The notes beneath the pieces were generated by a model. That model was not told the DNA's origin, ran no database searches, and saw only the letters and a list, made by a program, of their open reading frames with translations. From Hyphomicrobiales bacterium (GTDB lineage: Bacteria; Pseudomonadota; Alphaproteobacteria; Rhizobiales; Rhizobiaceae), in assembly GCA_900466605.1 (NCBI GenBank), contig UBMU01000003.1, positions 248,001 to 312,000 on the forward strand: 64,000 bases of DNA, in the 5' to 3' direction. Numbering within the stretch: the stretch's first letter is position 1; each line of letters begins with the position of its first letter. The position numbers and the translations under genes were made by a program. Positions 1 through 64,000 of the stretch are shown here, in pieces.

Positions 1-1698
1 CTTGCGGACCTTTTCGAGCGGCATCGCCAGCTTTTCGGCCAGCTCTTCCGGGGTCGGCTCGCGGCCGATCTCGTGCAGCATCTGGCGCGATGTACGGACG
101 ATCTTGTTGATCGTCTCGATCATGTGCACCGGAATACGGATCGTGCGAGCCTGGTCGGCGATCGAACGGGTGATCGCCTGCCTGATCCACCATGTCGCGT
201 AAGTCGAGAACTTGTAACCACGACGGTATTCGAACTTGTCGACCGCCTTCATGAGGCCGATATTGCCTTCCTGGATGAGATCAAGGAACTGCAGGCCACG
301 GTTTGTGTACTTCTTGGCGATGGAGATGACGAGGCGAAGGTTCGCTTCCACCATTTCCTTCTTGGCGATGCGCGCTTCGCGCTCGCCCTTCTGCACCATC
401 GACACGATGCGACGGAATTCGGCGATGGAGATGCCGGTTTCGGTCGCCAGATTCTGGATCTCCTGACGGATATCGCGGATCGTCGTGTTTTCGCCCTTGG
501 CGAATTCCTTCCAGCCGCGGGCGGCCAGATTGCCGATCGACTTCATCCAGTTCGGATCAAGCTCGGCACCCTGATATTGCTCGAGGAAGCTATCGCGCTT
601 CACGCCGTAGGATTCGGCCAGACGCAGCAAACGGCCTTCGTTCTGCATCAGGCGCTTGGAGATGTCGTAGAGCTGCTCGACGAGGGCGTCGACGCGGTTC
701 TGGTTCAGCGACAGAGACTTGACGGCCTTGATAAGCTCATCCTTGAGTTCCTTGTAGCGGCGCTCCTGAGCGGACGACAGCGTGCCGGTCGCAGCGAGCC
801 GCTGTTCGACCTGCTGGTCCTGCAGCTTGCGCAGCTTCTTGTAAGTCTCGGCGATGATGTCGAGCGTTTCCATGACCTGCGGGCGCAGTTCTGCTTCCAT
901 TGCGGCGAGCGAAAGGTTGGACTCGTCTTCGTCCTCTTCCTCTTCTTCCGGAGGCAGACCCTCGCCGCCGACATTGGTGATGTCGTCGTCGCCGGAACGG
1001 ACGCGGCGCGTCTTTTCCTTCTCTTCGGCAGCCTTGCGGTCAGCCTCGATTTTCTCAGGGCTCTGGAATTGCGGCGCAGCCTTGGCTTCTGGACCGGAGT
1101 AGGTCGTTTCGAGATCGATGATCTCGCGCAGCAGCGTCGTGCCTTCGTTCAGTTCGTCACGCCAGATGATCAGCGCCTGGAACGTCAGCGGGCTCTCACA
1201 GAGACCGCCGATCATCGTTTCGCGGCCGGCCTCGATGCGCTTTGCGATCGCGATTTCGCCTTCGCGCGACAGAAGCTCGACCGAACCCATCTCGCGCAGG
1301 TACATGCGCACCGGGTCGTCCGTACGGTCAGTCGGCTCTTTCTTCTTGGCGGTCGCAAGCGCGGTACCGCCGGAAGGTGCGAGTTCGCCGCCCTCGCTCT
1401 CATCATCGGAGCTGGAATCGTCGTCGTCGCCGCCGGCGGTCGCTTCCTCAGCTTCTTCGTCTTCGATGACATTGATGCCCATATCGGACAACATCGACAT
1501 CGTATCTTCGATCTGCTCGGACGTCACTTCTTCGGACGGAAGAACGGCGTTGAGCTCATCCATCGTCACATAGCCGCGCTTCTTCGCGGCCTTGATCATC
1601 TTCTTGACCGCGTCATCGGAAAGATCGAGAAGAGGGCCGTCGGTGCCGCCGTCGCGTTCGACTTCCGCTTCTTCGTTCTCTTTGACCTTGGTTGCCAT
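1..1698 (-). CDS. rpoD: RNA polymerase primary sigma factor RpoD (sigma-70), C-terminus off the left edge
   Basis: Housekeeping sigma factor that directs RNA polymerase to most vegetative promoters. The first 566 residues are present, from the ATG at 1698. The N-terminus has a region 1.1-like start ([10 protein letters not shown]) followed by an acidic stretch. Near the window edge the protein reads through region 2 ([32 protein letters not shown]) into region 3 ([19 protein letters not shown]). About 115-120 residues, including the region 4 helix that reads the -35 element, lie outside the window. A Shine-Dalgarno-like GGAAGG sits about 11 bases before the start. dnaG, often immediately upstream of rpoD, is here separated from it by about 8 kb of other genes. 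The long open frame on the opposite strand is an antisense shadow. Confidence 0.97.
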
Positions 1699-2155
1699 TT
1701 ATATCGTCGCCTTCCTGACGCTATTCAAACTCGCCGCAGTGAACGGCCGCATGCAGCCGATACGCCGCAAACGACCGTCTCGAATCACCTGGTCTCACCT
1801 AACGGGATGAGATTTAATGCCTGATTAACCACGATTGCCGGCGCCGGACGACAGAGCTTCATTGTCATCAAATGTCCGGCCATGGTTGTGCGATCCGCCC
1901 TTGACCCAGTTCACCGCTTTCCAAGTCAAACGGTGATTCCCACAATTTTTGTTCTCGTCAAGCTTTTCCAGAAAAAAAGCATCAGAAAAACTGGAAAAAG
2001 CCTTATCCACAGGCTCGGCACCGCTCAAGCGATTGCCAACCATAGATAGGATGTCACCGCAGGAAGACAAGAGCGACAGACATTCTTCCCGAACGGCAAG
2101 GTTGCCGCTAAGATTCGTGTCGCCTTTCACGAGTTGTTCGGGCCTTGGTCGAAGC
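1699..2155. other. Intergenic region upstream of rpoD with a DnaA-box match
   Basis: This gap of about 457 bases should hold the rpoD promoter, but no clear sigma-70 or heat-shock promoter can be picked out by eye. The one recognisable element is TTATCCACA at 2003-2011. A 115-codon minus-strand frame crosses the gap, but it has no recognisable domain and no good ribosome site, so it is not called as a gene. Confidence 0.5.
2003..2011 (+). promoter_or_regulatory. Perfect match to the DnaA-box consensus
   Basis: TTATCCACA matches the consensus DnaA-binding 9-mer TTATNCACA exactly. It lies about 305 bases upstream of the rpoD start. A single 9-mer can arise by chance and no second copy was noticed nearby, so its function is an inference. 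Confidence 0.35.
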
Positions 2156-2503
2156 TTAGTGAGACTGCCCATCCCAGGCTTGGATTTCTAGACTGGCAAG
2201 ATCGACAGCGGGAATACAGCGCACGTTGATGCAAGCCATCTCGGCCCCATCAGGCATTTTGGCTTCGGCGAAGGGAGCGACGCCGCACGTGCCGCAGAAG
2301 CGATGCTGAATGGTGCGCGTATTGAACGTATACGTCGACAGGTTCTCGCGCGGCGTTTTCAGAGTGAACTTGTCGTGCGGCACGAAGGCCAGCAACCCGC
2401 CGCGCCGCCGGCAGAGCGAACAATTACAATCGAGGGCAGACGTGAACTCTCCCTCCACTTCGAATTCGATTTTGCCGCAATGGCAGCTTCCTTGGTAAAG
2501 CAT
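2156..2503 (-). CDS. GFA / CENP-V-type zinc-binding protein
   Basis: A 115-residue protein of the GFA (glutathione-dependent formaldehyde-activating enzyme-like, Mss4-fold) family. The expected zinc ligands are visible: GSCHCG near the N-terminus, CNCSLCRRRG near residue 30, and FCGTCG near residue 70. Most family members have no proven substrate, and a role in thiol or aldehyde chemistry is only the family assumption. The start at 2503 is chosen because GAAGGAGGATCG immediately precedes the ATG; a longer upstream frame overlaps the tdh stop and adds no domain. It lies 10 bases after tdh on the same strand and may be the last gene of the kbl-tdh transcript. Confidence 0.85.
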   Translation of the reverse strand: MLYQGSCHCGKIEFEVEGEFTSALDCNCSLCRRRGGLLAFVPHDKFTLKTPRENLSTYTFNTRTIQHRFCGTCGVAPFAEAKMPDGAEMACINVRCIPAVDLASLEIQAWDGQSH

Positions 2504-2513
2504 CGATCCTCCT

Positions 2514-3551
2514 TCAGTTCCAATCCATGACGACTTTGCCGGAGTTGCCCGAACGCATCGCCTCAAATCCCGCCCGGAAGTCGTCGATTCCGATCCGATG
2601 CGTGATCACCTGCGACAAATCCAGCCCGCCTTGCACGAAGGCAATCATCTTGTACCAGGTCTCGAACATCTCGCGGCCATAGATGCCTTTCAGATTAAGC
2701 ATCTTGAAGATCACTTTGTTCCAATCGATCTCGAAACCGGCGGGTGCGATGCCAAGGATGGCGATCTTGCCGCCGTTGTTCATCTTGTCGATCATGTCAC
2801 GAAAGGCCGGCGCGGCCCCGGACATTTCCAACCCGACGTCGAAGCCCTCGGTCATCCCGATCGACTTCATGACATCGGCAAGGTTCTCCTTCGAGGCATC
2901 GACGACATAGTCGATGCCGAGCTTGCGGGCGAGATCGAGGCGATGCGGGTTGATGTCGGTGATGACGACTTTGCGTGCGCCCGAGCGCTTTGCGACCAGG
3001 GCGCCCATGATACCGATCGGTCCGGCACCGGTGACAAGGACATCCTCGCCGACGAGATCGAAGGAAAGCGCCGTGTGCACCGCGTTGCCGAACGGGTCGA
3101 AGATCGCTGCGATCTCATCCGGAATATCATCCGGGATCGGCACTACATTCGCTTCGGGGATACAGACGAGCTCACCGAAGGAACCGGGGCGGTTGACGCC
3201 GACGCCCAGCGTATTTCGGCAGAGATGGCCCCTGCCTGCACGGCAATTACGGCACTTGCCGCAGACGATATGTCCCTCACCGGAGACACGCTCTCCCACA
3301 TGGTACTTCGTGACCGCCGAGCCAATCTGTGCAATCTCGCCGCAGAATTCGTGGCCAACCACCATTGGCACCGGAATGGTCTTCTGCGCCCACTGATCCC
3401 AATTCCAGATATGAACATCCGTGCCACAGATCGCAGATTTCTTCACCTTGATCAGCACGTCGTTTGGTCCGACCTCGGGAACGGGGACATGCTCCATCCA
3501 AAGCCCGACCTCCGGCTTAGCCTTGACCAGCGCCCTCATCATGTTCGACAT
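2514..3551 (-). CDS. tdh: L-threonine 3-dehydrogenase
   Basis: Zinc- and NAD-dependent oxidation of L-threonine to 2-amino-3-ketobutyrate, the first step of threonine breakdown to glycine and acetyl-CoA. At 345 residues it is the usual length for the family. It has the catalytic zinc site ([20 protein letters not shown]) and the structural-zinc cysteines ([15 protein letters not shown]) of medium-chain dehydrogenases. A Rossmann segment follows ([15 protein letters not shown]). The start is preceded by GGGAGAG. kbl, the gene for the next enzyme, lies 21 bases upstream, so the two almost certainly form an operon. Confidence 0.96.
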
Positions 3552-3572
3552 GATCTTACTCTCCCAAACTCT

Positions 3573-4760
<1,188 letters not shown>

Positions 4761-4830
4761 TGAATGCCCTTCTTGTGATGTTTCCCGGTGCCCTGCACTA
4801 GCATATAGCCAAGCGCCTGTCTTGCCATCG

Positions 4831-5559
4831 TCACCGCTGTGCGGAGATCAACAAAAACATCGGCCGATCCATTTCTTCGGCCCATTCGGGATGTCTGTTC
4901 AGCTGCTCGTCGCTCGGTCGCCACTCCTCGACATGACGAATTGAGAACCCCTTTGCGATCAGCGTGTTCAGCGTCGTCCCAAGCGTGCGATGATACTTGA
5001 CCACACCCTTGGCCAGCCAATCGGTCGTGCGCTTGCCTTCGCGTAGATAGCTGTCGAGTGGCCAAATCCGTCGCCCTTCAACATCCGTTGTCCAGGCCGG
5101 ATCGCGCGGCGCCATGTAGATCGGATGCTCTATCGTGAAGACGAAATCGCCGCGCGGGACGAGTGCCGCGTGGACCGTGGCAGCCAGCCGGTCAAAATCC
5201 TCCACGTAGTGGAACGCCAGAGAACTGTAGGCCAGATCGAACGAGGCCGGCGGTAATTCCAGGGTTTCGAGATCGGCGATCTCGTAACGAACCGTGGGAT
5301 TGCCGGTGTCCCGCCTCGCCCTGTCAATCATGCGTTCCGAGATGTCGAAACCGAGAACGCTCTTTGCACCTTGTTCCGCGGCATAGCGAGCAAACCAGCC
5401 AAAGCCGCAACCGAGATCGACGATCCGCTTGCCACCAAAATCCGGCAGCATTGCCTGGATCGATTCCCATTCCGCAGCGCCGTCGAGGCCGTGCAGAGAT
5501 CGTGAAAGCTGGCTGTATCCTTCGAAGAATTCGGGCTTGTCGTAAATATTCTGAGCCAT
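4831..5559 (-). CDS. Class I SAM-dependent methyltransferase
   Basis: A 242-residue methyltransferase with a clear SAM-binding motif I ([20 protein letters not shown], near residue 45), motif II around [14 protein letters not shown], and a UbiE/Methyltransf_11-like core ([16 protein letters not shown]). The substrate cannot be inferred. An AAGGATGC ribosome site lies before the ATG. The gene is about 70 bases downstream of the cupin gene but separated by non-coding sequence, so co-transcription is possible but not shown. Confidence 0.85.
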
Positions 5560-5621
5560 GACTGCATCCTTTCAGCCGGCCCATATAGACATAGTTCGCC
5601 TGATCTCAACGCCTTATGGCA

Positions 5622-6065
5622 TTATCCCTCGATCAGCCCGAATTGCTCCTGGATGGACAGGATGCGCTCCATCGTGTCCGCCCCGGTGCGTTCCAGCTCC
5701 ATGAAGAAGTGTTCGAATCCGCCCGGCGTCACCAACCCCATCAGACGCCCCTCGGTCTCGCCGACGTTGCGCCATTCGTGCGGAACGTTCGGCGGCAGGA
5801 ATACGACAGTCCCGACAGGTGCCTCGATCACATCCTCTCCGCACCAGAAACGGTAGGTGCCTTCGATCACCCGGAACATCTCGGATTCGCGCGTATGCGT
5901 ATGGCGGCTCGGCCCGGTCCCAGGGGCGGAGAAAGTTTCCCAGGCACCGAAGGCACCGCCCGTTTCCTCAGCCGTAGCATGGATGAATACGCGTCCGCCG
6001 TGCGGATGCCTGGCAACCCGCTCTTGTCCCGGCAGCGATACGACCAGCTTGGAAAAGGCATCCAT
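5622..6065 (-). CDS. Cupin-domain protein
   Basis: A 147-residue single-cupin protein. The metal-binding cupin motif 1 appears as GPSRHTHTRESEMFRVIEG, with two histidines and a glutamate, and motif 2 as LPPNVPHEWRNVGETEG. Such proteins may be dioxygenases, isomerases or sensors; no substrate can be assigned. The same frame stays open far upstream, but that part runs antisense through the cytochrome b561 gene, so the start is placed at the ATG at 6065 (MDAFSKLVVS), where the cupin fold begins. Confidence 0.8.
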   Translation of the reverse strand: MDAFSKLVVSLPGQERVARHPHGGRVFIHATAEETGGAFGAWETFSAPGTGPSRHTHTRESEMFRVIEGTYRFWCGEDVIEAPVGTVVFLPPNVPHEWRNVGETEGRLMGLVTPGGFEHFFMELERTGADTMERILSIQEQFGLIEG

Positions 6066-6190
6066 GGCAATCCCCCGAAAACAACCATCATCATATGAGA
6101 ATAGAGGAATACACAAAATACTCAGACTACAGGACAGCCGGCTTGAGCCTCCCTGAGACCGGCGGATCAAACCGTATATTCTGCCGGGCC

Positions 6191-6766
6191 CTAACGCGTA
6201 TTCCGTTGCGGTTTCAATGGCACATCGCTGTTGCCGACAGGCAGCATAGTCTGCAAGACCCCGTCGCGTCTGACCAGCGTATGAAACAGCGCGGCCGCAA
6301 TATGCAGCAGGACGAGGGCAAAAAAGGCAAAGGCCAGATAGAAATGCGCGTTCCACAGCAGCGTGTGCAAGCTGTCGCTCTGCGGCAGGATCGGCGGAAG
6401 CCGTATCTGGCCGTAAAGTGTAATGGGATAGCCGCCCGCCGACATCATGGCCCAGCCGATCAGCGGCATGCCGATCATCAGCGCGTATAGCGCAAGGTGC
6501 GACAGATGCGCGGCGAGCTTCATCGGTTCGGGGAGATCGCCAGGCAACGCGGGCGCACCGTAGACAAATCGCACCGCAAGCCGGATCACGGCCAGCGCAA
6601 GAATTGCGATGCCGAGTGTCTTGTGCGTCGCAAGCAAGGGGATGTACTGCCGCCCGACGGTCGACACCATCCCGACGCCGACAAAGAGCATTGCCAAAAT
6701 GCAGATTGCCATCAGCCAATGCAACGAACGTTGAAGCGCGGTGAACTCAGTCCTGCTGCCGCTCAT
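6191..6766 (-). CDS. Cytochrome b561 family protein
   Basis: A 191-residue inner-membrane di-heme b-type cytochrome (bacterial CybB/YodB type). It has four hydrophobic segments and histidines at expected places: SLHWLMAI near the N-terminus, LATHKTLG, LAAHLSHLALYALM and VLLHIAAALFHTLVRRD. Such proteins move electrons between the quinone pool or superoxide and a periplasmic partner. Its ATG overlaps the TGA of the upstream catalase-like gene by four bases (ATGA), so the two are translationally coupled. This suggests, but does not prove, that it supplies electrons to that haem protein. Confidence 0.9.
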   Translation of the reverse strand: MSGSRTEFTALQRSLHWLMAICILAMLFVGVGMVSTVGRQYIPLLATHKTLGIAILALAVIRLAVRFVYGAPALPGDLPEPMKLAAHLSHLALYALMIGMPLIGWAMMSAGGYPITLYGQIRLPPILPQSDSLHTLLWNAHFYLAFAFFALVLLHIAAALFHTLVRRDGVLQTMLPVGNSDVPLKPQRNTR

Positions 6767-7821
6767 GGCTTTGTGCTCCCTGCAGTTCGGGGATAGTAGC
6801 TCGCTTCCGACGTCCTGAGGTCATAGGACTTGGCATATGCCGCCGAACGGGCAGCCGGGAACGGATCGTCGGAAACCTCGATACCATCAGGCAAGATGGT
6901 CGGATCAAAATTGATGTCACGGCAAGGACCGTCAGCCTCGGCCTCGATCTTCTGCACGATCAGCGTACCAGCCTGGACGGTTTTGCGCTCAGGTGGCCAT
7001 GACTTCGTCGGATCCGAGGTCGGGTCAGATGCCTCGCCTTCGGTCAGGACCATAGTCCAGCGCTGCGGCGCGTTTCCGACGCGGTTGGTGATGTCCTCTT
7101 CAAGGTGGTTGGGACCGAGCTTTTCCAAATCGCTGCCGGAGATCGGCGTGACTTGCGCTTGCGGTACCAGCGACCAGCGGACGGCATGGTCAGCGCCTGC
7201 GCTATCCGTAAAAATGAAGGCATTGAGGCTATTGAATGCCACCTCTGCGTAGCTCGCAGTCCAAGGAGCGGTCGTCGCCCACTTGCCAAATGCTGCGAAT
7301 TCCGGATGAGCTGCGGCGAAGGCTTTCATGACCTCCGGGTCCTTGCTCTTCGAAGCCTCCAGCAACTCGTAAAACGCCTGAGGCGTGGAGACCGGAAAGA
7401 TCGGCGGGTCGATCATGGCCATGCGCCAGACCTCGCCGTCGGGAGTTGATATCTGAACGCCGATCCCTCGCACGCGAACGGTCGCGTCAGTCGCATTCGG
7501 ATCAGGTGTACCGAGATTGAACCGTCCGACAACGGGATATTGCCCAGCAACGAAAGCCGTCGCACGGGAGAGAGCGGTGCCATTCCCGCTGGCTTCGAAC
7601 ATTCCGGTGAAACAGATGCCCTTTGCGTGATTTCGCCTATGACCAAGGGCCGGCCCATCCGGTGGCGCCAGCGCACCGACGAGCCTTGTCGGCGTCAGCC
7701 TATCAGGTGAGAACCATCCGGCCGTGTAAGCGAACGCCGCAGCACCGACCGCGATGACGGCAGCAATGATAGCAAGAGAAGCCAGAGGAGAACGCGGCTG
7801 CGATTGCGACGGATCGGGCAT
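6763..7821 (-). CDS. SrpA-type catalase-related peroxidase, membrane-anchored or exported
   Basis: A 352-residue small catalase-fold haem peroxidase of the SrpA type. An N-terminal hydrophobic segment (LASLAIIAAVIAVGAAAFAY) should act as a signal anchor, placing the enzyme on the periplasmic side. The distal catalytic histidine is in HRRNHAKGICFTG, and the C-terminal SARSAAY-like motif (FPAARSAAYAKSYDLR) holds the proximal haem tyrosine. The start at 7821 is supported by GGAG eight bases upstream; an ATG at 7857 is an alternative. It overlaps the cytochrome b561 gene by four bases, an arrangement that fits a peroxidase with a dedicated electron donor. Confidence 0.87.
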   Translation of the reverse strand: MPDPSQSQPRSPLASLAIIAAVIAVGAAAFAYTAGWFSPDRLTPTRLVGALAPPDGPALGHRRNHAKGICFTGMFEASGNGTALSRATAFVAGQYPVVGRFNLGTPDPNATDATVRVRGIGVQISTPDGEVWRMAMIDPPIFPVSTPQAFYELLEASKSKDPEVMKAFAAAHPEFAAFGKWATTAPWTASYAEVAFNSLNAFIFTDSAGADHAVRWSLVPQAQVTPISGSDLEKLGPNHLEEDITNRVGNAPQRWTMVLTEGEASDPTSDPTKSWPPERKTVQAGTLIVQKIEAEADGPCRDINFDPTILPDGIEVSDDPFPAARSAAYAKSYDLRTSEASYYPRTAGSTKP

Positions 7822-8018
7822 CCAACATTCTCCGCTGTCGAGTTGGGCGTTCATGGCAATGTCTGTGTGGTGCAATCACTGTCTCCGCCGACGCTCACTG
7901 GAAACGACTGCGGCAATGGCAAGGCTACGAAGGCAAATGCGGCTCTCGCGCGAAGCGTGCTTGATGCTAGCATCACAGTGGCATGGAAGATGCCACCGTT
8001 AAAACGCAGGGTCAAACC

Positions 8019-9878
8019 CTAGTCGTCGTGACTGAGGATCACATCGAGAAACGCATCGCCATAGCGTTCGAGCTTCGATTGGCCGACCCCGGAGATCCCG
8101 AGCATCTCCTTGTGCGTCCGTGGCCGCTCGCTCGCGAAGGCGATCAGCGTCGTATCGGGGAAGACCACATAGGGCGGCACACCCAGGGACTTTGCAATCG
8201 ACGTGCGCTCGGCGCGCAATGCTTCAAATAGAACACCATCCCCTCCCGACAGCACGGATCGACGCTCGGCGGCCTGCGCCGTCTTCTTCGTCCGGCGTTC
8301 GGAGGCCGGACGGTCCTTGCGGAAAAAGACCTGACGTTCGTGCTTGAAAACCGCCCGTGCTTCAGGCTCGAGCTTCAGCGCGCCATACGCATCGTGATCG
8401 ACGCGAATAAGTCCCATGGCAAGCAGCTGGCGGAAGACCGATTGCCAAGTGCGCGAGGGAACATCCTTTCCAGCGCCGAAGACCGGCATGCTGGTATGGC
8501 CAAAGCGCTCGGTTTTCTCATTGGAATTGCCAAGAAGCACGTCGACAACGTGACCGGTGCCAAAACGCTCGCCGGTGCGATAGACCGCTGCCAGCGCCTT
8601 GATCGCGGCATCCGTCCCGTCCCAGGTTTCGACCGGTTTCAGGCAGGTGTCGCAGCTACCGCAATTGCCGGCATGTGCCTCGCCGAAATGGGCAAGGATC
8701 GCTTGACGGCGGCACGATGCCGTCTCACAGATTGCCAGCAGGGCATTGAGTTTGGAGCGCTCGACGCGCTTAATCTCGTCGGCGGCAGCTCCCTCATCAA
8801 TCATCCGCCGCCGCTGGATGACGTCGGCCATACCGTAGGCCATCCACACTTCCGAAGGTAGGCCATCGCGCCCGGCGCGTCCGGTTTCCTGATAATAGGC
8901 CTCGACGGAGCCAGGCAGATCGAGATGTGCGACATAGCGCACGTTTGGCTTGTCTATGCCCATGCCGAAGGCGACCGTGGCGACGAGGCAGAGGTCTTCC
9001 TCTCTCAGAAAGGCATCCTGGTTGGCATCGCGAAGCGCCCGGTCCATACCGGCGTGATAGGGAAGCGCGCGAATGCCCTGCCCGTTCAGCCACTCGGCCG
9101 TATCCTCGACCTTGGCGCGCGACAGGCAATAGACTATGCCGCTGTTGCCCTTATGTCCGGAAAGAAATCGCAGTAGCTGCTGACGCGGCTGGTCACGCTC
9201 GACGATTTCGTAGGAGATGTTCGGTCGGTCGAAACTGGTGGTGAAGATCTTCGCATTGCTCAGACCCAGCCGTTCAGCGATATCGTCGCGGGTATGCGGA
9301 TCGGCGGTCGCGGTCAGTGCGATACGGGGTACCCCGGGATAATGTTCGGCAAGCCTGCCGAGTTCCCGATACTCCGGCCGGAAATCATGTCCCCATTGGG
9401 ACACGCAATGTGCCTCATCTATGGCAAAGAGCGCGATCTTCGAATTGCCGATGGTGTCACGGAAGCCATCCATGAGAATGCGTTCCGGCGTCACATAGAG
9501 AAGGTCGAGCTTGCCTGCGGCAAGCGCACGTCGTACTTCCACGAACTCCTCTCGCGACAAGGAAGAGTTCAGCGCTGCCGCCCGGATACCCAGCTGCTTC
9601 ATCGCCTCCACCTGGTCGCGCATCAGCGCAATCAACGGCGAAACGATAATGCCGACGCCCTCGCGGCAAAGCGCAGGGATCTGGAAGCAGAGCGACTTGC
9701 CGGCCCCTGTCGGAAAAAGAACGACGGCATCGCCGCCGGAGACGACATGCTCGACAACCTGCTGCTGCTTGCCGCGGAAGGCGGGATAACCATAGACGCG
9801 GTTAAGAATGCCAAGAGGCGAACGCGCTTCACCGAACAACGCATCGCCAGTGGAAAATTGCCGATCAGTCGAATCCAT
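8019..9878 (-). CDS. recQ: ATP-dependent DNA helicase RecQ
   Basis: A 3'-5' DNA helicase for recombination repair and replication-fork processing. It is 619 residues long. Walker A is PTGAGKS at 56-62 and the DEAH box is at 154-157 within [16 protein letters not shown]. Other motifs include [10 protein letters not shown] and the arginine-finger region [10 protein letters not shown]. The RecQ-type zinc cysteines follow ([16 protein letters not shown]). A C-terminal HRDC domain ends the protein ([19 protein letters not shown]). The ATG at 9878 shares one base with the dnaG stop (TGATG), so the genes are translationally coupled. A TTG one codon earlier is also possible. Confidence 0.97.
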
Positions 9879-11863
9879 CAATGGCTCGCCGCTCCCTTGA
9901 CGCGGCCGGAGAGCACACCGAAACCATCGATGATCGCTTCCTGGTTCTCGAGGCGAAGCCCCTCGAAATGAACCTCCTGCAGCGCGCGCATCAACTGGTC
10001 GATCACATCACCGTTGCCTGCCTCGGTCGCCTCCGCGATCTCGCGCTCAAGCTCGATCTTCTGGTAGCGCAAGGCCTTTGCGCGTTTATGGAAGGCGAGC
10101 GCCTGCCGGTAACCCTCGCGCGCATCTTCCATCGCCGCCTCTGAGGTGGCGATCCAGAGGCGGGCATTGCGGATCTGTTGTTCAAGCCCCTGCAGCAGCG
10201 CACCAAAGCCCTGCTCCTCCATGCGCTCCAGCAGATATTCCCGCGTCAGGTGCGGTCCGGCAACGGCCGCGGCCGCACCCAGCATGACCGACCAGAGCCG
10301 TTGAAGCTCGCGATTGTCGTAGTCGATCGAAGCGATTTCGTCATACTCGTCCTGCATCAGGGCCGGATGATTGATGACGGTCAGCGCCAGCACGCTCTCA
10401 CGCAATGCCGGCGTTTCCTGATGCCCCCTCACCAGACCGGAACGTGCCAGCCGATCGGAAATGCCGCCGCCCGAAAGGCGCGGGCCACGCGGTCCCTCGC
10501 CGCCTCGACCGCGGGCTTGACCACCGCCTCGATCGAAGCTCCGCCGCTCGTTGCCGCGCTTCTGGAATTGCGGCTGGAAGAAACCGCTCAACCGGTCGCG
10601 CATGTCCTGCTGATAATGACGACGCACATTTTCATCTGCGATGACCGCCACCAGCTGCTTCAACCGCGCCTCGAGCTCCGCCTTGGCTTCGGGCGTCTCG
10701 AACTGTCCGGTGTTAATCTCGCGGCTCCAGATCATCTCAGCCAGCGGCTTGGCCTGGCTCATCACCTTGTCAAAGGGCGCGCGGCCTTCGTTGCGTACAA
10801 GATCATCCGGATCCTTGCCATCTGGCAGCAATGCAAAACGCACCGTGCGCCCCGGCTTTATATGCGGGAGCGCCAGATCGGCCGCGCGATTGGCGGCGCG
10901 AATACCGGCACCGTCCCCATCGAAACAAAGCACCGGCTGCGGCGTCATCTTCCACAAGAGTTCAAGCTGATTCTCGGTCAATGCCGTGCCGAGCGGTGCG
11001 ACGGCATTCTCGACGCCGGCCTGATGCAGCGCGATCACGTCCATATAACCTTCGACGGCGATGATCGTGCCCTCGCCGTTCGCGCCCTGCGTCGCCCGGC
11101 GAGCCCGCGCGAAATTGTAGAGCACGTTGCCCTTGTGGAAGAGTTCCGTCTCGTTGGAATTGAGATACTTCGCGGGTGCATCTGCCGACATGGCCCGCCC
11201 GCCGAAGGCGATCACCTTCTCACGGGACGACAGTATCGGAAACATGATCCGGTCGCGAAAGCGGTCGTAGGAGACAGGCACATCGGGACCATGGACCACC
11301 AGGCCGCAGGCCTCGATCTGTTCCTTGACAACGCCCTTGCCTGCCAGAAACTCCTTCAGCGCATTGCGGCTATCGGGCGCGAAGCCTAGCCTGAACGTTT
11401 CGATCGTCCGCCCCGTCAGGCCGCGATCGCGCAGATAAGCGCGCGCCCGCGCGCCGTTTGCCGTCTGTAGCTGATCCTGAAAGAACTTGGTCGCAAGCTC
11501 CATCACGTCGAGAAGCGAGGTGCGCTCCTTCTCGCGCTTTTCCATCACCGGATCGGCAATCGGCATGGCGACACCTGCCATGTCAGCGATCTGCTGTACG
11601 GCCTCCGGGAAGCTCAACCCCTCCAGATCGGTCAGGAACCGGAAGTGATCACCGGTTACGCCGCAGCCGAAGCAGTGGTAGCGCCCCTTGCGATCCTCGC
11701 AATGGAAGCTCGGCGACTTCTCGCCGTGAAACGGGCAGCAAGCCCAATAGTCGCCGCGCGGCACATTGGTCTTGCGCTTGTCCCAGCTCACGCGACGGCC
11801 AATCACGTCCGAAATCGGCACGCGATCGCGTATCTCGTCGAGGAAGGAATTGGAAAAGCGCAT
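9878..11863 (-). CDS. dnaG: DNA primase
   Basis: Makes the RNA primers for chromosome replication. It is 661 residues long. The N-terminal CHC2 zinc ribbon has ligands C43, H46, C64 and C67 ([19 protein letters not shown]). The catalytic TOPRIM region follows from about residue 265 ([15 protein letters not shown], then [17 protein letters not shown]). A C-terminal DnaB-interaction region completes it. The ATG at 11863 ([13 protein letters not shown]) is chosen because it matches family N-termini and has AGAGG upstream; a longer frame adds 17 unrelated residues. A low-complexity linker rich in Arg, Gly and Pro sits around residues 430-470. Confidence 0.97.
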
Positions 11864-12240
11864 GTGAACCTCTTGGCTGGGGTCCATATAAGCAGGTTCG
11901 CCAGCACATGCCACGGCATTTGGGCGAAAGCCGCTCTATTCACAGGTCCACTGTACCCTCAATAACCGCCCGGGATGCGTGTTCAAAATCGCGTTACTGC
12001 CCCCTGCGACAGGGGTGCGACACTGTGTTCAACGACCCGCGTATTGCGTGTATGCAAGGCACTCCTCCAGACTGCGCCAATTCTTGACGATTATCAAAAA
12101 CAGATTTCAGAACAAGGGCTTCCGACCTGCCGATCGCTGCAATCCGACATGGCGATGAAACGGTATTCATCCTGCGCGCCACACTTAAGGCAGCCATCCG
12201 CGCCAATCATTATTTTTTTGTAATTTGAATCACTTGCCGC

Positions 12241-12417
12241 ATCGCAATAACTTCATTTTCAACAAAGCGATCCCCGTGCGAGGCACCATCCCTACCCCCG
12301 GCGCCGCCTCGCAAGGGTGCCTTTGCAAATATCCGCTGGCTTGGATCTCGGTCCTGCGTCGCCACCGGACGCAAAGAGCAAGAAGGCAGGAACGCCCCCA
12401 GTTCCTGCCTTCTTTAA
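12241..12417 (+). ncRNA. Possible small RNA ending in a strong intrinsic terminator
   Basis: The roughly 660-base gap between dnaG and the next gene contains no convincing protein gene. It does contain a stem of eight perfect pairs (TGCGAGGC at 12277-12284 with GCCTCGCA at 12306-12313) and a near-ideal intrinsic terminator at 12380-12417. Nothing else upstream on the plus strand would need that terminator, so a short plus-strand transcript is inferred. The 5' end is unknown and set arbitrarily. No family was recognised. Confidence 0.3.
12380..12417 (+). terminator. Strong intrinsic terminator
   Basis: Fourteen perfect base pairs (AAGAAGGCAGGAAC at 12380-12393 and GTTCCTGCCTTCTT at 12401-12414) with a seven-base loop, followed by TTAATTT. 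It lies in front of the unknown gene starting near 12527, so it ends some transcript that begins upstream of it. Confidence 0.8.
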
Positions 12418-12526
12418 TTTCAGCCAAAGGTTTTATTTTCAACATCCCCGCCTCCACTATTGGCCGTGGAAGCCATTGACAGTTTTCGTGCAATGTCCAA
12501 TGAAAGCGACCTATTGGGATGGTCGC

Positions 12527-13408
12527 ATGCCACGTAAAATTGAAAATTTCCTAGAAAGCGACGCCTTCTTCGTGGCCGTGTTGCATTGCGCTCGCGAAAT
12601 GCTGGCGATCTATCGCGAAAGCCCGCGCATCGCATCGATTTTTGCAGCGCAGCAGCGCTGGCTCATGGCCCACGCCGGCTTCGCACTGCACTTCGGCTAC
12701 CCTGGCGAACCCAAACTCGGTCTTTATTCGGGTCGCTTTATCGCGTTTGTCGTCGCCAACAAGATTGCTAGCCGCAATACGGCTGCCGCCTTCATCCAGG
12801 AAATGGTGGCTTACCGCTTTCTCCGCCCGATCGAGAACACCAGTGGTGACAAGCGGACGCGTCTTCTAGAGCCTACGGAGACGGCTCACGAACACTTTCT
12901 CAAGTGGCTCGCCACCCACCTTCTCATTCTCGACAGCCTGGACGAGGGTAGTCGGCTGGAGCGGATCAACGCCGACCCCACAGCCTTTTCCAGAATGCAG
13001 CCGCTGATCTCCAAGGCGATCATCGACAGCGACGCTGTTCGAGACCCAGGCGCAACGTACAATCTTTTCAACTGGGCCAATTCCGGCGGTCTCGTGATGG
13101 ACTATCTCATGAGTCGTATCGACAACTTCGATCGCACTTCGGAACGAGCCTACGTTGGACCGCTGTCGCTCAAGGAAATCCGCGATCAGTTCATGATTTC
13201 AAACACCCACTTGAAGCGTCTGCTGACACAAGCGTCCGAGCTCGGAAGCATGGGTTGGACACAGCCGCCTTATAAGGGCGACACTTGGCTCTCGCGCGGC
13301 TTTGTCATGGAATATTGGGGGTATCAGGCAGCAAAATTCGCTGTTGTCGATGCAGCCGCCGAGGCGGTGCTGGGGCCCGCCGCCGGAAAGGCAGCGGGCC
13401 TGCGCTGA
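12527..13408 (+). CDS. Unknown protein with winged-helix-like regions, possible transcription regulator
   Basis: A 293-residue protein not assigned to a named family. Residues of about 70-140 resemble a MarR-like recognition helix and wing: NTAAAFIQEMVAYRFLRP, then an Arg-rich turn, then LEPTETAHEHFLKWLATHLL. A second helix-turn-helix-like stretch lies near residue 230 (LSLKEIRDQFMISNTHLKRL). There is no signal peptide or membrane segment. The start is placed at the ATG at 12527 (MPRKIENFLES), with a weak GGGATGG ahead; an ATG at 12500 is an alternative. The frame remains open further 5', but that part covers the intrinsic terminator and is not believed to be coding. Regulator function is inferred from sequence feel only. 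Confidence 0.65.
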   Translation: MPRKIENFLESDAFFVAVLHCAREMLAIYRESPRIASIFAAQQRWLMAHAGFALHFGYPGEPKLGLYSGRFIAFVVANKIASRNTAAAFIQEMVAYRFLRPIENTSGDKRTRLLEPTETAHEHFLKWLATHLLILDSLDEGSRLERINADPTAFSRMQPLISKAIIDSDAVRDPGATYNLFNWANSGGLVMDYLMSRIDNFDRTSERAYVGPLSLKEIRDQFMISNTHLKRLLTQASELGSMGWTQPPYKGDTWLSRGFVMEYWGYQAAKFAVVDAAAEAVLGPAAGKAAGLR

Positions 13409-13861
13409 TTAGTTCAGCTGTTCCTTGACTGCGCCAGAAGCCTTGGAGAAATCCATCTGCCCGGCATAACGCTCCTTCAGAACGGCCATCACCTTGCCCA
13501 TGTCCTTGGGTCCAGCGGCGCCGATCTCGGCGATGATTGCGGCGATGTTGCTGCGTACTTCCGCCTCCGAAAGCTGCTTCGGCAGGAAATCCTGGAGCAC
13601 GACGATTTCGGCGCGTTCCTTGGCAGCCAGTTCCGGGCGTGCGTTCTCCTCGTAGATCTTCGCCGATTCGTCGCGCTGCTTCACCATCTTGGCAAGAATC
13701 TGCAGGATTTCGTCGTCGCCGGCCTCTTCCTTGCCCGCACCGCGATTGGCGATATCCCGGTCCTTGACGGCGGCCTGGATCAGGCGAACGGTCGAGAGCC
13801 GCTCGGCATTCTTGGACTTCATGGCATCCTTGAGGGCGGCGGCGAGTTGATCGCGCAACAT
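13409..13861 (-). CDS. GatB/YqeY domain-containing protein
   Basis: A 150-residue stand-alone YqeY protein, related to the C-terminal tail domain of the GatB subunit of tRNA amidotransferase. The family start (MLRDQLAAALKDAMKSKNAERLSTVRLI) and the YqeY core (LQDFLPKQLSEAEV, DMGKVMAVLKERYAGQMDFS) are clear. Its role is not well established; binding tRNA or an amidotransferase-linked partner is the usual suggestion. AGGAG lies eight bases before the ATG at 13861. It is divergent from carA, the usual placing in rhizobia. Confidence 0.9.
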   Translation of the reverse strand: MLRDQLAAALKDAMKSKNAERLSTVRLIQAAVKDRDIANRGAGKEEAGDDEILQILAKMVKQRDESAKIYEENARPELAAKERAEIVVLQDFLPKQLSEAEVRSNIAAIIAEIGAAGPKDMGKVMAVLKERYAGQMDFSKASGAVKEQLN

Positions 13862-14128
13862 AATAATCACTCCTGTTTGAATGCCGCTTCATAAACCACG
13901 CGAATGCATGGGATCAAATAAATTGCGGAAAATGGTGCCAGAAAGCGTGAGAAAAGCCGCAGAATATAAGGTACAAAGATTGACCTCGCGCAATAGCGTG
14001 GCTATTTACCGCCACCTGCACCAAAATTCGTGATCAGGCCTGAGAGCGCGTGCCTTGCCGCGCGCATACGCTTGCGAACCAAATGGCCGGCCAACGTTGC
14101 CCAAGGACGTGTGGCCGCCGGAAACGGG

Positions 14129-15340
14129 ATGAAGATGACCGCGACAGCACCCTGGACAACCGAAACGCCGACCGCCCTGCTCGTTCTCGCAGACGGCACC
14201 GTCATTGAAGGCAAGGGCATCGGCGCGACCGGCAAGGTCCAGGCCGAAGTGGTCTTCAACACAGCCCTGACCGGATACGAGGAGATCCTGACGGATCCGT
14301 CCTATCTCGGCCAGATCGTCACCTTCACGTTCCCGCACATCGGCAACATCGGCACCAACGACGAAGACATCGAAGACCTGACACCTGCTGCACGCCACGG
14401 CGCCGTTGGCGTCATCTTCAAGGCCGACATCACCGAGCCATCCAACTACCGCGCAGCCAAACATCTCGATGCCTGGCTGAAGGCCCGCGGCATCATCGGG
14501 CTCTGCGGCGTAGATACCCGCGCGCTGACAGCCTGGATCCGCGAGAACGGCTCACCGAACGCCGTCATCGCTCACGACCCGAACGGTGTCTTCGACCTGG
14601 AGACGCTGAAGGCGGAAGCAAAAGCCTGGAGCGGCCTCGAGGGCCTTGACCTCGCCAAGATCGCCTCGTCCGGCCAATCCTCGCAATGGGCACAGACCCC
14701 ATGGATCTGGAACGAGGGTTATGGCGAACTCGCGCCCGAAGATGCCAAGTACCACGTCGTCTGCCTCGACTACGGCGTCAAGCGCAACATCCTGCGCCTC
14801 TTTGCCGGCCTCGACTGCAAGGTCACGGTGATGCCGGCAACGACGAGTGCTGAGGACGTGCTTGCCATGCAGCCGGACGGCATCTTCCTGTCGAACGGCC
14901 CAGGCGACCCGGCTGCGACAGGCGAGTACGCCGTTCCCGTCATCCAGAAGCTGATCAAGACCGACATCCCGGTCTTCGGCATCTGCCTCGGCCATCAGAT
15001 GCTCGGTCTCGCGCTCGGCGCCAAGACCGAGAAGATGCACCAGGGCCATCACGGCGCCAACCATCCGGTCAAGGACCACACGACTGGCAAGGTCGAGATC
15101 GTCTCGATGAACCACGGCTTCGCGGTCGACACGAAGTCTCTGCCCGATGGCGTTGAAGAGACTCATGTTTCCCTCTTCGACGGCACCAACTGCGGCCTGC
15201 GTGTATCAGGCAAGCCGATCTTCTCGGTACAGCATCACCCCGAAGCCTCCCCCGGCCCGCAGGACAGCCACTACCTCTTCCGCCGCTTCGTCAATCTGGT
15301 GCGCGAGAAGAAGGGCGAAGAGGCGCTCGCAGAGCGCTGA
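14129..15340 (+). CDS. carA: Carbamoyl-phosphate synthase small subunit
   Basis: The glutamine amidotransferase subunit that supplies ammonia to CarB for carbamoyl phosphate, used in arginine and pyrimidine synthesis. It is about 403 residues long. The N-terminal CPSase_sm domain begins ALLVLADGTVIEGKGIGATG. The C-terminal class I GATase has its nucleophile Cys286 in FGICLGHQMLGLALG and the catalytic His/Glu in VQHHPEASPGP. Two in-frame ATGs (14129, 14135) could start it. The first is taken; the frame continues upstream without domain support. carB lies 10.8 kb away, so the two subunits are not in one operon here. A terminator follows directly. Confidence 0.97.
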   Translation: MKMTATAPWTTETPTALLVLADGTVIEGKGIGATGKVQAEVVFNTALTGYEEILTDPSYLGQIVTFTFPHIGNIGTNDEDIEDLTPAARHGAVGVIFKADITEPSNYRAAKHLDAWLKARGIIGLCGVDTRALTAWIRENGSPNAVIAHDPNGVFDLETLKAEAKAWSGLEGLDLAKIASSGQSSQWAQTPWIWNEGYGELAPEDAKYHVVCLDYGVKRNILRLFAGLDCKVTVMPATTSAEDVLAMQPDGIFLSNGPGDPAATGEYAVPVIQKLIKTDIPVFGICLGHQMLGLALGAKTEKMHQGHHGANHPVKDHTTGKVEIVSMNHGFAVDTKSLPDGVEETHVSLFDGTNCGLRVSGKPIFSVQHHPEASPGPQDSHYLFRRFVNLVREKKGEEALAER

Positions 15341-15366
15341 GAAGCATCCACTCCGCCAACTCGAGA

Positions 15367-15394
15367 GCCCGCTAACGAGCGGGCTTTTGTTTTT
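15367..15394 (+). terminator. Intrinsic terminator after carA
   Basis: Stem GCCCGCT (15367-15373) and AGCGGGC (15378-15384), loop AACG, followed by TTTTGTTTTT. Confidence 0.9.
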
Positions 15395-15490
15395 GCAGCT
15401 ATCGCGCTCACGTATGGCTGCCACCACACGATATCCGTTTGAATTGTATCGAGAGTGCTGGTTTACTGAGCTTCAGTCAGGAGGCCGCCC

Positions 15491-15784
15491 ATGAGATGCT
15501 TGGTCATAGCAGTTGCGTGCTTGCTCCCGACGGCATCTCTCGCCGCCGGACCCGTGAAGGTCGATGCAAAAAGCTACAGCTGCGCTCAGCTCGCGCAGAT
15601 TATCCGCCAATCCAAGAAGGTCTATGTTCGCCTCGGATTCGGAGGGCGCAACTTTCGCTATCCGCCGGCCCAATGCGGGCCCGGCGACAAGCTGGGTACG
15701 GCCAGTCTGCGTGACGGCAGCGGCAACCGGTGTCTTCTGGACTACGCCTGCATCAATGATCCGATGTCGATGTACAATTACTAG
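15491..15784 (+). CDS. Small secreted cysteine-containing protein of unknown function
   Basis: A 97-residue protein with a clear Sec signal peptide (MRCLVIAVACLLPTASLAA, cleavage after the second Ala-rich turn). The mature part of about 78 residues has four cysteines (SYSCAQL, PAQCGPG, NRCLLDYACIND), which could form two disulfides in the periplasm. CAGGAGG precedes the ATG. No enzymatic motif was recognised. It stands alone between carA and a monooxygenase-like gene, with its own upstream gap. Confidence 0.8.
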   Translation: MRCLVIAVACLLPTASLAAGPVKVDAKSYSCAQLAQIIRQSKKVYVRLGFGGRNFRYPPAQCGPGDKLGTASLRDGSGNRCLLDYACINDPMSMYNY

Positions 15785-15918
15785 CGGGTAGCGACTTCCG
15801 TTTGCTCAGTTTGAAACTGCCTCTCAAGCCGTGCGTTTTTTTGTTTCTGGCCTGTTGACCTCAACTTAACTTGAGGAATTACACCCGCCTTTGCGACATC
15901 CAAGCAAAGGAGACAAGA

Positions 15919-16239
15919 ATGAACGGAGCTTTCTACCGGATCGACAAGTTTGCTGTTCCTGACGCAGCGCGCGACGAATTCCTGATGAACGTCCTGAAAA
16001 CGCACGAAGTCTTGCAGACCCAAGAAGGCTTCATCAGCCATCAGGTGCTGGAGCAGGTCTCAGGACCCGGCGAATTCAACTTTGTGACGATTGCCCAATG
16101 GGAAAGCGCGGAGGTGATCGAACGGGTAAAGGCCGCGGTGCAGGCCGCTCACCGTGCCAGAAACTTCGATCCGCAAGCGCTGTTCGAACGGCTCGGTATT
16201 CGTGCCGACATTGCCAATTACAAGCCGATTGCGGCTTGA
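15919..16239 (+). CDS. Antibiotic biosynthesis monooxygenase (ABM) domain protein
   Basis: A 106-residue ferredoxin-like-fold protein of the ABM/YgiN type, which act as small quinol monooxygenases, haem-binding proteins or unknowns. Pattern support is the N-terminal strand (FYRIDKFAVPDAARDEFL), the central GFISHQVLEQ and FVTIAQWESAEVIERVKAAV. The ATG at 15919 has AAGGAGACAAGA directly upstream, which decides the start. No substrate can be named. Confidence 0.82.
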   Translation: MNGAFYRIDKFAVPDAARDEFLMNVLKTHEVLQTQEGFISHQVLEQVSGPGEFNFVTIAQWESAEVIERVKAAVQAAHRARNFDPQALFERLGIRADIANYKPIAA

Positions 16240-16242
16240 CCC

Positions 16243-16275
16243 GAAATGGCCGGTTAAATACCGGCCATTTCCTTT
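16243..16275. terminator. Bidirectional terminator between convergent genes
   Basis: A perfect 12-bp stem, GAAATGGCCGGT (16243-16254) with ACCGGCCATTTC (16260-16271), five-base loop, then CTTTT. It separates the ABM gene (plus) from the MATE gene (minus) and overlaps the last codons of the MATE gene. Confidence 0.85.
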
Positions 16276-17657
16276 TCGCGGCGGAGAAGCAGGTAAAAGC
16301 GCCCGCAAAGCATCACGGCTGCCGCCGCAAGTCCGACCAGGAATCCGAACCAGATGCCGATACCACCGAAGCCAAACGGGAACGCAAAGGCCCAGGCGAG
16401 GAAGAAGCCGATCGGCCAATAGGCGATCAGCGCCAGGATCATCGGCACGCGTGCATCCTTCAGGCCGCGCAGCAGGCCATTAGCGATCGCCTGCAGACCG
16501 TCGACCAACTGGAAGAGCCCTGCCACGATGATCAGTGGCCCGGCATAGGCAAGCACCTGCGGCGCCTCCGGCAAGCTCGTATCGAGGAACCAGCTTCCCA
16601 AAAATTCCGGCGCAACAGCGAACAACACACCACCGGCCATGGCGATCGCGCAGGAGATGACAAGGACGGCGATCGAGGCACGAACAACCGCGGTGTAGTC
16701 GCCTTGCCCGTGCGCCACACCAACCCGGACGGTTGCCGCCTGCGATAGGCCGAGCGGGATCATAAAGGCGATAGAAGCCCATTGCAGCGCAATACCGTGA
16801 GCGGCGAGTTCAATGGTCCCGATATGTCCCATCAACAGCGACGCCACGGTAAAAAGGCTCACCTCAGCCAGGATCGTTATGCTGATCGGCAGCCCAAGGC
16901 GTACGACCTCCCAGAATGCCTTCCAGTCCGGGCGCCAGAAGCGAACAAAAATCTCGTAACGGCGCGTCTCCTCCCTGCTCTGCACATAGGCGACGATAAA
17001 CAGGAAGCCGGCTGCCTGAACGACGACCGAAACGATCGCCGCTCCCTCCAGCCCCATTGCCGGAAAGCCGAAATGCCCGAGCACCAGCGCATAGGCGAAG
17101 AAGGCATTCAGCACCAGCATCGCTATCGTGACGTTGAGAACGACTGCCGCTCGACCAATCGCACTGACGAGCGCACGCATCACGTTGTAGAGCAGCCCCG
17201 GCAGAACGCCGAACTGACCGATCAGGATGTAGCCATGCGCCAGTGCCGCGACTTCCGGCTTCTGGCCTGCGGCCAAGAGGATTCGCTCGGAGTTGAAGAA
17301 CGCCGGCAGCATGATCACCCAGTAGGCAAGCACGACCCAAAGCCCCATGCGGAGCGACCGGCGAACGCTGACCACGTCGCCCTTGCCATATGCCTGGGCA
17401 ACCATCGGAATGACGGCTATGGCGAAGCCCGAGCCGAAGACGAGAATCGTGAACAGGAACTGCGCCGAGAGCACCATCGCGGCCAGATTTTCGGCGCCGA
17501 GGCGCCCGACGATCATCACGTCTGTCGTGTTGATGCCGAGCTGGGCCAATTGCGCGCCGATCAGCGGGATTCCGAGCGCCAGCGTGGCGCGGAAATGCGC
17601 AGCCCAATGGTTATCGGTTTTCGGCGCAAGCTTGCGCGCGTCGATCGGCGTGTCCAT
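16254..17657 (-). CDS. MATE family multidrug efflux transporter
   Basis: A 467-residue inner-membrane Na+ or H+ driven drug exporter of the NorM type. Twelve hydrophobic segments are evident. Family signatures include ALGIPLIGAQLAQLGINTTDVMIVGRLG at the first helix and the repeat in the second half (GLPISITILAEVSLFTVASLL). Length is typical for the family. Substrates cannot be predicted. No adjacent regulator is evident; the neighbouring Tet-type exporter is on the same strand, 142 bases upstream. Confidence 0.92.
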   Translation of the reverse strand: MDTPIDARKLAPKTDNHWAAHFRATLALGIPLIGAQLAQLGINTTDVMIVGRLGAENLAAMVLSAQFLFTILVFGSGFAIAVIPMVAQAYGKGDVVSVRRSLRMGLWVVLAYWVIMLPAFFNSERILLAAGQKPEVAALAHGYILIGQFGVLPGLLYNVMRALVSAIGRAAVVLNVTIAMLVLNAFFAYALVLGHFGFPAMGLEGAAIVSVVVQAAGFLFIVAYVQSREETRRYEIFVRFWRPDWKAFWEVVRLGLPISITILAEVSLFTVASLLMGHIGTIELAAHGIALQWASIAFMIPLGLSQAATVRVGVAHGQGDYTAVVRASIAVLVISCAIAMAGGVLFAVAPEFLGSWFLDTSLPEAPQVLAYAGPLIIVAGLFQLVDGLQAIANGLLRGLKDARVPMILALIAYWPIGFFLAWAFAFPFGFGGIGIWFGFLVGLAAAAVMLCGRFYLLLRREKEMAGI

Positions 17658-17799
17658 GACACTGTTCCTGTGATTGAATCGGTGATGGCCGCAAGTTGCG
17701 GCAAAACATCAAGAGGGCTTAGATCAAAGCCCCGAAAAGAGCCATTCAAAACTATGCAAATGCTGAAAAATTCATCATCGCATCACGAATTCTGATGGC

Positions 17800-19047
17800 T
17801 CACTCCGCCGGTTGCTCAACGACGTCAGGCGACTTCTCGGTGCGAACCCTTGCAAGAAACACGATAGCCGCAATCAGAATTATGATGGCGGCCAGCAAAA
17901 ATGGCGCACCGGCAAAGCGCACCGGCGCCTCGGGCTTCGTGAAATAGCCGAACAGTTGCGTGAAAATCAGCGGCCCGATGATCGTGGTGATGCTACTGAG
18001 GCTTGTCAGCGCCCCTTGCAGCTCGCCTTGGGCCGAGCGCGGCACTTTGCCAGCTGCTATGCTTCGCAACGGTGGGTCGGCGACATTCTCCATTACCGTC
18101 AGCACGATGACCGTGTAGACCATCCAGCCCTCCCAGGCGAAGGCGTAGCCCGTCAATCCGACGACGGAAAACGATAGCCCCAAAACGGCAGTCTTCCGCT
18201 CGCCGAGCACCGGTACGATTTTCGGCAGAATGACGGCCATGACGAAGGCTGCGCCGATGCCATAGATGCCGAGCGACAGGCCGATCTGACCTTCGCTCCA
18301 ACCAAAGCGATAGGTCGACACGAAAGACCAGACTGCCGGATAGACCGCATGCGCCAACCAAAAAAGGAACATGACTGCACAGATCGGCCCGATACCTTGA
18401 TAGCTTCGCATCTGTTTCAGCGCGCCGAGCGGATTGGCGCGCTTCCATTCGAACGCCCGGCGGTGTCCAGCCTCCAGCGTCTCGGGAAGCATGAAGTAAG
18501 CAGCAACGAAATTGACGAACGAAAGGATCGCGGCCCCGAGGAATGGCACCCGAGGGCCAAACTCGCCGAGGAAACCGCCGATCACGGGACCGATCGTGAA
18601 ACCGACGCCGAACGCGATGCCGATCAACCCAAAGTTCTTGGCACGATTTTCGTCATTGCTGATGTCGGCGATGTAGGCGGAACAGGTGGCGAAGCTGCCG
18701 CCGCTCAAGCCGGCCAGCGCACGCCCGACGAAGAGCATCCAAAAGCTCGTCGCCACCGCGCAGATGAAGTTGTCGATCGCAAACGTCAGCACCGAAAGTA
18801 GCAGTATGGGTCGCCGCCCGAAGCGGTCACTTAGATTTCCGAGGAGCGGAGCAAACAGGAACTGCATGACCGCATAGACAACGAGCAGCCAGCCGCCATC
18901 GAGGGCTGCATCGCTCACGGACCCGCCGGTCAACTGCTCGAGATAAGCAGGCAGCACCGGCATTATGATCGCGATCCCGATCACGTCGAGAAACAGGATC
19001 ATGAAAACGAGGAACAGGCCGCGACGAACGAATTTCGGATCCAGCAT
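17800..19047 (-). CDS. MFS transporter of the TetA/TCR type
   Basis: A 415-residue, 12-helix major-facilitator drug:H+ antiporter. The loop 2-3 signature is APLLGNLSDRFGRRPILLLS. The motif C-like antiporter segment is FGVGFTIGPVIGG, and the start FMILFLDVIGIAIIMPVLP closely resembles TetA proteins. It should be an exporter, but actual tetracycline resistance cannot be inferred because many chromosomal rhizobial homologues have other substrates. No tetR-like gene is adjacent. Confidence 0.9.
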   Translation of the reverse strand: MLDPKFVRRGLFLVFMILFLDVIGIAIIMPVLPAYLEQLTGGSVSDAALDGGWLLVVYAVMQFLFAPLLGNLSDRFGRRPILLLSVLTFAIDNFICAVATSFWMLFVGRALAGLSGGSFATCSAYIADISNDENRAKNFGLIGIAFGVGFTIGPVIGGFLGEFGPRVPFLGAAILSFVNFVAAYFMLPETLEAGHRRAFEWKRANPLGALKQMRSYQGIGPICAVMFLFWLAHAVYPAVWSFVSTYRFGWSEGQIGLSLGIYGIGAAFVMAVILPKIVPVLGERKTAVLGLSFSVVGLTGYAFAWEGWMVYTVIVLTVMENVADPPLRSIAAGKVPRSAQGELQGALTSLSSITTIIGPLIFTQLFGYFTKPEAPVRFAGAPFLLAAIIILIAAIVFLARVRTEKSPDVVEQPAE

Positions 19048-19203
19048 GAGACATCTCTACAGCAGGTTGTTTTCTGAAAAGACGATTTCGTCGCCGATCC
19101 CGTTACATAGCTCACGTATATTAGCGAAACAATCCGTGAACATTTCAAATCTTTTGATAGGCGCACGACTTATGTTGATCGCGAACCGGAACAAAGGCAG
19201 ATT

Positions 19204-20109
19204 CTAGCCACTTTTGCGCTGCTCACCTTTGACGAAGTCGACGAACGCTCGAAGCGCGGGCGGCATGTGCTTGCGGCTGGCGTAGTAAAGAAATGGGCCG
19301 GAGAATTCAGCCACCCACGTCTCGAGGATCGGCACCAGCGCGCCCGTCGTCAGGGCCGGCAGCAAGACTTCCTCGAAAGTGTGAATGACGCCGAGCCCTG
19401 CAACTGCGGCCGATACTTGCATGTCGATCGCATTGGCGATGATTGGTCCCTTTGGTGCAATCATGAGCATCTCCTCGCCCCGCTCGAACTCCCAAGGCAG
19501 GGCTGCGCCGCTCAGGAAGCGATGCCTGATACAATCATGTTCGAGTAGGTCACGCGGGTGACCGGGAACTCCGCGCCGTTCTAGATAGCTGGGTGCTGCT
19601 GCCGTGACATATCGCTGCCGCCGAGGCCCGATCGGTATTGCGATCATGTCTCGCTCCAGCCGTTCGTCATAGCGGATGCCGGCGTCGTAGCCTTCAGCGA
19701 CCACATTGACGAAGGTATCCTCACCGACGATTTCGAGCGCGATCTGCGGGTAGCGCTTCAGGAAGCGATTGGCGAGATCCGGCAGAAACAGCCGTACAGC
19801 GATCGTCGGGACGTTAAGGCGTAGCGTCCCGCTCGGGCTATCACGGAAACTGTCGAGTTGCTGGAGTGCCAGTGAAATCTCCCCCAAGGCCGGCGCAAGA
19901 CGGTCCAGCAGCCGCTCCCCCGCTTCCGTTGGGGTGACGCTGCGCGTCGTGCGGTTGAGCAGCCGAACGCCGACGCGCTCCTCCAACCGTCGCAGCGAGT
20001 CGCTGAGCGAAGACGCCGAGACAGCGCGCTTGCGGGCAGCCGCTCGAAAACTGCGTTCCCTTGCAATAGCCGCGAAAGCATCCAGATCATTGAGGGGAAG
20101 ATCGTCCAT
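19204..20109 (-). CDS. LysR family transcriptional regulator
   Basis: A 301-residue LysR regulator. The N-terminal winged helix is MDDLPLNDLDAFAAIARERSFRAAARKRAVSASSLS-type with a typical RLEERVGVRLLNRTTRSVTPTEAG wing, and the C-terminal half is a substrate-binding fold. It resembles the CrgA/DsdC-like cluster that often controls adjacent oxidoreductases. It is divergent from the aldo/keto reductase gene 107 bases away, which makes that gene its likeliest target. Confidence 0.92.
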   Translation of the reverse strand: MDDLPLNDLDAFAAIARERSFRAAARKRAVSASSLSDSLRRLEERVGVRLLNRTTRSVTPTEAGERLLDRLAPALGEISLALQQLDSFRDSPSGTLRLNVPTIAVRLFLPDLANRFLKRYPQIALEIVGEDTFVNVVAEGYDAGIRYDERLERDMIAIPIGPRRQRYVTAAAPSYLERRGVPGHPRDLLEHDCIRHRFLSGAALPWEFERGEEMLMIAPKGPIIANAIDMQVSAAVAGLGVIHTFEEVLLPALTTGALVPILETWVAEFSGPFLYYASRKHMPPALRAFVDFVKGEQRKSG

Positions 20110-20216
20110 TGTGCATATTTCCGTACAGCCCGTTCGAATCTACATGGATTATCGCACGAAGCGAGGTGCGGTAGAACCATTCACGACATCAACGCCACAG
20201 GGTTAAGGAGAACGAG

Positions 20217-21212
20217 ATGGAAATGCATCGCTTAGGAAAAACGGGCCCCATGGTGTCGGCCATTGGCCTTGGCTGCATGGGCATGTCTGGTATGTATGGG
20301 CCATCCGACCGTGGCGAAAGCATCGCGACAATCCATGCTGCGCTCGACGTTGGCATGAATTTGCTCGACACCGGCGACTTCTACGGCATGGGCCACAATG
20401 AAATGCTGATTGGCGAGGCACTGAAGGGGCGCAAGCGAGACGACGTCGTCATCAGCGTCAAGTTCGGCGCCTTGCGCGACCCGGCCGGCAACTGGAGCGG
20501 ATATGATGCTCGCCCGGCCGCTATCAAGAACTTCCTCGCCTACACGTTGAAGCGGCTGGACGTCGACTATATCGATATCTATCGCCCGGCCCGCCTAGAT
20601 CCCAACGTGCCCATCGAGGAAACCATTGGCGCGATCGGCGATATGATCAAAGCTGGATATATCAGGCATATCGGCCTGTCCGAAGTTGGCGCCGACACAA
20701 TCCGCCGTGCTGCTGGTACCCATCCGATTTGCGATCTGCAAATCGAGTATTCGCTGATCTCGCGCGGCATCGAGGAACAGATCCTGCCAACCTGCCGCGA
20801 GCTCGGAATTTCCATCACCGCCTACGGCGTTCTGTCGCGCGGCCTGATCAGTGGACATTGGCAAAAAGGGCAAGGAAGCGGCGCCGGCGATTTCCGCGGC
20901 ATGAGCCCACGCTTCCAGGACGGAAACGTCGATCAGAATCTCGTGCTTGTTGAGGAGTTGCGCAAGATTGCTGAAGAAAAGCGGGTATCGGTCGCCCAGA
21001 TCGCCATCGCCTGGGTGGCAGCCCAAGGCCGCGACATCGTGCCTCTTGTGGGCGCACGTCGACGCGACCGGTTGACCGAAGCACTCGGTTCACGCGCCGT
21101 GCAATTGTCGGCCGCCGACATGGCGGTTATCGAACGGGCCGTACCAAAGGGTGCCGCGGCCGGCGCCCGCTACCCTGAGGCCCAGCTCAAACACATGGAC
21201 AGTGAAAAATGA
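20217..21212 (+). CDS. Aldo/keto reductase
   Basis: A 331-residue NADPH-dependent aldo/keto reductase with a TIM-barrel fold. Family signatures are LGLGCMGMSGMYGPSDRGES at the N-terminus, LLDTGDFYGMGHNEMLIGEAL (catalytic Asp and Tyr) and the later VISVKFGA carrying the lysine. The active-site histidine region is unusual: the usual YQxHRxD reads DYIDIYRPARLDP, so the His appears replaced by an Arg-Pro context. AAGGAG precedes the ATG at 20217. It is divergent from a LysR regulator, its probable controller. The natural substrate is unknown. Confidence 0.9.
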   Translation: MEMHRLGKTGPMVSAIGLGCMGMSGMYGPSDRGESIATIHAALDVGMNLLDTGDFYGMGHNEMLIGEALKGRKRDDVVISVKFGALRDPAGNWSGYDARPAAIKNFLAYTLKRLDVDYIDIYRPARLDPNVPIEETIGAIGDMIKAGYIRHIGLSEVGADTIRRAAGTHPICDLQIEYSLISRGIEEQILPTCRELGISITAYGVLSRGLISGHWQKGQGSGAGDFRGMSPRFQDGNVDQNLVLVEELRKIAEEKRVSVAQIAIAWVAAQGRDIVPLVGARRRDRLTEALGSRAVQLSAADMAVIERAVPKGAAAGARYPEAQLKHMDSEK

Positions 21213-21219
21213 CGAGGAT

Positions 21220-21247
21220 CAGCCTCTCCTCGACGGAGAGGCTGTTT
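21220..21247. terminator. Hairpin between convergent genes
   Basis: Stem CAGCCTCTC (21220-21228) with GAGAGGCTG (21236-21244), followed by TTT. It probably terminates the aldo/keto reductase transcript and may serve the opposing metallopeptidase gene. Confidence 0.6.
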
Positions 21248-21251
21248 CAGG

Positions 21252-22169
21252 TCATACCGGCCCCGAGAACGTATCGCAGGCGGACAACTGGCCGCTGTCG
21301 AAGCCACGCTTGAACCACCGTGCCCGTTGCTCCGAGGTGCCGTGGTTGAAACTCTCAGGCACCACATAGCCCTGACTGCGCTTCTGCAACGTGTCGTCAC
21401 CGATCTTCTGGGCTGCGTTCAACGCCTCCTCCAGATCGCCGGCCTCCAGAATGCCCTTCTGCTCGGTAAACTTGCCCCAGATGCCGGCAAAGCAGTCAGC
21501 CTGCAGTTCCACGCGGACAGACATCTTGTTCGCGTCTGCCTCACTCATCCGCTGACGTGCCTGATTGAACTTCGGCAGGATGCCAAGCAGGTTCTGAACG
21601 TGATGGCCAACCTCATGCGCAACCACGTAGGCCTCGGCAAAATCGCCCGAAGCGCCGAACTGACGGCTGAGCTGGTTAAAGAAGGTCGTGTCGAGATACA
21701 CCTTGTGATCGCTCGGGCAATAGAACGGCCCGGTCGCCGCCGAGGCAAAACCGCAGGCAGACTGCGTCTGTCCGGAAAAGAGAACGAGGCGGGGCTCCTC
21801 GTACTCACGCCCCTGAGACTGGAAGATCCCGTTCCAGGTGTCTTCTGTCTCGGCAAGCACCGTACGAACGAATGCCGTCATCTCATCGTTGGCGGGCGTC
21901 TGGCTTCCGGATTCGCTCTGCTCGTAGCCCGGTCCTCCCGTCGTCATGCCGCCATCCATGATCTGCAGCAGGTCGATGCCCATGGCTTTGAGAACAAGGT
22001 AGATGACAACGAGAAATATGATGGTGCCGATGCTCAGCCCGCCGCCACGCCGGCCCATCCCTCCACCGGATGGGAAGCTGAAGCCCCCTCCTCTGCCCAA
22101 TCCGCCCATGGAAGGATCACTACGGCGATCCTCGATGTTGTCGGACTGACGCCGGCCTTTCCATTCCAT
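21252..22169 (-). CDS. YpfJ-type neutral zinc metallopeptidase, membrane-anchored
   Basis: A 305-residue protein of the YpfJ (zinc_peptidase) family. A Gly-rich cytoplasmic N-terminus is followed by one membrane segment (LSIGTIIFLVVIYLVLKAMG). The periplasmic domain carries the zinc motif HEVGHHVQNLLG and the downstream ELQADCFAG, whose Glu/Asp completes the site. Cysteines in the domain suggest a disulfide. The family is widespread but its substrates are unknown. The ATG at 22169 opens MEWKGRRQSDNIEDRR, a typical family start. Confidence 0.92.
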   Translation of the reverse strand: MEWKGRRQSDNIEDRRSDPSMGGLGRGGGFSFPSGGGMGRRGGGLSIGTIIFLVVIYLVLKAMGIDLLQIMDGGMTTGGPGYEQSESGSQTPANDEMTAFVRTVLAETEDTWNGIFQSQGREYEEPRLVLFSGQTQSACGFASAATGPFYCPSDHKVYLDTTFFNQLSRQFGASGDFAEAYVVAHEVGHHVQNLLGILPKFNQARQRMSEADANKMSVRVELQADCFAGIWGKFTEQKGILEAGDLEEALNAAQKIGDDTLQKRSQGYVVPESFNHGTSEQRARWFKRGFDSGQLSACDTFSGPV

Positions 22170-22303
22170 GACGGTTCCCCCAGGCTAAACCTTCGGTCGA
22201 TAAGTATATATCTCGGCGGCTGGGAAATTCCAGCTACCCGAAAGTGTCCGTTTGGAGAGGACCATGGAATAGGCTGCGTGCGGGACTCTCGTCCGAACGG
22301 CCA

Positions 22304-23413
22304 TCAGGCGGTTGCGACCGTACCTTGAAGGGCATCCCCGACAGATTCCGGGCCACGCTCCATAAACCACCTAAGTGCGAAATGGCTGGCTCCAACGACG
22401 AGCAGCGAAGCATAGCCGTCAACTGCGTAGTGCCAGCCGAGATAGACGGAGCTCGCCATCACGAATGCCGTGTAACAGAAGGCGATGATACCGAGCCTGC
22501 GTGAGACCTCCATCGCGAAGAATGCATTCAAGGCGATCAGCCCTACATGTACGCTCGGAAAGGCCGATATGCCCGAGCCGAGGCCGGAGGTGCCGTGTGC
22601 GTGAAGCGACCAGAGGTAGCCCTGAAACATCTCGGCGGTCTTAGGACCATCAGGTGACGTCAGGAAGGTCATCAGCTCGGCGAAACGGTGGCCGTCGCCC
22701 GTGACCGCGCCATAAAACACCGGTCCGGCGGATATGACGACACCCGCCAGAATATTTCCGCAAACCACCCAGACCAGCATGAACATGGTGATATAGCGGA
22801 CACGGATTGAGGCGGCTCGCGGCGAGGTCGCCACGAAGAAAAGCATTCCAAAGCAAATCAGAAACCACAATCCGCTGTAGTTCCAATCGACAAGCTTGAC
22901 GACGGCGGCATGTGCTGCAGTCGGTGTGACGTTCCAGAGATCGGGACCAAACGACAGCAGCGCATCGATGTCCGCGAGCTGTCGATCGTAGTGGAAGCCG
23001 CCCCGAATGATGGGAAGTAGGTTCTTGATCGATGTGAATGTGCTCTGAAAAATCATCAGCGCCATCAGTAGCGCCATGCCGGAAAAGAGATGGGCCAGAC
23101 GCCGGGGTGAGAATGCTCTTCTTAAAGCCAGCGATCGCTTGCTCTCGAAGCGCATTAAAATCCAAATGTAGTCGAAGGCGATTGCCAACAACGGCATGAA
23201 AAGCAGGAACAGGTAGGTCCACTGGCCGAAATACAGTTCAACAGACATCAAATCGGCGCGGCCATAAGCAAACAGCAACGCGACACCAAACATTGAATAG
23301 ACCGCTACGGCGAAATAAAGCCAAGCGTCCGCAGCCACCCGAGCCTTGGACTGCGAGAGCAGGTCTGATGTCCATGCTCTAAGATTCGAAGCTCTTTCGT
23401 CGCGATTAGCCAT
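22304..23413 (-). CDS. PAP2-superfamily integral membrane protein (Aur1/inositol phosphotransferase-like)
   Basis: A 369-residue multi-span membrane protein with the split phosphatidic-acid-phosphatase-2 active site on the non-cytoplasmic side: ISAFPSVHVGLIALN (second motif) and LGWHYAVDGYASL (third motif with the catalytic His and Asp). The arrangement resembles the PAP2_3 group, which includes inositol-phosphorylceramide synthases and phosphatases of lipid carriers. The substrate is unknown. The adjacent polyprenol-phosphate-type glycosyltransferase gene on the same strand hints at a shared role in envelope lipid or glycan work. Confidence 0.82.
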   Translation of the reverse strand: MANRDERASNLRAWTSDLLSQSKARVAADAWLYFAVAVYSMFGVALLFAYGRADLMSVELYFGQWTYLFLLFMPLLAIAFDYIWILMRFESKRSLALRRAFSPRRLAHLFSGMALLMALMIFQSTFTSIKNLLPIIRGGFHYDRQLADIDALLSFGPDLWNVTPTAAHAAVVKLVDWNYSGLWFLICFGMLFFVATSPRAASIRVRYITMFMLVWVVCGNILAGVVISAGPVFYGAVTGDGHRFAELMTFLTSPDGPKTAEMFQGYLWSLHAHGTSGLGSGISAFPSVHVGLIALNAFFAMEVSRRLGIIAFCYTAFVMASSVYLGWHYAVDGYASLLVVGASHFALRWFMERGPESVGDALQGTVATA

Positions 23414-23558
23414 TGTCTATTCAATACGCTCTGCAAACAAACCGTCGCTTCAGCCTGCGATAATGAATAGAAAGCACCCTAATTATTAATTTTCACAAAC
23501 CAACGCAGCTAAAAGTATCACGCGAACCAATAATTCTGTGAGAACAAGGCAACCAATA

Positions 23559-24761
23559 CTAGCACGGGTGGCGGCGCACGCGGTCGCCGCCCAGAGCGCC
23601 TAAAAATAAATTGTCTTTACGATGGATCAGCAGGAACCAGCCCGCGGCAAGAACAACTGGCGCAACCGGAAAGCCGAGAAACGAGGCAACCGGCCCCATT
23701 AGAGGAAGCAAAGCGATCAGCGTATATACAACGCACGCTGGCACATCCGCCCTCGTTCGCCTGAAGATCACTGCGCTCAAGACCACAACTGCGCCGAGAT
23801 CATAGACAAGCGAATAGGGCGAAATCAGAAAGGTTGCGAATATCAAGCTGGTGTCGATGTCCGGCTGCCTTAGCCTGAAGAGCGTCCAACAGAAAAGCAA
23901 CAAAGCCGCAACCGCAATCGGGGTGTGGAGGTAGGTCGCAACCGTTGCATCATGTCCAAGACTGCGCGCGGCGCCAAATGTCGAGAGCATCATATCGAGG
24001 AAGATGCCGGAGCCTTGGTTCATGACGCTGACCTGGTAAGGCCATGTCTCCCGCAAGTAGCCGGACCAAGTCTCGACCCCAAAGATCAACGCTCCCATCA
24101 GCATGGTGAAAGCGGCCGTTGCTGCGGCTGACAGGATGACCAACCAGCGCCGCTCGAAAAGCAAAAGAATTGGCAGCAGTATGCCTAGCTGCGGCTTTAC
24201 GGTCAGCAGACCGATTGCGATACCGGCAAGGACGGGCCTGCTGCTTCGCAGGGTCAGCCCGTATAGCAGCATGGCTGCAGTAATAAACCCGTTTTGTGCC
24301 GAGAACACGTTACATAGCACGAACGGCAAAATAAGGAGTGCTGGCGCATCCGGATATCGCCGAAGCGCAAGAAACGCCGCATGGACATAAACCACAAGCG
24401 TCGTCAACAGAAAGAGGACCATCGAGACGCCGTAGGGCGCAAATGCGAGAGGCCAGATCAGCAGCAGGAAATGCGGCGGATAGCTCCACGAATGCCATGG
24501 AAAATCCGCTCCGAACGCATCCTTCATATGGCCGAAATAGACGTCGTGTCCCCTGAACAGCTCAACGGCGTTCCCCTCGAGGACAAGCCTAGAAGCAATC
24601 CAGTAGTTGGAGAAATCGCGGTCCGTCCACCGAAGCGATTTATCATCGATGTATCCCCAAAATAGCAAAACGATGATTGACAGAGCGCAGAACGCTGCCA
24701 CCGCCGCAATCATGGTGAGCACAAGCTGCTTTCGAGCAGGATTGATAGACGAATTGACCAT
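23559..24761 (-). CDS. GT87-like integral membrane glycosyltransferase (DUF2029)
   Basis: A 400-residue protein with about ten membrane helices and the DUF2029/GT87 pattern. An acidic motif follows the first helix (WTDRDFSNYWIASRLVLEG), and the conserved loop is SWSYPPHFLLLIWPLAF. GT87 enzymes are polyprenyl-phosphate-mannose-dependent mannosyltransferases in actinobacteria; the donor here is unknown. It lies 145 bases upstream of the PAP2 gene on the same strand. Confidence 0.82.
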   Translation of the reverse strand: MVNSSINPARKQLVLTMIAAVAAFCALSIIVLLFWGYIDDKSLRWTDRDFSNYWIASRLVLEGNAVELFRGHDVYFGHMKDAFGADFPWHSWSYPPHFLLLIWPLAFAPYGVSMVLFLLTTLVVYVHAAFLALRRYPDAPALLILPFVLCNVFSAQNGFITAAMLLYGLTLRSSRPVLAGIAIGLLTVKPQLGILLPILLLFERRWLVILSAAATAAFTMLMGALIFGVETWSGYLRETWPYQVSVMNQGSGIFLDMMLSTFGAARSLGHDATVATYLHTPIAVAALLLFCWTLFRLRQPDIDTSLIFATFLISPYSLVYDLGAVVVLSAVIFRRTRADVPACVVYTLIALLPLMGPVASFLGFPVAPVVLAAGWFLLIHRKDNLFLGALGGDRVRRHPC

Positions 24762-24971
24762 GGCGGCAGAGATTGCGTGATAAATATTAAAAATTGCAAA
24801 TCACTCAAACTTCAATTCTGCCAAGCAACCGCGCTGAAGATAGGCCAGATGAATCTCTCGTGAGCAGGAAGACAAAATGGCGCGAACGGCACCGGACGCA
24901 TGCCACCGCTTGACGAGACATCCGCAATCGGGCCTCCTCCAGCAAAGACGCCTGATGAGGAGAGACGGACC

Positions 24972-26000
24972 ATGAAGGCAGTGCGGCTCGAAGCGACAGG
25001 ACGATTGGCCTTGCGCGAGGTGGAGCGCCCCCATCCAGGCCTTGGTGAACTCCTTATTCGCGTGGAGGCCTGCGGCATCTGCGGCACCGACCGCCACTTG
25101 TTCCTCGGAGAATTTCCTTCCAGGCCACCCGTCACGCTGGGCCACGAATTTACAGGCGTCATCGAACAGGTGGGCGACGGCGTACACGGCTTTCGCATCG
25201 GTATGCGCATCACTGGCGATCCGAATATCGCCTGCGACCGCTGCCCCGAATGCCGGCGCGGACGCGTCAATCTCTGCCATAACCTACAGGCGATCGGCAT
25301 CCATCGGGACGGTGGTTTTGCAGAGTATGTCTGCATTCCGCAGCAACAAGCCTATGAATTACCCGATACACTGGATCCTCTTCACGGTGCTTTCTGTGAA
25401 CCCCTCGCCTGCTGCATCCACGGCGTCGACCTTGCGGAAATCCGGACTGGTTCGTCGGTTGTCGTCCTTGGCGGCGGTGTGATTGGCTTGCTGGTCGTGC
25501 AGTTGGCCCGGCTTGCGGGAGCGACCAATATTGTTCTCGTCACCCGCAGCGAGGAGAAGCGAGCGCTCGCCGAGAGGCTGGGCGCCACTGCGAGCGCGGA
25601 TCCCTCGACGGGCGACATCATGGCACGCGTGACCGCCGCAGACGGTCTGCTCCCCGGCGGCGCCGACGTCGTAATCGAATGCGCAGGCGTTGCCGAAACG
25701 ATCGAACAGGCACCCAGCTTTGCGCGGCGCGGCGGCACCGTCGTGATCCTCGGGGTCATGCCCCAGGGTGTGAAGGTCGCACTCGAGCCCTTCGATCTCC
25801 TCTTTCGCGAGATCAGGCTTTTAAGCTCGTTTATCAATCCCTTCACGCATGCACGCGCCGCCGATCTCGTCGCGTCGGGCACCATCAAGGTCGAACCACT
25901 GATCTCTCGTCGAATCGGTCTGGAGGAGGCCGTCGAAGCCATCTCCAATCCCGCCCGGAAAGGCGAGATAAGGGCGCTTGTGGTGCCGGCCATCGGCTAG
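24972..26000 (+). CDS. Zinc-dependent alcohol (polyol-type) dehydrogenase
   Basis: A 342-residue medium-chain dehydrogenase. The catalytic zinc Cys is in ACGICGTDRHLFLGEF with GHEFTGVIEQVG following. The structural-zinc cysteines are CDRCPECRRGRVNLC and the Rossmann motif is VVLGGGVIGLLVVQLA. It most resembles sorbitol/threonine dehydrogenase-like enzymes; the substrate is not determinable. The ATG at 24972 follows GAGGAGAGACGG; a longer frame with 24 extra residues has no support. It stands alone before carB. Confidence 0.9.
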   Translation: MKAVRLEATGRLALREVERPHPGLGELLIRVEACGICGTDRHLFLGEFPSRPPVTLGHEFTGVIEQVGDGVHGFRIGMRITGDPNIACDRCPECRRGRVNLCHNLQAIGIHRDGGFAEYVCIPQQQAYELPDTLDPLHGAFCEPLACCIHGVDLAEIRTGSSVVVLGGGVIGLLVVQLARLAGATNIVLVTRSEEKRALAERLGATASADPSTGDIMARVTAADGLLPGGADVVIECAGVAETIEQAPSFARRGGTVVILGVMPQGVKVALEPFDLLFREIRLLSSFINPFTHARAADLVASGTIKVEPLISRRIGLEEAVEAISNPARKGEIRALVVPAIG

Positions 26001-26172
26001 GGCCTCGCAAGGGCCACCAATTCCTGTCGATTCCGTAATTTATGGGGTTCCGTTTACAAATACATTTGCCTATAAGCCGCTTCTAGCCTGAAAAGACCAT
26101 CATACGCGCGACCCGGCCGGTGCCTCCCACCCTGGCCGGCTTTCTGCGCAGCTAGGAAACGGAAAAAAGCCC

Positions 26173-29100
26173 ATGCCGAAGCGCCAAGACATCAAATCGA
26201 TCCTCATCATCGGCGCAGGACCGATCGTCATTGGCCAGGCTTGCGAATTCGACTACTCCGGCACCCAGGCCTGCAAGGCGCTGAAGGAGGAAGGCTACCG
26301 CGTCATCCTCGTCAACTCCAACCCGGCAACGATCATGACCGACCCGGGCCTGGCCGATGCAACCTACGTCGAGCCGATCACTCCCGAAGTCGTCGCCAAA
26401 ATCATTGCCAAGGAGCGACCCGATGCTCTGCTGCCGACCATGGGTGGCCAGACAGCTCTCAACACCGCGCTTTCGCTGAAGCGCATGGGCGTTCTCGACC
26501 GATACAATGTCGAAATGATCGGCGCCAAGCCGGCCGCCATCGACATGGCCGAGGATCGCGCCCTGTTTCGCGAAGCCATGGACCGCATCGGGCTGGAAAC
26601 CCCACGCTCGATGCTGGCCAACGCCACCGATATCAAGGATGCCGACCGCAAGACACATGAAGCCGAGCGCAACAAGCTGAAGGAAAGCCTCTCCGGCGCC
26701 GATCTCGACAAGGCGCTCGACGAGCTGGAAAATCAGTGGAACCTCGGCGAGACCGACCGCAAGCAGCGCTACATAAGCCACGCCATGGCGATCGCCGCCC
26801 AGGCGATCGACGTCGTCGGCCTGCCCGCCATCATCCGCCCCTCCTTCACCATGGGCGGCACCGGCGGCGGCATTGCCTACAACCGCTCGGAGTTCTTCGA
26901 GATCATCGGCGGCGGCCTCGATGCCTCGCCGACGACGGAAGTTCTCATCGAAGAATCGGTTCTCGGCTGGAAGGAATACGAAATGGAAGTCGTCCGCGAC
27001 AAGGCGGACAACTGCATCATCATCTGCTCGATCGAAAACATCGACCCGATGGGCGTCCATACGGGCGACTCGATCACGGTAGCGCCCGCCTTGACCCTGA
27101 CGGACAAGGAATACCAGATGATGCGCAACGCCTCGATCGCGGTTCTGCGCGAGATCGGCGTCGAAACCGGCGGCTCGAACGTTCAGTTCGCCGTCAACCC
27201 GAAGGACGGCCGTCTCGTCGTCATCGAGATGAACCCGCGCGTCTCGCGCTCCTCGGCGCTGGCATCCAAGGCCACCGGCTTCCCGATTGCAAAGGTCGCC
27301 GCCAAGCTCGCCATCGGCTACACGCTGGACGAACTCGACAACGACATCACCGGCGGCGCAACGCCTGCCTCGTTCGAGCCGTCGATCGACTACGTCGTCA
27401 CCAAGATCCCGCGGTTCGCCTTCGAGAAGTTCCCGGGCGCCTCGCCTGTACTCACCACCGCGATGAAGTCGGTCGGTGAAGTCATGGCGATCGGCCGCAC
27501 CTTCGCGGAATCGCTGCAGAAGGCACTGCGCGGCCTCGAAACCGGCCTGACCGGCCTCGACGAAATCGAAATCCCCGGTGTCGAGGAAGGCGAATCCAGC
27601 CAGAACGCCATCCGCGCCGCGATCGGCACGCCGACGCCGGATCGCCTGCGCATGGTGGCCCAGGCACTGCGCCAGGGCATGAGCCCGGAAGAAGTCCACG
27701 AAGGCTGCAAGATCGACCCGTGGTTCATCGCCCAGTTCAAGGCGATCGTCGACATGGAAGCCCGCATCCGCGAACATGGCCTGCCTGCAGACGCCGCCAA
27801 CCTGCGTAAGCTGAAGGCAATGGGCTTCTCCGACGCCCGCCTCGCCACGCTGACGCGCAAGCGCCCGAAGGAAGTCGCCGAGCTCCGCAACAGCTTGAAC
27901 GTCCGCCCGGTCTTCAAGCGCATCGACACCTGCGCTGCCGAGTTCGCCTCGCCGACAGCCTACATGTATTCGACCTACGAAACGCCTTTCGTCGGTGAAC
28001 TGCGCTCTGAAGCCGAAGTCTCGGCCGCGAAGAAGGTCGTCATCCTCGGCGGCGGCCCGAACCGTATCGGCCAGGGCATCGAGTTCGACTATTGCTGCTG
28101 CCATGCCGCCTTCGCGCTGCGTGACGCCGGCTATGAAGCGATCATGATCAACTGCAACCCGGAAACGGTCTCGACCGACTACGACACGTCGGATCGTCTC
28201 TACTTCGAGCCGCTGACGGCAGAAGACGTGATCGAAATCCTGCGCGCGGAGCAGGAAAAGGGCGAAGTCGTCGGCGTCATCGTGCAGTTCGGTGGTCAGA
28301 CCCCGCTCAAGCTCGCCGAAGCACTCGAAAAGAACGGCATCCCGATCCTCGGCACCGCGCCTGACATGATCGACCTTGCCGAAGACCGCGACCGCTTCCA
28401 GAAGCTGCTGATCAAGCTCGACCTGACGCAGCCGAACAACGGCATCGCCTACTCGGTCGAACAGGCCCGCCTGGTCGCCACCGAAATCGGCTTCCCGCTG
28501 GTCGTGCGCCCGTCCTACGTTCTCGGCGGCCGCGCCATGCAGATCCTGCACTCGGAAGGTCAGCTGCAGACCTACCTACTCGACACCGTCCCGGAACTGG
28601 TGCCGGAAGACATCAAGCAGCGTTATCCGAACGACAAGACCGGCCAGATCAACACCCTGCTCGGCAAGAACCCGCTGCTCTTCGACAGCTATCTCTCGAA
28701 CGCCATCGAAGTCGACGTCGATTGCCTCTCCGACGGCAATGACGCCTTCATCGCCGGCATCATGGAGCACATCGAGGAAGCTGGCATCCATTCGGGCGAT
28801 AGCGCCTGCTCACTGCCGCCGCGCACCCTGTCGCCAGAGATGATCGACGAACTCGAGCGTCAGGCCAAGTCGATGGCCAAGGCACTCAACGTCGTCGGTC
28901 TCATGAACGTCCAGTTCGCCATCAAGGACGGCACCGTCTACGTGCTTGAAGTCAACCCGCGCGCCTCGCGTACCGTTCCCTTCGTCGCCAAGACCATCGG
29001 CGCCCCGATCGCCAAGATCGCCGCCCGCGCCATGGCCGGCGAAAAGCTCGATCCGCTGTTTGCCGCCTATGGCGAGAAGCCGGATCCGCGCAACCTCAAG

Positions 29101-29658
29101 CACATCGCCGTCAAGGAAGCCGTGTTCCCGTTTGCCCGCTTCACGGGTGTCGACACCCTGCTCGGCCCGGAAATGCGCTCGACCGGCGAAGTCATCGGCC
29201 TCGACACCGATTTCGCGCTGGCGTTTGCCAAGTCGCAGCTCGGCGCCGGCGTCGAACTGCCGCGTGACGGAACGGTCTTCGTATCGGTCCGCGACGCGGA
29301 CAAGCCGCGCGTCCTGCCGGCCATCCGCGTTCTCGTCGGCGAGGGCTTCAAGGTTCTGGCAACCGGTGGCACGCAGCGCTTCCTGGCTGAGAACGGGATC
29401 GCGGCTACGAAGATCAACAAGGTCCTGGAAGGTCGTCCGCATATCGAAGACGCCATCCGCAACCGTCAGGTCCAGCTGGTGATCAACACGACGGATGGCA
29501 ACAAGGCGATCTCCGACTCTAAGTCGCTCCGTCGCGCAACGCTGATGCAGAAGGTCCCCTACTACACGACGATGGCTGGTGCCGAGGCAGCTGCCCAGGC
29601 CATCAAGGCACTGCGCGCCGGCAACCTCGAAGTCCGTCCGCTGCAGAGCTACTTCTGA
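26173..29658 (+). CDS. carB: Carbamoyl-phosphate synthase large subunit
   Basis: Makes carbamoyl phosphate from bicarbonate, ATP and CarA-derived ammonia. It is 1161 residues, longer than the usual roughly 1075. The N-terminal synthetase half starts [22 protein letters not shown] and the second half repeats the pattern ([21 protein letters not shown]). ATP-grasp glycine loops (FTMGGTGGG and [10 protein letters not shown]) are present. A C-terminal MGS-like allosteric domain runs from about residue 1030. The extra length includes an insertion near residues 150-190 ([18 protein letters not shown]). The long antisense frame across the first 2.4 kb is a codon-bias shadow. Confidence 0.98.
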
Positions 29659-29667
29659 TAAATTAGA

Positions 29668-29690
29668 CCGGCGCGGCATCCGCGCCGGCT
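29668..29690. terminator. Hairpin between carB and the opposing hydrolase gene
   Basis: A perfect 9-bp stem CCGGCGCGG (29668-29676) with CCGCGCCGG (29680-29688) and a CAT loop. There is no strong T-run, so termination efficiency is uncertain. Confidence 0.55.
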
Positions 29691-29716
29691 CTCCGTCTGC
29701 CGAGGTGCAAGAACGG

Positions 29717-30748
29717 CTAGATCCGCGCTCTCGCGTCCTGCGCGTCCGCCTTGACGTCCCAGGCGTCCTGAAAGGCCGGACGCGGTTTATCCTGCAAGAT
29801 CAGCTTACCGCCTTGTTCACGCCGCGTCGGAATGGCGTGACGATCAATCGCGCCTTCCAGCGTCATGGCCAGATCGCGGGCGAAAACCCGATTGCCGATG
29901 TGCCATGAGTGGGTCCACGAGCCAATCTGCGGCTGCGAGGCCGGATTGACCGTCTTGAAGTATTCGCCGCAATTGACGTCCACCGCTTTGGCGTTGATGT
30001 CCGCAGGCAGTCCCACACGACCGACGCGCGGGGCAACACCAAGCCTCTTCGCGTTTGAGACGGCAAGGACCGAATCGAAGGGGTTCGAGTAGTTGGTGAG
30101 CCGCATGATTCGGCGGAACATCGGCTGATTCCAGTCACTCGCAAGGGACAGGCTGGTTGTAGAGACATCACCGCCGATGAACGCCACTTGGCCGATGCGC
30201 CAGTCCGCCTTGAAGAGATCGCCCTGCTTCTCCGACTGCGCAAAGGCATCCATGATAACGTAGCAGCCGGTGGAATGACCGAGCAGATGCACGTTGGTTT
30301 CACAACCTGCCTGCTGGCTCTGTTTCAGAAGCCGAATGCCCTTGGTGACGAGCTCGCTCGCAACAGCCGCTGCATCCGATCGGTCTTCGAGATAATTGAG
30401 TGTCTGGTTGTCGCTCGGCCAGTCGAAGGCAACGATCTCGCCATGCCAGCCTTCAGCTCGCATGTCGGCACGCAGTTGCCTGATGCGCTTCAGAACTGTC
30501 GGAATGTCGTTGTTATAGCCATGCACGAAGATCAGCACATCGCCCCGCGGGCCGATTGAATTCGGGTTCTCGTCGCCATCCGCGAGCCCCTGCACTTCGG
30601 CGACCCAATCCTTGGCGCTCGACACCGCCTGACGCGCATCGTAGCTGTCGAGTGCGGCGGGCACCTTCAGAAACTTTATCGGTCCAGGTTCGGCAATCAA
30701 TGCATCGCCTGCACGCTTTCTGGCACTAATGATATAGTTGTCGGCCAT
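29717..30748 (-). CDS. Alpha/beta hydrolase (DUF900 type)
   Basis: A 343-residue hydrolase-fold protein. The DUF900 pattern is visible in LIFVHGYNNDIPTVLKRI (oxyanion region) and VAFDWPSDNQ, with the nucleophile serine in LLGHSTGCYVIMDAF. No signal peptide is seen, so it is probably cytoplasmic. Many such proteins are unassigned esterases. The ATG at 30748 follows CAGGAGGGGAAG. It is the gene downstream of udgX on the same strand, 61 bases away, so it might be the third gene of that SOS-type operon. This is not shown by the sequence. Confidence 0.85.
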   Translation of the reverse strand: MADNYIISARKRAGDALIAEPGPIKFLKVPAALDSYDARQAVSSAKDWVAEVQGLADGDENPNSIGPRGDVLIFVHGYNNDIPTVLKRIRQLRADMRAEGWHGEIVAFDWPSDNQTLNYLEDRSDAAAVASELVTKGIRLLKQSQQAGCETNVHLLGHSTGCYVIMDAFAQSEKQGDLFKADWRIGQVAFIGGDVSTTSLSLASDWNQPMFRRIMRLTNYSNPFDSVLAVSNAKRLGVAPRVGRVGLPADINAKAVDVNCGEYFKTVNPASQPQIGSWTHSWHIGNRVFARDLAMTLEGAIDRHAIPTRREQGGKLILQDKPRPAFQDAWDVKADAQDARARI

Positions 30749-30808
30749 CTTCCCCTCCTGCGCCAACCAGCCCGCCACCGACCCCAACGATCATATCAGC
30801 TTACAGAT

Positions 30809-32269
30809 TCAACCCGAAGACGCCAACGCCGTACCGATGCGAGCGATATCCTTGCGGAAACGTTGCACTTCCTCCTGACGCACACGCTCATCGGGCAATC
30901 GCAGAAGATATGAAGGGTGGACAGTCACGAACAGCTGCCGACCGCCCCCAATGGGCATGAACTCGCCTCGCACGTCTTCGAGTTTCTGTCGCATACCCGT
31001 CAGTGCAAACAGTGCCGTTGCCCCCATGGCGACCACCAGCTTTGGCTTTACCTGCTCCAGTTCCCGATCGAGCCACCAGCGGCAATGCTCCACCTCACCG
31101 CGGTTCGGCTTCTGATGGATGCGTCGTTTGCCGCGCGGTTCGTATTTGAAGTGCTTGACTGCGTTGGTGATGTAAAGCCTCGCACGATCCATGCCGGCGG
31201 CCGACAACGCCTCATCGAAAACCTTTCCGGCGGGACCAACAAAGGGACGTCCCGCGAGGTCTTCCTGGTCGCCGGGCTGCTCGCCGACAAACATGATTTC
31301 CGCATCCTGCGGTCCTTCGCCAAAAACCGTCTGCGTTGCCTTGGCGTGCAGCGGGCACCGACTGCAGTCAGCGGCCTGTTCGCGAAGCGCCTCCCATGTT
31401 CCGTCAATAGCAGATTGTACACTGGGTAGGTTGCGGGCAGCTTCCTGAAGCCGGTCATGGAAGGGGCGAGGCACGGTCGCCTCACGCTTGGCCATTGCGA
31501 GCACCCGCTGCTCGGCATTGGCGATAAGGTCGGGAATTAACTCCGCCTCGGGCATATTCTTCCAGTATTTCTTCGGCATCTCCGCCTGCATCGCCTTTAT
31601 CTTCAGGCGCGCAGGATTGAAAATATTGGTAAAATAGGTCTTCCAGAGTTCCTCGGCGGGATCGGAAAGATCAGGTTTGGTGCAGGGCTCGTGGCTGACT
31701 GTCAGCCTTACACCGTCCCAACTCACAGAGCCTTTCGGCGTCAGAATAACCCAATCCATGTCGTTGAAGCGGCGCTGAAAGAACGGTGCCTTGCGAACGA
31801 CGATATGATGGTCCGGCTCGAACCAGGCGAGAAATTTCCGTCGGCCATTGGCCGAAATGCCTGACCCCACCTCCTTGAAACGAAGGAAAGCCGTCATCTT
31901 GTGGGCATCACGGCGCACGCTCTTTTCCATTAGCCGCGCGAGCGAAACATCTTCGTCAGATGGTACGTCCAGAAGCGACTTGTCGGACTGAAGCCGCCAC
32001 AGCAGCCGATAGAGAAGCGAGAAGCGCACCGGATCGGAATGACAAATTACCACCGCAGCAAGGTCGATGAACGCCGGGGGCACCGTCATCGCTCGAATGG
32101 CGGCGGTGGGCTGCGGTGGCAAAGCGTCACGCTCCCAGAAGAGCTGCTTCTCGCCTCCTTCTTCGCACCACTCTATATCCTCCGGCGCGATACCCGCACA
32201 GGCAAGCGCACGGGCAGCGTCACGCCATTCTTCAAAGTCGCCCCTGCCTAGGAGAAACACGCGGCGCAT
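30809..32269 (-). CDS. udgX: UdgX family uracil-DNA binding protein with N-terminal DUF4130 domain
   Basis: A 486-residue fusion. The first roughly 250 residues are the DUF4130 (TIGR03915-type) domain. The rest is a UdgX-type uracil-DNA glycosylase-like domain that in mycobacteria attaches covalently to uracil-containing DNA. Diagnostic features are the iron-sulfur cysteines (CSRCPLHAK), the GEQPGDQEDLAGRPFVGPAG loop, and the UdgX-specific insertion KRRIHQKP at 381-388, whose His385 corresponds to the covalent histidine. VHPSYLLRLPD is the distal motif. The ATG overlaps the stop of the upstream radical-SAM gene by one base (TGATG), so the pair is translationally coupled. Confidence 0.93.
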   Translation of the reverse strand: MRRVFLLGRGDFEEWRDAARALACAGIAPEDIEWCEEGGEKQLFWERDALPPQPTAAIRAMTVPPAFIDLAAVVICHSDPVRFSLLYRLLWRLQSDKSLLDVPSDEDVSLARLMEKSVRRDAHKMTAFLRFKEVGSGISANGRRKFLAWFEPDHHIVVRKAPFFQRRFNDMDWVILTPKGSVSWDGVRLTVSHEPCTKPDLSDPAEELWKTYFTNIFNPARLKIKAMQAEMPKKYWKNMPEAELIPDLIANAEQRVLAMAKREATVPRPFHDRLQEAARNLPSVQSAIDGTWEALREQAADCSRCPLHAKATQTVFGEGPQDAEIMFVGEQPGDQEDLAGRPFVGPAGKVFDEALSAAGMDRARLYITNAVKHFKYEPRGKRRIHQKPNRGEVEHCRWWLDRELEQVKPKLVVAMGATALFALTGMRQKLEDVRGEFMPIGGGRQLFVTVHPSYLLRLPDERVRQEEVQRFRKDIARIGTALASSG

Positions 32270-33501
32270 CAGAGCAACGACAATTGTTCGGGCGGCGGCT
32301 CGAACATCGTCCTCAGATCCGTTCGGTCTATCAGCCGCCGCGGCGTCCAGCCCTCCGCCGTCACAAAAGCCTGTACTTTCTTGATCGAGACACCAAGCCT
32401 CGACAGGTCATCCAACCGCAGCCTGCGGAAGCGCCGGGCGGAAAGGATTGCCTTTACTGTTTTGGTTCCAAGACCGGGTACGCGAAGCAACCGTTCTCGC
32501 TCCGCCTTGTTTACATCAACTGGAAACTCGGCGCGATGCCCGAGCGCCCATGCAAGCTTGGGATCGAGATTGAGATCCAGCATTCCTCCGGACTGTGCCG
32601 CGGTGATTTCCTCGATCCCGAAGCCATAGAAGCGATATAACCAGTCTGCCTGGTAGAGCCGGTGTTCCCGCATCAGCGGCGGTTTGATCAACGGCAGGTT
32701 CTTCGATGAATCGGGGATTGGGCTGAAAGCGGAATAATAGACCCGCTTCAGGCCATAGCTGCCATAGAGCTGTGCGCTCGTGCCAAGGATTGTGGCATCG
32801 TTTGCGCCGTCGGCTCCAACGATCATCTGCGTGCTCTGCCCGGCCGGAACGAAACGTTTCCGCTTCCTCGACTGGAGCGTCGGCTCCGCCGCCGCTTCTA
32901 TCTTCAGACGCAAGTTCCCCATCGAACGGCGAATGCTCGAGGGCTTTTTCTCCGGCGCAAGGCGCGCAATGCCACTATCCGTCGGCAATTCGATATTCAG
33001 CGAAAGGCGATCCGCGTAAAGGCCGGCCTCTTCAATCAGGTGAGCCGATGCCTCCGGAATGGACTTCAGATGGATATAGCCTCGAAAATTGTGCGTGACG
33101 CGCAGCTCGCGAACAACGCGGACCATCTGCTCCATCGTATGATCTGAAGAGCGGATAATGCCCGACGAGAGAAACAGTCCTTCGATATAGTTGCGCCGAT
33201 AGAACTCCAGCGTCAGCCAAACCACTTCCTCCGCGGTGAAGCGGGCCCGCTCGACATTGCTGGAGGATCGATTGACGCAATAGGCGCAATCGTAAATGCA
33301 GAAATTCGTCAAAAGGATCTTCAGCAGCGATATACACCGCCCATCAGGCGCATATGCGTGGCAGATACCGGATCCCTCGGTAGAGCCCAGCCCACCACTC
33401 GTGGCCGAATCGCGCCTGACGGTTCCGCTGGAGGCGCAGGATGCATCGTATTTTGCGGCCTCGGAGAGGATTGCCAATCGGTCTTTCAGAGACTTTGCCA
33501 T
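32269..33501 (-). CDS. Putative DNA modification/repair radical SAM protein (UdgX-linked)
   Basis: A 410-residue radical SAM protein of the family that travels with UdgX (TIGR03916, rSAM_link_UDG). The [4Fe-4S] cysteines C68, C72 and C75 are in FCIYDCAYCVNRSSS, and the N-terminus is MAKSLKDRLAILSEAAKYDA. The C-terminus has a helix-hairpin-helix DNA-binding motif (LLRVPGLGTKTVKAILSARR). Its reaction is unknown; a DNA lesion is the likely substrate. The ATG at 33501 fits the family N-terminus. A GTG at 33528 would put the SOS box inside the gene. The predicted promoter leaves almost no 5' leader before this ATG. Confidence 0.9.
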   Translation of the reverse strand: MAKSLKDRLAILSEAAKYDASCASSGTVRRDSATSGGLGSTEGSGICHAYAPDGRCISLLKILLTNFCIYDCAYCVNRSSSNVERARFTAEEVVWLTLEFYRRNYIEGLFLSSGIIRSSDHTMEQMVRVVRELRVTHNFRGYIHLKSIPEASAHLIEEAGLYADRLSLNIELPTDSGIARLAPEKKPSSIRRSMGNLRLKIEAAAEPTLQSRKRKRFVPAGQSTQMIVGADGANDATILGTSAQLYGSYGLKRVYYSAFSPIPDSSKNLPLIKPPLMREHRLYQADWLYRFYGFGIEEITAAQSGGMLDLNLDPKLAWALGHRAEFPVDVNKAERERLLRVPGLGTKTVKAILSARRFRRLRLDDLSRLGVSIKKVQAFVTAEGWTPRRLIDRTDLRTMFEPPPEQLSLL

Positions 33502-33507
33502 CCTTAT

Positions 33508-33522
33508 GTTCACTATATGTTC
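33508..33522. promoter_or_regulatory. LexA (SOS) box over the promoter of the rSAM-udgX operon
   Basis: GTTC-ACTATAT-GTTC is an exact match to the alphaproteobacterial LexA operator GTTC-N7-GTTC, established for Rhizobiaceae. On the minus strand it reads GAAC-N7-GAAC and overlaps a TATAGT -10 element (33517-33512). Binding here would block RNA polymerase, so this operon should be induced by DNA damage. Confidence 0.8.
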
Positions 33523-33539
33523 CGACACTAAAAGTCAAG
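33512..33539 (-). promoter_or_regulatory. Probable sigma-70 promoter of the rSAM-udgX operon
   Basis: Minus-strand CTTGAC at 33539-33534 (the rhizobial -35 form) and TATAGT at 33517-33512, spacer 16 bases. Initiation would fall around 33505, only a few bases from the ATG at 33501, which predicts a leaderless or nearly leaderless message. Confidence 0.55.
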
Positions 33540-33725
33540 AATACTCGGGTTTGCGGTCGCTGCACCGCGCCTCCAGGAAGCAGTACGAATTTTATGGAAA
33601 TCAGCGGTAGCGATCTGCTATAACCGTAACAGTTAGGATTGTTGCACGGTTCCGAGGTTCCCCCTCGGGACCTGTTTTCTTTTGTGTCCGCGGCTAAGCG
33701 GATACGGGGAGTGAAGGACAAAAAA

Positions 33726-34202
33726 ATGGTTGATAAGGTACCGATGACGCAGGGTGGTTTCGTCAAGCTGCAGGAAGAACTGCGCTGGCGTCAGCAGGAG
33801 GAGCGTCCCCGGATCATCGAGGCAATCGCCGAAGCCCGCGCCCATGGCGACCTTTCGGAAAACGCCGAATACCATGCCGCCAAGGAAGCTCAGAGCCACA
33901 ACGAAGGCCGCATCAGCGAGCTCGAAGACCTGACAGCGCGCGCCGAAGTCATCGACTTGTCGAAGATGTCCGGCGACAAGATCAAGTTTGGCGCCAGGGT
34001 GAAGCTGGTCGATGAGGACACCGAGGAAGAAAAGACCTATCAGATCGTCGGCGACCAGGAAGCCGACGTCAAGGCGGGACGTATCTCCATCTCCTCGCCA
34101 ATCGCGCGTGCGCTGATCGGCAAGGAAGTTGGCGACTCCATCGAAGTCAATGCACCCGGCGGCTCCAAGGCCTACGAAGTCCTTTCCATTTCCTGGGGCT
34201 GA
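33726..34202 (+). CDS. greA: Transcription elongation factor GreA
   Basis: Rescues backtracked RNA polymerase by stimulating transcript cleavage. It is 158 residues long. The N-terminal coiled coil carries the catalytic acidic tip ([14 protein letters not shown]), and the C-terminal FKBP-like domain ends with [21 protein letters not shown]. The ATG at 33726 opens [19 protein letters not shown], the usual rhizobial GreA start. It is the first gene of the conserved greA-lps block, with lpsB following 7 bases later. Confidence 0.97.
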
Positions 34203-34209
34203 TTGATCC

Positions 34210-35283
34210 GTGGACGGTCACAGCCCACCGGCTATCGTCAACATCAGTGACGTCGAGATTATTGCGCCGAACTTCAAAAAACGGCTCTCCGGCGTCACCT
34301 CCACCATCATTCAGTTGATCCCGGTCCAGCGCGCGCTCGGCGAGAAGATCGCAGCTCTTGGGCCGGGCCTGCCCGCATCTTTACCGCACATTCGCTTTTG
34401 CGATCTACCGAAACTGTGGCGCGCGCCGCGCGGCCGGTCTTTCCGCATATGGCACGCCCGGCGCAATATCGAGATGCTGCCAGCCATCCTGATGCGCGAT
34501 GTCCTACGCATGCCGCTGAAGATCGTCTTCACCTCAGCCTCCCAACGCCGCCACACCGGCTGGACGAAATGGCTGATTTCGAAGATGGACGCAGTCATTG
34601 CAACCAGCGGCAAGACCGCGAACTATCTTGAAGTACCAAGCACCGTGGTACTGCACGGCATAGACACCACCCGCTTCTCGCCAGCAGCTGACAAAGCAGC
34701 ATCCAAGCGAGCACTTGGCCTCGACGAGACAAAGAAGATCGCCGGCTGCTTCGGCCGCGTCCGCCATCAGAAGGGCACGGACCTCTTCGTCGATAGCATG
34801 ATCCGCCTGCTGCCAGCCCGGCCTGATTGGATCGCCATTGTTGCCGGACGCGCAACCGCCCAGCACCTCGAGTTCGAAAAGGAACTGAAGGTACGCGTCA
34901 CTACGGCCGGTCTGGCCGATCGCATTCTTTTCGTAGGCGAGCACACCAACATCAACGATTGGTATCGGACACTCGACCTCTTCATTGCGCCGCAGCGCTG
35001 GGAAGGCTTTGGTCTGACACCACTCGAAGCCATGGCAACAGCTGTTCCCGTCGTCGCCACCGACGTCGGCGCGTTTCCGGAACTGCTGGTCACGGGCAGC
35101 GACGAAACCGGCGTCATCGTCCCGCGCGACGATCTCATCGCCATGGTTGAAGCTTCCGGCCTCTTCATGGACGACGATAACCGCCGGCAACAGGCATCGA
35201 CCCGTGCGCGTACTCATGCGATGAACAGCTTCAGTATCGAAGGGGAAGCCCGCAAGCTCGGCGGCGTCTATCGGTCGCTTTGA
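34210..35283 (+). CDS. lpsB: LPS core glycosyltransferase LpsB (mannosyltransferase)
   Basis: A 357-residue GT4-family glycosyltransferase. LpsB of S. meliloti and LpcC of R. leguminosarum add mannose to the LPS core. The N-terminus (IIAPNFKKRLSGVTSTIIQL) and the C-terminal GT-B motif (EGFGLTPLEAMATAVPVVAT) match that family, and the place directly after greA is the same as in S. meliloti. The start is a GTG at 34210, 7 bases after greA, with only a weak GGGG upstream, so translation may depend on coupling to greA. It is cytoplasmic, acting on the inner leaflet. Confidence 0.9.
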   Translation: MDGHSPPAIVNISDVEIIAPNFKKRLSGVTSTIIQLIPVQRALGEKIAALGPGLPASLPHIRFCDLPKLWRAPRGRSFRIWHARRNIEMLPAILMRDVLRMPLKIVFTSASQRRHTGWTKWLISKMDAVIATSGKTANYLEVPSTVVLHGIDTTRFSPAADKAASKRALGLDETKKIAGCFGRVRHQKGTDLFVDSMIRLLPARPDWIAIVAGRATAQHLEFEKELKVRVTTAGLADRILFVGEHTNINDWYRTLDLFIAPQRWEGFGLTPLEAMATAVPVVATDVGAFPELLVTGSDETGVIVPRDDLIAMVEASGLFMDDDNRRQQASTRARTHAMNSFSIEGEARKLGGVYRSL

Positions 35284-35288
35284 GCGCC

Positions 35289-36311
35289 TCAAGGTTTGCG
35301 CTTGAAAAGCTCAAGATAGGCGTTGGTAACTGCGTCTTCGGAGAACTGCTTCATCAGCGTCTCGCGCCCGCCCGCCGTAACCTTTACAGCTAGCGCCGGA
35401 TCGTTGATCAGCCTTTCAATGGCTTGTGCGAAACCATCGGTGTCACCGATCTCAACCAGAAGCCCATTGTCGCCATCCCGCATAAACCAGGAGGGCCCCT
35501 CGGAGCGGCTGGAAACGACGGGTTTGTCCTGCGCCCAGGCCTCCAGAATGACATTGCCAAGCGGCTCGTGGTTCGACGGCATGACGAAGATATCGGCAGC
35601 CGCCACAAAAGGACGCGTATCCTTCTGCCAACCGAGAAAACGAACCCTGTCCGTCACGCCAAGGTCCACCGCGACTTTCTTGACGTTTTCCATCTCCTCA
35701 CCTTCGCCGGCGAGCCACAAATAGACGCCCGGGAGCTTCGCGACCGCCGCTGTCAGCAACGCGAATTCCTTGCGTGGCACGAAACGGCCCATCGACATCA
35801 CAACCGGCGCATCCGCCGGTGTATCGAGTGAGGCACGATCGACAGGAGCAACCTGACCGGTATCGGTGAAGTTGGAGATCACTTCGACCCCGCGCGTCCA
35901 GCCGATCTCGCGCACATGTTCCGCGATCCCGGGCGTGTTGCAGACGAGAATATCCGAATTCTTGAAGTAGCTTAGATTCGTTGGGTAGTCGCCCAGTCGG
36001 GAGATCTTGATGCATCCCTTGTAGTTCGGCATCAATTCACTCGCCCGAGGAGCCCACGCCATGATCGCATCCGGCCTCACTCGCCGCGCATAGAGGGCAA
36101 CTCGTAGCGGCAACATGACCCGATCGAGCGATAGATTGCGGAAGTTGCTTTCCGAAATTCGGACCGAGGCCGGCATATCCTTCCGCCAGATCCGATTCGG
36201 CCGTATCACAGCGCTCTGCTCGACATTGCGCCGAGCCAAAGCATTGACAAGGTGAACAAAAAATCGCTCGGCTCCGCCGTCCTTGCCGAAGTGGAAATGC
36301 ATCACCCTCAC
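35289..36311 (-). CDS. lpsE: LPS core glycosyltransferase LpsE
   Basis: A 340-residue GT4-family enzyme (GT-B fold), equivalent in position to LpsE of S. meliloti. The C-terminal nucleotide-sugar site reads NHEPLGNVILEAWAQDKPVVSSR. It is obviously paralogous to the next gene: both start with the same HFGK-GGAERFF-LVNAL pattern. The ATG overlaps the lpsD stop by four bases, giving a lpsC-lpsD-lpsE operon transcribed toward lpsB. The precise sugar is not inferable. Confidence 0.87.
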   Translation of the reverse strand: MRVMHFHFGKDGGAERFFVHLVNALARRNVEQSAVIRPNRIWRKDMPASVRISESNFRNLSLDRVMLPLRVALYARRVRPDAIMAWAPRASELMPNYKGCIKISRLGDYPTNLSYFKNSDILVCNTPGIAEHVREIGWTRGVEVISNFTDTGQVAPVDRASLDTPADAPVVMSMGRFVPRKEFALLTAAVAKLPGVYLWLAGEGEEMENVKKVAVDLGVTDRVRFLGWQKDTRPFVAAADIFVMPSNHEPLGNVILEAWAQDKPVVSSRSEGPSWFMRDGDNGLLVEIGDTDGFAQAIERLINDPALAVKVTAGGRETLMKQFSEDAVTNAYLELFKRKP

Positions 36312-37339
36312 GGTTCGCTCGTCCCGGTTTCAAACAGACGGATGTAGGCCTGCGTGATCGCTTCCTCGGAGAAGCGGTTTGCGAGCGTATCCTGGCCACC
36401 TTCGATCAACGAAGTGCGCAGGGCCGGCTCGTCGCGAACGCGCGCGATTGCGCTAGCAAGCCCGTCGACATCGCCGCAATCGACCATCAAAGCATCCTTG
36501 CCATCCGTCATCACCCAGCTCGGCCCCTCTGCGCGAGAGGATATGGTGGGTTTTCCTGCCCCCCACCCCTCCAGGCACACATTTCCAAGCGGCTCATGCA
36601 ACGAGGTCACCGTAAATACGTCGGCGGAAGCAAGGTAAGCGTAGGCATTGGTCTGCCATCCGGTAAACCGCACGCGCTCTCGCAGACCAAGTTCGTCGGT
36701 GAGTTTTTCAAGATTCTCCCGCTCTGGTCCGTCGCCCAACAGCCACAAGAACGCGCCCTGCGTTCTTGCAACCGCCTTTAGAAGAACATCGAAGCCCTTC
36801 CGCTTTACGAAGCGACCCATACCGATGACAACGAAAGCGTCCGAGGGCGTCTGCAGTGCTTCTCTGGCGATTGGCTCGCCGGGAGTAGAACGCGTAAAGT
36901 TGGCAATTACCTCGACGCCGCGTGTCCAACCAAGTTCCCGGACACGTTTGGCGATATCGGGCGTAATGCAGATGAGCGTTTCGGAATTTCGGTAGTAGCC
37001 GAGATGCTCCGGATAGTCTCCAAGCCGCGAAATGCGTCTGGCTTTCTTGTATTGCGGCATGAAGCGGCTCGCGCGCAATTGCCAGGACATGATCACATCA
37101 GGCTGAAAATCGTTCAATATGCGGCGCATCCGTGCCGACAGGATGAAACGGGAAAGCGAAATGCGCCGGAAGGTACCCTCATAAATCTCGCCGCATTTTT
37201 CTATGTCCTTGCGCCAGCTGCGATCGGGACGAATAAGCGCCCGCTGCTCGATACCGTGGTCGTGGAGCGCATTGACAAGGTTGACAAAGAAGCGCTCTGC
37301 CCCGCCCTCCTTGCCGAAATGGATATGCATCACTTTCAT
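36308..37339 (-). CDS. lpsD: LPS core glycosyltransferase LpsD
   Basis: A 343-residue GT4 enzyme and tandem paralogue of lpsE. It begins MKVMHIHFGKEGGAERFFVN and has the acceptor-independent C-terminal motif LHEPLGNVCLEGWGAGKPTI. Sequence similarity to lpsE runs over the full length, which points to an old gene duplication. It is 11 bases downstream of lpsC and overlaps lpsE by four bases. It acts in the cytoplasm on growing core oligosaccharide. Confidence 0.87.
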   Translation of the reverse strand: MKVMHIHFGKEGGAERFFVNLVNALHDHGIEQRALIRPDRSWRKDIEKCGEIYEGTFRRISLSRFILSARMRRILNDFQPDVIMSWQLRASRFMPQYKKARRISRLGDYPEHLGYYRNSETLICITPDIAKRVRELGWTRGVEVIANFTRSTPGEPIAREALQTPSDAFVVIGMGRFVKRKGFDVLLKAVARTQGAFLWLLGDGPERENLEKLTDELGLRERVRFTGWQTNAYAYLASADVFTVTSLHEPLGNVCLEGWGAGKPTISSRAEGPSWVMTDGKDALMVDCGDVDGLASAIARVRDEPALRTSLIEGGQDTLANRFSEEAITQAYIRLFETGTSEP

Positions 37340-37350
37340 CGCGCCTGGCC

Positions 37351-38160
37351 TTAGTGCCTCCCTGCGTCGTCAAAGTTCGGGTGCCGCTCCGTAGCCCGGC
37401 GTTGATAGAGCTTCGCCTGCGTTAGAAAGGCATAAACTGCACCGGTCATGGCTTCGATAAAGCCCGATTGCCCACAGCGCCACAGTCCATTGTGGAAATA
37501 CAAACGAAGGAAATAAATCGGCGGACTGAAGATAAGTTTGAGGAAGGTAGTCCCCTCTCCCAACGCAAAGTGTTGATCGGCCTTCAAGGTCGAATACTTG
37601 TTTTCTTTCAGAATCTGCTCATCGATAACAAGCGGCCTGTAGTGAAGAAGGCTGCCAGTCTTTGCATCTTCGACCCGCCCGATCGGCACGATGCCTTCAT
37701 GAACAGCTTGCGTGAGATCGTAAGCGCCCCCGCCTCTTCGGATCAGCCGCAGATTCTTTCGCTCGTGCACAAGTTTGGGCGTGTAGCCGTACCCCACGAG
37801 ATAGGGCCGACGCGCCACCCGCCAACCGACAATATCGTCGGAAGCGGCAATCAGGTTCGGCAACAGCGCCCGCAGGTTCGCATCGAGCCGTTCATCGGAA
37901 TCCATATTCAAGCGCCAAGGCTGAGTACATTGATCCAGCGCGAATTGCTTCTGCGCGGCATATCCGCGCCACTTCTCGTGAAACAGCCGGATTGGCCAGC
38001 CCTTGTCGATGTAAGACTGAAGCAGAGGAATCGTGCCATCAGTCGAACCGGAGTCGACTACGACGATTTCAGCGCACTTATCGAGACTTTCGATGCATTT
38101 GCCGAGATAGGCCTCTTCGTTCTGGCAAATGATGAACGCCGATATTGGCAACTGGGTCAT
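37351..38160 (-). CDS. lpsC: LPS core glycosyltransferase LpsC (GT2 family)
   Basis: A 269-residue GT-A-fold glycosyltransferase of the WaaE/KdtX-like GT2 type. Features are ISAFIICQNEEAYLGKCIES at the N-terminus, IVVDSGSTDGT and LNMDSDERLDANL (metal/nucleotide-sugar-binding acidic motif). A C-terminal hydrophobic stretch (KLIFSPPIYFLRLYF) may bind the membrane. The ATG at 38160 (MTQLPISAF) is the family start; an 11-residue extension is unlikely. It is the first gene of the lpsCDE operon. Confidence 0.87.
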   Translation of the reverse strand: MTQLPISAFIICQNEEAYLGKCIESLDKCAEIVVVDSGSTDGTIPLLQSYIDKGWPIRLFHEKWRGYAAQKQFALDQCTQPWRLNMDSDERLDANLRALLPNLIAASDDIVGWRVARRPYLVGYGYTPKLVHERKNLRLIRRGGGAYDLTQAVHEGIVPIGRVEDAKTGSLLHYRPLVIDEQILKENKYSTLKADQHFALGEGTTFLKLIFSPPIYFLRLYFHNGLWRCGQSGFIEAMTGAVYAFLTQAKLYQRRATERHPNFDDAGRH

Positions 38161-38266
38161 AGAATAATCTTCGCATCTTCGCCCGCAGCGCACGGTCCAG
38201 CAAGACGCTTCTCATAGGGCATAAGCCGCTCCATTCCTAGAGCTTTGCTTCTGGCTCGTCGGCCGC

Positions 38267-38734
38267 CTAGACCTCGACGAGCCCAACCCGTTTGACCTGT
38301 CGGATCGTCAGCATCGTCCGCACGGTATCCACGTGCTCGTTGGCCGTCAGAACCTCGATCACGAAGTCTTGAAACCGCGTGAGGTTCTCGGCAACGCAAT
38401 GCAGTAGGAAGTCGCTGTCGCCGGACACCATCCATGCCTGTCGCACCAACGGCCACTGGGTCGTCGCAGCGGCAAACGCCTTGAGGTTCGCCTCCGACTG
38501 ATGCTTCAGACCAACCATGCAGAAGGCGACGAGGTCGAAGCCCAACTTCGGGCTGTTCAACATCGCGTGATAGCCTTCGATGACTCCGGTTTCTTCGAGC
38601 TTGCGCACGCGGCGCAGGCATGGCGGCGCCGAAATGCCTACACGGTCGGCCAGCTCGACGTTGGTCATCCTTCCGTCCGCCTGCAGCTCACGCAGTATCT
38701 TTATATCGATGGCATCGAGTTCGGCGCGAAGCAC
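38267..38734 (-). CDS. lrp: Lrp/AsnC family transcriptional regulator
   Basis: A 155-residue Lrp-type regulator, with the N-terminal HTH (LDAIDIKILRELQADGRMTN, ISAPPCLRRVRKLEETGVI) and the C-terminal ligand-binding AsnC/Lrp domain (SGDSDFLLHCVAENLTRFQDF). It starts with GTG at 38734, and GGAAGGA lies about seven bases ahead. It is divergent from trxB. In the S. meliloti block the same gene lies between lpsC and trxB, so its role here may be broad amino-acid-linked control rather than LPS control. Confidence 0.93.
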   Translation of the reverse strand: MLRAELDAIDIKILRELQADGRMTNVELADRVGISAPPCLRRVRKLEETGVIEGYHAMLNSPKLGFDLVAFCMVGLKHQSEANLKAFAAATTQWPLVRQAWMVSGDSDFLLHCVAENLTRFQDFVIEVLTANEHVDTVRTMLTIRQVKRVGLVEV

Positions 38735-38967
38735 GATCGTGTCCTTCCTTTAATTCGTGATCGCCAGCTTCTATATAAAGCGACGGAATTCGCAAGAAAG
38801 TTTCACCTTGGTGATGGATTGTTGCACGCCCCGCCGAGAAAGCCTTGTTGGTAACGCAAGGCTGCCCTTGAATAAAAGCACTGGACGTTCATAAATGGCG
38901 AACGGATCGCGAAACGGCCGCATTCGCCTCTTAGCCGCCGCCTCCCGACAGTCGAAAGGAAATACCC

Positions 38968-39942
38968 ATGTCCGCCCGCCACACGAAGGTGCTCATTATT
39001 GGCTCCGGCCCTGCCGGCTACACGGCTGCCGTCTATGCAGCCCGTGCAATGCTGAAGCCTGTGCTGATCGCCGGGATGGAGCAAGGCGGACAGCTGATGA
39101 TCACCACCGACGTGGAGAACTATCCGGGCTTTGCCGATCCCATTCAGGGACCGTGGCTGATGGACCAGATGTTGCAGCAGGCCAAACATGTCGGCGCCGA
39201 GATCGTCAACGACATCGTCACGGAAGTCGAGATGAACCAGCGCCCATTCGTGGCCCGCACCGATAGCGGCCAGATCTGGACCGCCGACACGCTGATCATC
39301 GCAACCGGCGCAAAGGCGAAATGGCTCGGCATTGAAAGCGAACAGCATTTCCAAGGCTTCGGCGTTTCGGCCTGCGCCACCTGCGACGGCTTCTTCTATC
39401 GCAACAAGGACGTGATCGTCGTCGGCGGTGGCAACAGCGCCGTCGAGGAAGCACTCTACCTCTCCAACATCGCCAAGTCGGTGACGGTCGTGCACCGCCG
39501 CGACAGCTTCCGTTCGGAAAAGATCTTGCAGGAACGCCTGTTCTCGAAGGAGAACATCAAGGTGCTCTGGAACACTGAAGTGGCAGAGATTACCGGCACG
39601 CCGGCCAAGCCGCCGATGCCGCCGTCCGTGACTGGCGCTCGCCTGCGTGACACACGTACAGGTGCAATCTCGGACGTTGCTGTCCATGGCGTTTTCGTGG
39701 CGATCGGCCATGCGCCTGCAACCGAGCTTTTCAAGGGCAAGCTGAAGCTGAAAGACAATGGCTATCTTTGGACAGCGCCCGATTCGACGGCAACCAGCCT
39801 GGACGGTGTCTATGCCGCAGGCGACGTAACCGACGACACCTTCCGCCAAGCGATTACAGCCGCCGGTATGGGATGCATGGCCGCTCTCGAAGCGGAGCGA
39901 TATCTGACGGGTCATATGCCCGTCGCCGTGGCCGCGGAGTAG
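38968..39942 (+). CDS. trxB: Thioredoxin reductase
   Basis: A 324-residue FAD/NADPH flavoenzyme that reduces thioredoxin. The FAD site is VLIIGSGPAGYTAAVYAARA, the redox-active pair is CATC within ACATCDGFFYRNKDV, and the NADPH site is VIVVGGGNSAVEEALYLSN. The length is usual. AGGAAATACCC precedes the ATG. A CTATAT -10-like sequence lies near 38774 on the plus strand, with CTTTAA 17 bases upstream; that is a possible promoter with a leader of about 180 bases. Confidence 0.97.
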   Translation: MSARHTKVLIIGSGPAGYTAAVYAARAMLKPVLIAGMEQGGQLMITTDVENYPGFADPIQGPWLMDQMLQQAKHVGAEIVNDIVTEVEMNQRPFVARTDSGQIWTADTLIIATGAKAKWLGIESEQHFQGFGVSACATCDGFFYRNKDVIVVGGGNSAVEEALYLSNIAKSVTVVHRRDSFRSEKILQERLFSKENIKVLWNTEVAEITGTPAKPPMPPSVTGARLRDTRTGAISDVAVHGVFVAIGHAPATELFKGKLKLKDNGYLWTAPDSTATSLDGVYAAGDVTDDTFRQAITAAGMGCMAALEAERYLTGHMPVAVAAE

Positions 39943-39965
39943 GATCGGCTATGAGGGGTGGGGGA

Positions 39966-40862
39966 ATGCCATTGGATTGGGACAAGCTGCGTATTTTTCA
40001 CGCAGCTGCCGAAGCGGGTTCGTTTACGCATGCGGCAGATAAGTTGCACCTGTCCCAGTCTGCGATCAGCCGCCAGGTAAGCGCGCTCGAGCAAGACGTC
40101 GGCACCAAGCTTTTTCATCGCCATGCGCGCGGCCTGATCCTGACGGAACAGGGCGAACTGCTCTATCGCACCGCCCATGACGTGCTGCTGAAGCTTGAAA
40201 CGGTGAAGATGCAGCTCACCGAGACGACCGAAACGCCGACCGGGAAGCTGCGCGTCACCACGACGGTCGGCCTCGGCCAGGGATGGCTGACGGACAAGAT
40301 CCAGGAGTTCATGCAACTCTATCCGGATGTCCAGATCCAGTTGATCCTCGACAACGAGGAAGTTGATGTGAACATGCGCTATGCGGACTGTGCCATCCGC
40401 CTGCGCCAGCCGGTGCAGTCAGATCTGATTCAGCGCAAGCTGTTCACTGTCCATATGCACGTCTATGCGGCCCCCTCCTACATTAACCGCCACGGCGAGC
40501 CGCAGACGGTCGAAGACCTCGATAACCATCGCATCATTACGTTCGGCGAACCCGCACCGAGCTACCTGCTTGACGTCAACTGGCTCGAGGTCGCCGGGCG
40601 CTCATCCGACAACAAGCGGTTCCCGCATCTGCAGATAAACAGCCAGACCTCGATCAAGCGGGCCTGCCTGCTTGGCATGGGCATCGCCTGCATGCCGGAC
40701 TACATCGTCGGGCGTGATCCGGGCCTCATACAGTTGCCGATCAATGCTGACGTACCGTCGTTTGACACTTACTTCTGCTATCCCGATGAAATGAAGAACG
40801 CCGCCAAGCTCAAGGCATTTCGTGACTTCATCGTCAGCAAGGCGCGCAACTGGAACTTCTAG
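39966..40862 (+). CDS. lsrB: LysR family regulator LsrB/VtlR
   Basis: A 298-residue LysR regulator. The HTH is LDWDKLRIFHAAAEAGSFTHAADKL and SQSAISRQVSALEQDV; the rest is the effector domain. Position and order (directly after trxB and before two AbcR-type sRNAs) match S. meliloti lsrB, required for nodulation and redox balance, and VtlR of Brucella and Agrobacterium, which activates an abcR gene. The ATG at 39966 (MPLDWDK) is taken, with GAGGGGTGGGGGA directly ahead. An ATG at 39951 would add five residues. Confidence 0.92.
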   Translation: MPLDWDKLRIFHAAAEAGSFTHAADKLHLSQSAISRQVSALEQDVGTKLFHRHARGLILTEQGELLYRTAHDVLLKLETVKMQLTETTETPTGKLRVTTTVGLGQGWLTDKIQEFMQLYPDVQIQLILDNEEVDVNMRYADCAIRLRQPVQSDLIQRKLFTVHMHVYAAPSYINRHGEPQTVEDLDNHRIITFGEPAPSYLLDVNWLEVAGRSSDNKRFPHLQINSQTSIKRACLLGMGIACMPDYIVGRDPGLIQLPINADVPSFDTYFCYPDEMKNAAKLKAFRDFIVSKARNWNF

Positions 40863-40895
40863 TTGCTTCGTGCAGAAATACAAGCCGTGCAATGT

Positions 40896-40914
40896 ATGCA
40901 TGTCTGACATGCAT
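40896..40914. promoter_or_regulatory. Perfect 19-base palindrome upstream of the abcR1 promoter
   Basis: ATGCATGTC-T-GACATGCAT, nine perfect pairs around one central base, is centred about 54 bases before the predicted abcR1 start. That spot is typical for a LysR-type activator, and the adjacent lsrB/vtlR gene is the obvious candidate. The second copy's promoter has only a partial relative (GCATGCGCAAACATGCAT at about 41120-41137). Confidence 0.5.
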
Positions 40915-40923
40915 AAAACGGGG

Positions 40924-40952
40924 TTGCCGTTTGCTCATTAAAACACCATATC
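40924..40952 (+). promoter_or_regulatory. Predicted abcR1 promoter
   Basis: TTGCCG (40924-40929), a 17-base spacer, and CATATC (40947-40952). The second sRNA copy has the same -10 hexamer and spacer length, which supports both. Confidence 0.65.
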
Positions 40953-40958
40953 GCTTAT

Positions 40959-41073
40959 AGCTGATGCACACGGTGGCTTTTCCTCCCAGTTCCACCGCAT
41001 TAGCTGTTCCCCTCTGGAGGTTTTGACCTTCACACCTATAAGGGCCCCGATCTTTCGGTGGCCCTCTTTTTTT
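40959..41073 (+). ncRNA. abcR1: AbcR-type trans-acting small RNA, first copy (AbcR1/2 family, alpha-r15)
   Basis: About 115 nt, from AGCTGATGC to the U-run of a strong intrinsic terminator (AGGGCC-CCGA-TCTT-TCGG-T-GGCCCT then TTTTTTT, 41041-41073). AbcR RNAs use Hfq to repress ABC-transporter and other nutrient-uptake mRNAs. The CU-rich anti-ribosome-site motifs are visible: CTCCCAGT near 40983 and TGTTCCCCTCTGG near 41005. The tandem arrangement between lsrB and an ArsR-like gene is the same as for the S. meliloti pair. Which copy equals AbcR1 cannot be told from sequence alone. The 5' end is inferred from the promoter. Confidence 0.88.
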
Positions 41074-41137
41074 GCCCGATTTTTTCGCACTGCAGCAGAA
41101 AATTGTGCAGCGCATAGCAGGCATGCGCAAACATGCA

Positions 41138-41166
41138 TTGAAATCTGCCTCTCAAAGCATCATATC
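41138..41166 (+). promoter_or_regulatory. Predicted abcR2 promoter
   Basis: TTGAAA (41138-41143), a 17-base spacer, and CATATC (41161-41166). The -10 is identical to that of the first copy. Confidence 0.65.
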
Positions 41167-41172
41167 CCACTC

Positions 41173-41288
41173 AGCTGATGCGTTTGGTGGTTTCTCTCCC
41201 AGTGCCACTGCGTTAGCTGTTCCCCTCTGGAGGTTTATTGACCTTCACACCTATAAGGGCCCCGATTTTTCGGTGGCCCTCTTTTTTT
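41173..41288 (+). ncRNA. abcR2: AbcR-type trans-acting small RNA, second copy
   Basis: A tandem duplicate of the preceding sRNA, about 116 nt. The middle and 3' parts (TGTTCCCCTCTGGAGGT, the CACCTATAAGGGCCCCGAT hairpin and T-run) are nearly identical. The 5' part differs in several bases around the first CU-rich motif (CTCCCAGTGCC here, CTCCCAGTTCC in copy one), which could give the two RNAs different target sets. The 5' end is inferred from the promoter. Confidence 0.88.
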
Positions 41289-41400
41289 GCCCAAATTTTA
41301 GCCAGAAGATTTATCGGCAACTTGCGCTGTTATCACTTGTATATCGGCAAAGTGAAATCCATATATCGCCTAGAGACGATTTACAGTTCGAAGAACGGCG

Positions 41401-41694
41401 ATGGAAAAAGACGAAATTCTGAAGGCCCTCTCCCATCCGATACGCATGGAGATCCTCAGCTGGCTGAAAAATCCCGAGCAACATTTCTCCTCGCAGGAGC
41501 ATCCGCTTGAGATGGGCGTATGCGCCAGCCAGTTCGAGCGCTGCGGCCTTTCGCAATCGACGGTCTCCGCGCATCTCGGGACATTGAGCCGCGCGGGTCT
41601 CGTCACGACAAGACGTGTCGGCCAGTGGATCTTCTACAAACGCAACGAGGAGATCATTGCAGCCTTCCTCAAGCAACTTTCTCTGGATCTGTAG
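41401..41694 (+). CDS. ArsR-like HTH transcriptional regulator
   Basis: A 97-residue winged-helix protein of the ArsR/HTH_20 type. The pattern is ILKALSHPIRMEILSWLKNP, then CGLSQSTVSAHLGTLSRAGLV and a TTRRVGQWIFYKRN wing. One cysteine pair-like spot (MGVCASQFERCGL) lies just before the recognition helix and could sense thiols or metal; this is only a suggestion. The same gene follows the AbcR pair in S. meliloti. The Old Yellow Enzyme gene downstream, 162 bases away, is a possible target. Confidence 0.88.
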   Translation: MEKDEILKALSHPIRMEILSWLKNPEQHFSSQEHPLEMGVCASQFERCGLSQSTVSAHLGTLSRAGLVTTRRVGQWIFYKRNEEIIAAFLKQLSLDL

Positions 41695-41856
41695 ACGATG
41701 CGGCTCGATCCCCGCTGTTCGCATGGGACGCTTCCATCGGCGCGCCACACCGGCTATCGCCGCCCATTGCGACCCGACAACCTTCGCCACCCTCCGCCGA
41801 CTAGCGGACACGTCCGCACCGGCCGAATGATCCTCCCGCAGTAAGAAAGGACCTCC

Positions 41857-42978
41857 ATGACCAAGCTTTTCGAACCGACAACGGTTGGCGACATCGCCAT
41901 CAGCAATCGCATCGTGATGGCACCACTGACACGCAACCGTTCACCCGGAGCTGTCCCGAACGATCTCAACGTCGAATATTACCGTCAGCGCTCCGGGGCC
42001 GGGCTGATCGTCACCGAGGCGACGGCAATAACGCATCAGGGCCAGGGCTACGCCGACGTGCCCGGCCTCTACTCCAAGGAGGCGCTCGACGGCTGGAAGC
42101 GTGTCACCGATGCCGTGCATGCGGCAGGCAGCAAGATCGTCGTCCAGATGTGGCATGTCGGGCGTATCTCGCACACGACCTTGCAGCCCAACGGTGGCAA
42201 GCCGGTCTCATCGACAAACACGGTCGCAAAATCCAAGACCTATCTCGTCAACCCGGATGGTACGGGAAGCTTCGCACCGACGTCCGAGCCGCGTGCTCTG
42301 GAGACAGCAGAAATACCGGGCATCGTCGAGGACTACCGAAAGGCAGCTCGCGCCGCGATCGAGGCCGGCTTCGACGGCGTCGAGATTCACGCCGCCAACG
42401 GCTATCTGATTGACCAGTTCCTGCGCTCCGGCATCAACGACCGCACCGACCAGTATGGCGGCTCGGTAGAGAACCGCGCCCGGTTCCTGTTCGAAGTCGT
42501 CGATGCGATCACCGCGGAGATCGGCGCTCGCCGTACCGGCATCCGCATTTCGCCCGTAACGCCGGCAAACGACTCCGCCGACCCTAACGCGCAATCCATC
42601 TTCACCTACGTGGTGGAAGGCCTCGCAAAGTATGACCTCGCCTACATCCACATCGTCGAGGGCGCGACCGGTGGTGATCGCAATTATCAGCAGGGCGACA
42701 AGCCCTTCGATTATAGCGCACTGCGCGACGCCTATGAGAAGGCCGGCGGCAAGGCGAGCTGGATGGTCAACAACGGTTATGACCGCGACATGGCGATCGA
42801 ATCTGTCGAGAGCGGCCGCGCCGATCTCGTTGCCTTCGGCAAGCCCTTCATCTCCAATCCAGACCTCGTCCAGCGCCTGAAGGACAATGCGCCCCTCGCC
42901 GGCCCCGACCAGGCAACCTTCTACGGTGGCGGTGCAACCGGATACGTTGACTATCCAACGCACGAGAAGGCCGCCTGA
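41857..42978 (+). CDS. Old Yellow Enzyme family alkene reductase (NemA type)
   Basis: A 373-residue FMN-dependent ene-reductase of the N-ethylmaleimide / xenobiotic reductase type, for electrophilic alkenes, nitrate esters or quinones. The signatures are IVMAPLTRNRSPGAVPND at the FMN site, VQMWHVGRISH, and the strongly conserved GVEIHAANGYLIDQFLR, GINDRTDQYGGSVENR block. AAGAAAGGACCTCC precedes the ATG. The neighbouring upstream ArsR-like regulator recalls the NemR-nemA and similar redox-controlled pairs. Confidence 0.95.
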   Translation: MTKLFEPTTVGDIAISNRIVMAPLTRNRSPGAVPNDLNVEYYRQRSGAGLIVTEATAITHQGQGYADVPGLYSKEALDGWKRVTDAVHAAGSKIVVQMWHVGRISHTTLQPNGGKPVSSTNTVAKSKTYLVNPDGTGSFAPTSEPRALETAEIPGIVEDYRKAARAAIEAGFDGVEIHAANGYLIDQFLRSGINDRTDQYGGSVENRARFLFEVVDAITAEIGARRTGIRISPVTPANDSADPNAQSIFTYVVEGLAKYDLAYIHIVEGATGGDRNYQQGDKPFDYSALRDAYEKAGGKASWMVNNGYDRDMAIESVESGRADLVAFGKPFISNPDLVQRLKDNAPLAGPDQATFYGGGATGYVDYPTHEKAA

Positions 42979-42996
42979 GCCCACATCGACGAACGG

Positions 42997-43027
42997 AAAT
43001 CCCGCCATCTGGCGGGATTTTCTTTTT
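42997..43027 (+). terminator. Intrinsic terminator after the ene-reductase gene
   Basis: Perfect stem AAATCCCGCC (42997-43006) with GGCGGGATTT (43011-43020), loop ATCT, followed by TCTTTTT. Confidence 0.9.
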
Positions 43028-43051
43028 CCAGCGCACAGCTAGCATGACGCC

Positions 43052-43855
43052 ATGTTCGAATCGCACATCAACCGCTGGCAATTAACCGTCGACGGGGAAC
43101 CGATCGTTACTCATTCAAGCGACCTCCTGCCCGTCCTCTGGGACGGCAAACCCGCGATGCTGAAAATCTCGAGGGACGAGGCCGAGCGGGCTGGCGGCGC
43201 CCTGATGCAATGGTGGGACGGCGTCGGTGCGGCCAGGGTGTACGCACACGACAGCGGGGCGGTTCTCCTCGAGCGCGCAATGGGCCGCCGGTCGCTTCTC
43301 GCGATGGCAATCGACGGTGCGGACGATGCGGCGACCCGCATCATGTGCAGCACCGTCACGAAGCTTCACGCCCCACGCAAACAGCCCGTGCCGGAGCTCA
43401 TTCCGCTTGCCCGCTGGTTTCGTGATCTCGAGCCGGCAGCTCGTGCCCATGGCGGCATTCTGGTTCAGTGCAACCGCATCGCCGAAATAGTTCTTGCCGA
43501 CAATAGCGATCCCGTGGCGCTGCATGGCGACATTCACCACAGCAACGTTCTCGATTTCGAGCAGCGGGGCTGGCTGGCTATCGACCCGAAAGGCCTAGTC
43601 GGCCACCGTGCCTATGACTATGCCAACATCTTCGCCAACGAGGATCTACCAACAGTAACCGCCCCCGGCCGTCTACAGAAGCAACTCCGGATCGTCGCAA
43701 CCGAAACTGGGCTGAAGCCGAAACAGCTGCTGCAATGGATTGTAGCCTATTCGGGCCTGTCGGCTGCATGGTTTCTCGGCGACGGATCGACGGAACTGGC
43801 TGAAAGCCCCCTCGCCATCGCGCGCATTGGGATGGCGGAACTGCAGTCGGGCTAA
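43052..43855 (+). CDS. Aminoglycoside/hydroxyurea phosphotransferase-like kinase (APH(6) type)
   Basis: A 267-residue protein kinase-fold protein of the APH_6_hur family, related to streptomycin 6-kinases. The catalytic loop is ALHGDIHHSNVLD with the Asp and Asn, then WLAIDPKGLVGHRAYDYANIF (metal-binding DxKG). Chromosomal homologues are common in rhizobia and many do not give resistance, so no phenotype is claimed. It follows a terminator, with its own start 31 bases on. Confidence 0.88.
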   Translation: MFESHINRWQLTVDGEPIVTHSSDLLPVLWDGKPAMLKISRDEAERAGGALMQWWDGVGAARVYAHDSGAVLLERAMGRRSLLAMAIDGADDAATRIMCSTVTKLHAPRKQPVPELIPLARWFRDLEPAARAHGGILVQCNRIAEIVLADNSDPVALHGDIHHSNVLDFEQRGWLAIDPKGLVGHRAYDYANIFANEDLPTVTAPGRLQKQLRIVATETGLKPKQLLQWIVAYSGLSAAWFLGDGSTELAESPLAIARIGMAELQSG

Positions 43856-43896
43856 GAACGCTTTCTATCCAGTACGCCCACAGACGGTGGCAGACG

Positions 43897-44285
43897 TCAT
43901 GCCTCTTTGCTTCTGCGCGATTTCGTGGAGGCGTTCTTCTTCAAGTGGTTTTGGTTTTGGTTGTAGTCGATAGCGGTGCGCCCGAGTTTTTTGAGAGCAG
44001 CTGCATTGATCTGATCTCCCTCGAAGAAATCGATGGCGCGCCGCGCATTGCCTTCGAGGCCTGCGTTGAAGAGCTTGTCGGGATCCGGGATGCTCGCCCC
44101 ATGAGCAAAGGTGAGCTTCACCTTGCCTTTATGCGCATTGGCGACCGCGATCATCCCATCGCGCGACCAGACCGGTCTTCCCATCCACTTCCATTGGACG
44201 CTCTGTGAACCGGCGGCTTCGGTTACGCGCGCCGTGACGGCAAACGCGCTCTATTTCAAAAGCTATCCGCAGATGTCTTGGCCAT
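43897..44285 (-). pseudogene. Decayed DUF1801 gene with a lost N-terminal region
   Basis: The 43897-44184 frame (95 codons) gives the C-terminal two-thirds of a DUF1801 protein: WKWMGRPVWSRDGMIAVANA, VKLTFAHGASIPDPDKLFN, LEGNARRAIDFFEGDQIN. The usual 40-50 residue N-terminal helical part is missing. The frame upstream is open to about 44245 without a start, and a short MAKTSADSF opening with a stop lies at 44285-44256. Together these look like an internal deletion. A short functional protein starting at 44184 cannot be excluded. Confidence 0.5.
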
Positions 44286-44301
44286 GCAACCCTAAACAGG
44301 C

Positions 44302-45312
44302 CTAGTGGACTGCTTGCACGAGAGGGCGCGCTTTGGGCGTCTGCACTGCTGTTGGTAGGCAGCCGAGCGAGACCAGGGCGGCGCGAACAGCCTCGTCGAT
44401 GGGCGTGTTCGGTTCACTGCCGAGTTCCGAGACCAATCGTTCATTCGACATCCGCAGCGGTTGCTGCCAGAGATAACGCATCTCCCTCAACTCACGCATA
44501 AAGGTGACGAACGGGGCGGCCAGCGGCACGACCCACCAAGGAAAGGCCCGTGCTTTCACAGTGTGGCCGGCCACCCGCTCGATAGCGGCCACCATCTGGT
44601 AGCCATCGACGTCCCAGAAGCCGTCCATGTGATAGACGGCAAAGGACGGCAGTCGATCGCCGCATTCGACGAGACGGACCATCGTTTCTGCAACATCGGG
44701 CAGATAGGCCCATTGATGCCCGACACCGCGCCGTGCCGGGTTCTTGACGGCGTTCACCGGCTTTCCCGGTGTGACCATGCCTTGCGAGAACCAGCTGTTG
44801 GCGGCGCCCGGCCCGAAAAAATCACCGGCGCGTACAATAATGACAGGTACGCCGGTGCGCGAGGCTGCCTCCAATCGCCTTTCCATTTCGACACGGATCG
44901 CTCCCTTCTTCGTCACGGGATGTTGCGGGCTGTCTTCACGAAAAAGCGGAAAGGCATCCGGTCCGAAATTATAGACAGTGCCCGGCAAAACGATGCGCGC
45001 GCCGACCGAACGGGCGGCCGTGACGGTATTATCGAGCATCGGAAGGACAAGCTTCTCCCAATCACGATAGCCCGGCGGATTGACTGCGTGAATGATAAGG
45101 CTGGCTCCTTGTACTGCGGTCACCAGATCGTTGGCGTTCATCGCGTCGCCTTGGACCCAATCGAAGTCAGGTGCGTTCAAGCGGGCCCTTGCTGCATCCC
45201 GGCTTAATGCCCTCACCTGCCAACCGCGAGCGGCGAGCTTCCGAGCTACCTCACCTCCGATCCCGCCTGTTGCCCCGAGCACGAGTGCAATCTGTCGATT
45301 CTGTTCCGTCAT
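44302..45312 (-). CDS. NAD(P)-binding epimerase/NmrA-like protein
   Basis: A 336-residue extended SDR-fold protein. The nucleotide-binding motif is LVLGATGGIGGEVARKLAAR, followed by VRALSRDAARA. Later come IVLPGTVYNFGPDAFPLF (SDR core) and VIIVRAGDFFGPGAANSWF. The catalytic Tyr-Lys pair is not evident in the usual spacing, so it may bind nucleotide without being a classic epimerase. The ATG at 45312 follows GGAGATCATC. It is divergent from a LysR gene, which probably controls it. Confidence 0.85.
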   Translation of the reverse strand: MTEQNRQIALVLGATGGIGGEVARKLAARGWQVRALSRDAARARLNAPDFDWVQGDAMNANDLVTAVQGASLIIHAVNPPGYRDWEKLVLPMLDNTVTAARSVGARIVLPGTVYNFGPDAFPLFREDSPQHPVTKKGAIRVEMERRLEAASRTGVPVIIVRAGDFFGPGAANSWFSQGMVTPGKPVNAVKNPARRGVGHQWAYLPDVAETMVRLVECGDRLPSFAVYHMDGFWDVDGYQMVAAIERVAGHTVKARAFPWWVVPLAAPFVTFMRELREMRYLWQQPLRMSNERLVSELGSEPNTPIDEAVRAALVSLGCLPTAVQTPKARPLVQAVH

Positions 45313-45405
45313 GATGATCTCCGTCACGTTCAACCGAGCCAATCATGCCGTCGTCCTCACCTAAACAGAATTGACGAAATTCGTGCCGTAGAGATACATA
45401 AATAT

Positions 45406-46317
45406 ATGATCAGGGAACCTGACTGGCATTTCTATCGAACGCTATTGGCCGTGCTGGAACACGGATCGCTTTCTGCGGCGGCGCGTGAACTGGGTCTGAC
45501 TCAACCGACGGTCGGACGGCACATCGATGCGTTGGAGGAAGCAATCGGTTCACAGCTTTTCGTCCGCTCGCCGAACGGTCTCCTGCCAACCGATGCTGCG
45601 GTTGAATTGAAGCCCTATGCCCAAACGCTCGCAGCGACATCCGCCGCCCTGCTGCGAACTGCCTCGGGACATCGGGAGCGGGTTGCCGGCACCGTCCGGA
45701 TAAGTGCCAGCGAGGTCATCGGCGTCGAGGTTCTACCGCGCTTGCTCGTGCCTCTCATGGCGGCGCATCCGGACCTGAACATCGAACTCTCGGCATCGGA
45801 CGCAATCGAGGACCTTCTCAATCCTGAGGCAGATATTGCCGTGAGAATGGCAGTGCCAGTCCAGCAACAGCTCATCGGCCGCCACATTGGCGAGATACCG
45901 CTCGGCTTTCACGCCCACCGTCGCTATCTCGAGGAGCATGGCATGCCGCAGGAGATTGCCGACCTGTCGCGACACCGCCTTGTCGGTTTCGACCGACAGA
46001 CCGCCTACATCAGAACCATGCTGGCGCGCTTTCCATTGCCGGACGGCCTCGCCTTCACTTTCAAGAGTGACAACCCCCTCGGCCAGATCTCCGCAATTCG
46101 CGCTGGCTTGGGCATTGGCATTTGCCAGACGGGCCTTGCAGCACGAGACCCGGATCTGCTGCCTGTCCTGCCGGAGCTTTTCCGGATACCTCTCGACACC
46201 TGGGTTGTCATGCATGAGGGGATCAAAACGGCACGCCGCTACCGCGTCACGTTCGACGCGCTGGTAGACGGCCTGACGAACTACGTGAAGGAAACGGCGC
46301 GCAAGCGCCCGGGCTAA
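45406..46317 (+). CDS. LysR family transcriptional regulator
   Basis: A 303-residue LysR regulator: the HTH WHFYRTLLAVLEHGSLSAAARELGLTQPTVGRH is followed by IDALEEAIGSQLFVRSPNGLLPT. The ATG at 45406 has no clear ribosome site (AATATATG), so initiation may be weak or leaderless. It is divergent from the NmrA-like gene and should bind the 93-base gap. Confidence 0.9.
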   Translation: MIREPDWHFYRTLLAVLEHGSLSAAARELGLTQPTVGRHIDALEEAIGSQLFVRSPNGLLPTDAAVELKPYAQTLAATSAALLRTASGHRERVAGTVRISASEVIGVEVLPRLLVPLMAAHPDLNIELSASDAIEDLLNPEADIAVRMAVPVQQQLIGRHIGEIPLGFHAHRRYLEEHGMPQEIADLSRHRLVGFDRQTAYIRTMLARFPLPDGLAFTFKSDNPLGQISAIRAGLGIGICQTGLAARDPDLLPVLPELFRIPLDTWVVMHEGIKTARRYRVTFDALVDGLTNYVKETARKRPG

Positions 46318-46345
46318 TCATCGCATAGACGATGACATGCCATGC

Positions 46346-46627
46346 TCATGCGCGGGGCGAGGCTTCGCTGGAATGGCTTTTCCAAGTGCCGTCGACAACC
46401 TCCGTCTCCGGCCGGTCACCGCCTTCGGCATACTCCTCATGCCATTTACCCTTGTCATCCTGCCAGCTAATTTCCGCGGAATCACCGCCAACCTGCTGTT
46501 CGGCCGCAACGATACGGGCTGCTTCGAGCGCTTCGGAGTGTGTCGGGAATGCCTCGGAATAGACACCGCCCAACCGGTAGGCCCAGCCCCCGTCGTGAGG
46601 AACGACCTCGTAGACCACCTTGACCAT
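46346..46627 (-). CDS. DUF2188 domain protein
   Basis: A 93-residue protein with the DUF2188 pattern: VYEVVPHDGGWAYRLGGVYSEAFPTHSEA, ending in AARIVAAEQQVGGDSAEISW. These are small, probably cytoplasmic proteins of unknown function, sometimes expressed in stress. AGGAGTGAAATGC precedes the ATG at 46627, deciding the start against a longer frame. Confidence 0.82.
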   Translation of the reverse strand: MVKVVYEVVPHDGGWAYRLGGVYSEAFPTHSEALEAARIVAAEQQVGGDSAEISWQDDKGKWHEEYAEGGDRPETEVVDGTWKSHSSEASPRA

Positions 46628-46859
46628 GCATTTCACTCCTCTTCTTCTTGTTTCGCGCTCGAACACTGACCGGATTGCATCCAGTTCTGCGCGGGCCGCG
46701 TTGAAGAGACGAGTAGGCGCCGCGATATGCTTCCGGCTGACCGATGCGTTAGTATTCCATTAAATTCTCAAGACTGCAAACGCGCTCCCTCCCCGTCCTC
46801 GCTTGCCATGCAAAATCATCGCTTTAGACTTGCCAGATGAATCAAGATCGGAGCCGTCG

Positions 46860-47957
46860 GTGGAACTCGTGTCGCGACTGAAAGACGAAAAGCTCCTGCT
46901 ATTGGCGATCACCGTCGCCGCTATCGCCTATCTATCGGAGCATGCGGTTCTTGGGATGGGGCGCGGCATGTCGCTTATAGCGGCTGCAGCCCTTGTCGCC
47001 ACAATCGTCTTTGCGTCGGTTCGCGTCGCCCATCATGCGGAGATCCTGGCAATCAAGGTCGGCGACCCCTACGGCACGATGATCCTGACTCTGTCGGCCG
47101 TTGCCGTGGAGGTGATCATCCTCGCCATCATGATGAGCGGCGAAAGCTCGCCAACACTCGTTCGCGACACGATCTACGCCGCCCTTATGCTCGACATTAA
47201 CGGCATCCTCGGCCTTGCCGCCCTGCTCGGCGGCTTGAAGCACGGCGAGCAACCATACAACGACAACTCGGGAAAAACGTATGGCGTCATGATCCTGACT
47301 GCCATGGGCATCTCGATGATCGTTCCGGAATTCGTACCGGCGGAAAAGTGGCACTACTATTCCGCCTTCACCATCGTGGCGATGATCGCCCTCTATGGCC
47401 TTTTCCTGCGCATGCAGGTCGGTCAGCACAGCTACTTCTTCAGTTATGCTTACCCTCGCAACGAGCGGAAGAAGACCGATCCGGCGGAGCATTCGACCGA
47501 AGAGTCCACCGCCGCTTCGATCGCGACGATCCTGATCGGCGTGGTCATTATCGGCCTTCTTGCCGAGTTTATGGCCACCTTCATGACGGAGGGCCTGCGG
47601 GGTACCGGCGCTCCCGTTGCCCTGACCGCCATCGTCGTCGCAGCGATTTCCGCTGCACCCGAAATCCTGACGGCGCTGCGTGCGGCGCTGCGCAACCGGA
47701 TGCAGGCGACCGTCAACATCGCCATGGGTGCTTCGCTCTCCACTGTCATCCTCACGGTGCCGGTGATGGAGGCGATTGCTCTATACACTGGCCAACCCTT
47801 CATTATGGCCATGACACCGGTCCAGACCGTGATGGTGGCGATCACGCTGATTGCCGCAGCCATCAACCTCAACGACGGCGAAACCAATGCCATCGAAGGC
47901 ATGACGCATTTCATTCTCTTCGCAACGTTCCTTATGTTGTCGGCATTGGGACTTTGA
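46860..47957 (+). CDS. Calcium/cation:proton antiporter (ChaA / CaCA family)
   Basis: A 365-residue inner-membrane antiporter with about ten helices. The two CaCA alpha-repeats are visible as LTLSAVAVEVIILAIMMSGE and VAAISAAPEILTALRAALRNR, with conserved acidic residues and the QATVNIAMGASLS-type helix. It resembles ChaA, for K+, Na+ or Ca2+ extrusion. The start is set at GTG 46860 with GGAG seven bases ahead; the frame runs 19 codons further upstream from a TTG, but that stretch lacks a ribosome site. Confidence 0.88.
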   Translation: MELVSRLKDEKLLLLAITVAAIAYLSEHAVLGMGRGMSLIAAAALVATIVFASVRVAHHAEILAIKVGDPYGTMILTLSAVAVEVIILAIMMSGESSPTLVRDTIYAALMLDINGILGLAALLGGLKHGEQPYNDNSGKTYGVMILTAMGISMIVPEFVPAEKWHYYSAFTIVAMIALYGLFLRMQVGQHSYFFSYAYPRNERKKTDPAEHSTEESTAASIATILIGVVIIGLLAEFMATFMTEGLRGTGAPVALTAIVVAAISAAPEILTALRAALRNRMQATVNIAMGASLSTVILTVPVMEAIALYTGQPFIMAMTPVQTVMVAITLIAAAINLNDGETNAIEGMTHFILFATFLMLSALGL

Positions 47958-48119
47958 TTTTGCAGCACCTGTTCGATCGATCCGTCGCGACGGCTCGGAG
48001 AGCAGATCTTGTAATTCGTGTGCCTGCACACCATCTCTATGATATCGGCAGCATCTGAAACGGGCGCTGCCGGGTGCGGACGATAAAAAGCGTTCCAGCC
48101 CCAACACAAGGAGGACAGC

Positions 48120-48266
48120 ATGTCTTCCGCCTCCAGCATACAGTTTATGGAAAATGCGATGCGGGAAGTTCTACGCTTCCGCTACGGCAATTTTCTTATC
48201 CGATCGACGCCGGCAATCAGTCTGGCATTCATCACGTATGTCACCTTGAGGGGTGTGCTCTGGTAA
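48120..48266 (+). CDS. Small putative membrane protein of 48 residues
   Basis: A short frame with a strong ribosome site (AAGGAGGACAGC) directly before ATG 48120. The product starts MSSASSIQFMENAMREVLRF and ends with a hydrophobic stretch (AISLAFITYVTLRGVLW), which could span or lie in the membrane. A basic patch (RFRYGNFLIR) precedes it. No family was recognised. The four small genes 48120-49205 follow closely and may be one transcript. Confidence 0.6.
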   Translation: MSSASSIQFMENAMREVLRFRYGNFLIRSTPAISLAFITYVTLRGVLW

Positions 48267-48312
48267 GGGCATTTTGAAGCCGTCTTATCATTAGCCATTC
48301 ATCGAGGTCACC

Positions 48313-48579
48313 ATGACGGAACGCACCAGAGAAACTGAAGTAACGTTCGCCCATCCGTTCGTTCTGAGCGCGCTGATGATCCCTTTGGAAGCTGGCACTT
48401 ATCGGCTGATCGTCGAGGAGGAAGAGATCGAAGGCCTGTCGTTCTCCGCCTTCAGGAGAACCGGCACCCACCTCGAAATACCGGCGATCGCAACGCACAT
48501 CGGCACCAGGCAGCGACTGAGCGTGTCTTTGCAGGAAATCGAAACTGCGCTGGCCAAGGATGCCGGCACCGGTGAGTGA
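48313..48579 (+). CDS. Unknown small protein of 88 residues
   Basis: Begins MTERTRETEVTFAHPFVLSA with GAGGT just ahead of the ATG. Two short beta-like runs (TYRLIVEEEEIEGLSFSAF) and a C-terminal alpha-like run (RLSVSLQEIETALAKDAG) suggest a small folded protein. No family was recognised. It lies 46 bases after the 48-residue gene and just before the DUF1488 gene. Confidence 0.7.
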   Translation: MTERTRETEVTFAHPFVLSALMIPLEAGTYRLIVEEEEIEGLSFSAFRRTGTHLEIPAIATHIGTRQRLSVSLQEIETALAKDAGTGE

Positions 48580-48650
48580 TGCGACCGAAAGGCGGCGCGG
48601 TGGCAATCTCCCCGACAACGCGATCCAACAAAGGAACAGGGCGGCACACT

Positions 48651-48917
48651 ATGGCAATTGCATTTCCGAACCGCGCCCGAAGCTATGACGAAACCGCCAG
48701 GCGCATCCGCTTCCTCGGCCACGACGGCATGTTCGAGATTCGTTTTTCTCTGGATATCGATGTTCTGACGAATGGACCCGCCCCGGCTGCGACGTCGGAA
48801 TGCGACTATCTCGCAGCATTTGATGGGCTTCGAACCAAAATCATCGATGTCGCCGAACGCGTCTATGGCTCTAAACGAGAGAATTTGATCGTCCTGAAAC
48901 TGTCGGATTTCAGATAG
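48651..48917 (+). CDS. DUF1488 family protein
   Basis: An 88-residue protein. The DUF1488 pattern is IAFPNRARSYDETARRIRFLGHDGMFEI, then FDGLRTKIIDVAERVYG and the closing basic YG-SKRENLIVLKLSDF. The family is small and of unknown function. The start is the ATG at 48651, with AGGAACAGGG upstream. The frame is open further 5', overlapping the previous gene end, but has no family match there. Confidence 0.82.
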   Translation: MAIAFPNRARSYDETARRIRFLGHDGMFEIRFSLDIDVLTNGPAPAATSECDYLAAFDGLRTKIIDVAERVYGSKRENLIVLKLSDFR

Positions 48918-48989
48918 CCGATCGATCTCAGTTCCTTCGCCCGCGCCAAAGCCCGTACCGAAAACCAACCCAACAACGAGGACTATCGC

Positions 48990-49205
48990 ATGCATGAACC
49001 ATGGAGTAAAAACCGCGAACGCGCAGAAGCTGCGTTTGACTTGACACAGACACAGATGTTGTCCCGCACGCAGGAAGCATTGAAAATCGACGCCGTCGCT
49101 GCCGCCAGAAATGAGAAGACTGCTCGACTGAGAGCTATGCGCCTTGAGCAGGAGGCCCACGCACGGGCCGGGAAATCGTCCGATGCAACGCCCGTCAAGG
49201 AATGA
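48990..49205 (+). CDS. Unknown small alpha-helical protein of 71 residues
   Basis: Begins MHEPWSKNRERAEAAFDLTQ. It is predicted almost wholly helical and charged, rich in Ala, Arg, Glu and Gln (AAARNEKTARLRAMRLEQEA). No signal peptide, no membrane segment, no recognised family. ACAACGAGGACTATCGC precedes the ATG. It is the last of four small genes on the plus strand. Confidence 0.6.
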   Translation: MHEPWSKNRERAEAAFDLTQTQMLSRTQEALKIDAVAAARNEKTARLRAMRLEQEAHARAGKSSDATPVKE

Positions 49206-49365
49206 CCAAGGACCTGCCGCTCATTTGGGACGTTCGCTTGGTTGAAACGATGCCACCGGACCGCCCCTCGTGCTGCGGTACCAGGTACGGAACCTGGCGC
49301 TCCTCGCCGGGAATTCGGTAAGTTTTTCACCTCAGCCGATTGGCAGCGTGCGGACTAACAAAAAA

Positions 49366-49388
49366 CCCGCCGTTTCCGGCGGGGTTTT
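49366..49388. terminator. Bidirectional terminator before the aatA stop
   Basis: Stem CCCGCCG (49366-49372) with CGGCGGG (49377-49383), loop TTTC, preceded by AAAAA and followed by GTTTTGT. It serves aatA on the minus strand and any transcript from the small genes on the plus strand. Confidence 0.8.
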
Positions 49389-49407
49389 GTGGTCGTTCCC
49401 GAATTGC

Positions 49408-50983
<1,576 letters not shown>

Positions 50984-53320
50984 ATGTTTCTGGAAGACGA
51001 GCTTGTCATAAGGCGCCTGCGCGCCAGTCGCGTATCCATCTCATTGCTGGTTGCATTCGTGGCTTTCGCCGCGTCGATCCTTATGACGTTCGGGCTCGTC
51101 ACGACGGTTTACGCAGAAGAAGGCCGGCAGAAGGTCGAGCAGCTCGCCGGCCTTGTTCGACCGAACGACGTCAACAGCGGCTCCCTCCTCTTTCCCGCCA
51201 AGGAGCCCGGCTTTTTCGTCGAAGCACCACGTCTGAAGACCGACGTGCAGATGGACGTTTCCGGCCCCATCGCCCGCGTCAAGGTCACACAGCGGTTCCA
51301 GAATCCGAGCAAGGGTTGGGTCGAGGGCACTTACGTCTTTCCGCTGCCGGAAAGCTCGGCCGTCGATGTGCTGAAGATGCAGATCGGCGAGCGCTTCATC
51401 GAGGGCCAGATCAAGCCGCGTCAGGAAGCGCGCGAAATCTACGAACAAGCAAAGGCCGATGGCAAGAAGGCGGCTCTTCTCGAACAGCAGCGCCCGAACA
51501 TCTTCACCAACCAGGTCGCCAACATCGGCCCCGGCGAAACGGTCGTCGTGCAGATCGAATACCAGCAGGCCGTCCACCAATCGGGCGGCGAGTTCTCGCT
51601 ACGCTTCCCGATGGTCGTCGCCCCTCGCTACAATCCGGCGCCGATCGTCCAGACTGTGGAGTTCAACAACGGCGCAGGCTTCGCGCTTCCAAACGATCCG
51701 GTGGAAAATCGCGAGAAAATCGAAGCGCCGGTTCTAGATCCGCGTGAGAACGCCAAGATCAACCCCGTTGCACTCTCGGTCAATCTCAAGGCCGGTTTTC
51801 CGCTCGGCGACGTGAAATCCTCCTTCCATGACGTCGAGATCAAACAGGATGGCGATCAGAACCGCATGATCTCGTTGAAGGGCGAGAGCGTTCCGGCCGA
51901 CAAGGACTTCGAACTCAGCTGGAAGGCCCCGCCCGGCAAGACACCAAGCGCCGGGCTCTTCCGCGAGGTTATCAACGGCAAGAGCTATCTGCTCGCCTTT
52001 GTAACACCGCCCCTGACAACCGATGCATCATCGCCAGTGGCCAAGCGCGAAGTCGTCTTCGTGATCGACAATTCCGGTTCCATGTCAGGTCCGTCGATCG
52101 AGCAAGCCAAGGAAAGCCTGGCGCTCGCCATCTCGAAGCTCAACGCCGACGACCGCTTTAACGTCATCCGCTTCGACGACACGATGACCGACTACTTCAA
52201 CGGCCTCGTTTCCGCCTCGCCCGACAATCGGGAGAAGGCCGTGGCCTATGTCCGAGGTTTGACCGCCGATGGCGGCACAGAAATGCTGCCTGCGCTGCAG
52301 GATGCGCTGCGAAACCAGGGCCCTGTCGCCAACGGTGCGCTTCGCCAGGTCGTATTCCTGACAGACGGCGCAATCGGCAATGAACAGCAGTTGTTTGCCG
52401 AGATCAGCCGAAGCCGTGGCGACGCTCGCGTCTTCACAGTCGGCATCGGCACCGCGCCGAACTCCTATTTCATGACCAAGGCTGCCGAGATGGGCCGCGG
52501 CACCTTCACCCAGATCGGCTCTACAGACCAGGTCGCAAGCCGCATGGGCGAGCTCTTCGCAAAACTCCAGAACCCGGCAATGACCGACATCGCGGCAACC
52601 TTTGAAGGCATCAAAGCCGAAAACATTACTCCGAACCCGATGCCTGATCTCTATGCGGGCGAGCCCGTCATCCTGACCGCCGAACTGCCGGAAGAAAAAC
52701 CCGCCGGAAAGCTCCAGATAGTAGGCAAGACCGGCGTTCAGCCATGGCGTGTCGACATGGATATTGCAAATGCTGCCGATGGCCAGGGAATTTCGAAGCT
52801 CTGGGCCCGCCGCAAGATCGACGATCTCGAAGCCCGCGCCTATGAACGGCAGGACCGAGCTTTGCTCGACAAGGACATCGAGACCGTGGCGCTCGCCCAC
52901 CATCTCGTCTCACGCGTGACCAGCCTCGTCGCAGTCGACGTCACTCCGTCGCGCCCAGCAGGCGAGCCCGTCGGCGCTGCAAAACTGCCCCTCAACCTAC
53001 CCGACGGCTGGGATTTCGATAAGGTCGCTGCCGAAGAAGCTCTGCCCGCGCCTGTCAGCCCGCCCGATCATGCGATGGCAAAACCGCAGCAGGAATTCGC
53101 TCAGTTGCTGTCATCGCGTATCGCTGCTGCCCCGACAGCAAAAGCAGCGGGGTTGATCGCCCAGAAGTCCTCGTCGGTAAAGCTGCCGCAGACGGCAACG
53201 CGTGCTGACGAGCAGATCGTTCGCGGTATCGTCATGCTTCTAGCCGCGCTGACGGCGGCTAGCGGGCTTGCAATCTGGCGCCGGCGTGTGCGCGGCGTCA
53301 TTACTGGAGCCAGACAATGA
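50984..53320 (+). CDS. Sortase target protein with VIT and vWA domains and an LPQTAT sorting signal
   Basis: A 778-residue secreted protein of the marine-proteobacterial sortase-target type (TIGR03788). Order: an N-terminal signal/anchor segment (SISLLVAFVAFAASILMTFG); a VIT domain (PIARVKVTQRFQNPSKGWVEGTYVF); a vWA domain from about residue 355, with the MIDAS motif DNSGS starting at Asp362; a linker; then a C-terminal sorting signal. That signal reads LPQTAT at 734-739, a hydrophobic helix (IVMLLAALTAASGLAIW) and a basic tail (RRRVRG). The cognate sortase gene follows, overlapping by four bases. It should be anchored to an unknown acceptor at the cell surface. Its ligand is unknown. Confidence 0.93.
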   Translation: MFLEDELVIRRLRASRVSISLLVAFVAFAASILMTFGLVTTVYAEEGRQKVEQLAGLVRPNDVNSGSLLFPAKEPGFFVEAPRLKTDVQMDVSGPIARVKVTQRFQNPSKGWVEGTYVFPLPESSAVDVLKMQIGERFIEGQIKPRQEAREIYEQAKADGKKAALLEQQRPNIFTNQVANIGPGETVVVQIEYQQAVHQSGGEFSLRFPMVVAPRYNPAPIVQTVEFNNGAGFALPNDPVENREKIEAPVLDPRENAKINPVALSVNLKAGFPLGDVKSSFHDVEIKQDGDQNRMISLKGESVPADKDFELSWKAPPGKTPSAGLFREVINGKSYLLAFVTPPLTTDASSPVAKREVVFVIDNSGSMSGPSIEQAKESLALAISKLNADDRFNVIRFDDTMTDYFNGLVSASPDNREKAVAYVRGLTADGGTEMLPALQDALRNQGPVANGALRQVVFLTDGAIGNEQQLFAEISRSRGDARVFTVGIGTAPNSYFMTKAAEMGRGTFTQIGSTDQVASRMGELFAKLQNPAMTDIAATFEGIKAENITPNPMPDLYAGEPVILTAELPEEKPAGKLQIVGKTGVQPWRVDMDIANAADGQGISKLWARRKIDDLEARAYERQDRALLDKDIETVALAHHLVSRVTSLVAVDVTPSRPAGEPVGAAKLPLNLPDGWDFDKVAAEEALPAPVSPPDHAMAKPQQEFAQLLSSRIAAAPTAKAAGLIAQKSSSVKLPQTATRADEQIVRGIVMLLAALTAASGLAIWRRRVRGVITGARQ

Positions 53321-54099
53321 CGCCTGTGCACCAGCGAGCCGGATTTCGAAACCACGAAGCGGAAGAGTTCGGCCCGCTTCCAACCTATCTCGAGCTCGCC
53401 ATGGCGACGGCAGCGGCGACCGCATACGATGCCACGACGGCGCAAGATAGCCGCGCGCTGCTGCCCCGCCTCTCGACCGTCGAGAAGGCAATTGCCGTCA
53501 GCATCGCCGCCCTCGCGCTCTACGGAGCGGCACTGGTCGCCGATGGGCTCTACATCAAGGCCAAAGCGGAACTGTCGCAGATTCTCCTGAAGCGGGCCTT
53601 TGCCGCCGAACTTCGCGGCGAAGAGACCAAGCCTTGGCCCTGGGCAGATTTCACGACCGAGGCGGAGGTGACCGCCCCTCGCCTTGGCAAGCATGCGATC
53701 GTCCTTTCCGGCGCTTCCGGCGAGGCTCTGGCCTTTGGCCCCGCCTGGCTCGCCAATACGCCCCAGCCCGGCGACGAAGGGACCTCCGTCATTGCCGCCC
53801 ATCGCGACACCCATTTCCGCTGGTTGAAGGACGTCAAGCCAGGTGATGAGATCGAGGTCACACGCCGCGACGGCAGGGTCATGACCTTCAAAGCAGGCGA
53901 AGGTCGCATTGTGCCATGGGATCAGAGCGGGATCGATCCGGCAGCACAGGGCCGTCATCTTGTGCTCGCAACGTGCTGGCCTTTCGGCGCGACAGAACGC
54001 GGGCCGCTGCGCTACATCGTCGGAGCGGAACTCGTCGATCCGCAGCCAACAGGCGCGGTGCCCTCGACAAACACAAAGCTGTTATCCGCAGACGAATAA
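53317..54099 (+). CDS. Class GN sortase
   Basis: A 260-residue Gram-negative sortase (TIGR03784). One membrane segment lies at about 57-75 (AIAVSIAALALYGAALVA). The catalytic His162 is in VIAAHRDTHFRW, Cys220 in HLVLATCWPFG (the TLxTC equivalent) and Arg232 in RGPLRYIV. All three are present, so it should be active. Its ATG overlaps the stop of the target gene (ATGA), giving a fixed enzyme-substrate pair. The product should sit on the periplasmic face of the inner membrane. No second LPxTA-type substrate was recognised in the window. Confidence 0.95.
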   Translation: MTPVHQRAGFRNHEAEEFGPLPTYLELAMATAAATAYDATTAQDSRALLPRLSTVEKAIAVSIAALALYGAALVADGLYIKAKAELSQILLKRAFAAELRGEETKPWPWADFTTEAEVTAPRLGKHAIVLSGASGEALAFGPAWLANTPQPGDEGTSVIAAHRDTHFRWLKDVKPGDEIEVTRRDGRVMTFKAGEGRIVPWDQSGIDPAAQGRHLVLATCWPFGATERGPLRYIVGAELVDPQPTGAVPSTNTKLLSADE

Positions 54100-54143
54100 G
54101 GTTGAAGCAGTTCGCCGACGCTCCACGTTGATCAGGACTGGCA

Positions 54144-55304
54144 ATGGGACGGACCATGACAACACTTGCACGGCTTCAATTCGGCTTTCTCCTTGCAACC
54201 GCGGCCCTCGCTGCCTCCCCAAGCCTCTCCGCCGATATCGTCAAGACGAAAACGGTCGAGGTTCAGGTCGATGCGATTGCGACAGGGCTCGAGCACCCTT
54301 GGGCCGTGGAGGTGCTTCCCGACGGTTCCTATCTCGTCACAGAACGACCGGGACGGTTGCGCATCATCCGTGACGGCAAGCTCTCGGCTCCTATTGCCGG
54401 CGTTCCGGCCGTCAGCGCCCGCAGCCAAGGCGGGCTGCTGGACGTTGCGCTCGCACCGGATTTTGCGACGAGCCGCACGATGTTCCTCACCGCTGCGATA
54501 AGGGCCAAGGGTGGATCCGGCACCGAGGTCTTCAGCGCCACTCTGTCGGAAGACGGAACCAGGCTGGACGACCTCAAATCCATCTTTGCCATGAAGCGTT
54601 TTACCAGTGGCAATATCCAGTACGGCTCGCGTATCGCCTTTGCCAAGGACGGCTCGCTGTTCATCAGCATCGGCGACCGCGGAGACAGGGATCGTTCCCA
54701 GGATTGGAAGGACGATGCCGGCTCCATAATCCATATCAACGCTGACGGCAGCATTCCCGATAACAATCCCTTCAAGGATGGCGCCAAGGCACTTCCGGAG
54801 ATCTGGTCGAAAGGCCATCGCAATCCGCAGGGTATCGCCTTTGATGCCGCCGACGGCAAGCTCTACACCGTCGAGCACGGCGCCCGCGGCGGTGACGAAA
54901 TCAACTTCATAGAACCTGGCAAGAACTACGGTTGGCCGATCATTACTTATGGCCGCGATTATTCCGGCGCCGAGATCGGCGAAGGCACTGCCAAGGAAGG
55001 TCTTGAACAGCCCCTCTACTATTGGGACCCGTCCATAGCACCGGGTGCACTGGCCATCTATCGCGGCAAGATGTTCCCCGAATGGAACGGCAACTTTCTC
55101 GTCGCGGCGCTGAAGTTCCAGCTGCTTTCGCGGATGCAGCGCGATGATGGCGGAGCCTTCGTCGCCGAGGAGCGAATGTTCGATGGTTCCTACGGGCGCA
55201 TGCGAGATGTCGTCGTTGCACCCGACGGCGCCTTGCTGATCCTTACGGACGAAGACGATGGCGCCTTGCTGAGAGTGTCCCGAGCGCCGGCCAACAATGG
55301 CTGA
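54144..55304 (+). CDS. PQQ-dependent sugar dehydrogenase-like beta-propeller (YliI/Asd type)
   Basis: A 386-residue secreted protein. A Sec signal peptide (LARLQFGFLLATAALAASPSLSA) is followed by a six-bladed GSDH propeller. Visible signatures: EHPWAVEVLPDGSYLVTERPGRLRI, the calcium/PQQ region GDRGDRDRSQDWKDDAGSI, SKGHRNPQGIAF and EHGARGGDEINF. It is probably a periplasmic aldose or sorbosone-type dehydrogenase. The first ATG (54144, with AGGAC ahead) is taken; ATG 54156 is an alternative. It lies 44 bases after the sortase gene, and may be co-transcribed. Confidence 0.9.
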   Translation: MGRTMTTLARLQFGFLLATAALAASPSLSADIVKTKTVEVQVDAIATGLEHPWAVEVLPDGSYLVTERPGRLRIIRDGKLSAPIAGVPAVSARSQGGLLDVALAPDFATSRTMFLTAAIRAKGGSGTEVFSATLSEDGTRLDDLKSIFAMKRFTSGNIQYGSRIAFAKDGSLFISIGDRGDRDRSQDWKDDAGSIIHINADGSIPDNNPFKDGAKALPEIWSKGHRNPQGIAFDAADGKLYTVEHGARGGDEINFIEPGKNYGWPIITYGRDYSGAEIGEGTAKEGLEQPLYYWDPSIAPGALAIYRGKMFPEWNGNFLVAALKFQLLSRMQRDDGGAFVAEERMFDGSYGRMRDVVVAPDGALLILTDEDDGALLRVSRAPANNG

Positions 55305-55312
55305 TGCGAAGC

Positions 55313-55798
55313 TTAGAGGCTGGCGCGTAGTTCCTTTCGGATCACAAACTTCAGGCCCGACCATGTCTCGTCTACGGCGCAGACTTTGACGTCAACCAGT
55401 CCTAGAGGAAGGAAAATCGATCGCAGCTCGTCTTCGGTGATAGTCGTCGGCACCCGCGCAGCTCTTTTTGGCCAGGAAATCCAAAGCATCCCGTCGGGTT
55501 TGAGAACGCCGGACAAAGCCAGTGCCATGCTTTCCAGCACCAGCCGGCGGGTTTCGAAAACGTGACCGTAGTCGAAGCGACGCTCGATCATGGATGGCAG
55601 CTCCGTCTCGACGGAAGCGAAATGATCAAAACCCTTTATCTCGGCGATCTCCGGCACGCCGATCAGCAGCGCCGACTGCCCTTCCCTGAGGCCCAGCTTC
55701 CGCGTCAGCGAACTACCGGAGTACCCCGCCGGCGACGCATGTCCTTGCTGCAGCGTCGCAGCCTTTTCGTCCGCCGATGAAACCGCTTTCGTTGCCAT
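55313..55798 (-). CDS. DUF3052 family protein
   Basis: A 161-residue protein with the DUF3052 pattern: YSGSSLTRKLGLREGQSALLIGVPE, then the core LSGVLKPDGMLWISWPKR, and DDWSGLKFVIRKE-like end. The fold resembles a methyltransferase with no SAM motif. Its function is unknown. The ATG at 55798 (MATKAVSSADEK) has GAGAGC upstream. It is convergent with the sugar dehydrogenase gene. Confidence 0.82.
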   Translation of the reverse strand: MATKAVSSADEKAATLQQGHASPAGYSGSSLTRKLGLREGQSALLIGVPEIAEIKGFDHFASVETELPSMIERRFDYGHVFETRRLVLESMALALSGVLKPDGMLWISWPKRAARVPTTITEDELRSIFLPLGLVDVKVCAVDETWSGLKFVIRKELRASL

Positions 55799-55906
55799 CC
55801 GTTTGCTCTCAGGCGCCGGGCAATGGCGGCATTCTTCACCCTTGCCCAAACGAAAGGCAACTGCTAACGCTCGCCCATACTCTCCCGCTCCCGCACCGAG
55901 GATGAA

Positions 55907-56821
55907 ATGACGCGCATTCAGGCGAACCTCCTTCTATTGCTTGCAGCTGCCATCTGGGGCGGCGGCTTTGTCGCACAGTCGACGGCAATGAAGTCTATCG
56001 GTCCGTTCTGGTTCATTGGCCTGCGCTTCACGATCGCCGCAGTGGCGGTCCTGCCGTTCATGCTGCTTGAGGCGCGCAAGGCGCCGGTCAAGACCGCGCC
56101 GCGCCATCTCAAGCTCTACCTGCTGACAGGTCTTGCGCTGTTCGGAGGCGCCACGACCCAGCAGATCGGCCTGCAGACCACGACGGTGACGAACTCGAGT
56201 TTCATCACAGGCCTGTACGTTGTGATCGTCCCATTGATCGCCGTCGTGTTCCTTCGCCGTTCGCCGCACTGGATCATCTGGCCGGCGGCGATAATGGCCG
56301 TTTCCGGTATCTATATGCTGTCGGGCGGTGAGCTTTCGGCACTCACAACCGGCGACCTGCTGACAGTCGTTTGTGCTATCTTCTGGGCTGGGCAGATCAC
56401 TCTGGCGGGCACGACGGTATCCGAAACCGGCCGTCCGTTCGCACTTTCGACTGCCCAGCTTGCCGTTACCGGCGCCTGCGCGCTGGCCGTTGCCATCGTT
56501 GTCGAACCGATCAGCTGGGCGGCGGTGTGGGCAGCAGCCCCGGAGATCCTCTATGTCGGGCTGTTCTCCTCGGGTGTCGCCTTTTCGCTGCAGATCGTCG
56601 GCCAGCGCTACACGACACCGTCACAGGCAGCGATCTTCCTGTCTTCTGAAGCACTCTTCGGCGCCTCACTCGGCGCCCTGCTGCTGGGGGAAACCATGCC
56701 ACCGCTCGGCTACGCCGGATGCGCACTGATGTTTGCCGCTATGCTTCTGGTTGAAGTGGTTCCCGAAATAGCGCGCCGACGCGCTTCGGACAGACTGAAA
56801 CCGAGCCCAAATTTGGGTTGA
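55907..56821 (+). CDS. EamA-type DMT family transporter
   Basis: A 304-residue ten-helix inner-membrane protein made of two EamA repeats: LLLLAAAIWGGGFVAQSTAMKSIGPFWFIG at the start and LFSSGVAFSLQIVGQRYTTPS near the end. Members export amino acids, nucleobases or metabolites. The substrate is unknown. The start at 55907 follows GAGGATGAA. It is followed by a long gap leading to cspA. Confidence 0.87.
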   Translation: MTRIQANLLLLLAAAIWGGGFVAQSTAMKSIGPFWFIGLRFTIAAVAVLPFMLLEARKAPVKTAPRHLKLYLLTGLALFGGATTQQIGLQTTTVTNSSFITGLYVVIVPLIAVVFLRRSPHWIIWPAAIMAVSGIYMLSGGELSALTTGDLLTVVCAIFWAGQITLAGTTVSETGRPFALSTAQLAVTGACALAVAIVVEPISWAAVWAAAPEILYVGLFSSGVAFSLQIVGQRYTTPSQAAIFLSSEALFGASLGALLLGETMPPLGYAGCALMFAAMLLVEVVPEIARRRASDRLKPSPNLG

Positions 56822-57240
56822 ACGTCAGGAAAACAAAAAAACTTTAGCTTTTGCGCAGTCGCGTTAGCGTTGCATTTTTGGCAAAATCTGCTCCCAAACT
56901 ATATTGCCAACGATACAAAGCGTTGATCCGCGGCAGCCGGCCGACAAAATTTTGCTTGAAACGCGCGAAAATGCCGCTCAGAGGGACGCGCCGGCACAGA
57001 CGCGTTAAAAAACTTTTGCTTGCCAAATTTTAATAATCGCAGCAATCTCGCCGTGTTCGGGCATTTTGCGAGCATGGGAAGTCCTTAAGAATTTGCGCGC
57101 CGGAGACGCTAATATTCCGGTCAGCCAGTTCCGACAAAGCGGGCGTTAGTTCCGTGGCGAACTGGTTGAGCTAGAGGGGACCTTTTTCTCACATTTCAAT
57201 AATTGCCTGCTAACGTCTCCGCGAGGAGGCAATATCAGTG
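56822..57240. other. AT-rich intergenic region upstream of the cold-shock gene
   Basis: The 464 bases between the EamA and cspA genes are markedly richer in A and T than the surroundings, with several A and T runs. Short overlapping frames exist on both strands but none has a ribosome site or domain. It probably contains the cspA promoter and a long leader; no family element was recognised. Confidence 0.45.
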
Positions 57241-57282
57241 ATGCTGCCCGTGTGGATGGCGGGCGGAGATAAAAGGACCTGA
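57241..57282 (+). CDS. Short upstream ORF in the cspA leader (13 codons)
   Basis: GAGGAGG lies about nine bases before an ATG at 57241, which opens MLPVWMAGGDKRT and stops at TGA 57280-57282, three bases before the cspA ATG. Within it is a small hairpin, GCCCG (57246-57250) with CGGGC (57260-57264). Translation through the uORF would open that hairpin and deliver ribosomes to cspA. Real use of this ORF is an inference. Confidence 0.45.
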   Translation: MLPVWMAGGDKRT

Positions 57283-57285
57283 CGC

Positions 57286-57501
57286 ATGGCCGAGACTGGC
57301 ACTGTAAAATTCTTCAACACCGACAAAGGTTTCGGCTTTATCAAGCCGGACAAAGGCGGCGCCGACATCTTTGTACACATTTCTGCCGTTCAGGCTTCTG
57401 GCTTGGCCGGACTGACAGAAAACCAGAAGGTTAGCTTCGACACGGAGCCGGACCGCCGCGGCAAGGGCCCCAAGGCTGTCAACCTGCAGATCGCAGGCTG
57501 A
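57286..57501 (+). CDS. cspA: Cold shock protein CspA
   Basis: A 71-residue OB-fold, single-stranded nucleic-acid-binding protein. The RNP1 motif is KGFGFIKP and the RNP2 motif DIFVHISAV; the basic patch and length are the normal ones. It acts as an RNA chaperone in the cytoplasm. A ribosome site (AAAAGGACC) lies seven bases before the ATG and overlaps the end of the short upstream ORF. Such leaders often control Csp expression by temperature. Confidence 0.95.
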   Translation: MAETGTVKFFNTDKGFGFIKPDKGGADIFVHISAVQASGLAGLTENQKVSFDTEPDRRGKGPKAVNLQIAG

Positions 57502-57534
57502 GCTTCCAGCCAACGCTGTCAATTCGAGTTGAAG

Positions 57535-57558
57535 CCCGGCAGCGATGCCGGGTTTTGT
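57535..57558 (+). terminator. Intrinsic terminator after cspA
   Basis: Stem CCCGGC (57535-57540) with GCCGGG (57547-57552), loop AGCGAT, followed by TTTTGT. Confidence 0.8.
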
Positions 57559-57643
57559 CATTCAGCCTGCATTCAGACCGCAGCCCTTACCTTGCCATCA
57601 TCAAGGTGCAAAACCGGAATCGGTTTGAAACAGGGAAAGACAA

Positions 57644-58057
57644 ATGAACAGGCTTGCGAAAACGCTCCTAATGACGGCAACCGCCGCTGCCCTTACCGTG
57701 TCGTCGATCGGCATTGCGTCGGCCGATGATTGGCATCGTCATCACCGGGGCGACGACGCGCTTGTTGGCGGCGCCGTCGGCCTGGCAACGGGCCTGATCG
57801 TCGGGTCTGCCATCGCCAGCGCTCCGCGTTACGATGAGCCGCGCTACATCGATCCTCCAGTCTATGAGCCGGAATACGAAGCAGTACCGGTCTATCGCGC
57901 TCCCCCACCCCGCTACTATCGCCCCGTCGCCGCCGGCCTGGAGCCGTGGACGCCGCAATGGGAACGCTATTGCTCCTATCGCTACCGGTCGTTCGATCCG
58001 CGCAGCGGCACATTTATCGGCAACGATGGCCGCAGCCACTTCTGCAACGCCGGCTAA
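57644..58057 (+). CDS. BA14K family secreted protein
   Basis: A 137-residue protein. A signal peptide (LAKTLLMTATAAALTVSSIGIASA) leads into a Gly/Ala segment that may cross the membrane (GGAVGLATGLIVGSAIA), a Pro/Tyr-rich linker, and the BA14K/lectin-like end WERYCSYRYRSFDPRSGTF, IGNDGRSHFCNAG. In Brucella the family is an immunoreactive lectin-like protein that binds carbohydrate and affects LPS. A terminator follows. Confidence 0.88.
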   Translation: MNRLAKTLLMTATAAALTVSSIGIASADDWHRHHRGDDALVGGAVGLATGLIVGSAIASAPRYDEPRYIDPPVYEPEYEAVPVYRAPPPRYYRPVAAGLEPWTPQWERYCSYRYRSFDPRSGTFIGNDGRSHFCNAG

Positions 58058-58083
58058 CCGCTGGCCCGCATGATCAGACACAC

Positions 58084-58116
58084 AAAGCGCCGCCTCTCAG
58101 CGGCGCTTTTCTTTTT
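58084..58116 (+). terminator. Intrinsic terminator after the BA14K gene
   Basis: Stem AAAGCGCCGC (58084-58093) with GCGGCGCTTT (58100-58109), then TCTTTTTT. It lies between convergent genes. Confidence 0.9.
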
Positions 58117-58120
58117 TGCA

Positions 58121-58768
58121 CTAAATCCCCTGCAGGAAGGGATTGCTGCGCCGCTCGTCGCCGATACGGCTGCCGGGGCCATGCCCGCAGATAAAGCCGA
58201 CGTCATCGCCCAACGGCAAAACCTTGTCGCGGATCGAGTCGAGCAGTTGCTGGTGGTTCCCCCCCGGCAGATCCGTCCGACCAATCGAGCCGTTGAAAAG
58301 CACATCTCCGAGATGGGCGAAATTCTGCGCGCGATTGAAATAGATAACATGGCCAGGCGCATGGCCGGGCGTGTGATAAACCTCGAACTCATGCTCCCCG
58401 AAGGAAACCTTCTCGCCATCCTTTAGCCAGCGATCGGGAACGACATTCTGCATGCCGGTCGGCAGACCGTACTTTTGCGCCTGTGTCTCGATCCGCTGCA
58501 GCAGAGGAAGATCGTCCTCGTGCGGCCCGACAATATCAGTACCCAGAGCCTCTTTGAGTTCCTTGGCTCCTCCCGCATGATCAAGATGGCCGTGTGTCAG
58601 CCAGATTTCCTTGATGTTGAAACCGTTCTCCTTGATGGCCTCAAGGATAGCCGGGACATCTCCGCCGGGATCGACAACGACGCCTTCCTTGGTCTCCGGA
58701 TCAAAGAGGATCGTGCAGTTCTGCTGAAAAGGTGTCACCGGAATAATGCCGGCCTGGAGCATGCCCAT
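58121..58768 (-). CDS. MBL-fold metallo-hydrolase (glyoxalase II-like)
   Basis: A 215-residue metallo-beta-lactamase-fold hydrolase. The binuclear metal motif is LTHGLDHAGG-like: IWLTHGHLDHAGGAKELKE with TPGHAPGHVIYF and FNGSIGRTDLPGG following. It most resembles the YcbL/GloB group (thioester or sulfur-related hydrolases). The substrate is not determinable. The start is ATG 58768; ATG 58762 is also possible. Confidence 0.9.
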   Translation of the reverse strand: MGMLQAGIIPVTPFQQNCTILFDPETKEGVVVDPGGDVPAILEAIKENGFNIKEIWLTHGHLDHAGGAKELKEALGTDIVGPHEDDLPLLQRIETQAQKYGLPTGMQNVVPDRWLKDGEKVSFGEHEFEVYHTPGHAPGHVIYFNRAQNFAHLGDVLFNGSIGRTDLPGGNHQQLLDSIRDKVLPLGDDVGFICGHGPGSRIGDERRSNPFLQGI

Positions 58769-59009
58769 GAGTGCCTCACTTGTCTCTGTCCTAAGTCCCT
58801 ATAGTCCGAAACCGCGACGCGCACAGCCCGCGTTTTGTTGAACGCAGCGTCAGGCAATGACCATCAATCATTTGCTGCGCTTGGGCTCAAGCCATCCGTC
58901 GCGTTGAAATTTAACACGTCGATACAATCGTTTACCGGCGAGAGGCAACGCAGGGGAACATCACCATCGACCAAACGTTACCTGCCTGTACAAAACAAGG
59001 AGAAACGAG

Positions 59010-59621
59010 ATGACCTTGAAGCGAAATCTGTTCCTGGCTGGCGCGATCGTCGTGGGAAGCGCCGGTCTTGCCCAGGCGGAAATGGCTGCCACGGCCATCA
59101 ACGATCTGAACGTTCGCGCAGGCCCCGGCCCGCAGTACCCTTCCGTCGGAATAGCCACGCGCGGTTCCCAGGCAATTCTGGATGGGTGCATCCAGGGAAG
59201 CCGCTGGTGCCGAGTCGACGTCGGCGGCGTTCGTGGTTGGGTCTACGCGCAGTATCTGCAGGTTGAGCAGGCTGGCAACAACGTGATTGTCGAGCAACAC
59301 CAGTCCGACCTTGGCGTCCCTGTCGTTACATACGAGACAACGGCAAGTGTCGCCCCTGCTGATCCAGCGCCAGGCGACGAATTGCTTGGCCCGGTTGGAT
59401 CTGTCGAAGCGATCAGCCCGCCTGAGACTGTTACCACCTATGTTCAAACCAATCCGGCCCAGACCGTACAGCTCGGCGGTGATGTCGTCGTTGGCGCATC
59501 AGTACCGGATGACGTAACGTTCCAGGAAATTCCCGACTACCAGTATCGTTACGTCCGCATCAACGATCGGCCGGTTCTTGTGGATCCCGGCACGCGTCGG
59601 ATCGTTTACGTCTACAACTGA
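59010..59621 (+). CDS. Secreted SH3-domain protein with DUF1236
   Basis: A 203-residue envelope protein. A signal peptide (LKRNLFLAGAIVVGSAGLAQA) is followed by a bacterial SH3 domain (ATAINDLNVRAGPGPQYPSVG, CIQGSRWCRVDVGGVRGWVYAQYL), a Pro/Val-rich linker and a DUF1236 end (FQEIPDYQYRYVRINDRPVLVD, RRIVYVY). SH3b domains often bind peptidoglycan or cell-wall peptides. AAGGAGAAACGAG precedes the ATG. A terminator follows. Confidence 0.88.
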   Translation: MTLKRNLFLAGAIVVGSAGLAQAEMAATAINDLNVRAGPGPQYPSVGIATRGSQAILDGCIQGSRWCRVDVGGVRGWVYAQYLQVEQAGNNVIVEQHQSDLGVPVVTYETTASVAPADPAPGDELLGPVGSVEAISPPETVTTYVQTNPAQTVQLGGDVVVGASVPDDVTFQEIPDYQYRYVRINDRPVLVDPGTRRIVYVYN

Positions 59622-59639
59622 GCATGATGCACCACGTGG

Positions 59640-59667
59640 AAAAGGCGCCTTCCGGGCGCCTTTTCAG
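59640..59667 (+). terminator. Intrinsic terminator
   Basis: Perfect stem AAAAGGCGCC (59640-59649) with GGCGCCTTTT (59655-59664), five-base loop; the stem itself supplies the T-run. Confidence 0.85.
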
Positions 59668-59859
59668 TTGACCGCATTGTGGAAAATCTTCACGCATGGG
59701 TTGCTCTCCATTCCACCTCACATTCTTTCATGATAAACTACTGAAATTCAGACGATATCCCTGCTCCCGGTCGGACATCGGATCGCCTGTATGGCTGGCT
59801 ATCCTTTCGGACCGCGCAGCCGGCAGAGGCGTTTTGAGGAAACGCAAAGGAGGGAAATC

Positions 59860-60126
59860 GTGGAAGCACTATTGCCTATCATCACACAAGTGATCGCAGG
59901 TGCCGTCGGCGGCAACGTCGCAAGCGGCGCACTGAAGCAGGTTGCAATCAATGCCGTTGCCCGAACGATCGCCGGCGCAATCGGCGGCATCGGCGGCGGC
60001 ATGCTGCTCAGCATGTTTGGCGGCGAAGCTGCAATGACCGGGCTCATTGCCGACGGTATCGGCGGCTTGATCGGCGGCGGCATCTTGTCGACGATCGTGG
60101 GCGCGGTAGCCGCTCGCGCAAGGTAG
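59860..60126 (+). CDS. Small glycine-zipper-rich membrane-like protein
   Basis: An 88-residue protein starting at a GTG (59860), with AAAGGAGG seven bases ahead, which settles the start against a longer frame. It is almost wholly Gly/Ala/Ile-rich, with two glycine-zipper helices: ITQVIAGAVGGNVASGAL, and AIGGIGGGMLLSMFGGEAAM followed by IADGIGGLIGGGILSTIVG. Such helices pack in membranes or oligomers. No family was recognised; there is no cleavable signal peptide. Confidence 0.65.
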   Translation: MEALLPIITQVIAGAVGGNVASGALKQVAINAVARTIAGAIGGIGGGMLLSMFGGEAAMTGLIADGIGGLIGGGILSTIVGAVAARAR

Positions 60127-60141
60127 ACGGCGCGTCAAAAA

Positions 60142-60172
60142 AGCGGCCGAGCTAGCAAGAAACCCGGCCGCT
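60142..60172 (-). terminator. Minus-strand intrinsic terminator, probably left from the decayed ilvE-like gene
   Basis: Read on the minus strand, AGCGGCCG and CGGCCGCT (60172-60142) form an 8-bp stem followed by TTTTT. It is oriented to end a minus-strand transcript, and the only minus-strand gene upstream is the ilvE-like relic at 60181-60400. Confidence 0.65.
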
Positions 60173-60180
60173 CCCTGTTG

Positions 60181-60400
60181 TCAGACATCAGTCGGCTGCC
60201 CCGGCAGCCGGATTACCACTTCGATATAGTCGTTCATCCGTGTCTCGCTGATCGTCGCCGGGGTGAACTTGTACGGGCCCGGCCACCACGGACGCCCTCC
60301 CCTCGAACGCCGCGCTCGCATAATACAGCCCGTGGGTCTGCACATCGGTCTTCGCGTCCTTTCACGGTACGAATGCGCCCTTGAACCAGGATTTCGCCAT
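60181..60400 (-). pseudogene. Remnant of a branched-chain aminotransferase-like gene
   Basis: Reading the minus strand from ATG 60400 gives MAKSWFKGAFVP, a TGA, then KDAKTDVQTHGLYYASAAFEG. This matches the N-terminus of IlvE-type aminotransferases (family pattern: W-x-G-x-FVPW-x-DAK-x-HVLTHxLHYGSxVFEG). The stop falls where a conserved Trp is expected, so TGG probably became TGA. Shortly after, the match ends, and a different frame runs to the TGA at 60183-60181 (PYKFTPATISETRMNDYIEV and beyond), suggesting a large internal deletion. About 220 bases of a roughly 1.1-kb gene remain. GGAGGAG lies about 25 bases before the ATG. Confidence 0.6.
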
Positions 60401-60674
60401 CCAGTTGATCACCGGGATTTCACACTCCTCCAGCGCCCGCACTCCATTGCTGTTGATTGTTGTCCCCAATACGTTTTATCCACTCAACGCAGGGGAAAAT
60501 TACGATCGTGGTGAAGTTTGCAAAGTCGGGCCAAATTTCCGGTGGAGATGGCGTCCTCTTCCGGCTTCACGACGCGTGGGGAAGCTAACAACAGCACGAA
60601 GATACATCGACATACTGACGTATTTTTTTCGAAAGCTTTCCTGCGAGGTGCGTAACAAGAAAGGAAATGCCAAA

Positions 60675-61172
60675 TTGGCACGACAGACGAGCTCGAAGCC
60701 GGGGAAGCCCGAACCGCTGAAGATGCCGATGGAAAGCACGGAAAGCATCGATTTTGAGATCATCGAGCTTCTGTTCTTCTCTTATCGTGACTTCGTTTCC
60801 GACCCCGACGCCATCCTTGCGGAGATCGGTTTCGGGCGGGCGCACCACCGCGTCGTGCATTTCGTTAACCGCAACCCCGGCATGACCGTTGCCGATCTGC
60901 TGGATACATTGAAGATTACCAAGCAGAGTCTCGCAAGAGTGCTCAAACAACTGATCGATTCGGGGTATATTCGTCAGATTGCAGGGCCTGAGGACAGGCG
61001 GCAACGCAAGCTCTATCCAACAGAGATGGGGCGAGAGTTGGCGCTTGCTCTGGCGGAGCCGCAATCGCGCCGTATTGAGAGAGCATTCGACGGAGCTTCG
61101 CCGGAAGTACGGGAAGGCATAAAGGCCTTCCTGAGGGGCATGCGGAACAGACAGAACTCGAGAGCAGACTGA
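60675..61172 (+). CDS. MarR family transcriptional regulator (PetP-like)
   Basis: A winged-helix MarR protein of about 165 residues. Core: FEIIELLFFSYRDFVSDPDAI, GFGRAHHRVVHFVNRNPGMTV, the recognition helix KITKQSLARVLKQLIDSGYI and the wing PEDRRQRKLYPTEMG. The frame is open upstream with no good ATG until 60723. A TTG at 60675 has AAGGAA nine bases ahead and gives a longer N-terminus, so it is preferred; ATG 60723 is the alternative. It precedes a response regulator with no gap, as petP precedes petR in Rhodobacter. Confidence 0.8.
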   Translation: MARQTSSKPGKPEPLKMPMESTESIDFEIIELLFFSYRDFVSDPDAILAEIGFGRAHHRVVHFVNRNPGMTVADLLDTLKITKQSLARVLKQLIDSGYIRQIAGPEDRRQRKLYPTEMGRELALALAEPQSRRIERAFDGASPEVREGIKAFLRGMRNRQNSRAD

Positions 61173-61874
61173 ATGGCAACAAAGACAGTGATTTCGGACG
61201 ACGCTGCCCACTTGCTTGTGGTGGATGACGACACGCGCATCCGCGCGCTGCTGAACCGCTATTTAACCGAGAACGGTTTCAGGGTGACGGTAGCCGCCGA
61301 CGGCGCTGAAGCGCAACGCAAGCTTGCCGGACTGGATTTCGATCTCATCATCATGGACGTGATGATGCCGGGTGATTCTGGCATTGAAGTGACCAAAGGT
61401 TTGCGCACGATCAAGAACGTGCCGATCATCATGCTGACGGCACTGGCCGAGTCGGGCAGCCGCATCGCCGGACTGGAAGCTGGCGCCGATGATTATCTGG
61501 CCAAGCCGTTCGATCCGCGCGAACTCGTTCTGCGCGTCAACAACATCCTGCGCCGTAACGTCTCCAGCGACGCGCCGAAGATCGAGCAGGTCATGTTCGG
61601 TCCATATACCTTTTCCCTGACGCGCAAGGAGCTGAAGAAAGCCTCCGAAGTCGTGCGACTGACGGATCGCGAACAGGAAATCATGCTGCTGTTTGCCAAG
61701 CGCGCGGGCGATACCATTCCGCGGCATGAACTTATCGGCAACGATGTCGATGTCGGCGAGCGCACCATCGATGTGCAGATCAATCGCCTGCGACGCAAGA
61801 TCGAAGACGATCCCGCAAATCCGGTCTGGCTGCAGACTGTTCGTGGTATAGGATACCGGTTGAGCATCGACTGA
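61173..61874 (+). CDS. OmpR-family response regulator (PetR-like)
   Basis: A 233-residue two-component regulator. Receiver domain 1-125: acidic pocket VVDDD near residue 17-21, phospho-acceptor Asp62 in IIMDVMMPGDSG, the Thr in IIMLTAL and Lys in YLAKPFDP. The C-terminal OmpR winged helix ends ERTIDVQINRLRRKIEDDP. The ATG immediately follows the MarR stop, so translation is coupled. The histidine kinase starts 28 bases downstream. The signal sensed is unknown. Confidence 0.94.
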   Translation: MATKTVISDDAAHLLVVDDDTRIRALLNRYLTENGFRVTVAADGAEAQRKLAGLDFDLIIMDVMMPGDSGIEVTKGLRTIKNVPIIMLTALAESGSRIAGLEAGADDYLAKPFDPRELVLRVNNILRRNVSSDAPKIEQVMFGPYTFSLTRKELKKASEVVRLTDREQEIMLLFAKRAGDTIPRHELIGNDVDVGERTIDVQINRLRRKIEDDPANPVWLQTVRGIGYRLSID

Positions 61875-61902
61875 CAGTCGCAACCCCAGGACCAGCGACC
61901 AA

Positions 61903-63282
61903 ATGGTGACATTCGACTCCCTTCGGCGCGACGACCGCTCGCCCGCCCGTGGATGGCGATGGATGATACGCCGGCTGCGGCTCTATCTGCCGACCGGCCT
62001 TTACGTCCGCTCGCTTCTCATCATCATCATCCCGATGGTGTTGCTGCAGTCCGTCGTCGCGGCCGTGTTCATGGAGCGCCACTGGCAAATGGTGACGCAG
62101 CGCCTTTCCGCGGCAGTGACGCGTGACATTGCGGCGATCATCCAGATCATCGAGACCTATCCGCAGGATACTGATTATAGCGAGGTCACTCGCATAGCAC
62201 GCGACCAGCTAGGTCTGCAGGTATCGATCGAGCCGGACGGGGATCTGCCGCCACCGCGTACCAAGCCCTTCTTCTCGATCCTCGACGGTATCCTGAGCGA
62301 CGAAATCAGCGACCAGATAAAGCGCCCCTTCTGGATCGACACGTTGGGAGATTCCAATCTTGTCGAGATCCGCATCAAGCTGGAAGACAAGATCCTTCGG
62401 GTGCTCGCACGACGCAGTTCCACCTATGCGTCCAACACCCACATCTTCATCGTCTGGATGGTCGGCGCCTCTCTGGTTCTGATCGGCATATCGATCCTCT
62501 TCCTGCGGGGACAGATCAGACCGATCCTTTTGCTCGCGAATGCGGCAGAAAGCTTCGGCAAGGGCCAGAAGGCCGACAACTTCCATCCTCGTGGCGCAGA
62601 CGAAGTTCGGCGCGCCGGCCTCGCCTTCATTCTGATGCGGGAGCGCATCGAGCGTCAGATCGAGCAGCGCACGGCAATGCTGACCGGCGTAAGTCACGAT
62701 CTGCGCACGATCCTGACCCGCTTCAAGCTGCAGCTGGCGCTGGCTGGCGACAATCCTGACCTGCAGGGCATGAACGATGACGTCAATGACATGCAGTCGA
62801 TGCTCGAGGCCTATATGGCCTTTGCACGAAGCGAGGTCGAAGAGGACGTCGGCGAGATGAAACTCAGCGACCTCTTTGCAAGGCTGGAAGCCGATTTCGA
62901 ACTCCACGAAGGCAAGACGTTGACTTACTCTATCGAGGGCGCGGACGGTATTTCGGTACGCCCAAACGCCTTCACACGCCTTGTGACGAATCTCGCCTCG
63001 AATGCACGCCGATACGCAAATACCCTCGACATCAACGCCAAGCATAGCGCCAAGTGGCTGACGGTCACCTTTGACGACGATGGTCCAGGTATTCCCGAGA
63101 AGAACCGCGAGGATGTCTTCAAGCCATTCTTCCGGCTGGATGAGGCGCGAAACCTCGATGCCTCGGGCACCGGCCTCGGCCTTGCCATTGCCCGCGACAT
63201 TGCCCGTAGCCACGGCGGCAACGTGACGCTCGGCGACAGCCCCCGCGGCGGTCTGCGGGCAACCGTACGCTTACCCGCGTGA
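61903..63282 (+). CDS. Membrane-bound sensor histidine kinase
   Basis: A 459-residue sensor. The first membrane helix (LYVRSLLIIIIPMVLLQSVVAAVF) and the second (HIFIVWMVGASLVLIGISILFL) flank a periplasmic sensor domain of about 130 residues. A HAMP region follows, then the H-box TGVSHDLRTILTRFKLQL with the phospho-histidine at 265. The ATP-binding N and G boxes are LVTNLASNARRYA and DDGPGIPEKNREDVFKPFFR, GTGLGLAIARDIA. It should phosphorylate the adjacent response regulator. Confidence 0.94.
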   Translation: MVTFDSLRRDDRSPARGWRWMIRRLRLYLPTGLYVRSLLIIIIPMVLLQSVVAAVFMERHWQMVTQRLSAAVTRDIAAIIQIIETYPQDTDYSEVTRIARDQLGLQVSIEPDGDLPPPRTKPFFSILDGILSDEISDQIKRPFWIDTLGDSNLVEIRIKLEDKILRVLARRSSTYASNTHIFIVWMVGASLVLIGISILFLRGQIRPILLLANAAESFGKGQKADNFHPRGADEVRRAGLAFILMRERIERQIEQRTAMLTGVSHDLRTILTRFKLQLALAGDNPDLQGMNDDVNDMQSMLEAYMAFARSEVEEDVGEMKLSDLFARLEADFELHEGKTLTYSIEGADGISVRPNAFTRLVTNLASNARRYANTLDINAKHSAKWLTVTFDDDGPGIPEKNREDVFKPFFRLDEARNLDASGTGLGLAIARDIARSHGGNVTLGDSPRGGLRATVRLPA

Positions 63283-63289
63283 GAGCAAA

Positions 63290-63871
63290 ATGACGATAGA
63301 TCCCACCCGAATGACATGGTTAAACCCTCCGCCTCGATTTGAGTTGCGCAACGGCGACCTGCATGTCTGGTCCGGACCCAAGACCGATTTCTGGCAGGAA
63401 ACCTATTACGGCTTCCATCGAGACGATGGGCATTTCCTGCATCAGCTAAGAAAAGGCGACTTCACTGCCGAAGTTTACTTTTCGGGATACTATCAGGAAC
63501 TCTACGATCAGGCCGGCATGATGGTGCGCGCAGATGCGACGCATTGGATGAAGTGCGGGATCGAATATACTGATGGCGCAATGCATTTCAGCGTCGTAGT
63601 AACCAACGGCAAGTCCGACTGGTCCGCGTTTCGGGTCGATCACGCATTCGAGCGCATGGGCGTGCGGGTGACACGAAACGGCGATGCCCTGTTCATTCAA
63701 TACAGAACAGACGGCATGAAGGATTGGCGCATGGCGCGGCTTGCCTGGTTTGACCCGACATTTGCGGAGGTTGCGGTCGGCCCGACGTTCTGCTCGCCGC
63801 AACGCGCCGGCTTTGAAGCCGTATTCCACGATTTTTCGCTGACCGACCCGCTGTCGCGCGAGATCCACTGA
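63290..63871 (+). CDS. DUF1349 domain protein
   Basis: A 193-residue protein of the DUF1349 (concanavalin-like beta-sandwich) family. The pattern is TDFWQETYYGFHRDDGHFLHQL, DQAGMMVRADATHWMKCGIEYTDG and RVTRNGDALFIQYRTDG. Relatives include fungal and bacterial proteins of unclear function. It starts 7 bases after the histidine kinase, with GAGAGCAAA upstream, so it is probably the last gene of the MarR-RR-HK operon. ATG 63311 is an alternative start. Confidence 0.85.
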   Translation: MTIDPTRMTWLNPPPRFELRNGDLHVWSGPKTDFWQETYYGFHRDDGHFLHQLRKGDFTAEVYFSGYYQELYDQAGMMVRADATHWMKCGIEYTDGAMHFSVVVTNGKSDWSAFRVDHAFERMGVRVTRNGDALFIQYRTDGMKDWRMARLAWFDPTFAEVAVGPTFCSPQRAGFEAVFHDFSLTDPLSREIH

Positions 63872-64000
63872 TCACATCAGCTTCTTGCCGTTCGGCACCG
63901 GCTTGTCGGTTGCTGCGAGCACGATAGCACCCGCTTCATCCTCGAAGCCAAGTGTCAGGACTTCGGAGCGGACTGGCCCGATCTGACGGGGCGGGAAGTT
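63872..64000 (-). CDS. csaA: CsaA-like tRNA-binding-domain protein, N-terminus off the right edge
   Basis: Only the last 42 codons are in the window. They read NFPPRQIGPVRSEVLTLGF, then VLAATDKPVPNGKKLM and a stop. This is the C-terminal signature of CsaA and related tRNA-binding (OB-fold) proteins, proposed to be export-related chaperones. The gene is convergent with the DUF1349 gene and is separated from it by no bases. Confidence 0.85.
   Translation of the reverse strand, partial: NFPPRQIGPVRSEVLTLGFEDEAGAIVLAATDKPVPNGKKLM

Follow-up and report, generated by a model that had tools for sequence, protein, structure and literature searches.

A conserved SOS box overlapping the predicted promoter of a radical SAM–UdgX operon in Alphaproteobacteria

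Introduction

Two adjoining genes on the minus strand of a 64,000-nucleotide stretch of DNA, here called the window, encode a radical SAM (rSAM) protein and a UdgX fusion protein, and a direct repeat of the SOS-box type lies just ahead of the first gene. Is this operon controlled by LexA, and does its message begin so close to the start codon that little or no leader is left? UdgX activity has been reported for Bradyrhizobium diazoefficiens (PMC10359453), and DUF4130 has been linked, together with SplB-like radical SAM proteins and uracil-DNA glycosylases (UDGs), to the SOS network (PMC3765255). Leaderless mRNAs are frequent in Alphaproteobacteria, with 171 reported in S. meliloti (PMC3616915) and 375 in Caulobacter (PMC4117421).

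Results

The site in the window reads GTTC-ACTATAT-GTTC on the plus strand (33508-33522) and has the GTTC-N7-GTTC direct repeat that defines the alphaproteobacterial SOS box. Read along the minus strand, CTTGACT comes first, followed by GAACATATAGTGAAC with TATAGT inside it, ATAAGG and ATG (Table 1). The preliminary description had claimed an exact SOS box that overlaps a minus-strand −10, with CTTGAC as the −35, and the sequence bears out both points. The promoter elements are spaced as CTTGAC-N16-TATAGT, equivalent to TTGACT-N15-TATAGT. Because of this short spacer, a generic promoter scan limited to spacers of 16–18 nt did not call the window promoter and called a site inside the gene instead. 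Six nucleotides separate the box from the start codon, which is ATG, as leaderless mRNAs require. The message is predicted to carry a leader of 3–4 nt, and downstream of such a start there would be no room for a Shine-Dalgarno site. The sole Shine-Dalgarno-like letters in the window sequence are the AAGG that abuts the ATG, and no such site stands at a working distance.

Table 1. Features of the rSAM–UdgX operon and its putative control region in the window.
Feature	Position	Strand	Basis
−35 element CTTGACT	33533..33539	(−)	sequence; TTG in 79/123 near loci
LexA operator (SOS box) GAACATATAGTGAAC, alphaproteobacterial type	33508..33522	(−)	exact match, orthologue conservation, top-scoring site of the window
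−10 element TATAGT, within operator	33512..33517	(−)	sequence; favoured in box columns of near loci
Predicted transcription start	33504..33505	(−)	predicted about 7 nt past the −10; −35/gap co-variation
ATG start codon, radical SAM gene	33499..33501	(−)	6 nt past the box
Radical SAM gene, TIGR03916 rSAM_link_UDG, 410 aa	32269..33501	(−)	profile score; CX3CX2C at residues 68-75
TIGR03915/DUF4130 domain fused to UdgX (TIGR03914), 486 aa	30809..32269	(−)	profiles; TGATG overlap with the first gene

The first protein belongs to TIGR03916, scoring 575.3 bits where the cut-off is 343.5 (scanned as the longer open frame from 33528). Its CX3CX2C cluster motif is present as CIYDCAYC, and it also shows a sub-threshold helix-hairpin-helix match. 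The second gene carries the UdgX motifs GEQPG (329), KRRIH (381) and HPSYLLR (451); the third has Y in the window protein where the motif given in PMC10359453 has S or A. All 80 orthologous loci encode a UdgX relative on the strand of the rSAM gene, and in 76 of them it is found no more than 40 nt from the rSAM stop codon; the two genes join as TGATG in 47 loci and as ATGA in 17. The alpha/beta hydrolase gene that follows in the window seemingly lies outside the module, since the flanking sequence available for the 80 loci contains a relative in just one case. PADLOC at an E-value of 0.01 gave no match for either the rSAM or the UdgX-fusion protein.

A separate observation concerns the neighbouring greA gene (33726-34202). 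A terminator-like hairpin followed by a T-rich stretch lies about 50 nt before it (33648-33672, plus strand), and by eye a similar hairpin and T-run precede greA in the 26 of the 80 loci that contain this gene. The hairpin is possibly an attenuator or the source of a short leader RNA, for which GraL of E. coli is a precedent. An RNA family search of 33300-33900 returned one chance-level match, and no Rfam family fits the hairpin.

To follow the box among alphaproteobacterial orthologues we assembled three sets of loci. The first holds 80 loci kept from 588 relatives found (81 with the window), the second all 65 over-cut-off matches among 297 genomes of the order, one of which is the window locus, and the third 37 alphaproteobacterial loci, namely 36 new ones over the cut-off (84/398 genomes) and one on an Agrobacterium vitis plasmid. 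An exact box lies upstream of the rSAM gene in 79/81, 60/65 (own locus included again) and 37/37 loci of these sets. Pooling without the duplicate own locus gave 182 regions, 181 of them distinct in the last 60 nt. The preliminary description had proposed to look for the box upstream of the same operon in other Rhizobiaceae; across Alphaproteobacteria, within the last 60 nt, it is present in 167 of the 181 distinct regions, a count that includes related, non-independent genomes and from which only identical 60-nt regions were removed. Control motifs in the same regions occur 0–4 times: the reversed motif 4, spacers of 5, 6, 8 or 10 nt 0–1, the inverted N7 motif 1, the E. coli and Gram-positive types 0, and mononucleotide shuffles 0.3. 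There is no usable exact box in 8/182 loci.

Some loci depart from the common arrangement. In one family, f35 (L043-L045, L047, L049, L051 and L268), the box is oppositely oriented, GTTCATGATATGTTC, and lies some 90 nt ahead of the aligned start; the promoter layout of this family is different. Three loci (L077, L079 and L082) have three exact boxes apiece, upstream of or at the rSAM gene start. Relatives of the rSAM gene also occur on plasmids, in 158 plasmid records, of which 142 are predicted to be non-mobilizable.

The distance between box and start codon is short in most of these loci. Taking the first in-frame start codon, a rule that favours short gaps, we could pair box and start in 174/182 regions, with a gap of at most 8 nt in 129 (128/173 distinct regions once a duplicate is removed). 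Under a stricter rule, requiring the GAAC orientation, an ATG and a box outside the aligned gene, 113/173 regions are near, which leaves out 15 of the 128. The near loci start with ATG in 118 cases and with GTG or TTG in 10, and these 10 are a poor fit to leaderless translation. Near loci are found in 14/23 families by the loose rule and in 10/23 without strict-rule failures, counting the family-labelled set only; several of the families contain no near locus, among them f35 (0/8), f16 (0/4) and f20 (0/4). Gaps above 8 nt occur in 45/173 distinct regions, some with Shine-Dalgarno-like leaders, so leaderlessness is not required for the operon. A TTG stands 7 nt before the box in 7 of the 35 GAAC-oriented loci whose leaders are longer (for example L062), which would place the box between the −35 and the −10.

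Aligning 123 near loci on the box brought out the predicted promoter elements. Box columns 5–10 prefer TATA(A/G)T, and TATAGT is the commonest hexamer (33 loci). Upstream of the box, TTG stands at −18 in 38 loci, at −17 in 8 and at −16 in 33, 79 in total. Its position varies together with the gap to the start codon. With TTG at −18 the gap is 2 in 29/38 loci and 3 or 4 in the others (gaps 2–4 in 38/38). With TTG at −16 the gap is 6 in 22/33 loci and 0, 4, 5 or 7 in the others (gaps 4–7 in 32/33). The window, with TTGACT-N15-TATAGT and a gap of 6, falls in the latter group. Such co-variation is expected if transcription must begin at or just before the start codon, and it supports a transcription start within a few bases of the ATG.

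The strongest competitor to this reading is that the operon is LexA-controlled, with transcription starting well upstream, the box lying in an ordinary leader and LexA blocking elongation or a distal promoter. The short spacer and the failure of the generic scan are in its favour, as are the 44/123 near loci without TTG at −18 to −16 and the families that keep the box although their leaders are longer. Against it, the −35 columns are the main conservation upstream of the box, and among the box-aligned near loci no column from −32 to −19 is conserved. The coupling of −35 position to start-codon gap and the lack of space for a Shine-Dalgarno site in the near group also count against it, and we regard an upstream start as unlikely. 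The interpretation in the preliminary description is supported in part: the geometry behind its near-leaderless start is common to many relatives, but the start itself is predicted and other families have longer leaders.

We then compared the operator outside Alphaproteobacteria, in 30 loci from other classes of the phylum (29 over the cut-off and one on a Caballeronia plasmid). The alphaproteobacterial box is absent from all of them (0/30). Instead, the exact E. coli-type site CTGT-N8-ACAG is present in 20/30 and CTGT-N8-CCAG in 5 more; as the control for these counts, CTGT-N8-ACAG occurs in 0/181 of the alphaproteobacterial regions. The 25 loci with a CTGT site have it −1 to 40 nt from the start codon, 19 of them at 7–17 nt. 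None of the three motifs was found in the remaining 5/30 loci, nor in an Acinetobacter or an Acetoanaerobium locus. This exchange of operators is best explained if LexA control was kept while LexA specificity changed, an argument made earlier for splB (PMC3323433).

For comparison, lexA and recA were located in 30 genomes of the same set by motif-anchored gene location. Boxes lie 21–172 nt from the lexA ATG in 30/30 genomes. Exact recA boxes lie 66–147 nt from the start in 15/29 orientable loci, and the other 14 are without an exact box. In the window's own genome, lexA (G000:C47:39131-39841) has the exact alphaproteobacterial box GAACACATATGGAAC 49 nt before its ATG, and recA has one-mismatch sites only and no exact box. 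These comparisons bear on the idea that a different repressor with a similar direct-repeat site, rather than LexA, binds the box. We infer LexA binding from the type of site, which gives this idea some room. However, the site class switches to the E. coli-type LexA site in loci of other classes, and the same site class precedes lexA in every genome tested, which together make another repressor very improbable.

Slimmer still is the chance that translation begins at an upstream in-frame GTG (33528), which would place the box inside the coding region. The frame is indeed open from that codon, and additional in-frame start codons precede the chosen one in 70/128 near loci; such codons fall within the box in 29 loci and lie upstream of the box in 48. 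But this GTG lies upstream of the predicted transcription start, and in the window a stop codon 36 nt ahead of the ATG closes the frame. Among the near loci the closing stop lies at a median of 36 nt, and within 60 nt in 82/128. Moreover, the start codon stays beside the box where N-terminus length varies among lineages, and the A. vitis record annotates the ATG that adjoins the box.

The bare box pattern is itself a poor guide. The window has 3 occurrences where 2.07 are expected, and in the 6.6-Mb genome the pattern occurs 234 times and its reverse 196 times; we rejected the bare pattern as a measure of the box, since both counts are near chance frequency, and conservation decides instead. 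The AT-rich-end form, GTTC-N5-ATGTTC, occurs 20 times in the genome against 4 for its reverse, and several of its genome sites (these 20, plus three more) lie within long open frames. Two weight matrices were built, the first from 135 orthologous boxes that mostly come from outside Rhizobiaceae, the second from 114 candidate recA/lexA sites. Each places the box at the top for the window (24.7 bits against 9.2 for the runner-up, and 21.0 against 15.3). A further strong box of the same genome lies between divergent open frames (L012, G000:C27:164664-164678). The possibility of a coincidental match, with the operon outside SOS control, draws on the near-chance frequency of the bare pattern, and is negligible beside conservation far beyond the controls and the exchange of operator type in other classes.

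Discussion

We consider it likely that the window holds a LexA-repressed sigma-70 promoter of an rSAM–UdgX repair operon with a near-leaderless message. As long as the cell is undamaged, LexA bound to the direct repeat would cover the −10 and exclude RNA polymerase. After damage, RecA filaments would bring about LexA self-cleavage and the operon would be transcribed. Transcription would begin about 3–4 nt before the ATG in the window and about at the ATG in many relatives, and translation of the (near-)leaderless message would start from the 5′ end with no Shine-Dalgarno site. The DUF4130–UdgX gene would follow through the TGATG overlap. Seen against its relatives, the rSAM–UdgX promoter is, with high probability, a genuine SOS promoter, and its kind is already known.

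We take COG4277 to be the family of the helix-hairpin-helix-containing radical SAM protein of the window, an identity that fits both the sub-threshold match and the gene pair. Earlier work reported a LexA-regulated UDG operon, COG1573–COG4277, from both Verrucomicrobia and Alphaproteobacteria (PMC8565304, which cites Erill 2016 for the former and Paes da Rocha 2008 for Caulobacter). It likewise consists of two genes, is of the uracil-DNA-glycosylase type and is LexA-controlled; the part of PMC8565304 that treats it describes no box-to-start packing or leaderless start. The link to DNA damage drawn in the preliminary description fares in two ways. SOS control of the operon is strongly supported by our comparison of loci, but the tie is not new, since SOS control has already been published for such operons (PMC8565304). 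SOS control has also been predicted for 'splB', a SplB-like radical SAM gene whose LexA site types differ between alpha and beta Proteobacteria; Agrobacterium and S. meliloti are among the alpha species covered (PMC3323433). The 'splB' of that study may belong to the distinct SplB family (COG1533) rather than to TIGR03916.

The predicted start can be set beside mapped leaderless messages. In S. meliloti and Caulobacter the 5′ ends were mapped at the start codon by RNA sequencing, whereas the 5′ end in the window is predicted and its message would carry a 3–4-nt leader where the mapped ones have none. The 171 leaderless starts mapped in S. meliloti use AUG, in part because of how they were defined (PMC3616915). 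Caulobacter CCNA_01391, an early SOS gene with the box GTTCttgttatGTTC (PMC12700426), has a leaderless primary start (PMC4287350), and its likeness to our operon lies in the SOS box and in the predicted start. Among the open-licence literature matches listed, we found no description of a conserved packing of box, promoter and start codon in the rSAM–UdgX operon. The conserved near-leaderless packing, unusual in its geometry, may be a new detail of an operon whose SOS control was already known.

A wider proposal is offered tentatively, and we hold it to be rather doubtful. Operator, −10 and start codon could form one compact block in many alphaproteobacterial families, dedicated to a leaderless SOS message, with other families leadered; translation independent of a leader and a Shine-Dalgarno site might be favoured when cells are damaged. 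Should the near-leaderless start prove true, the operon would be a simple model for asking whether leaderless translation is of benefit in damaged cells, and its leadered relatives would serve as natural controls.
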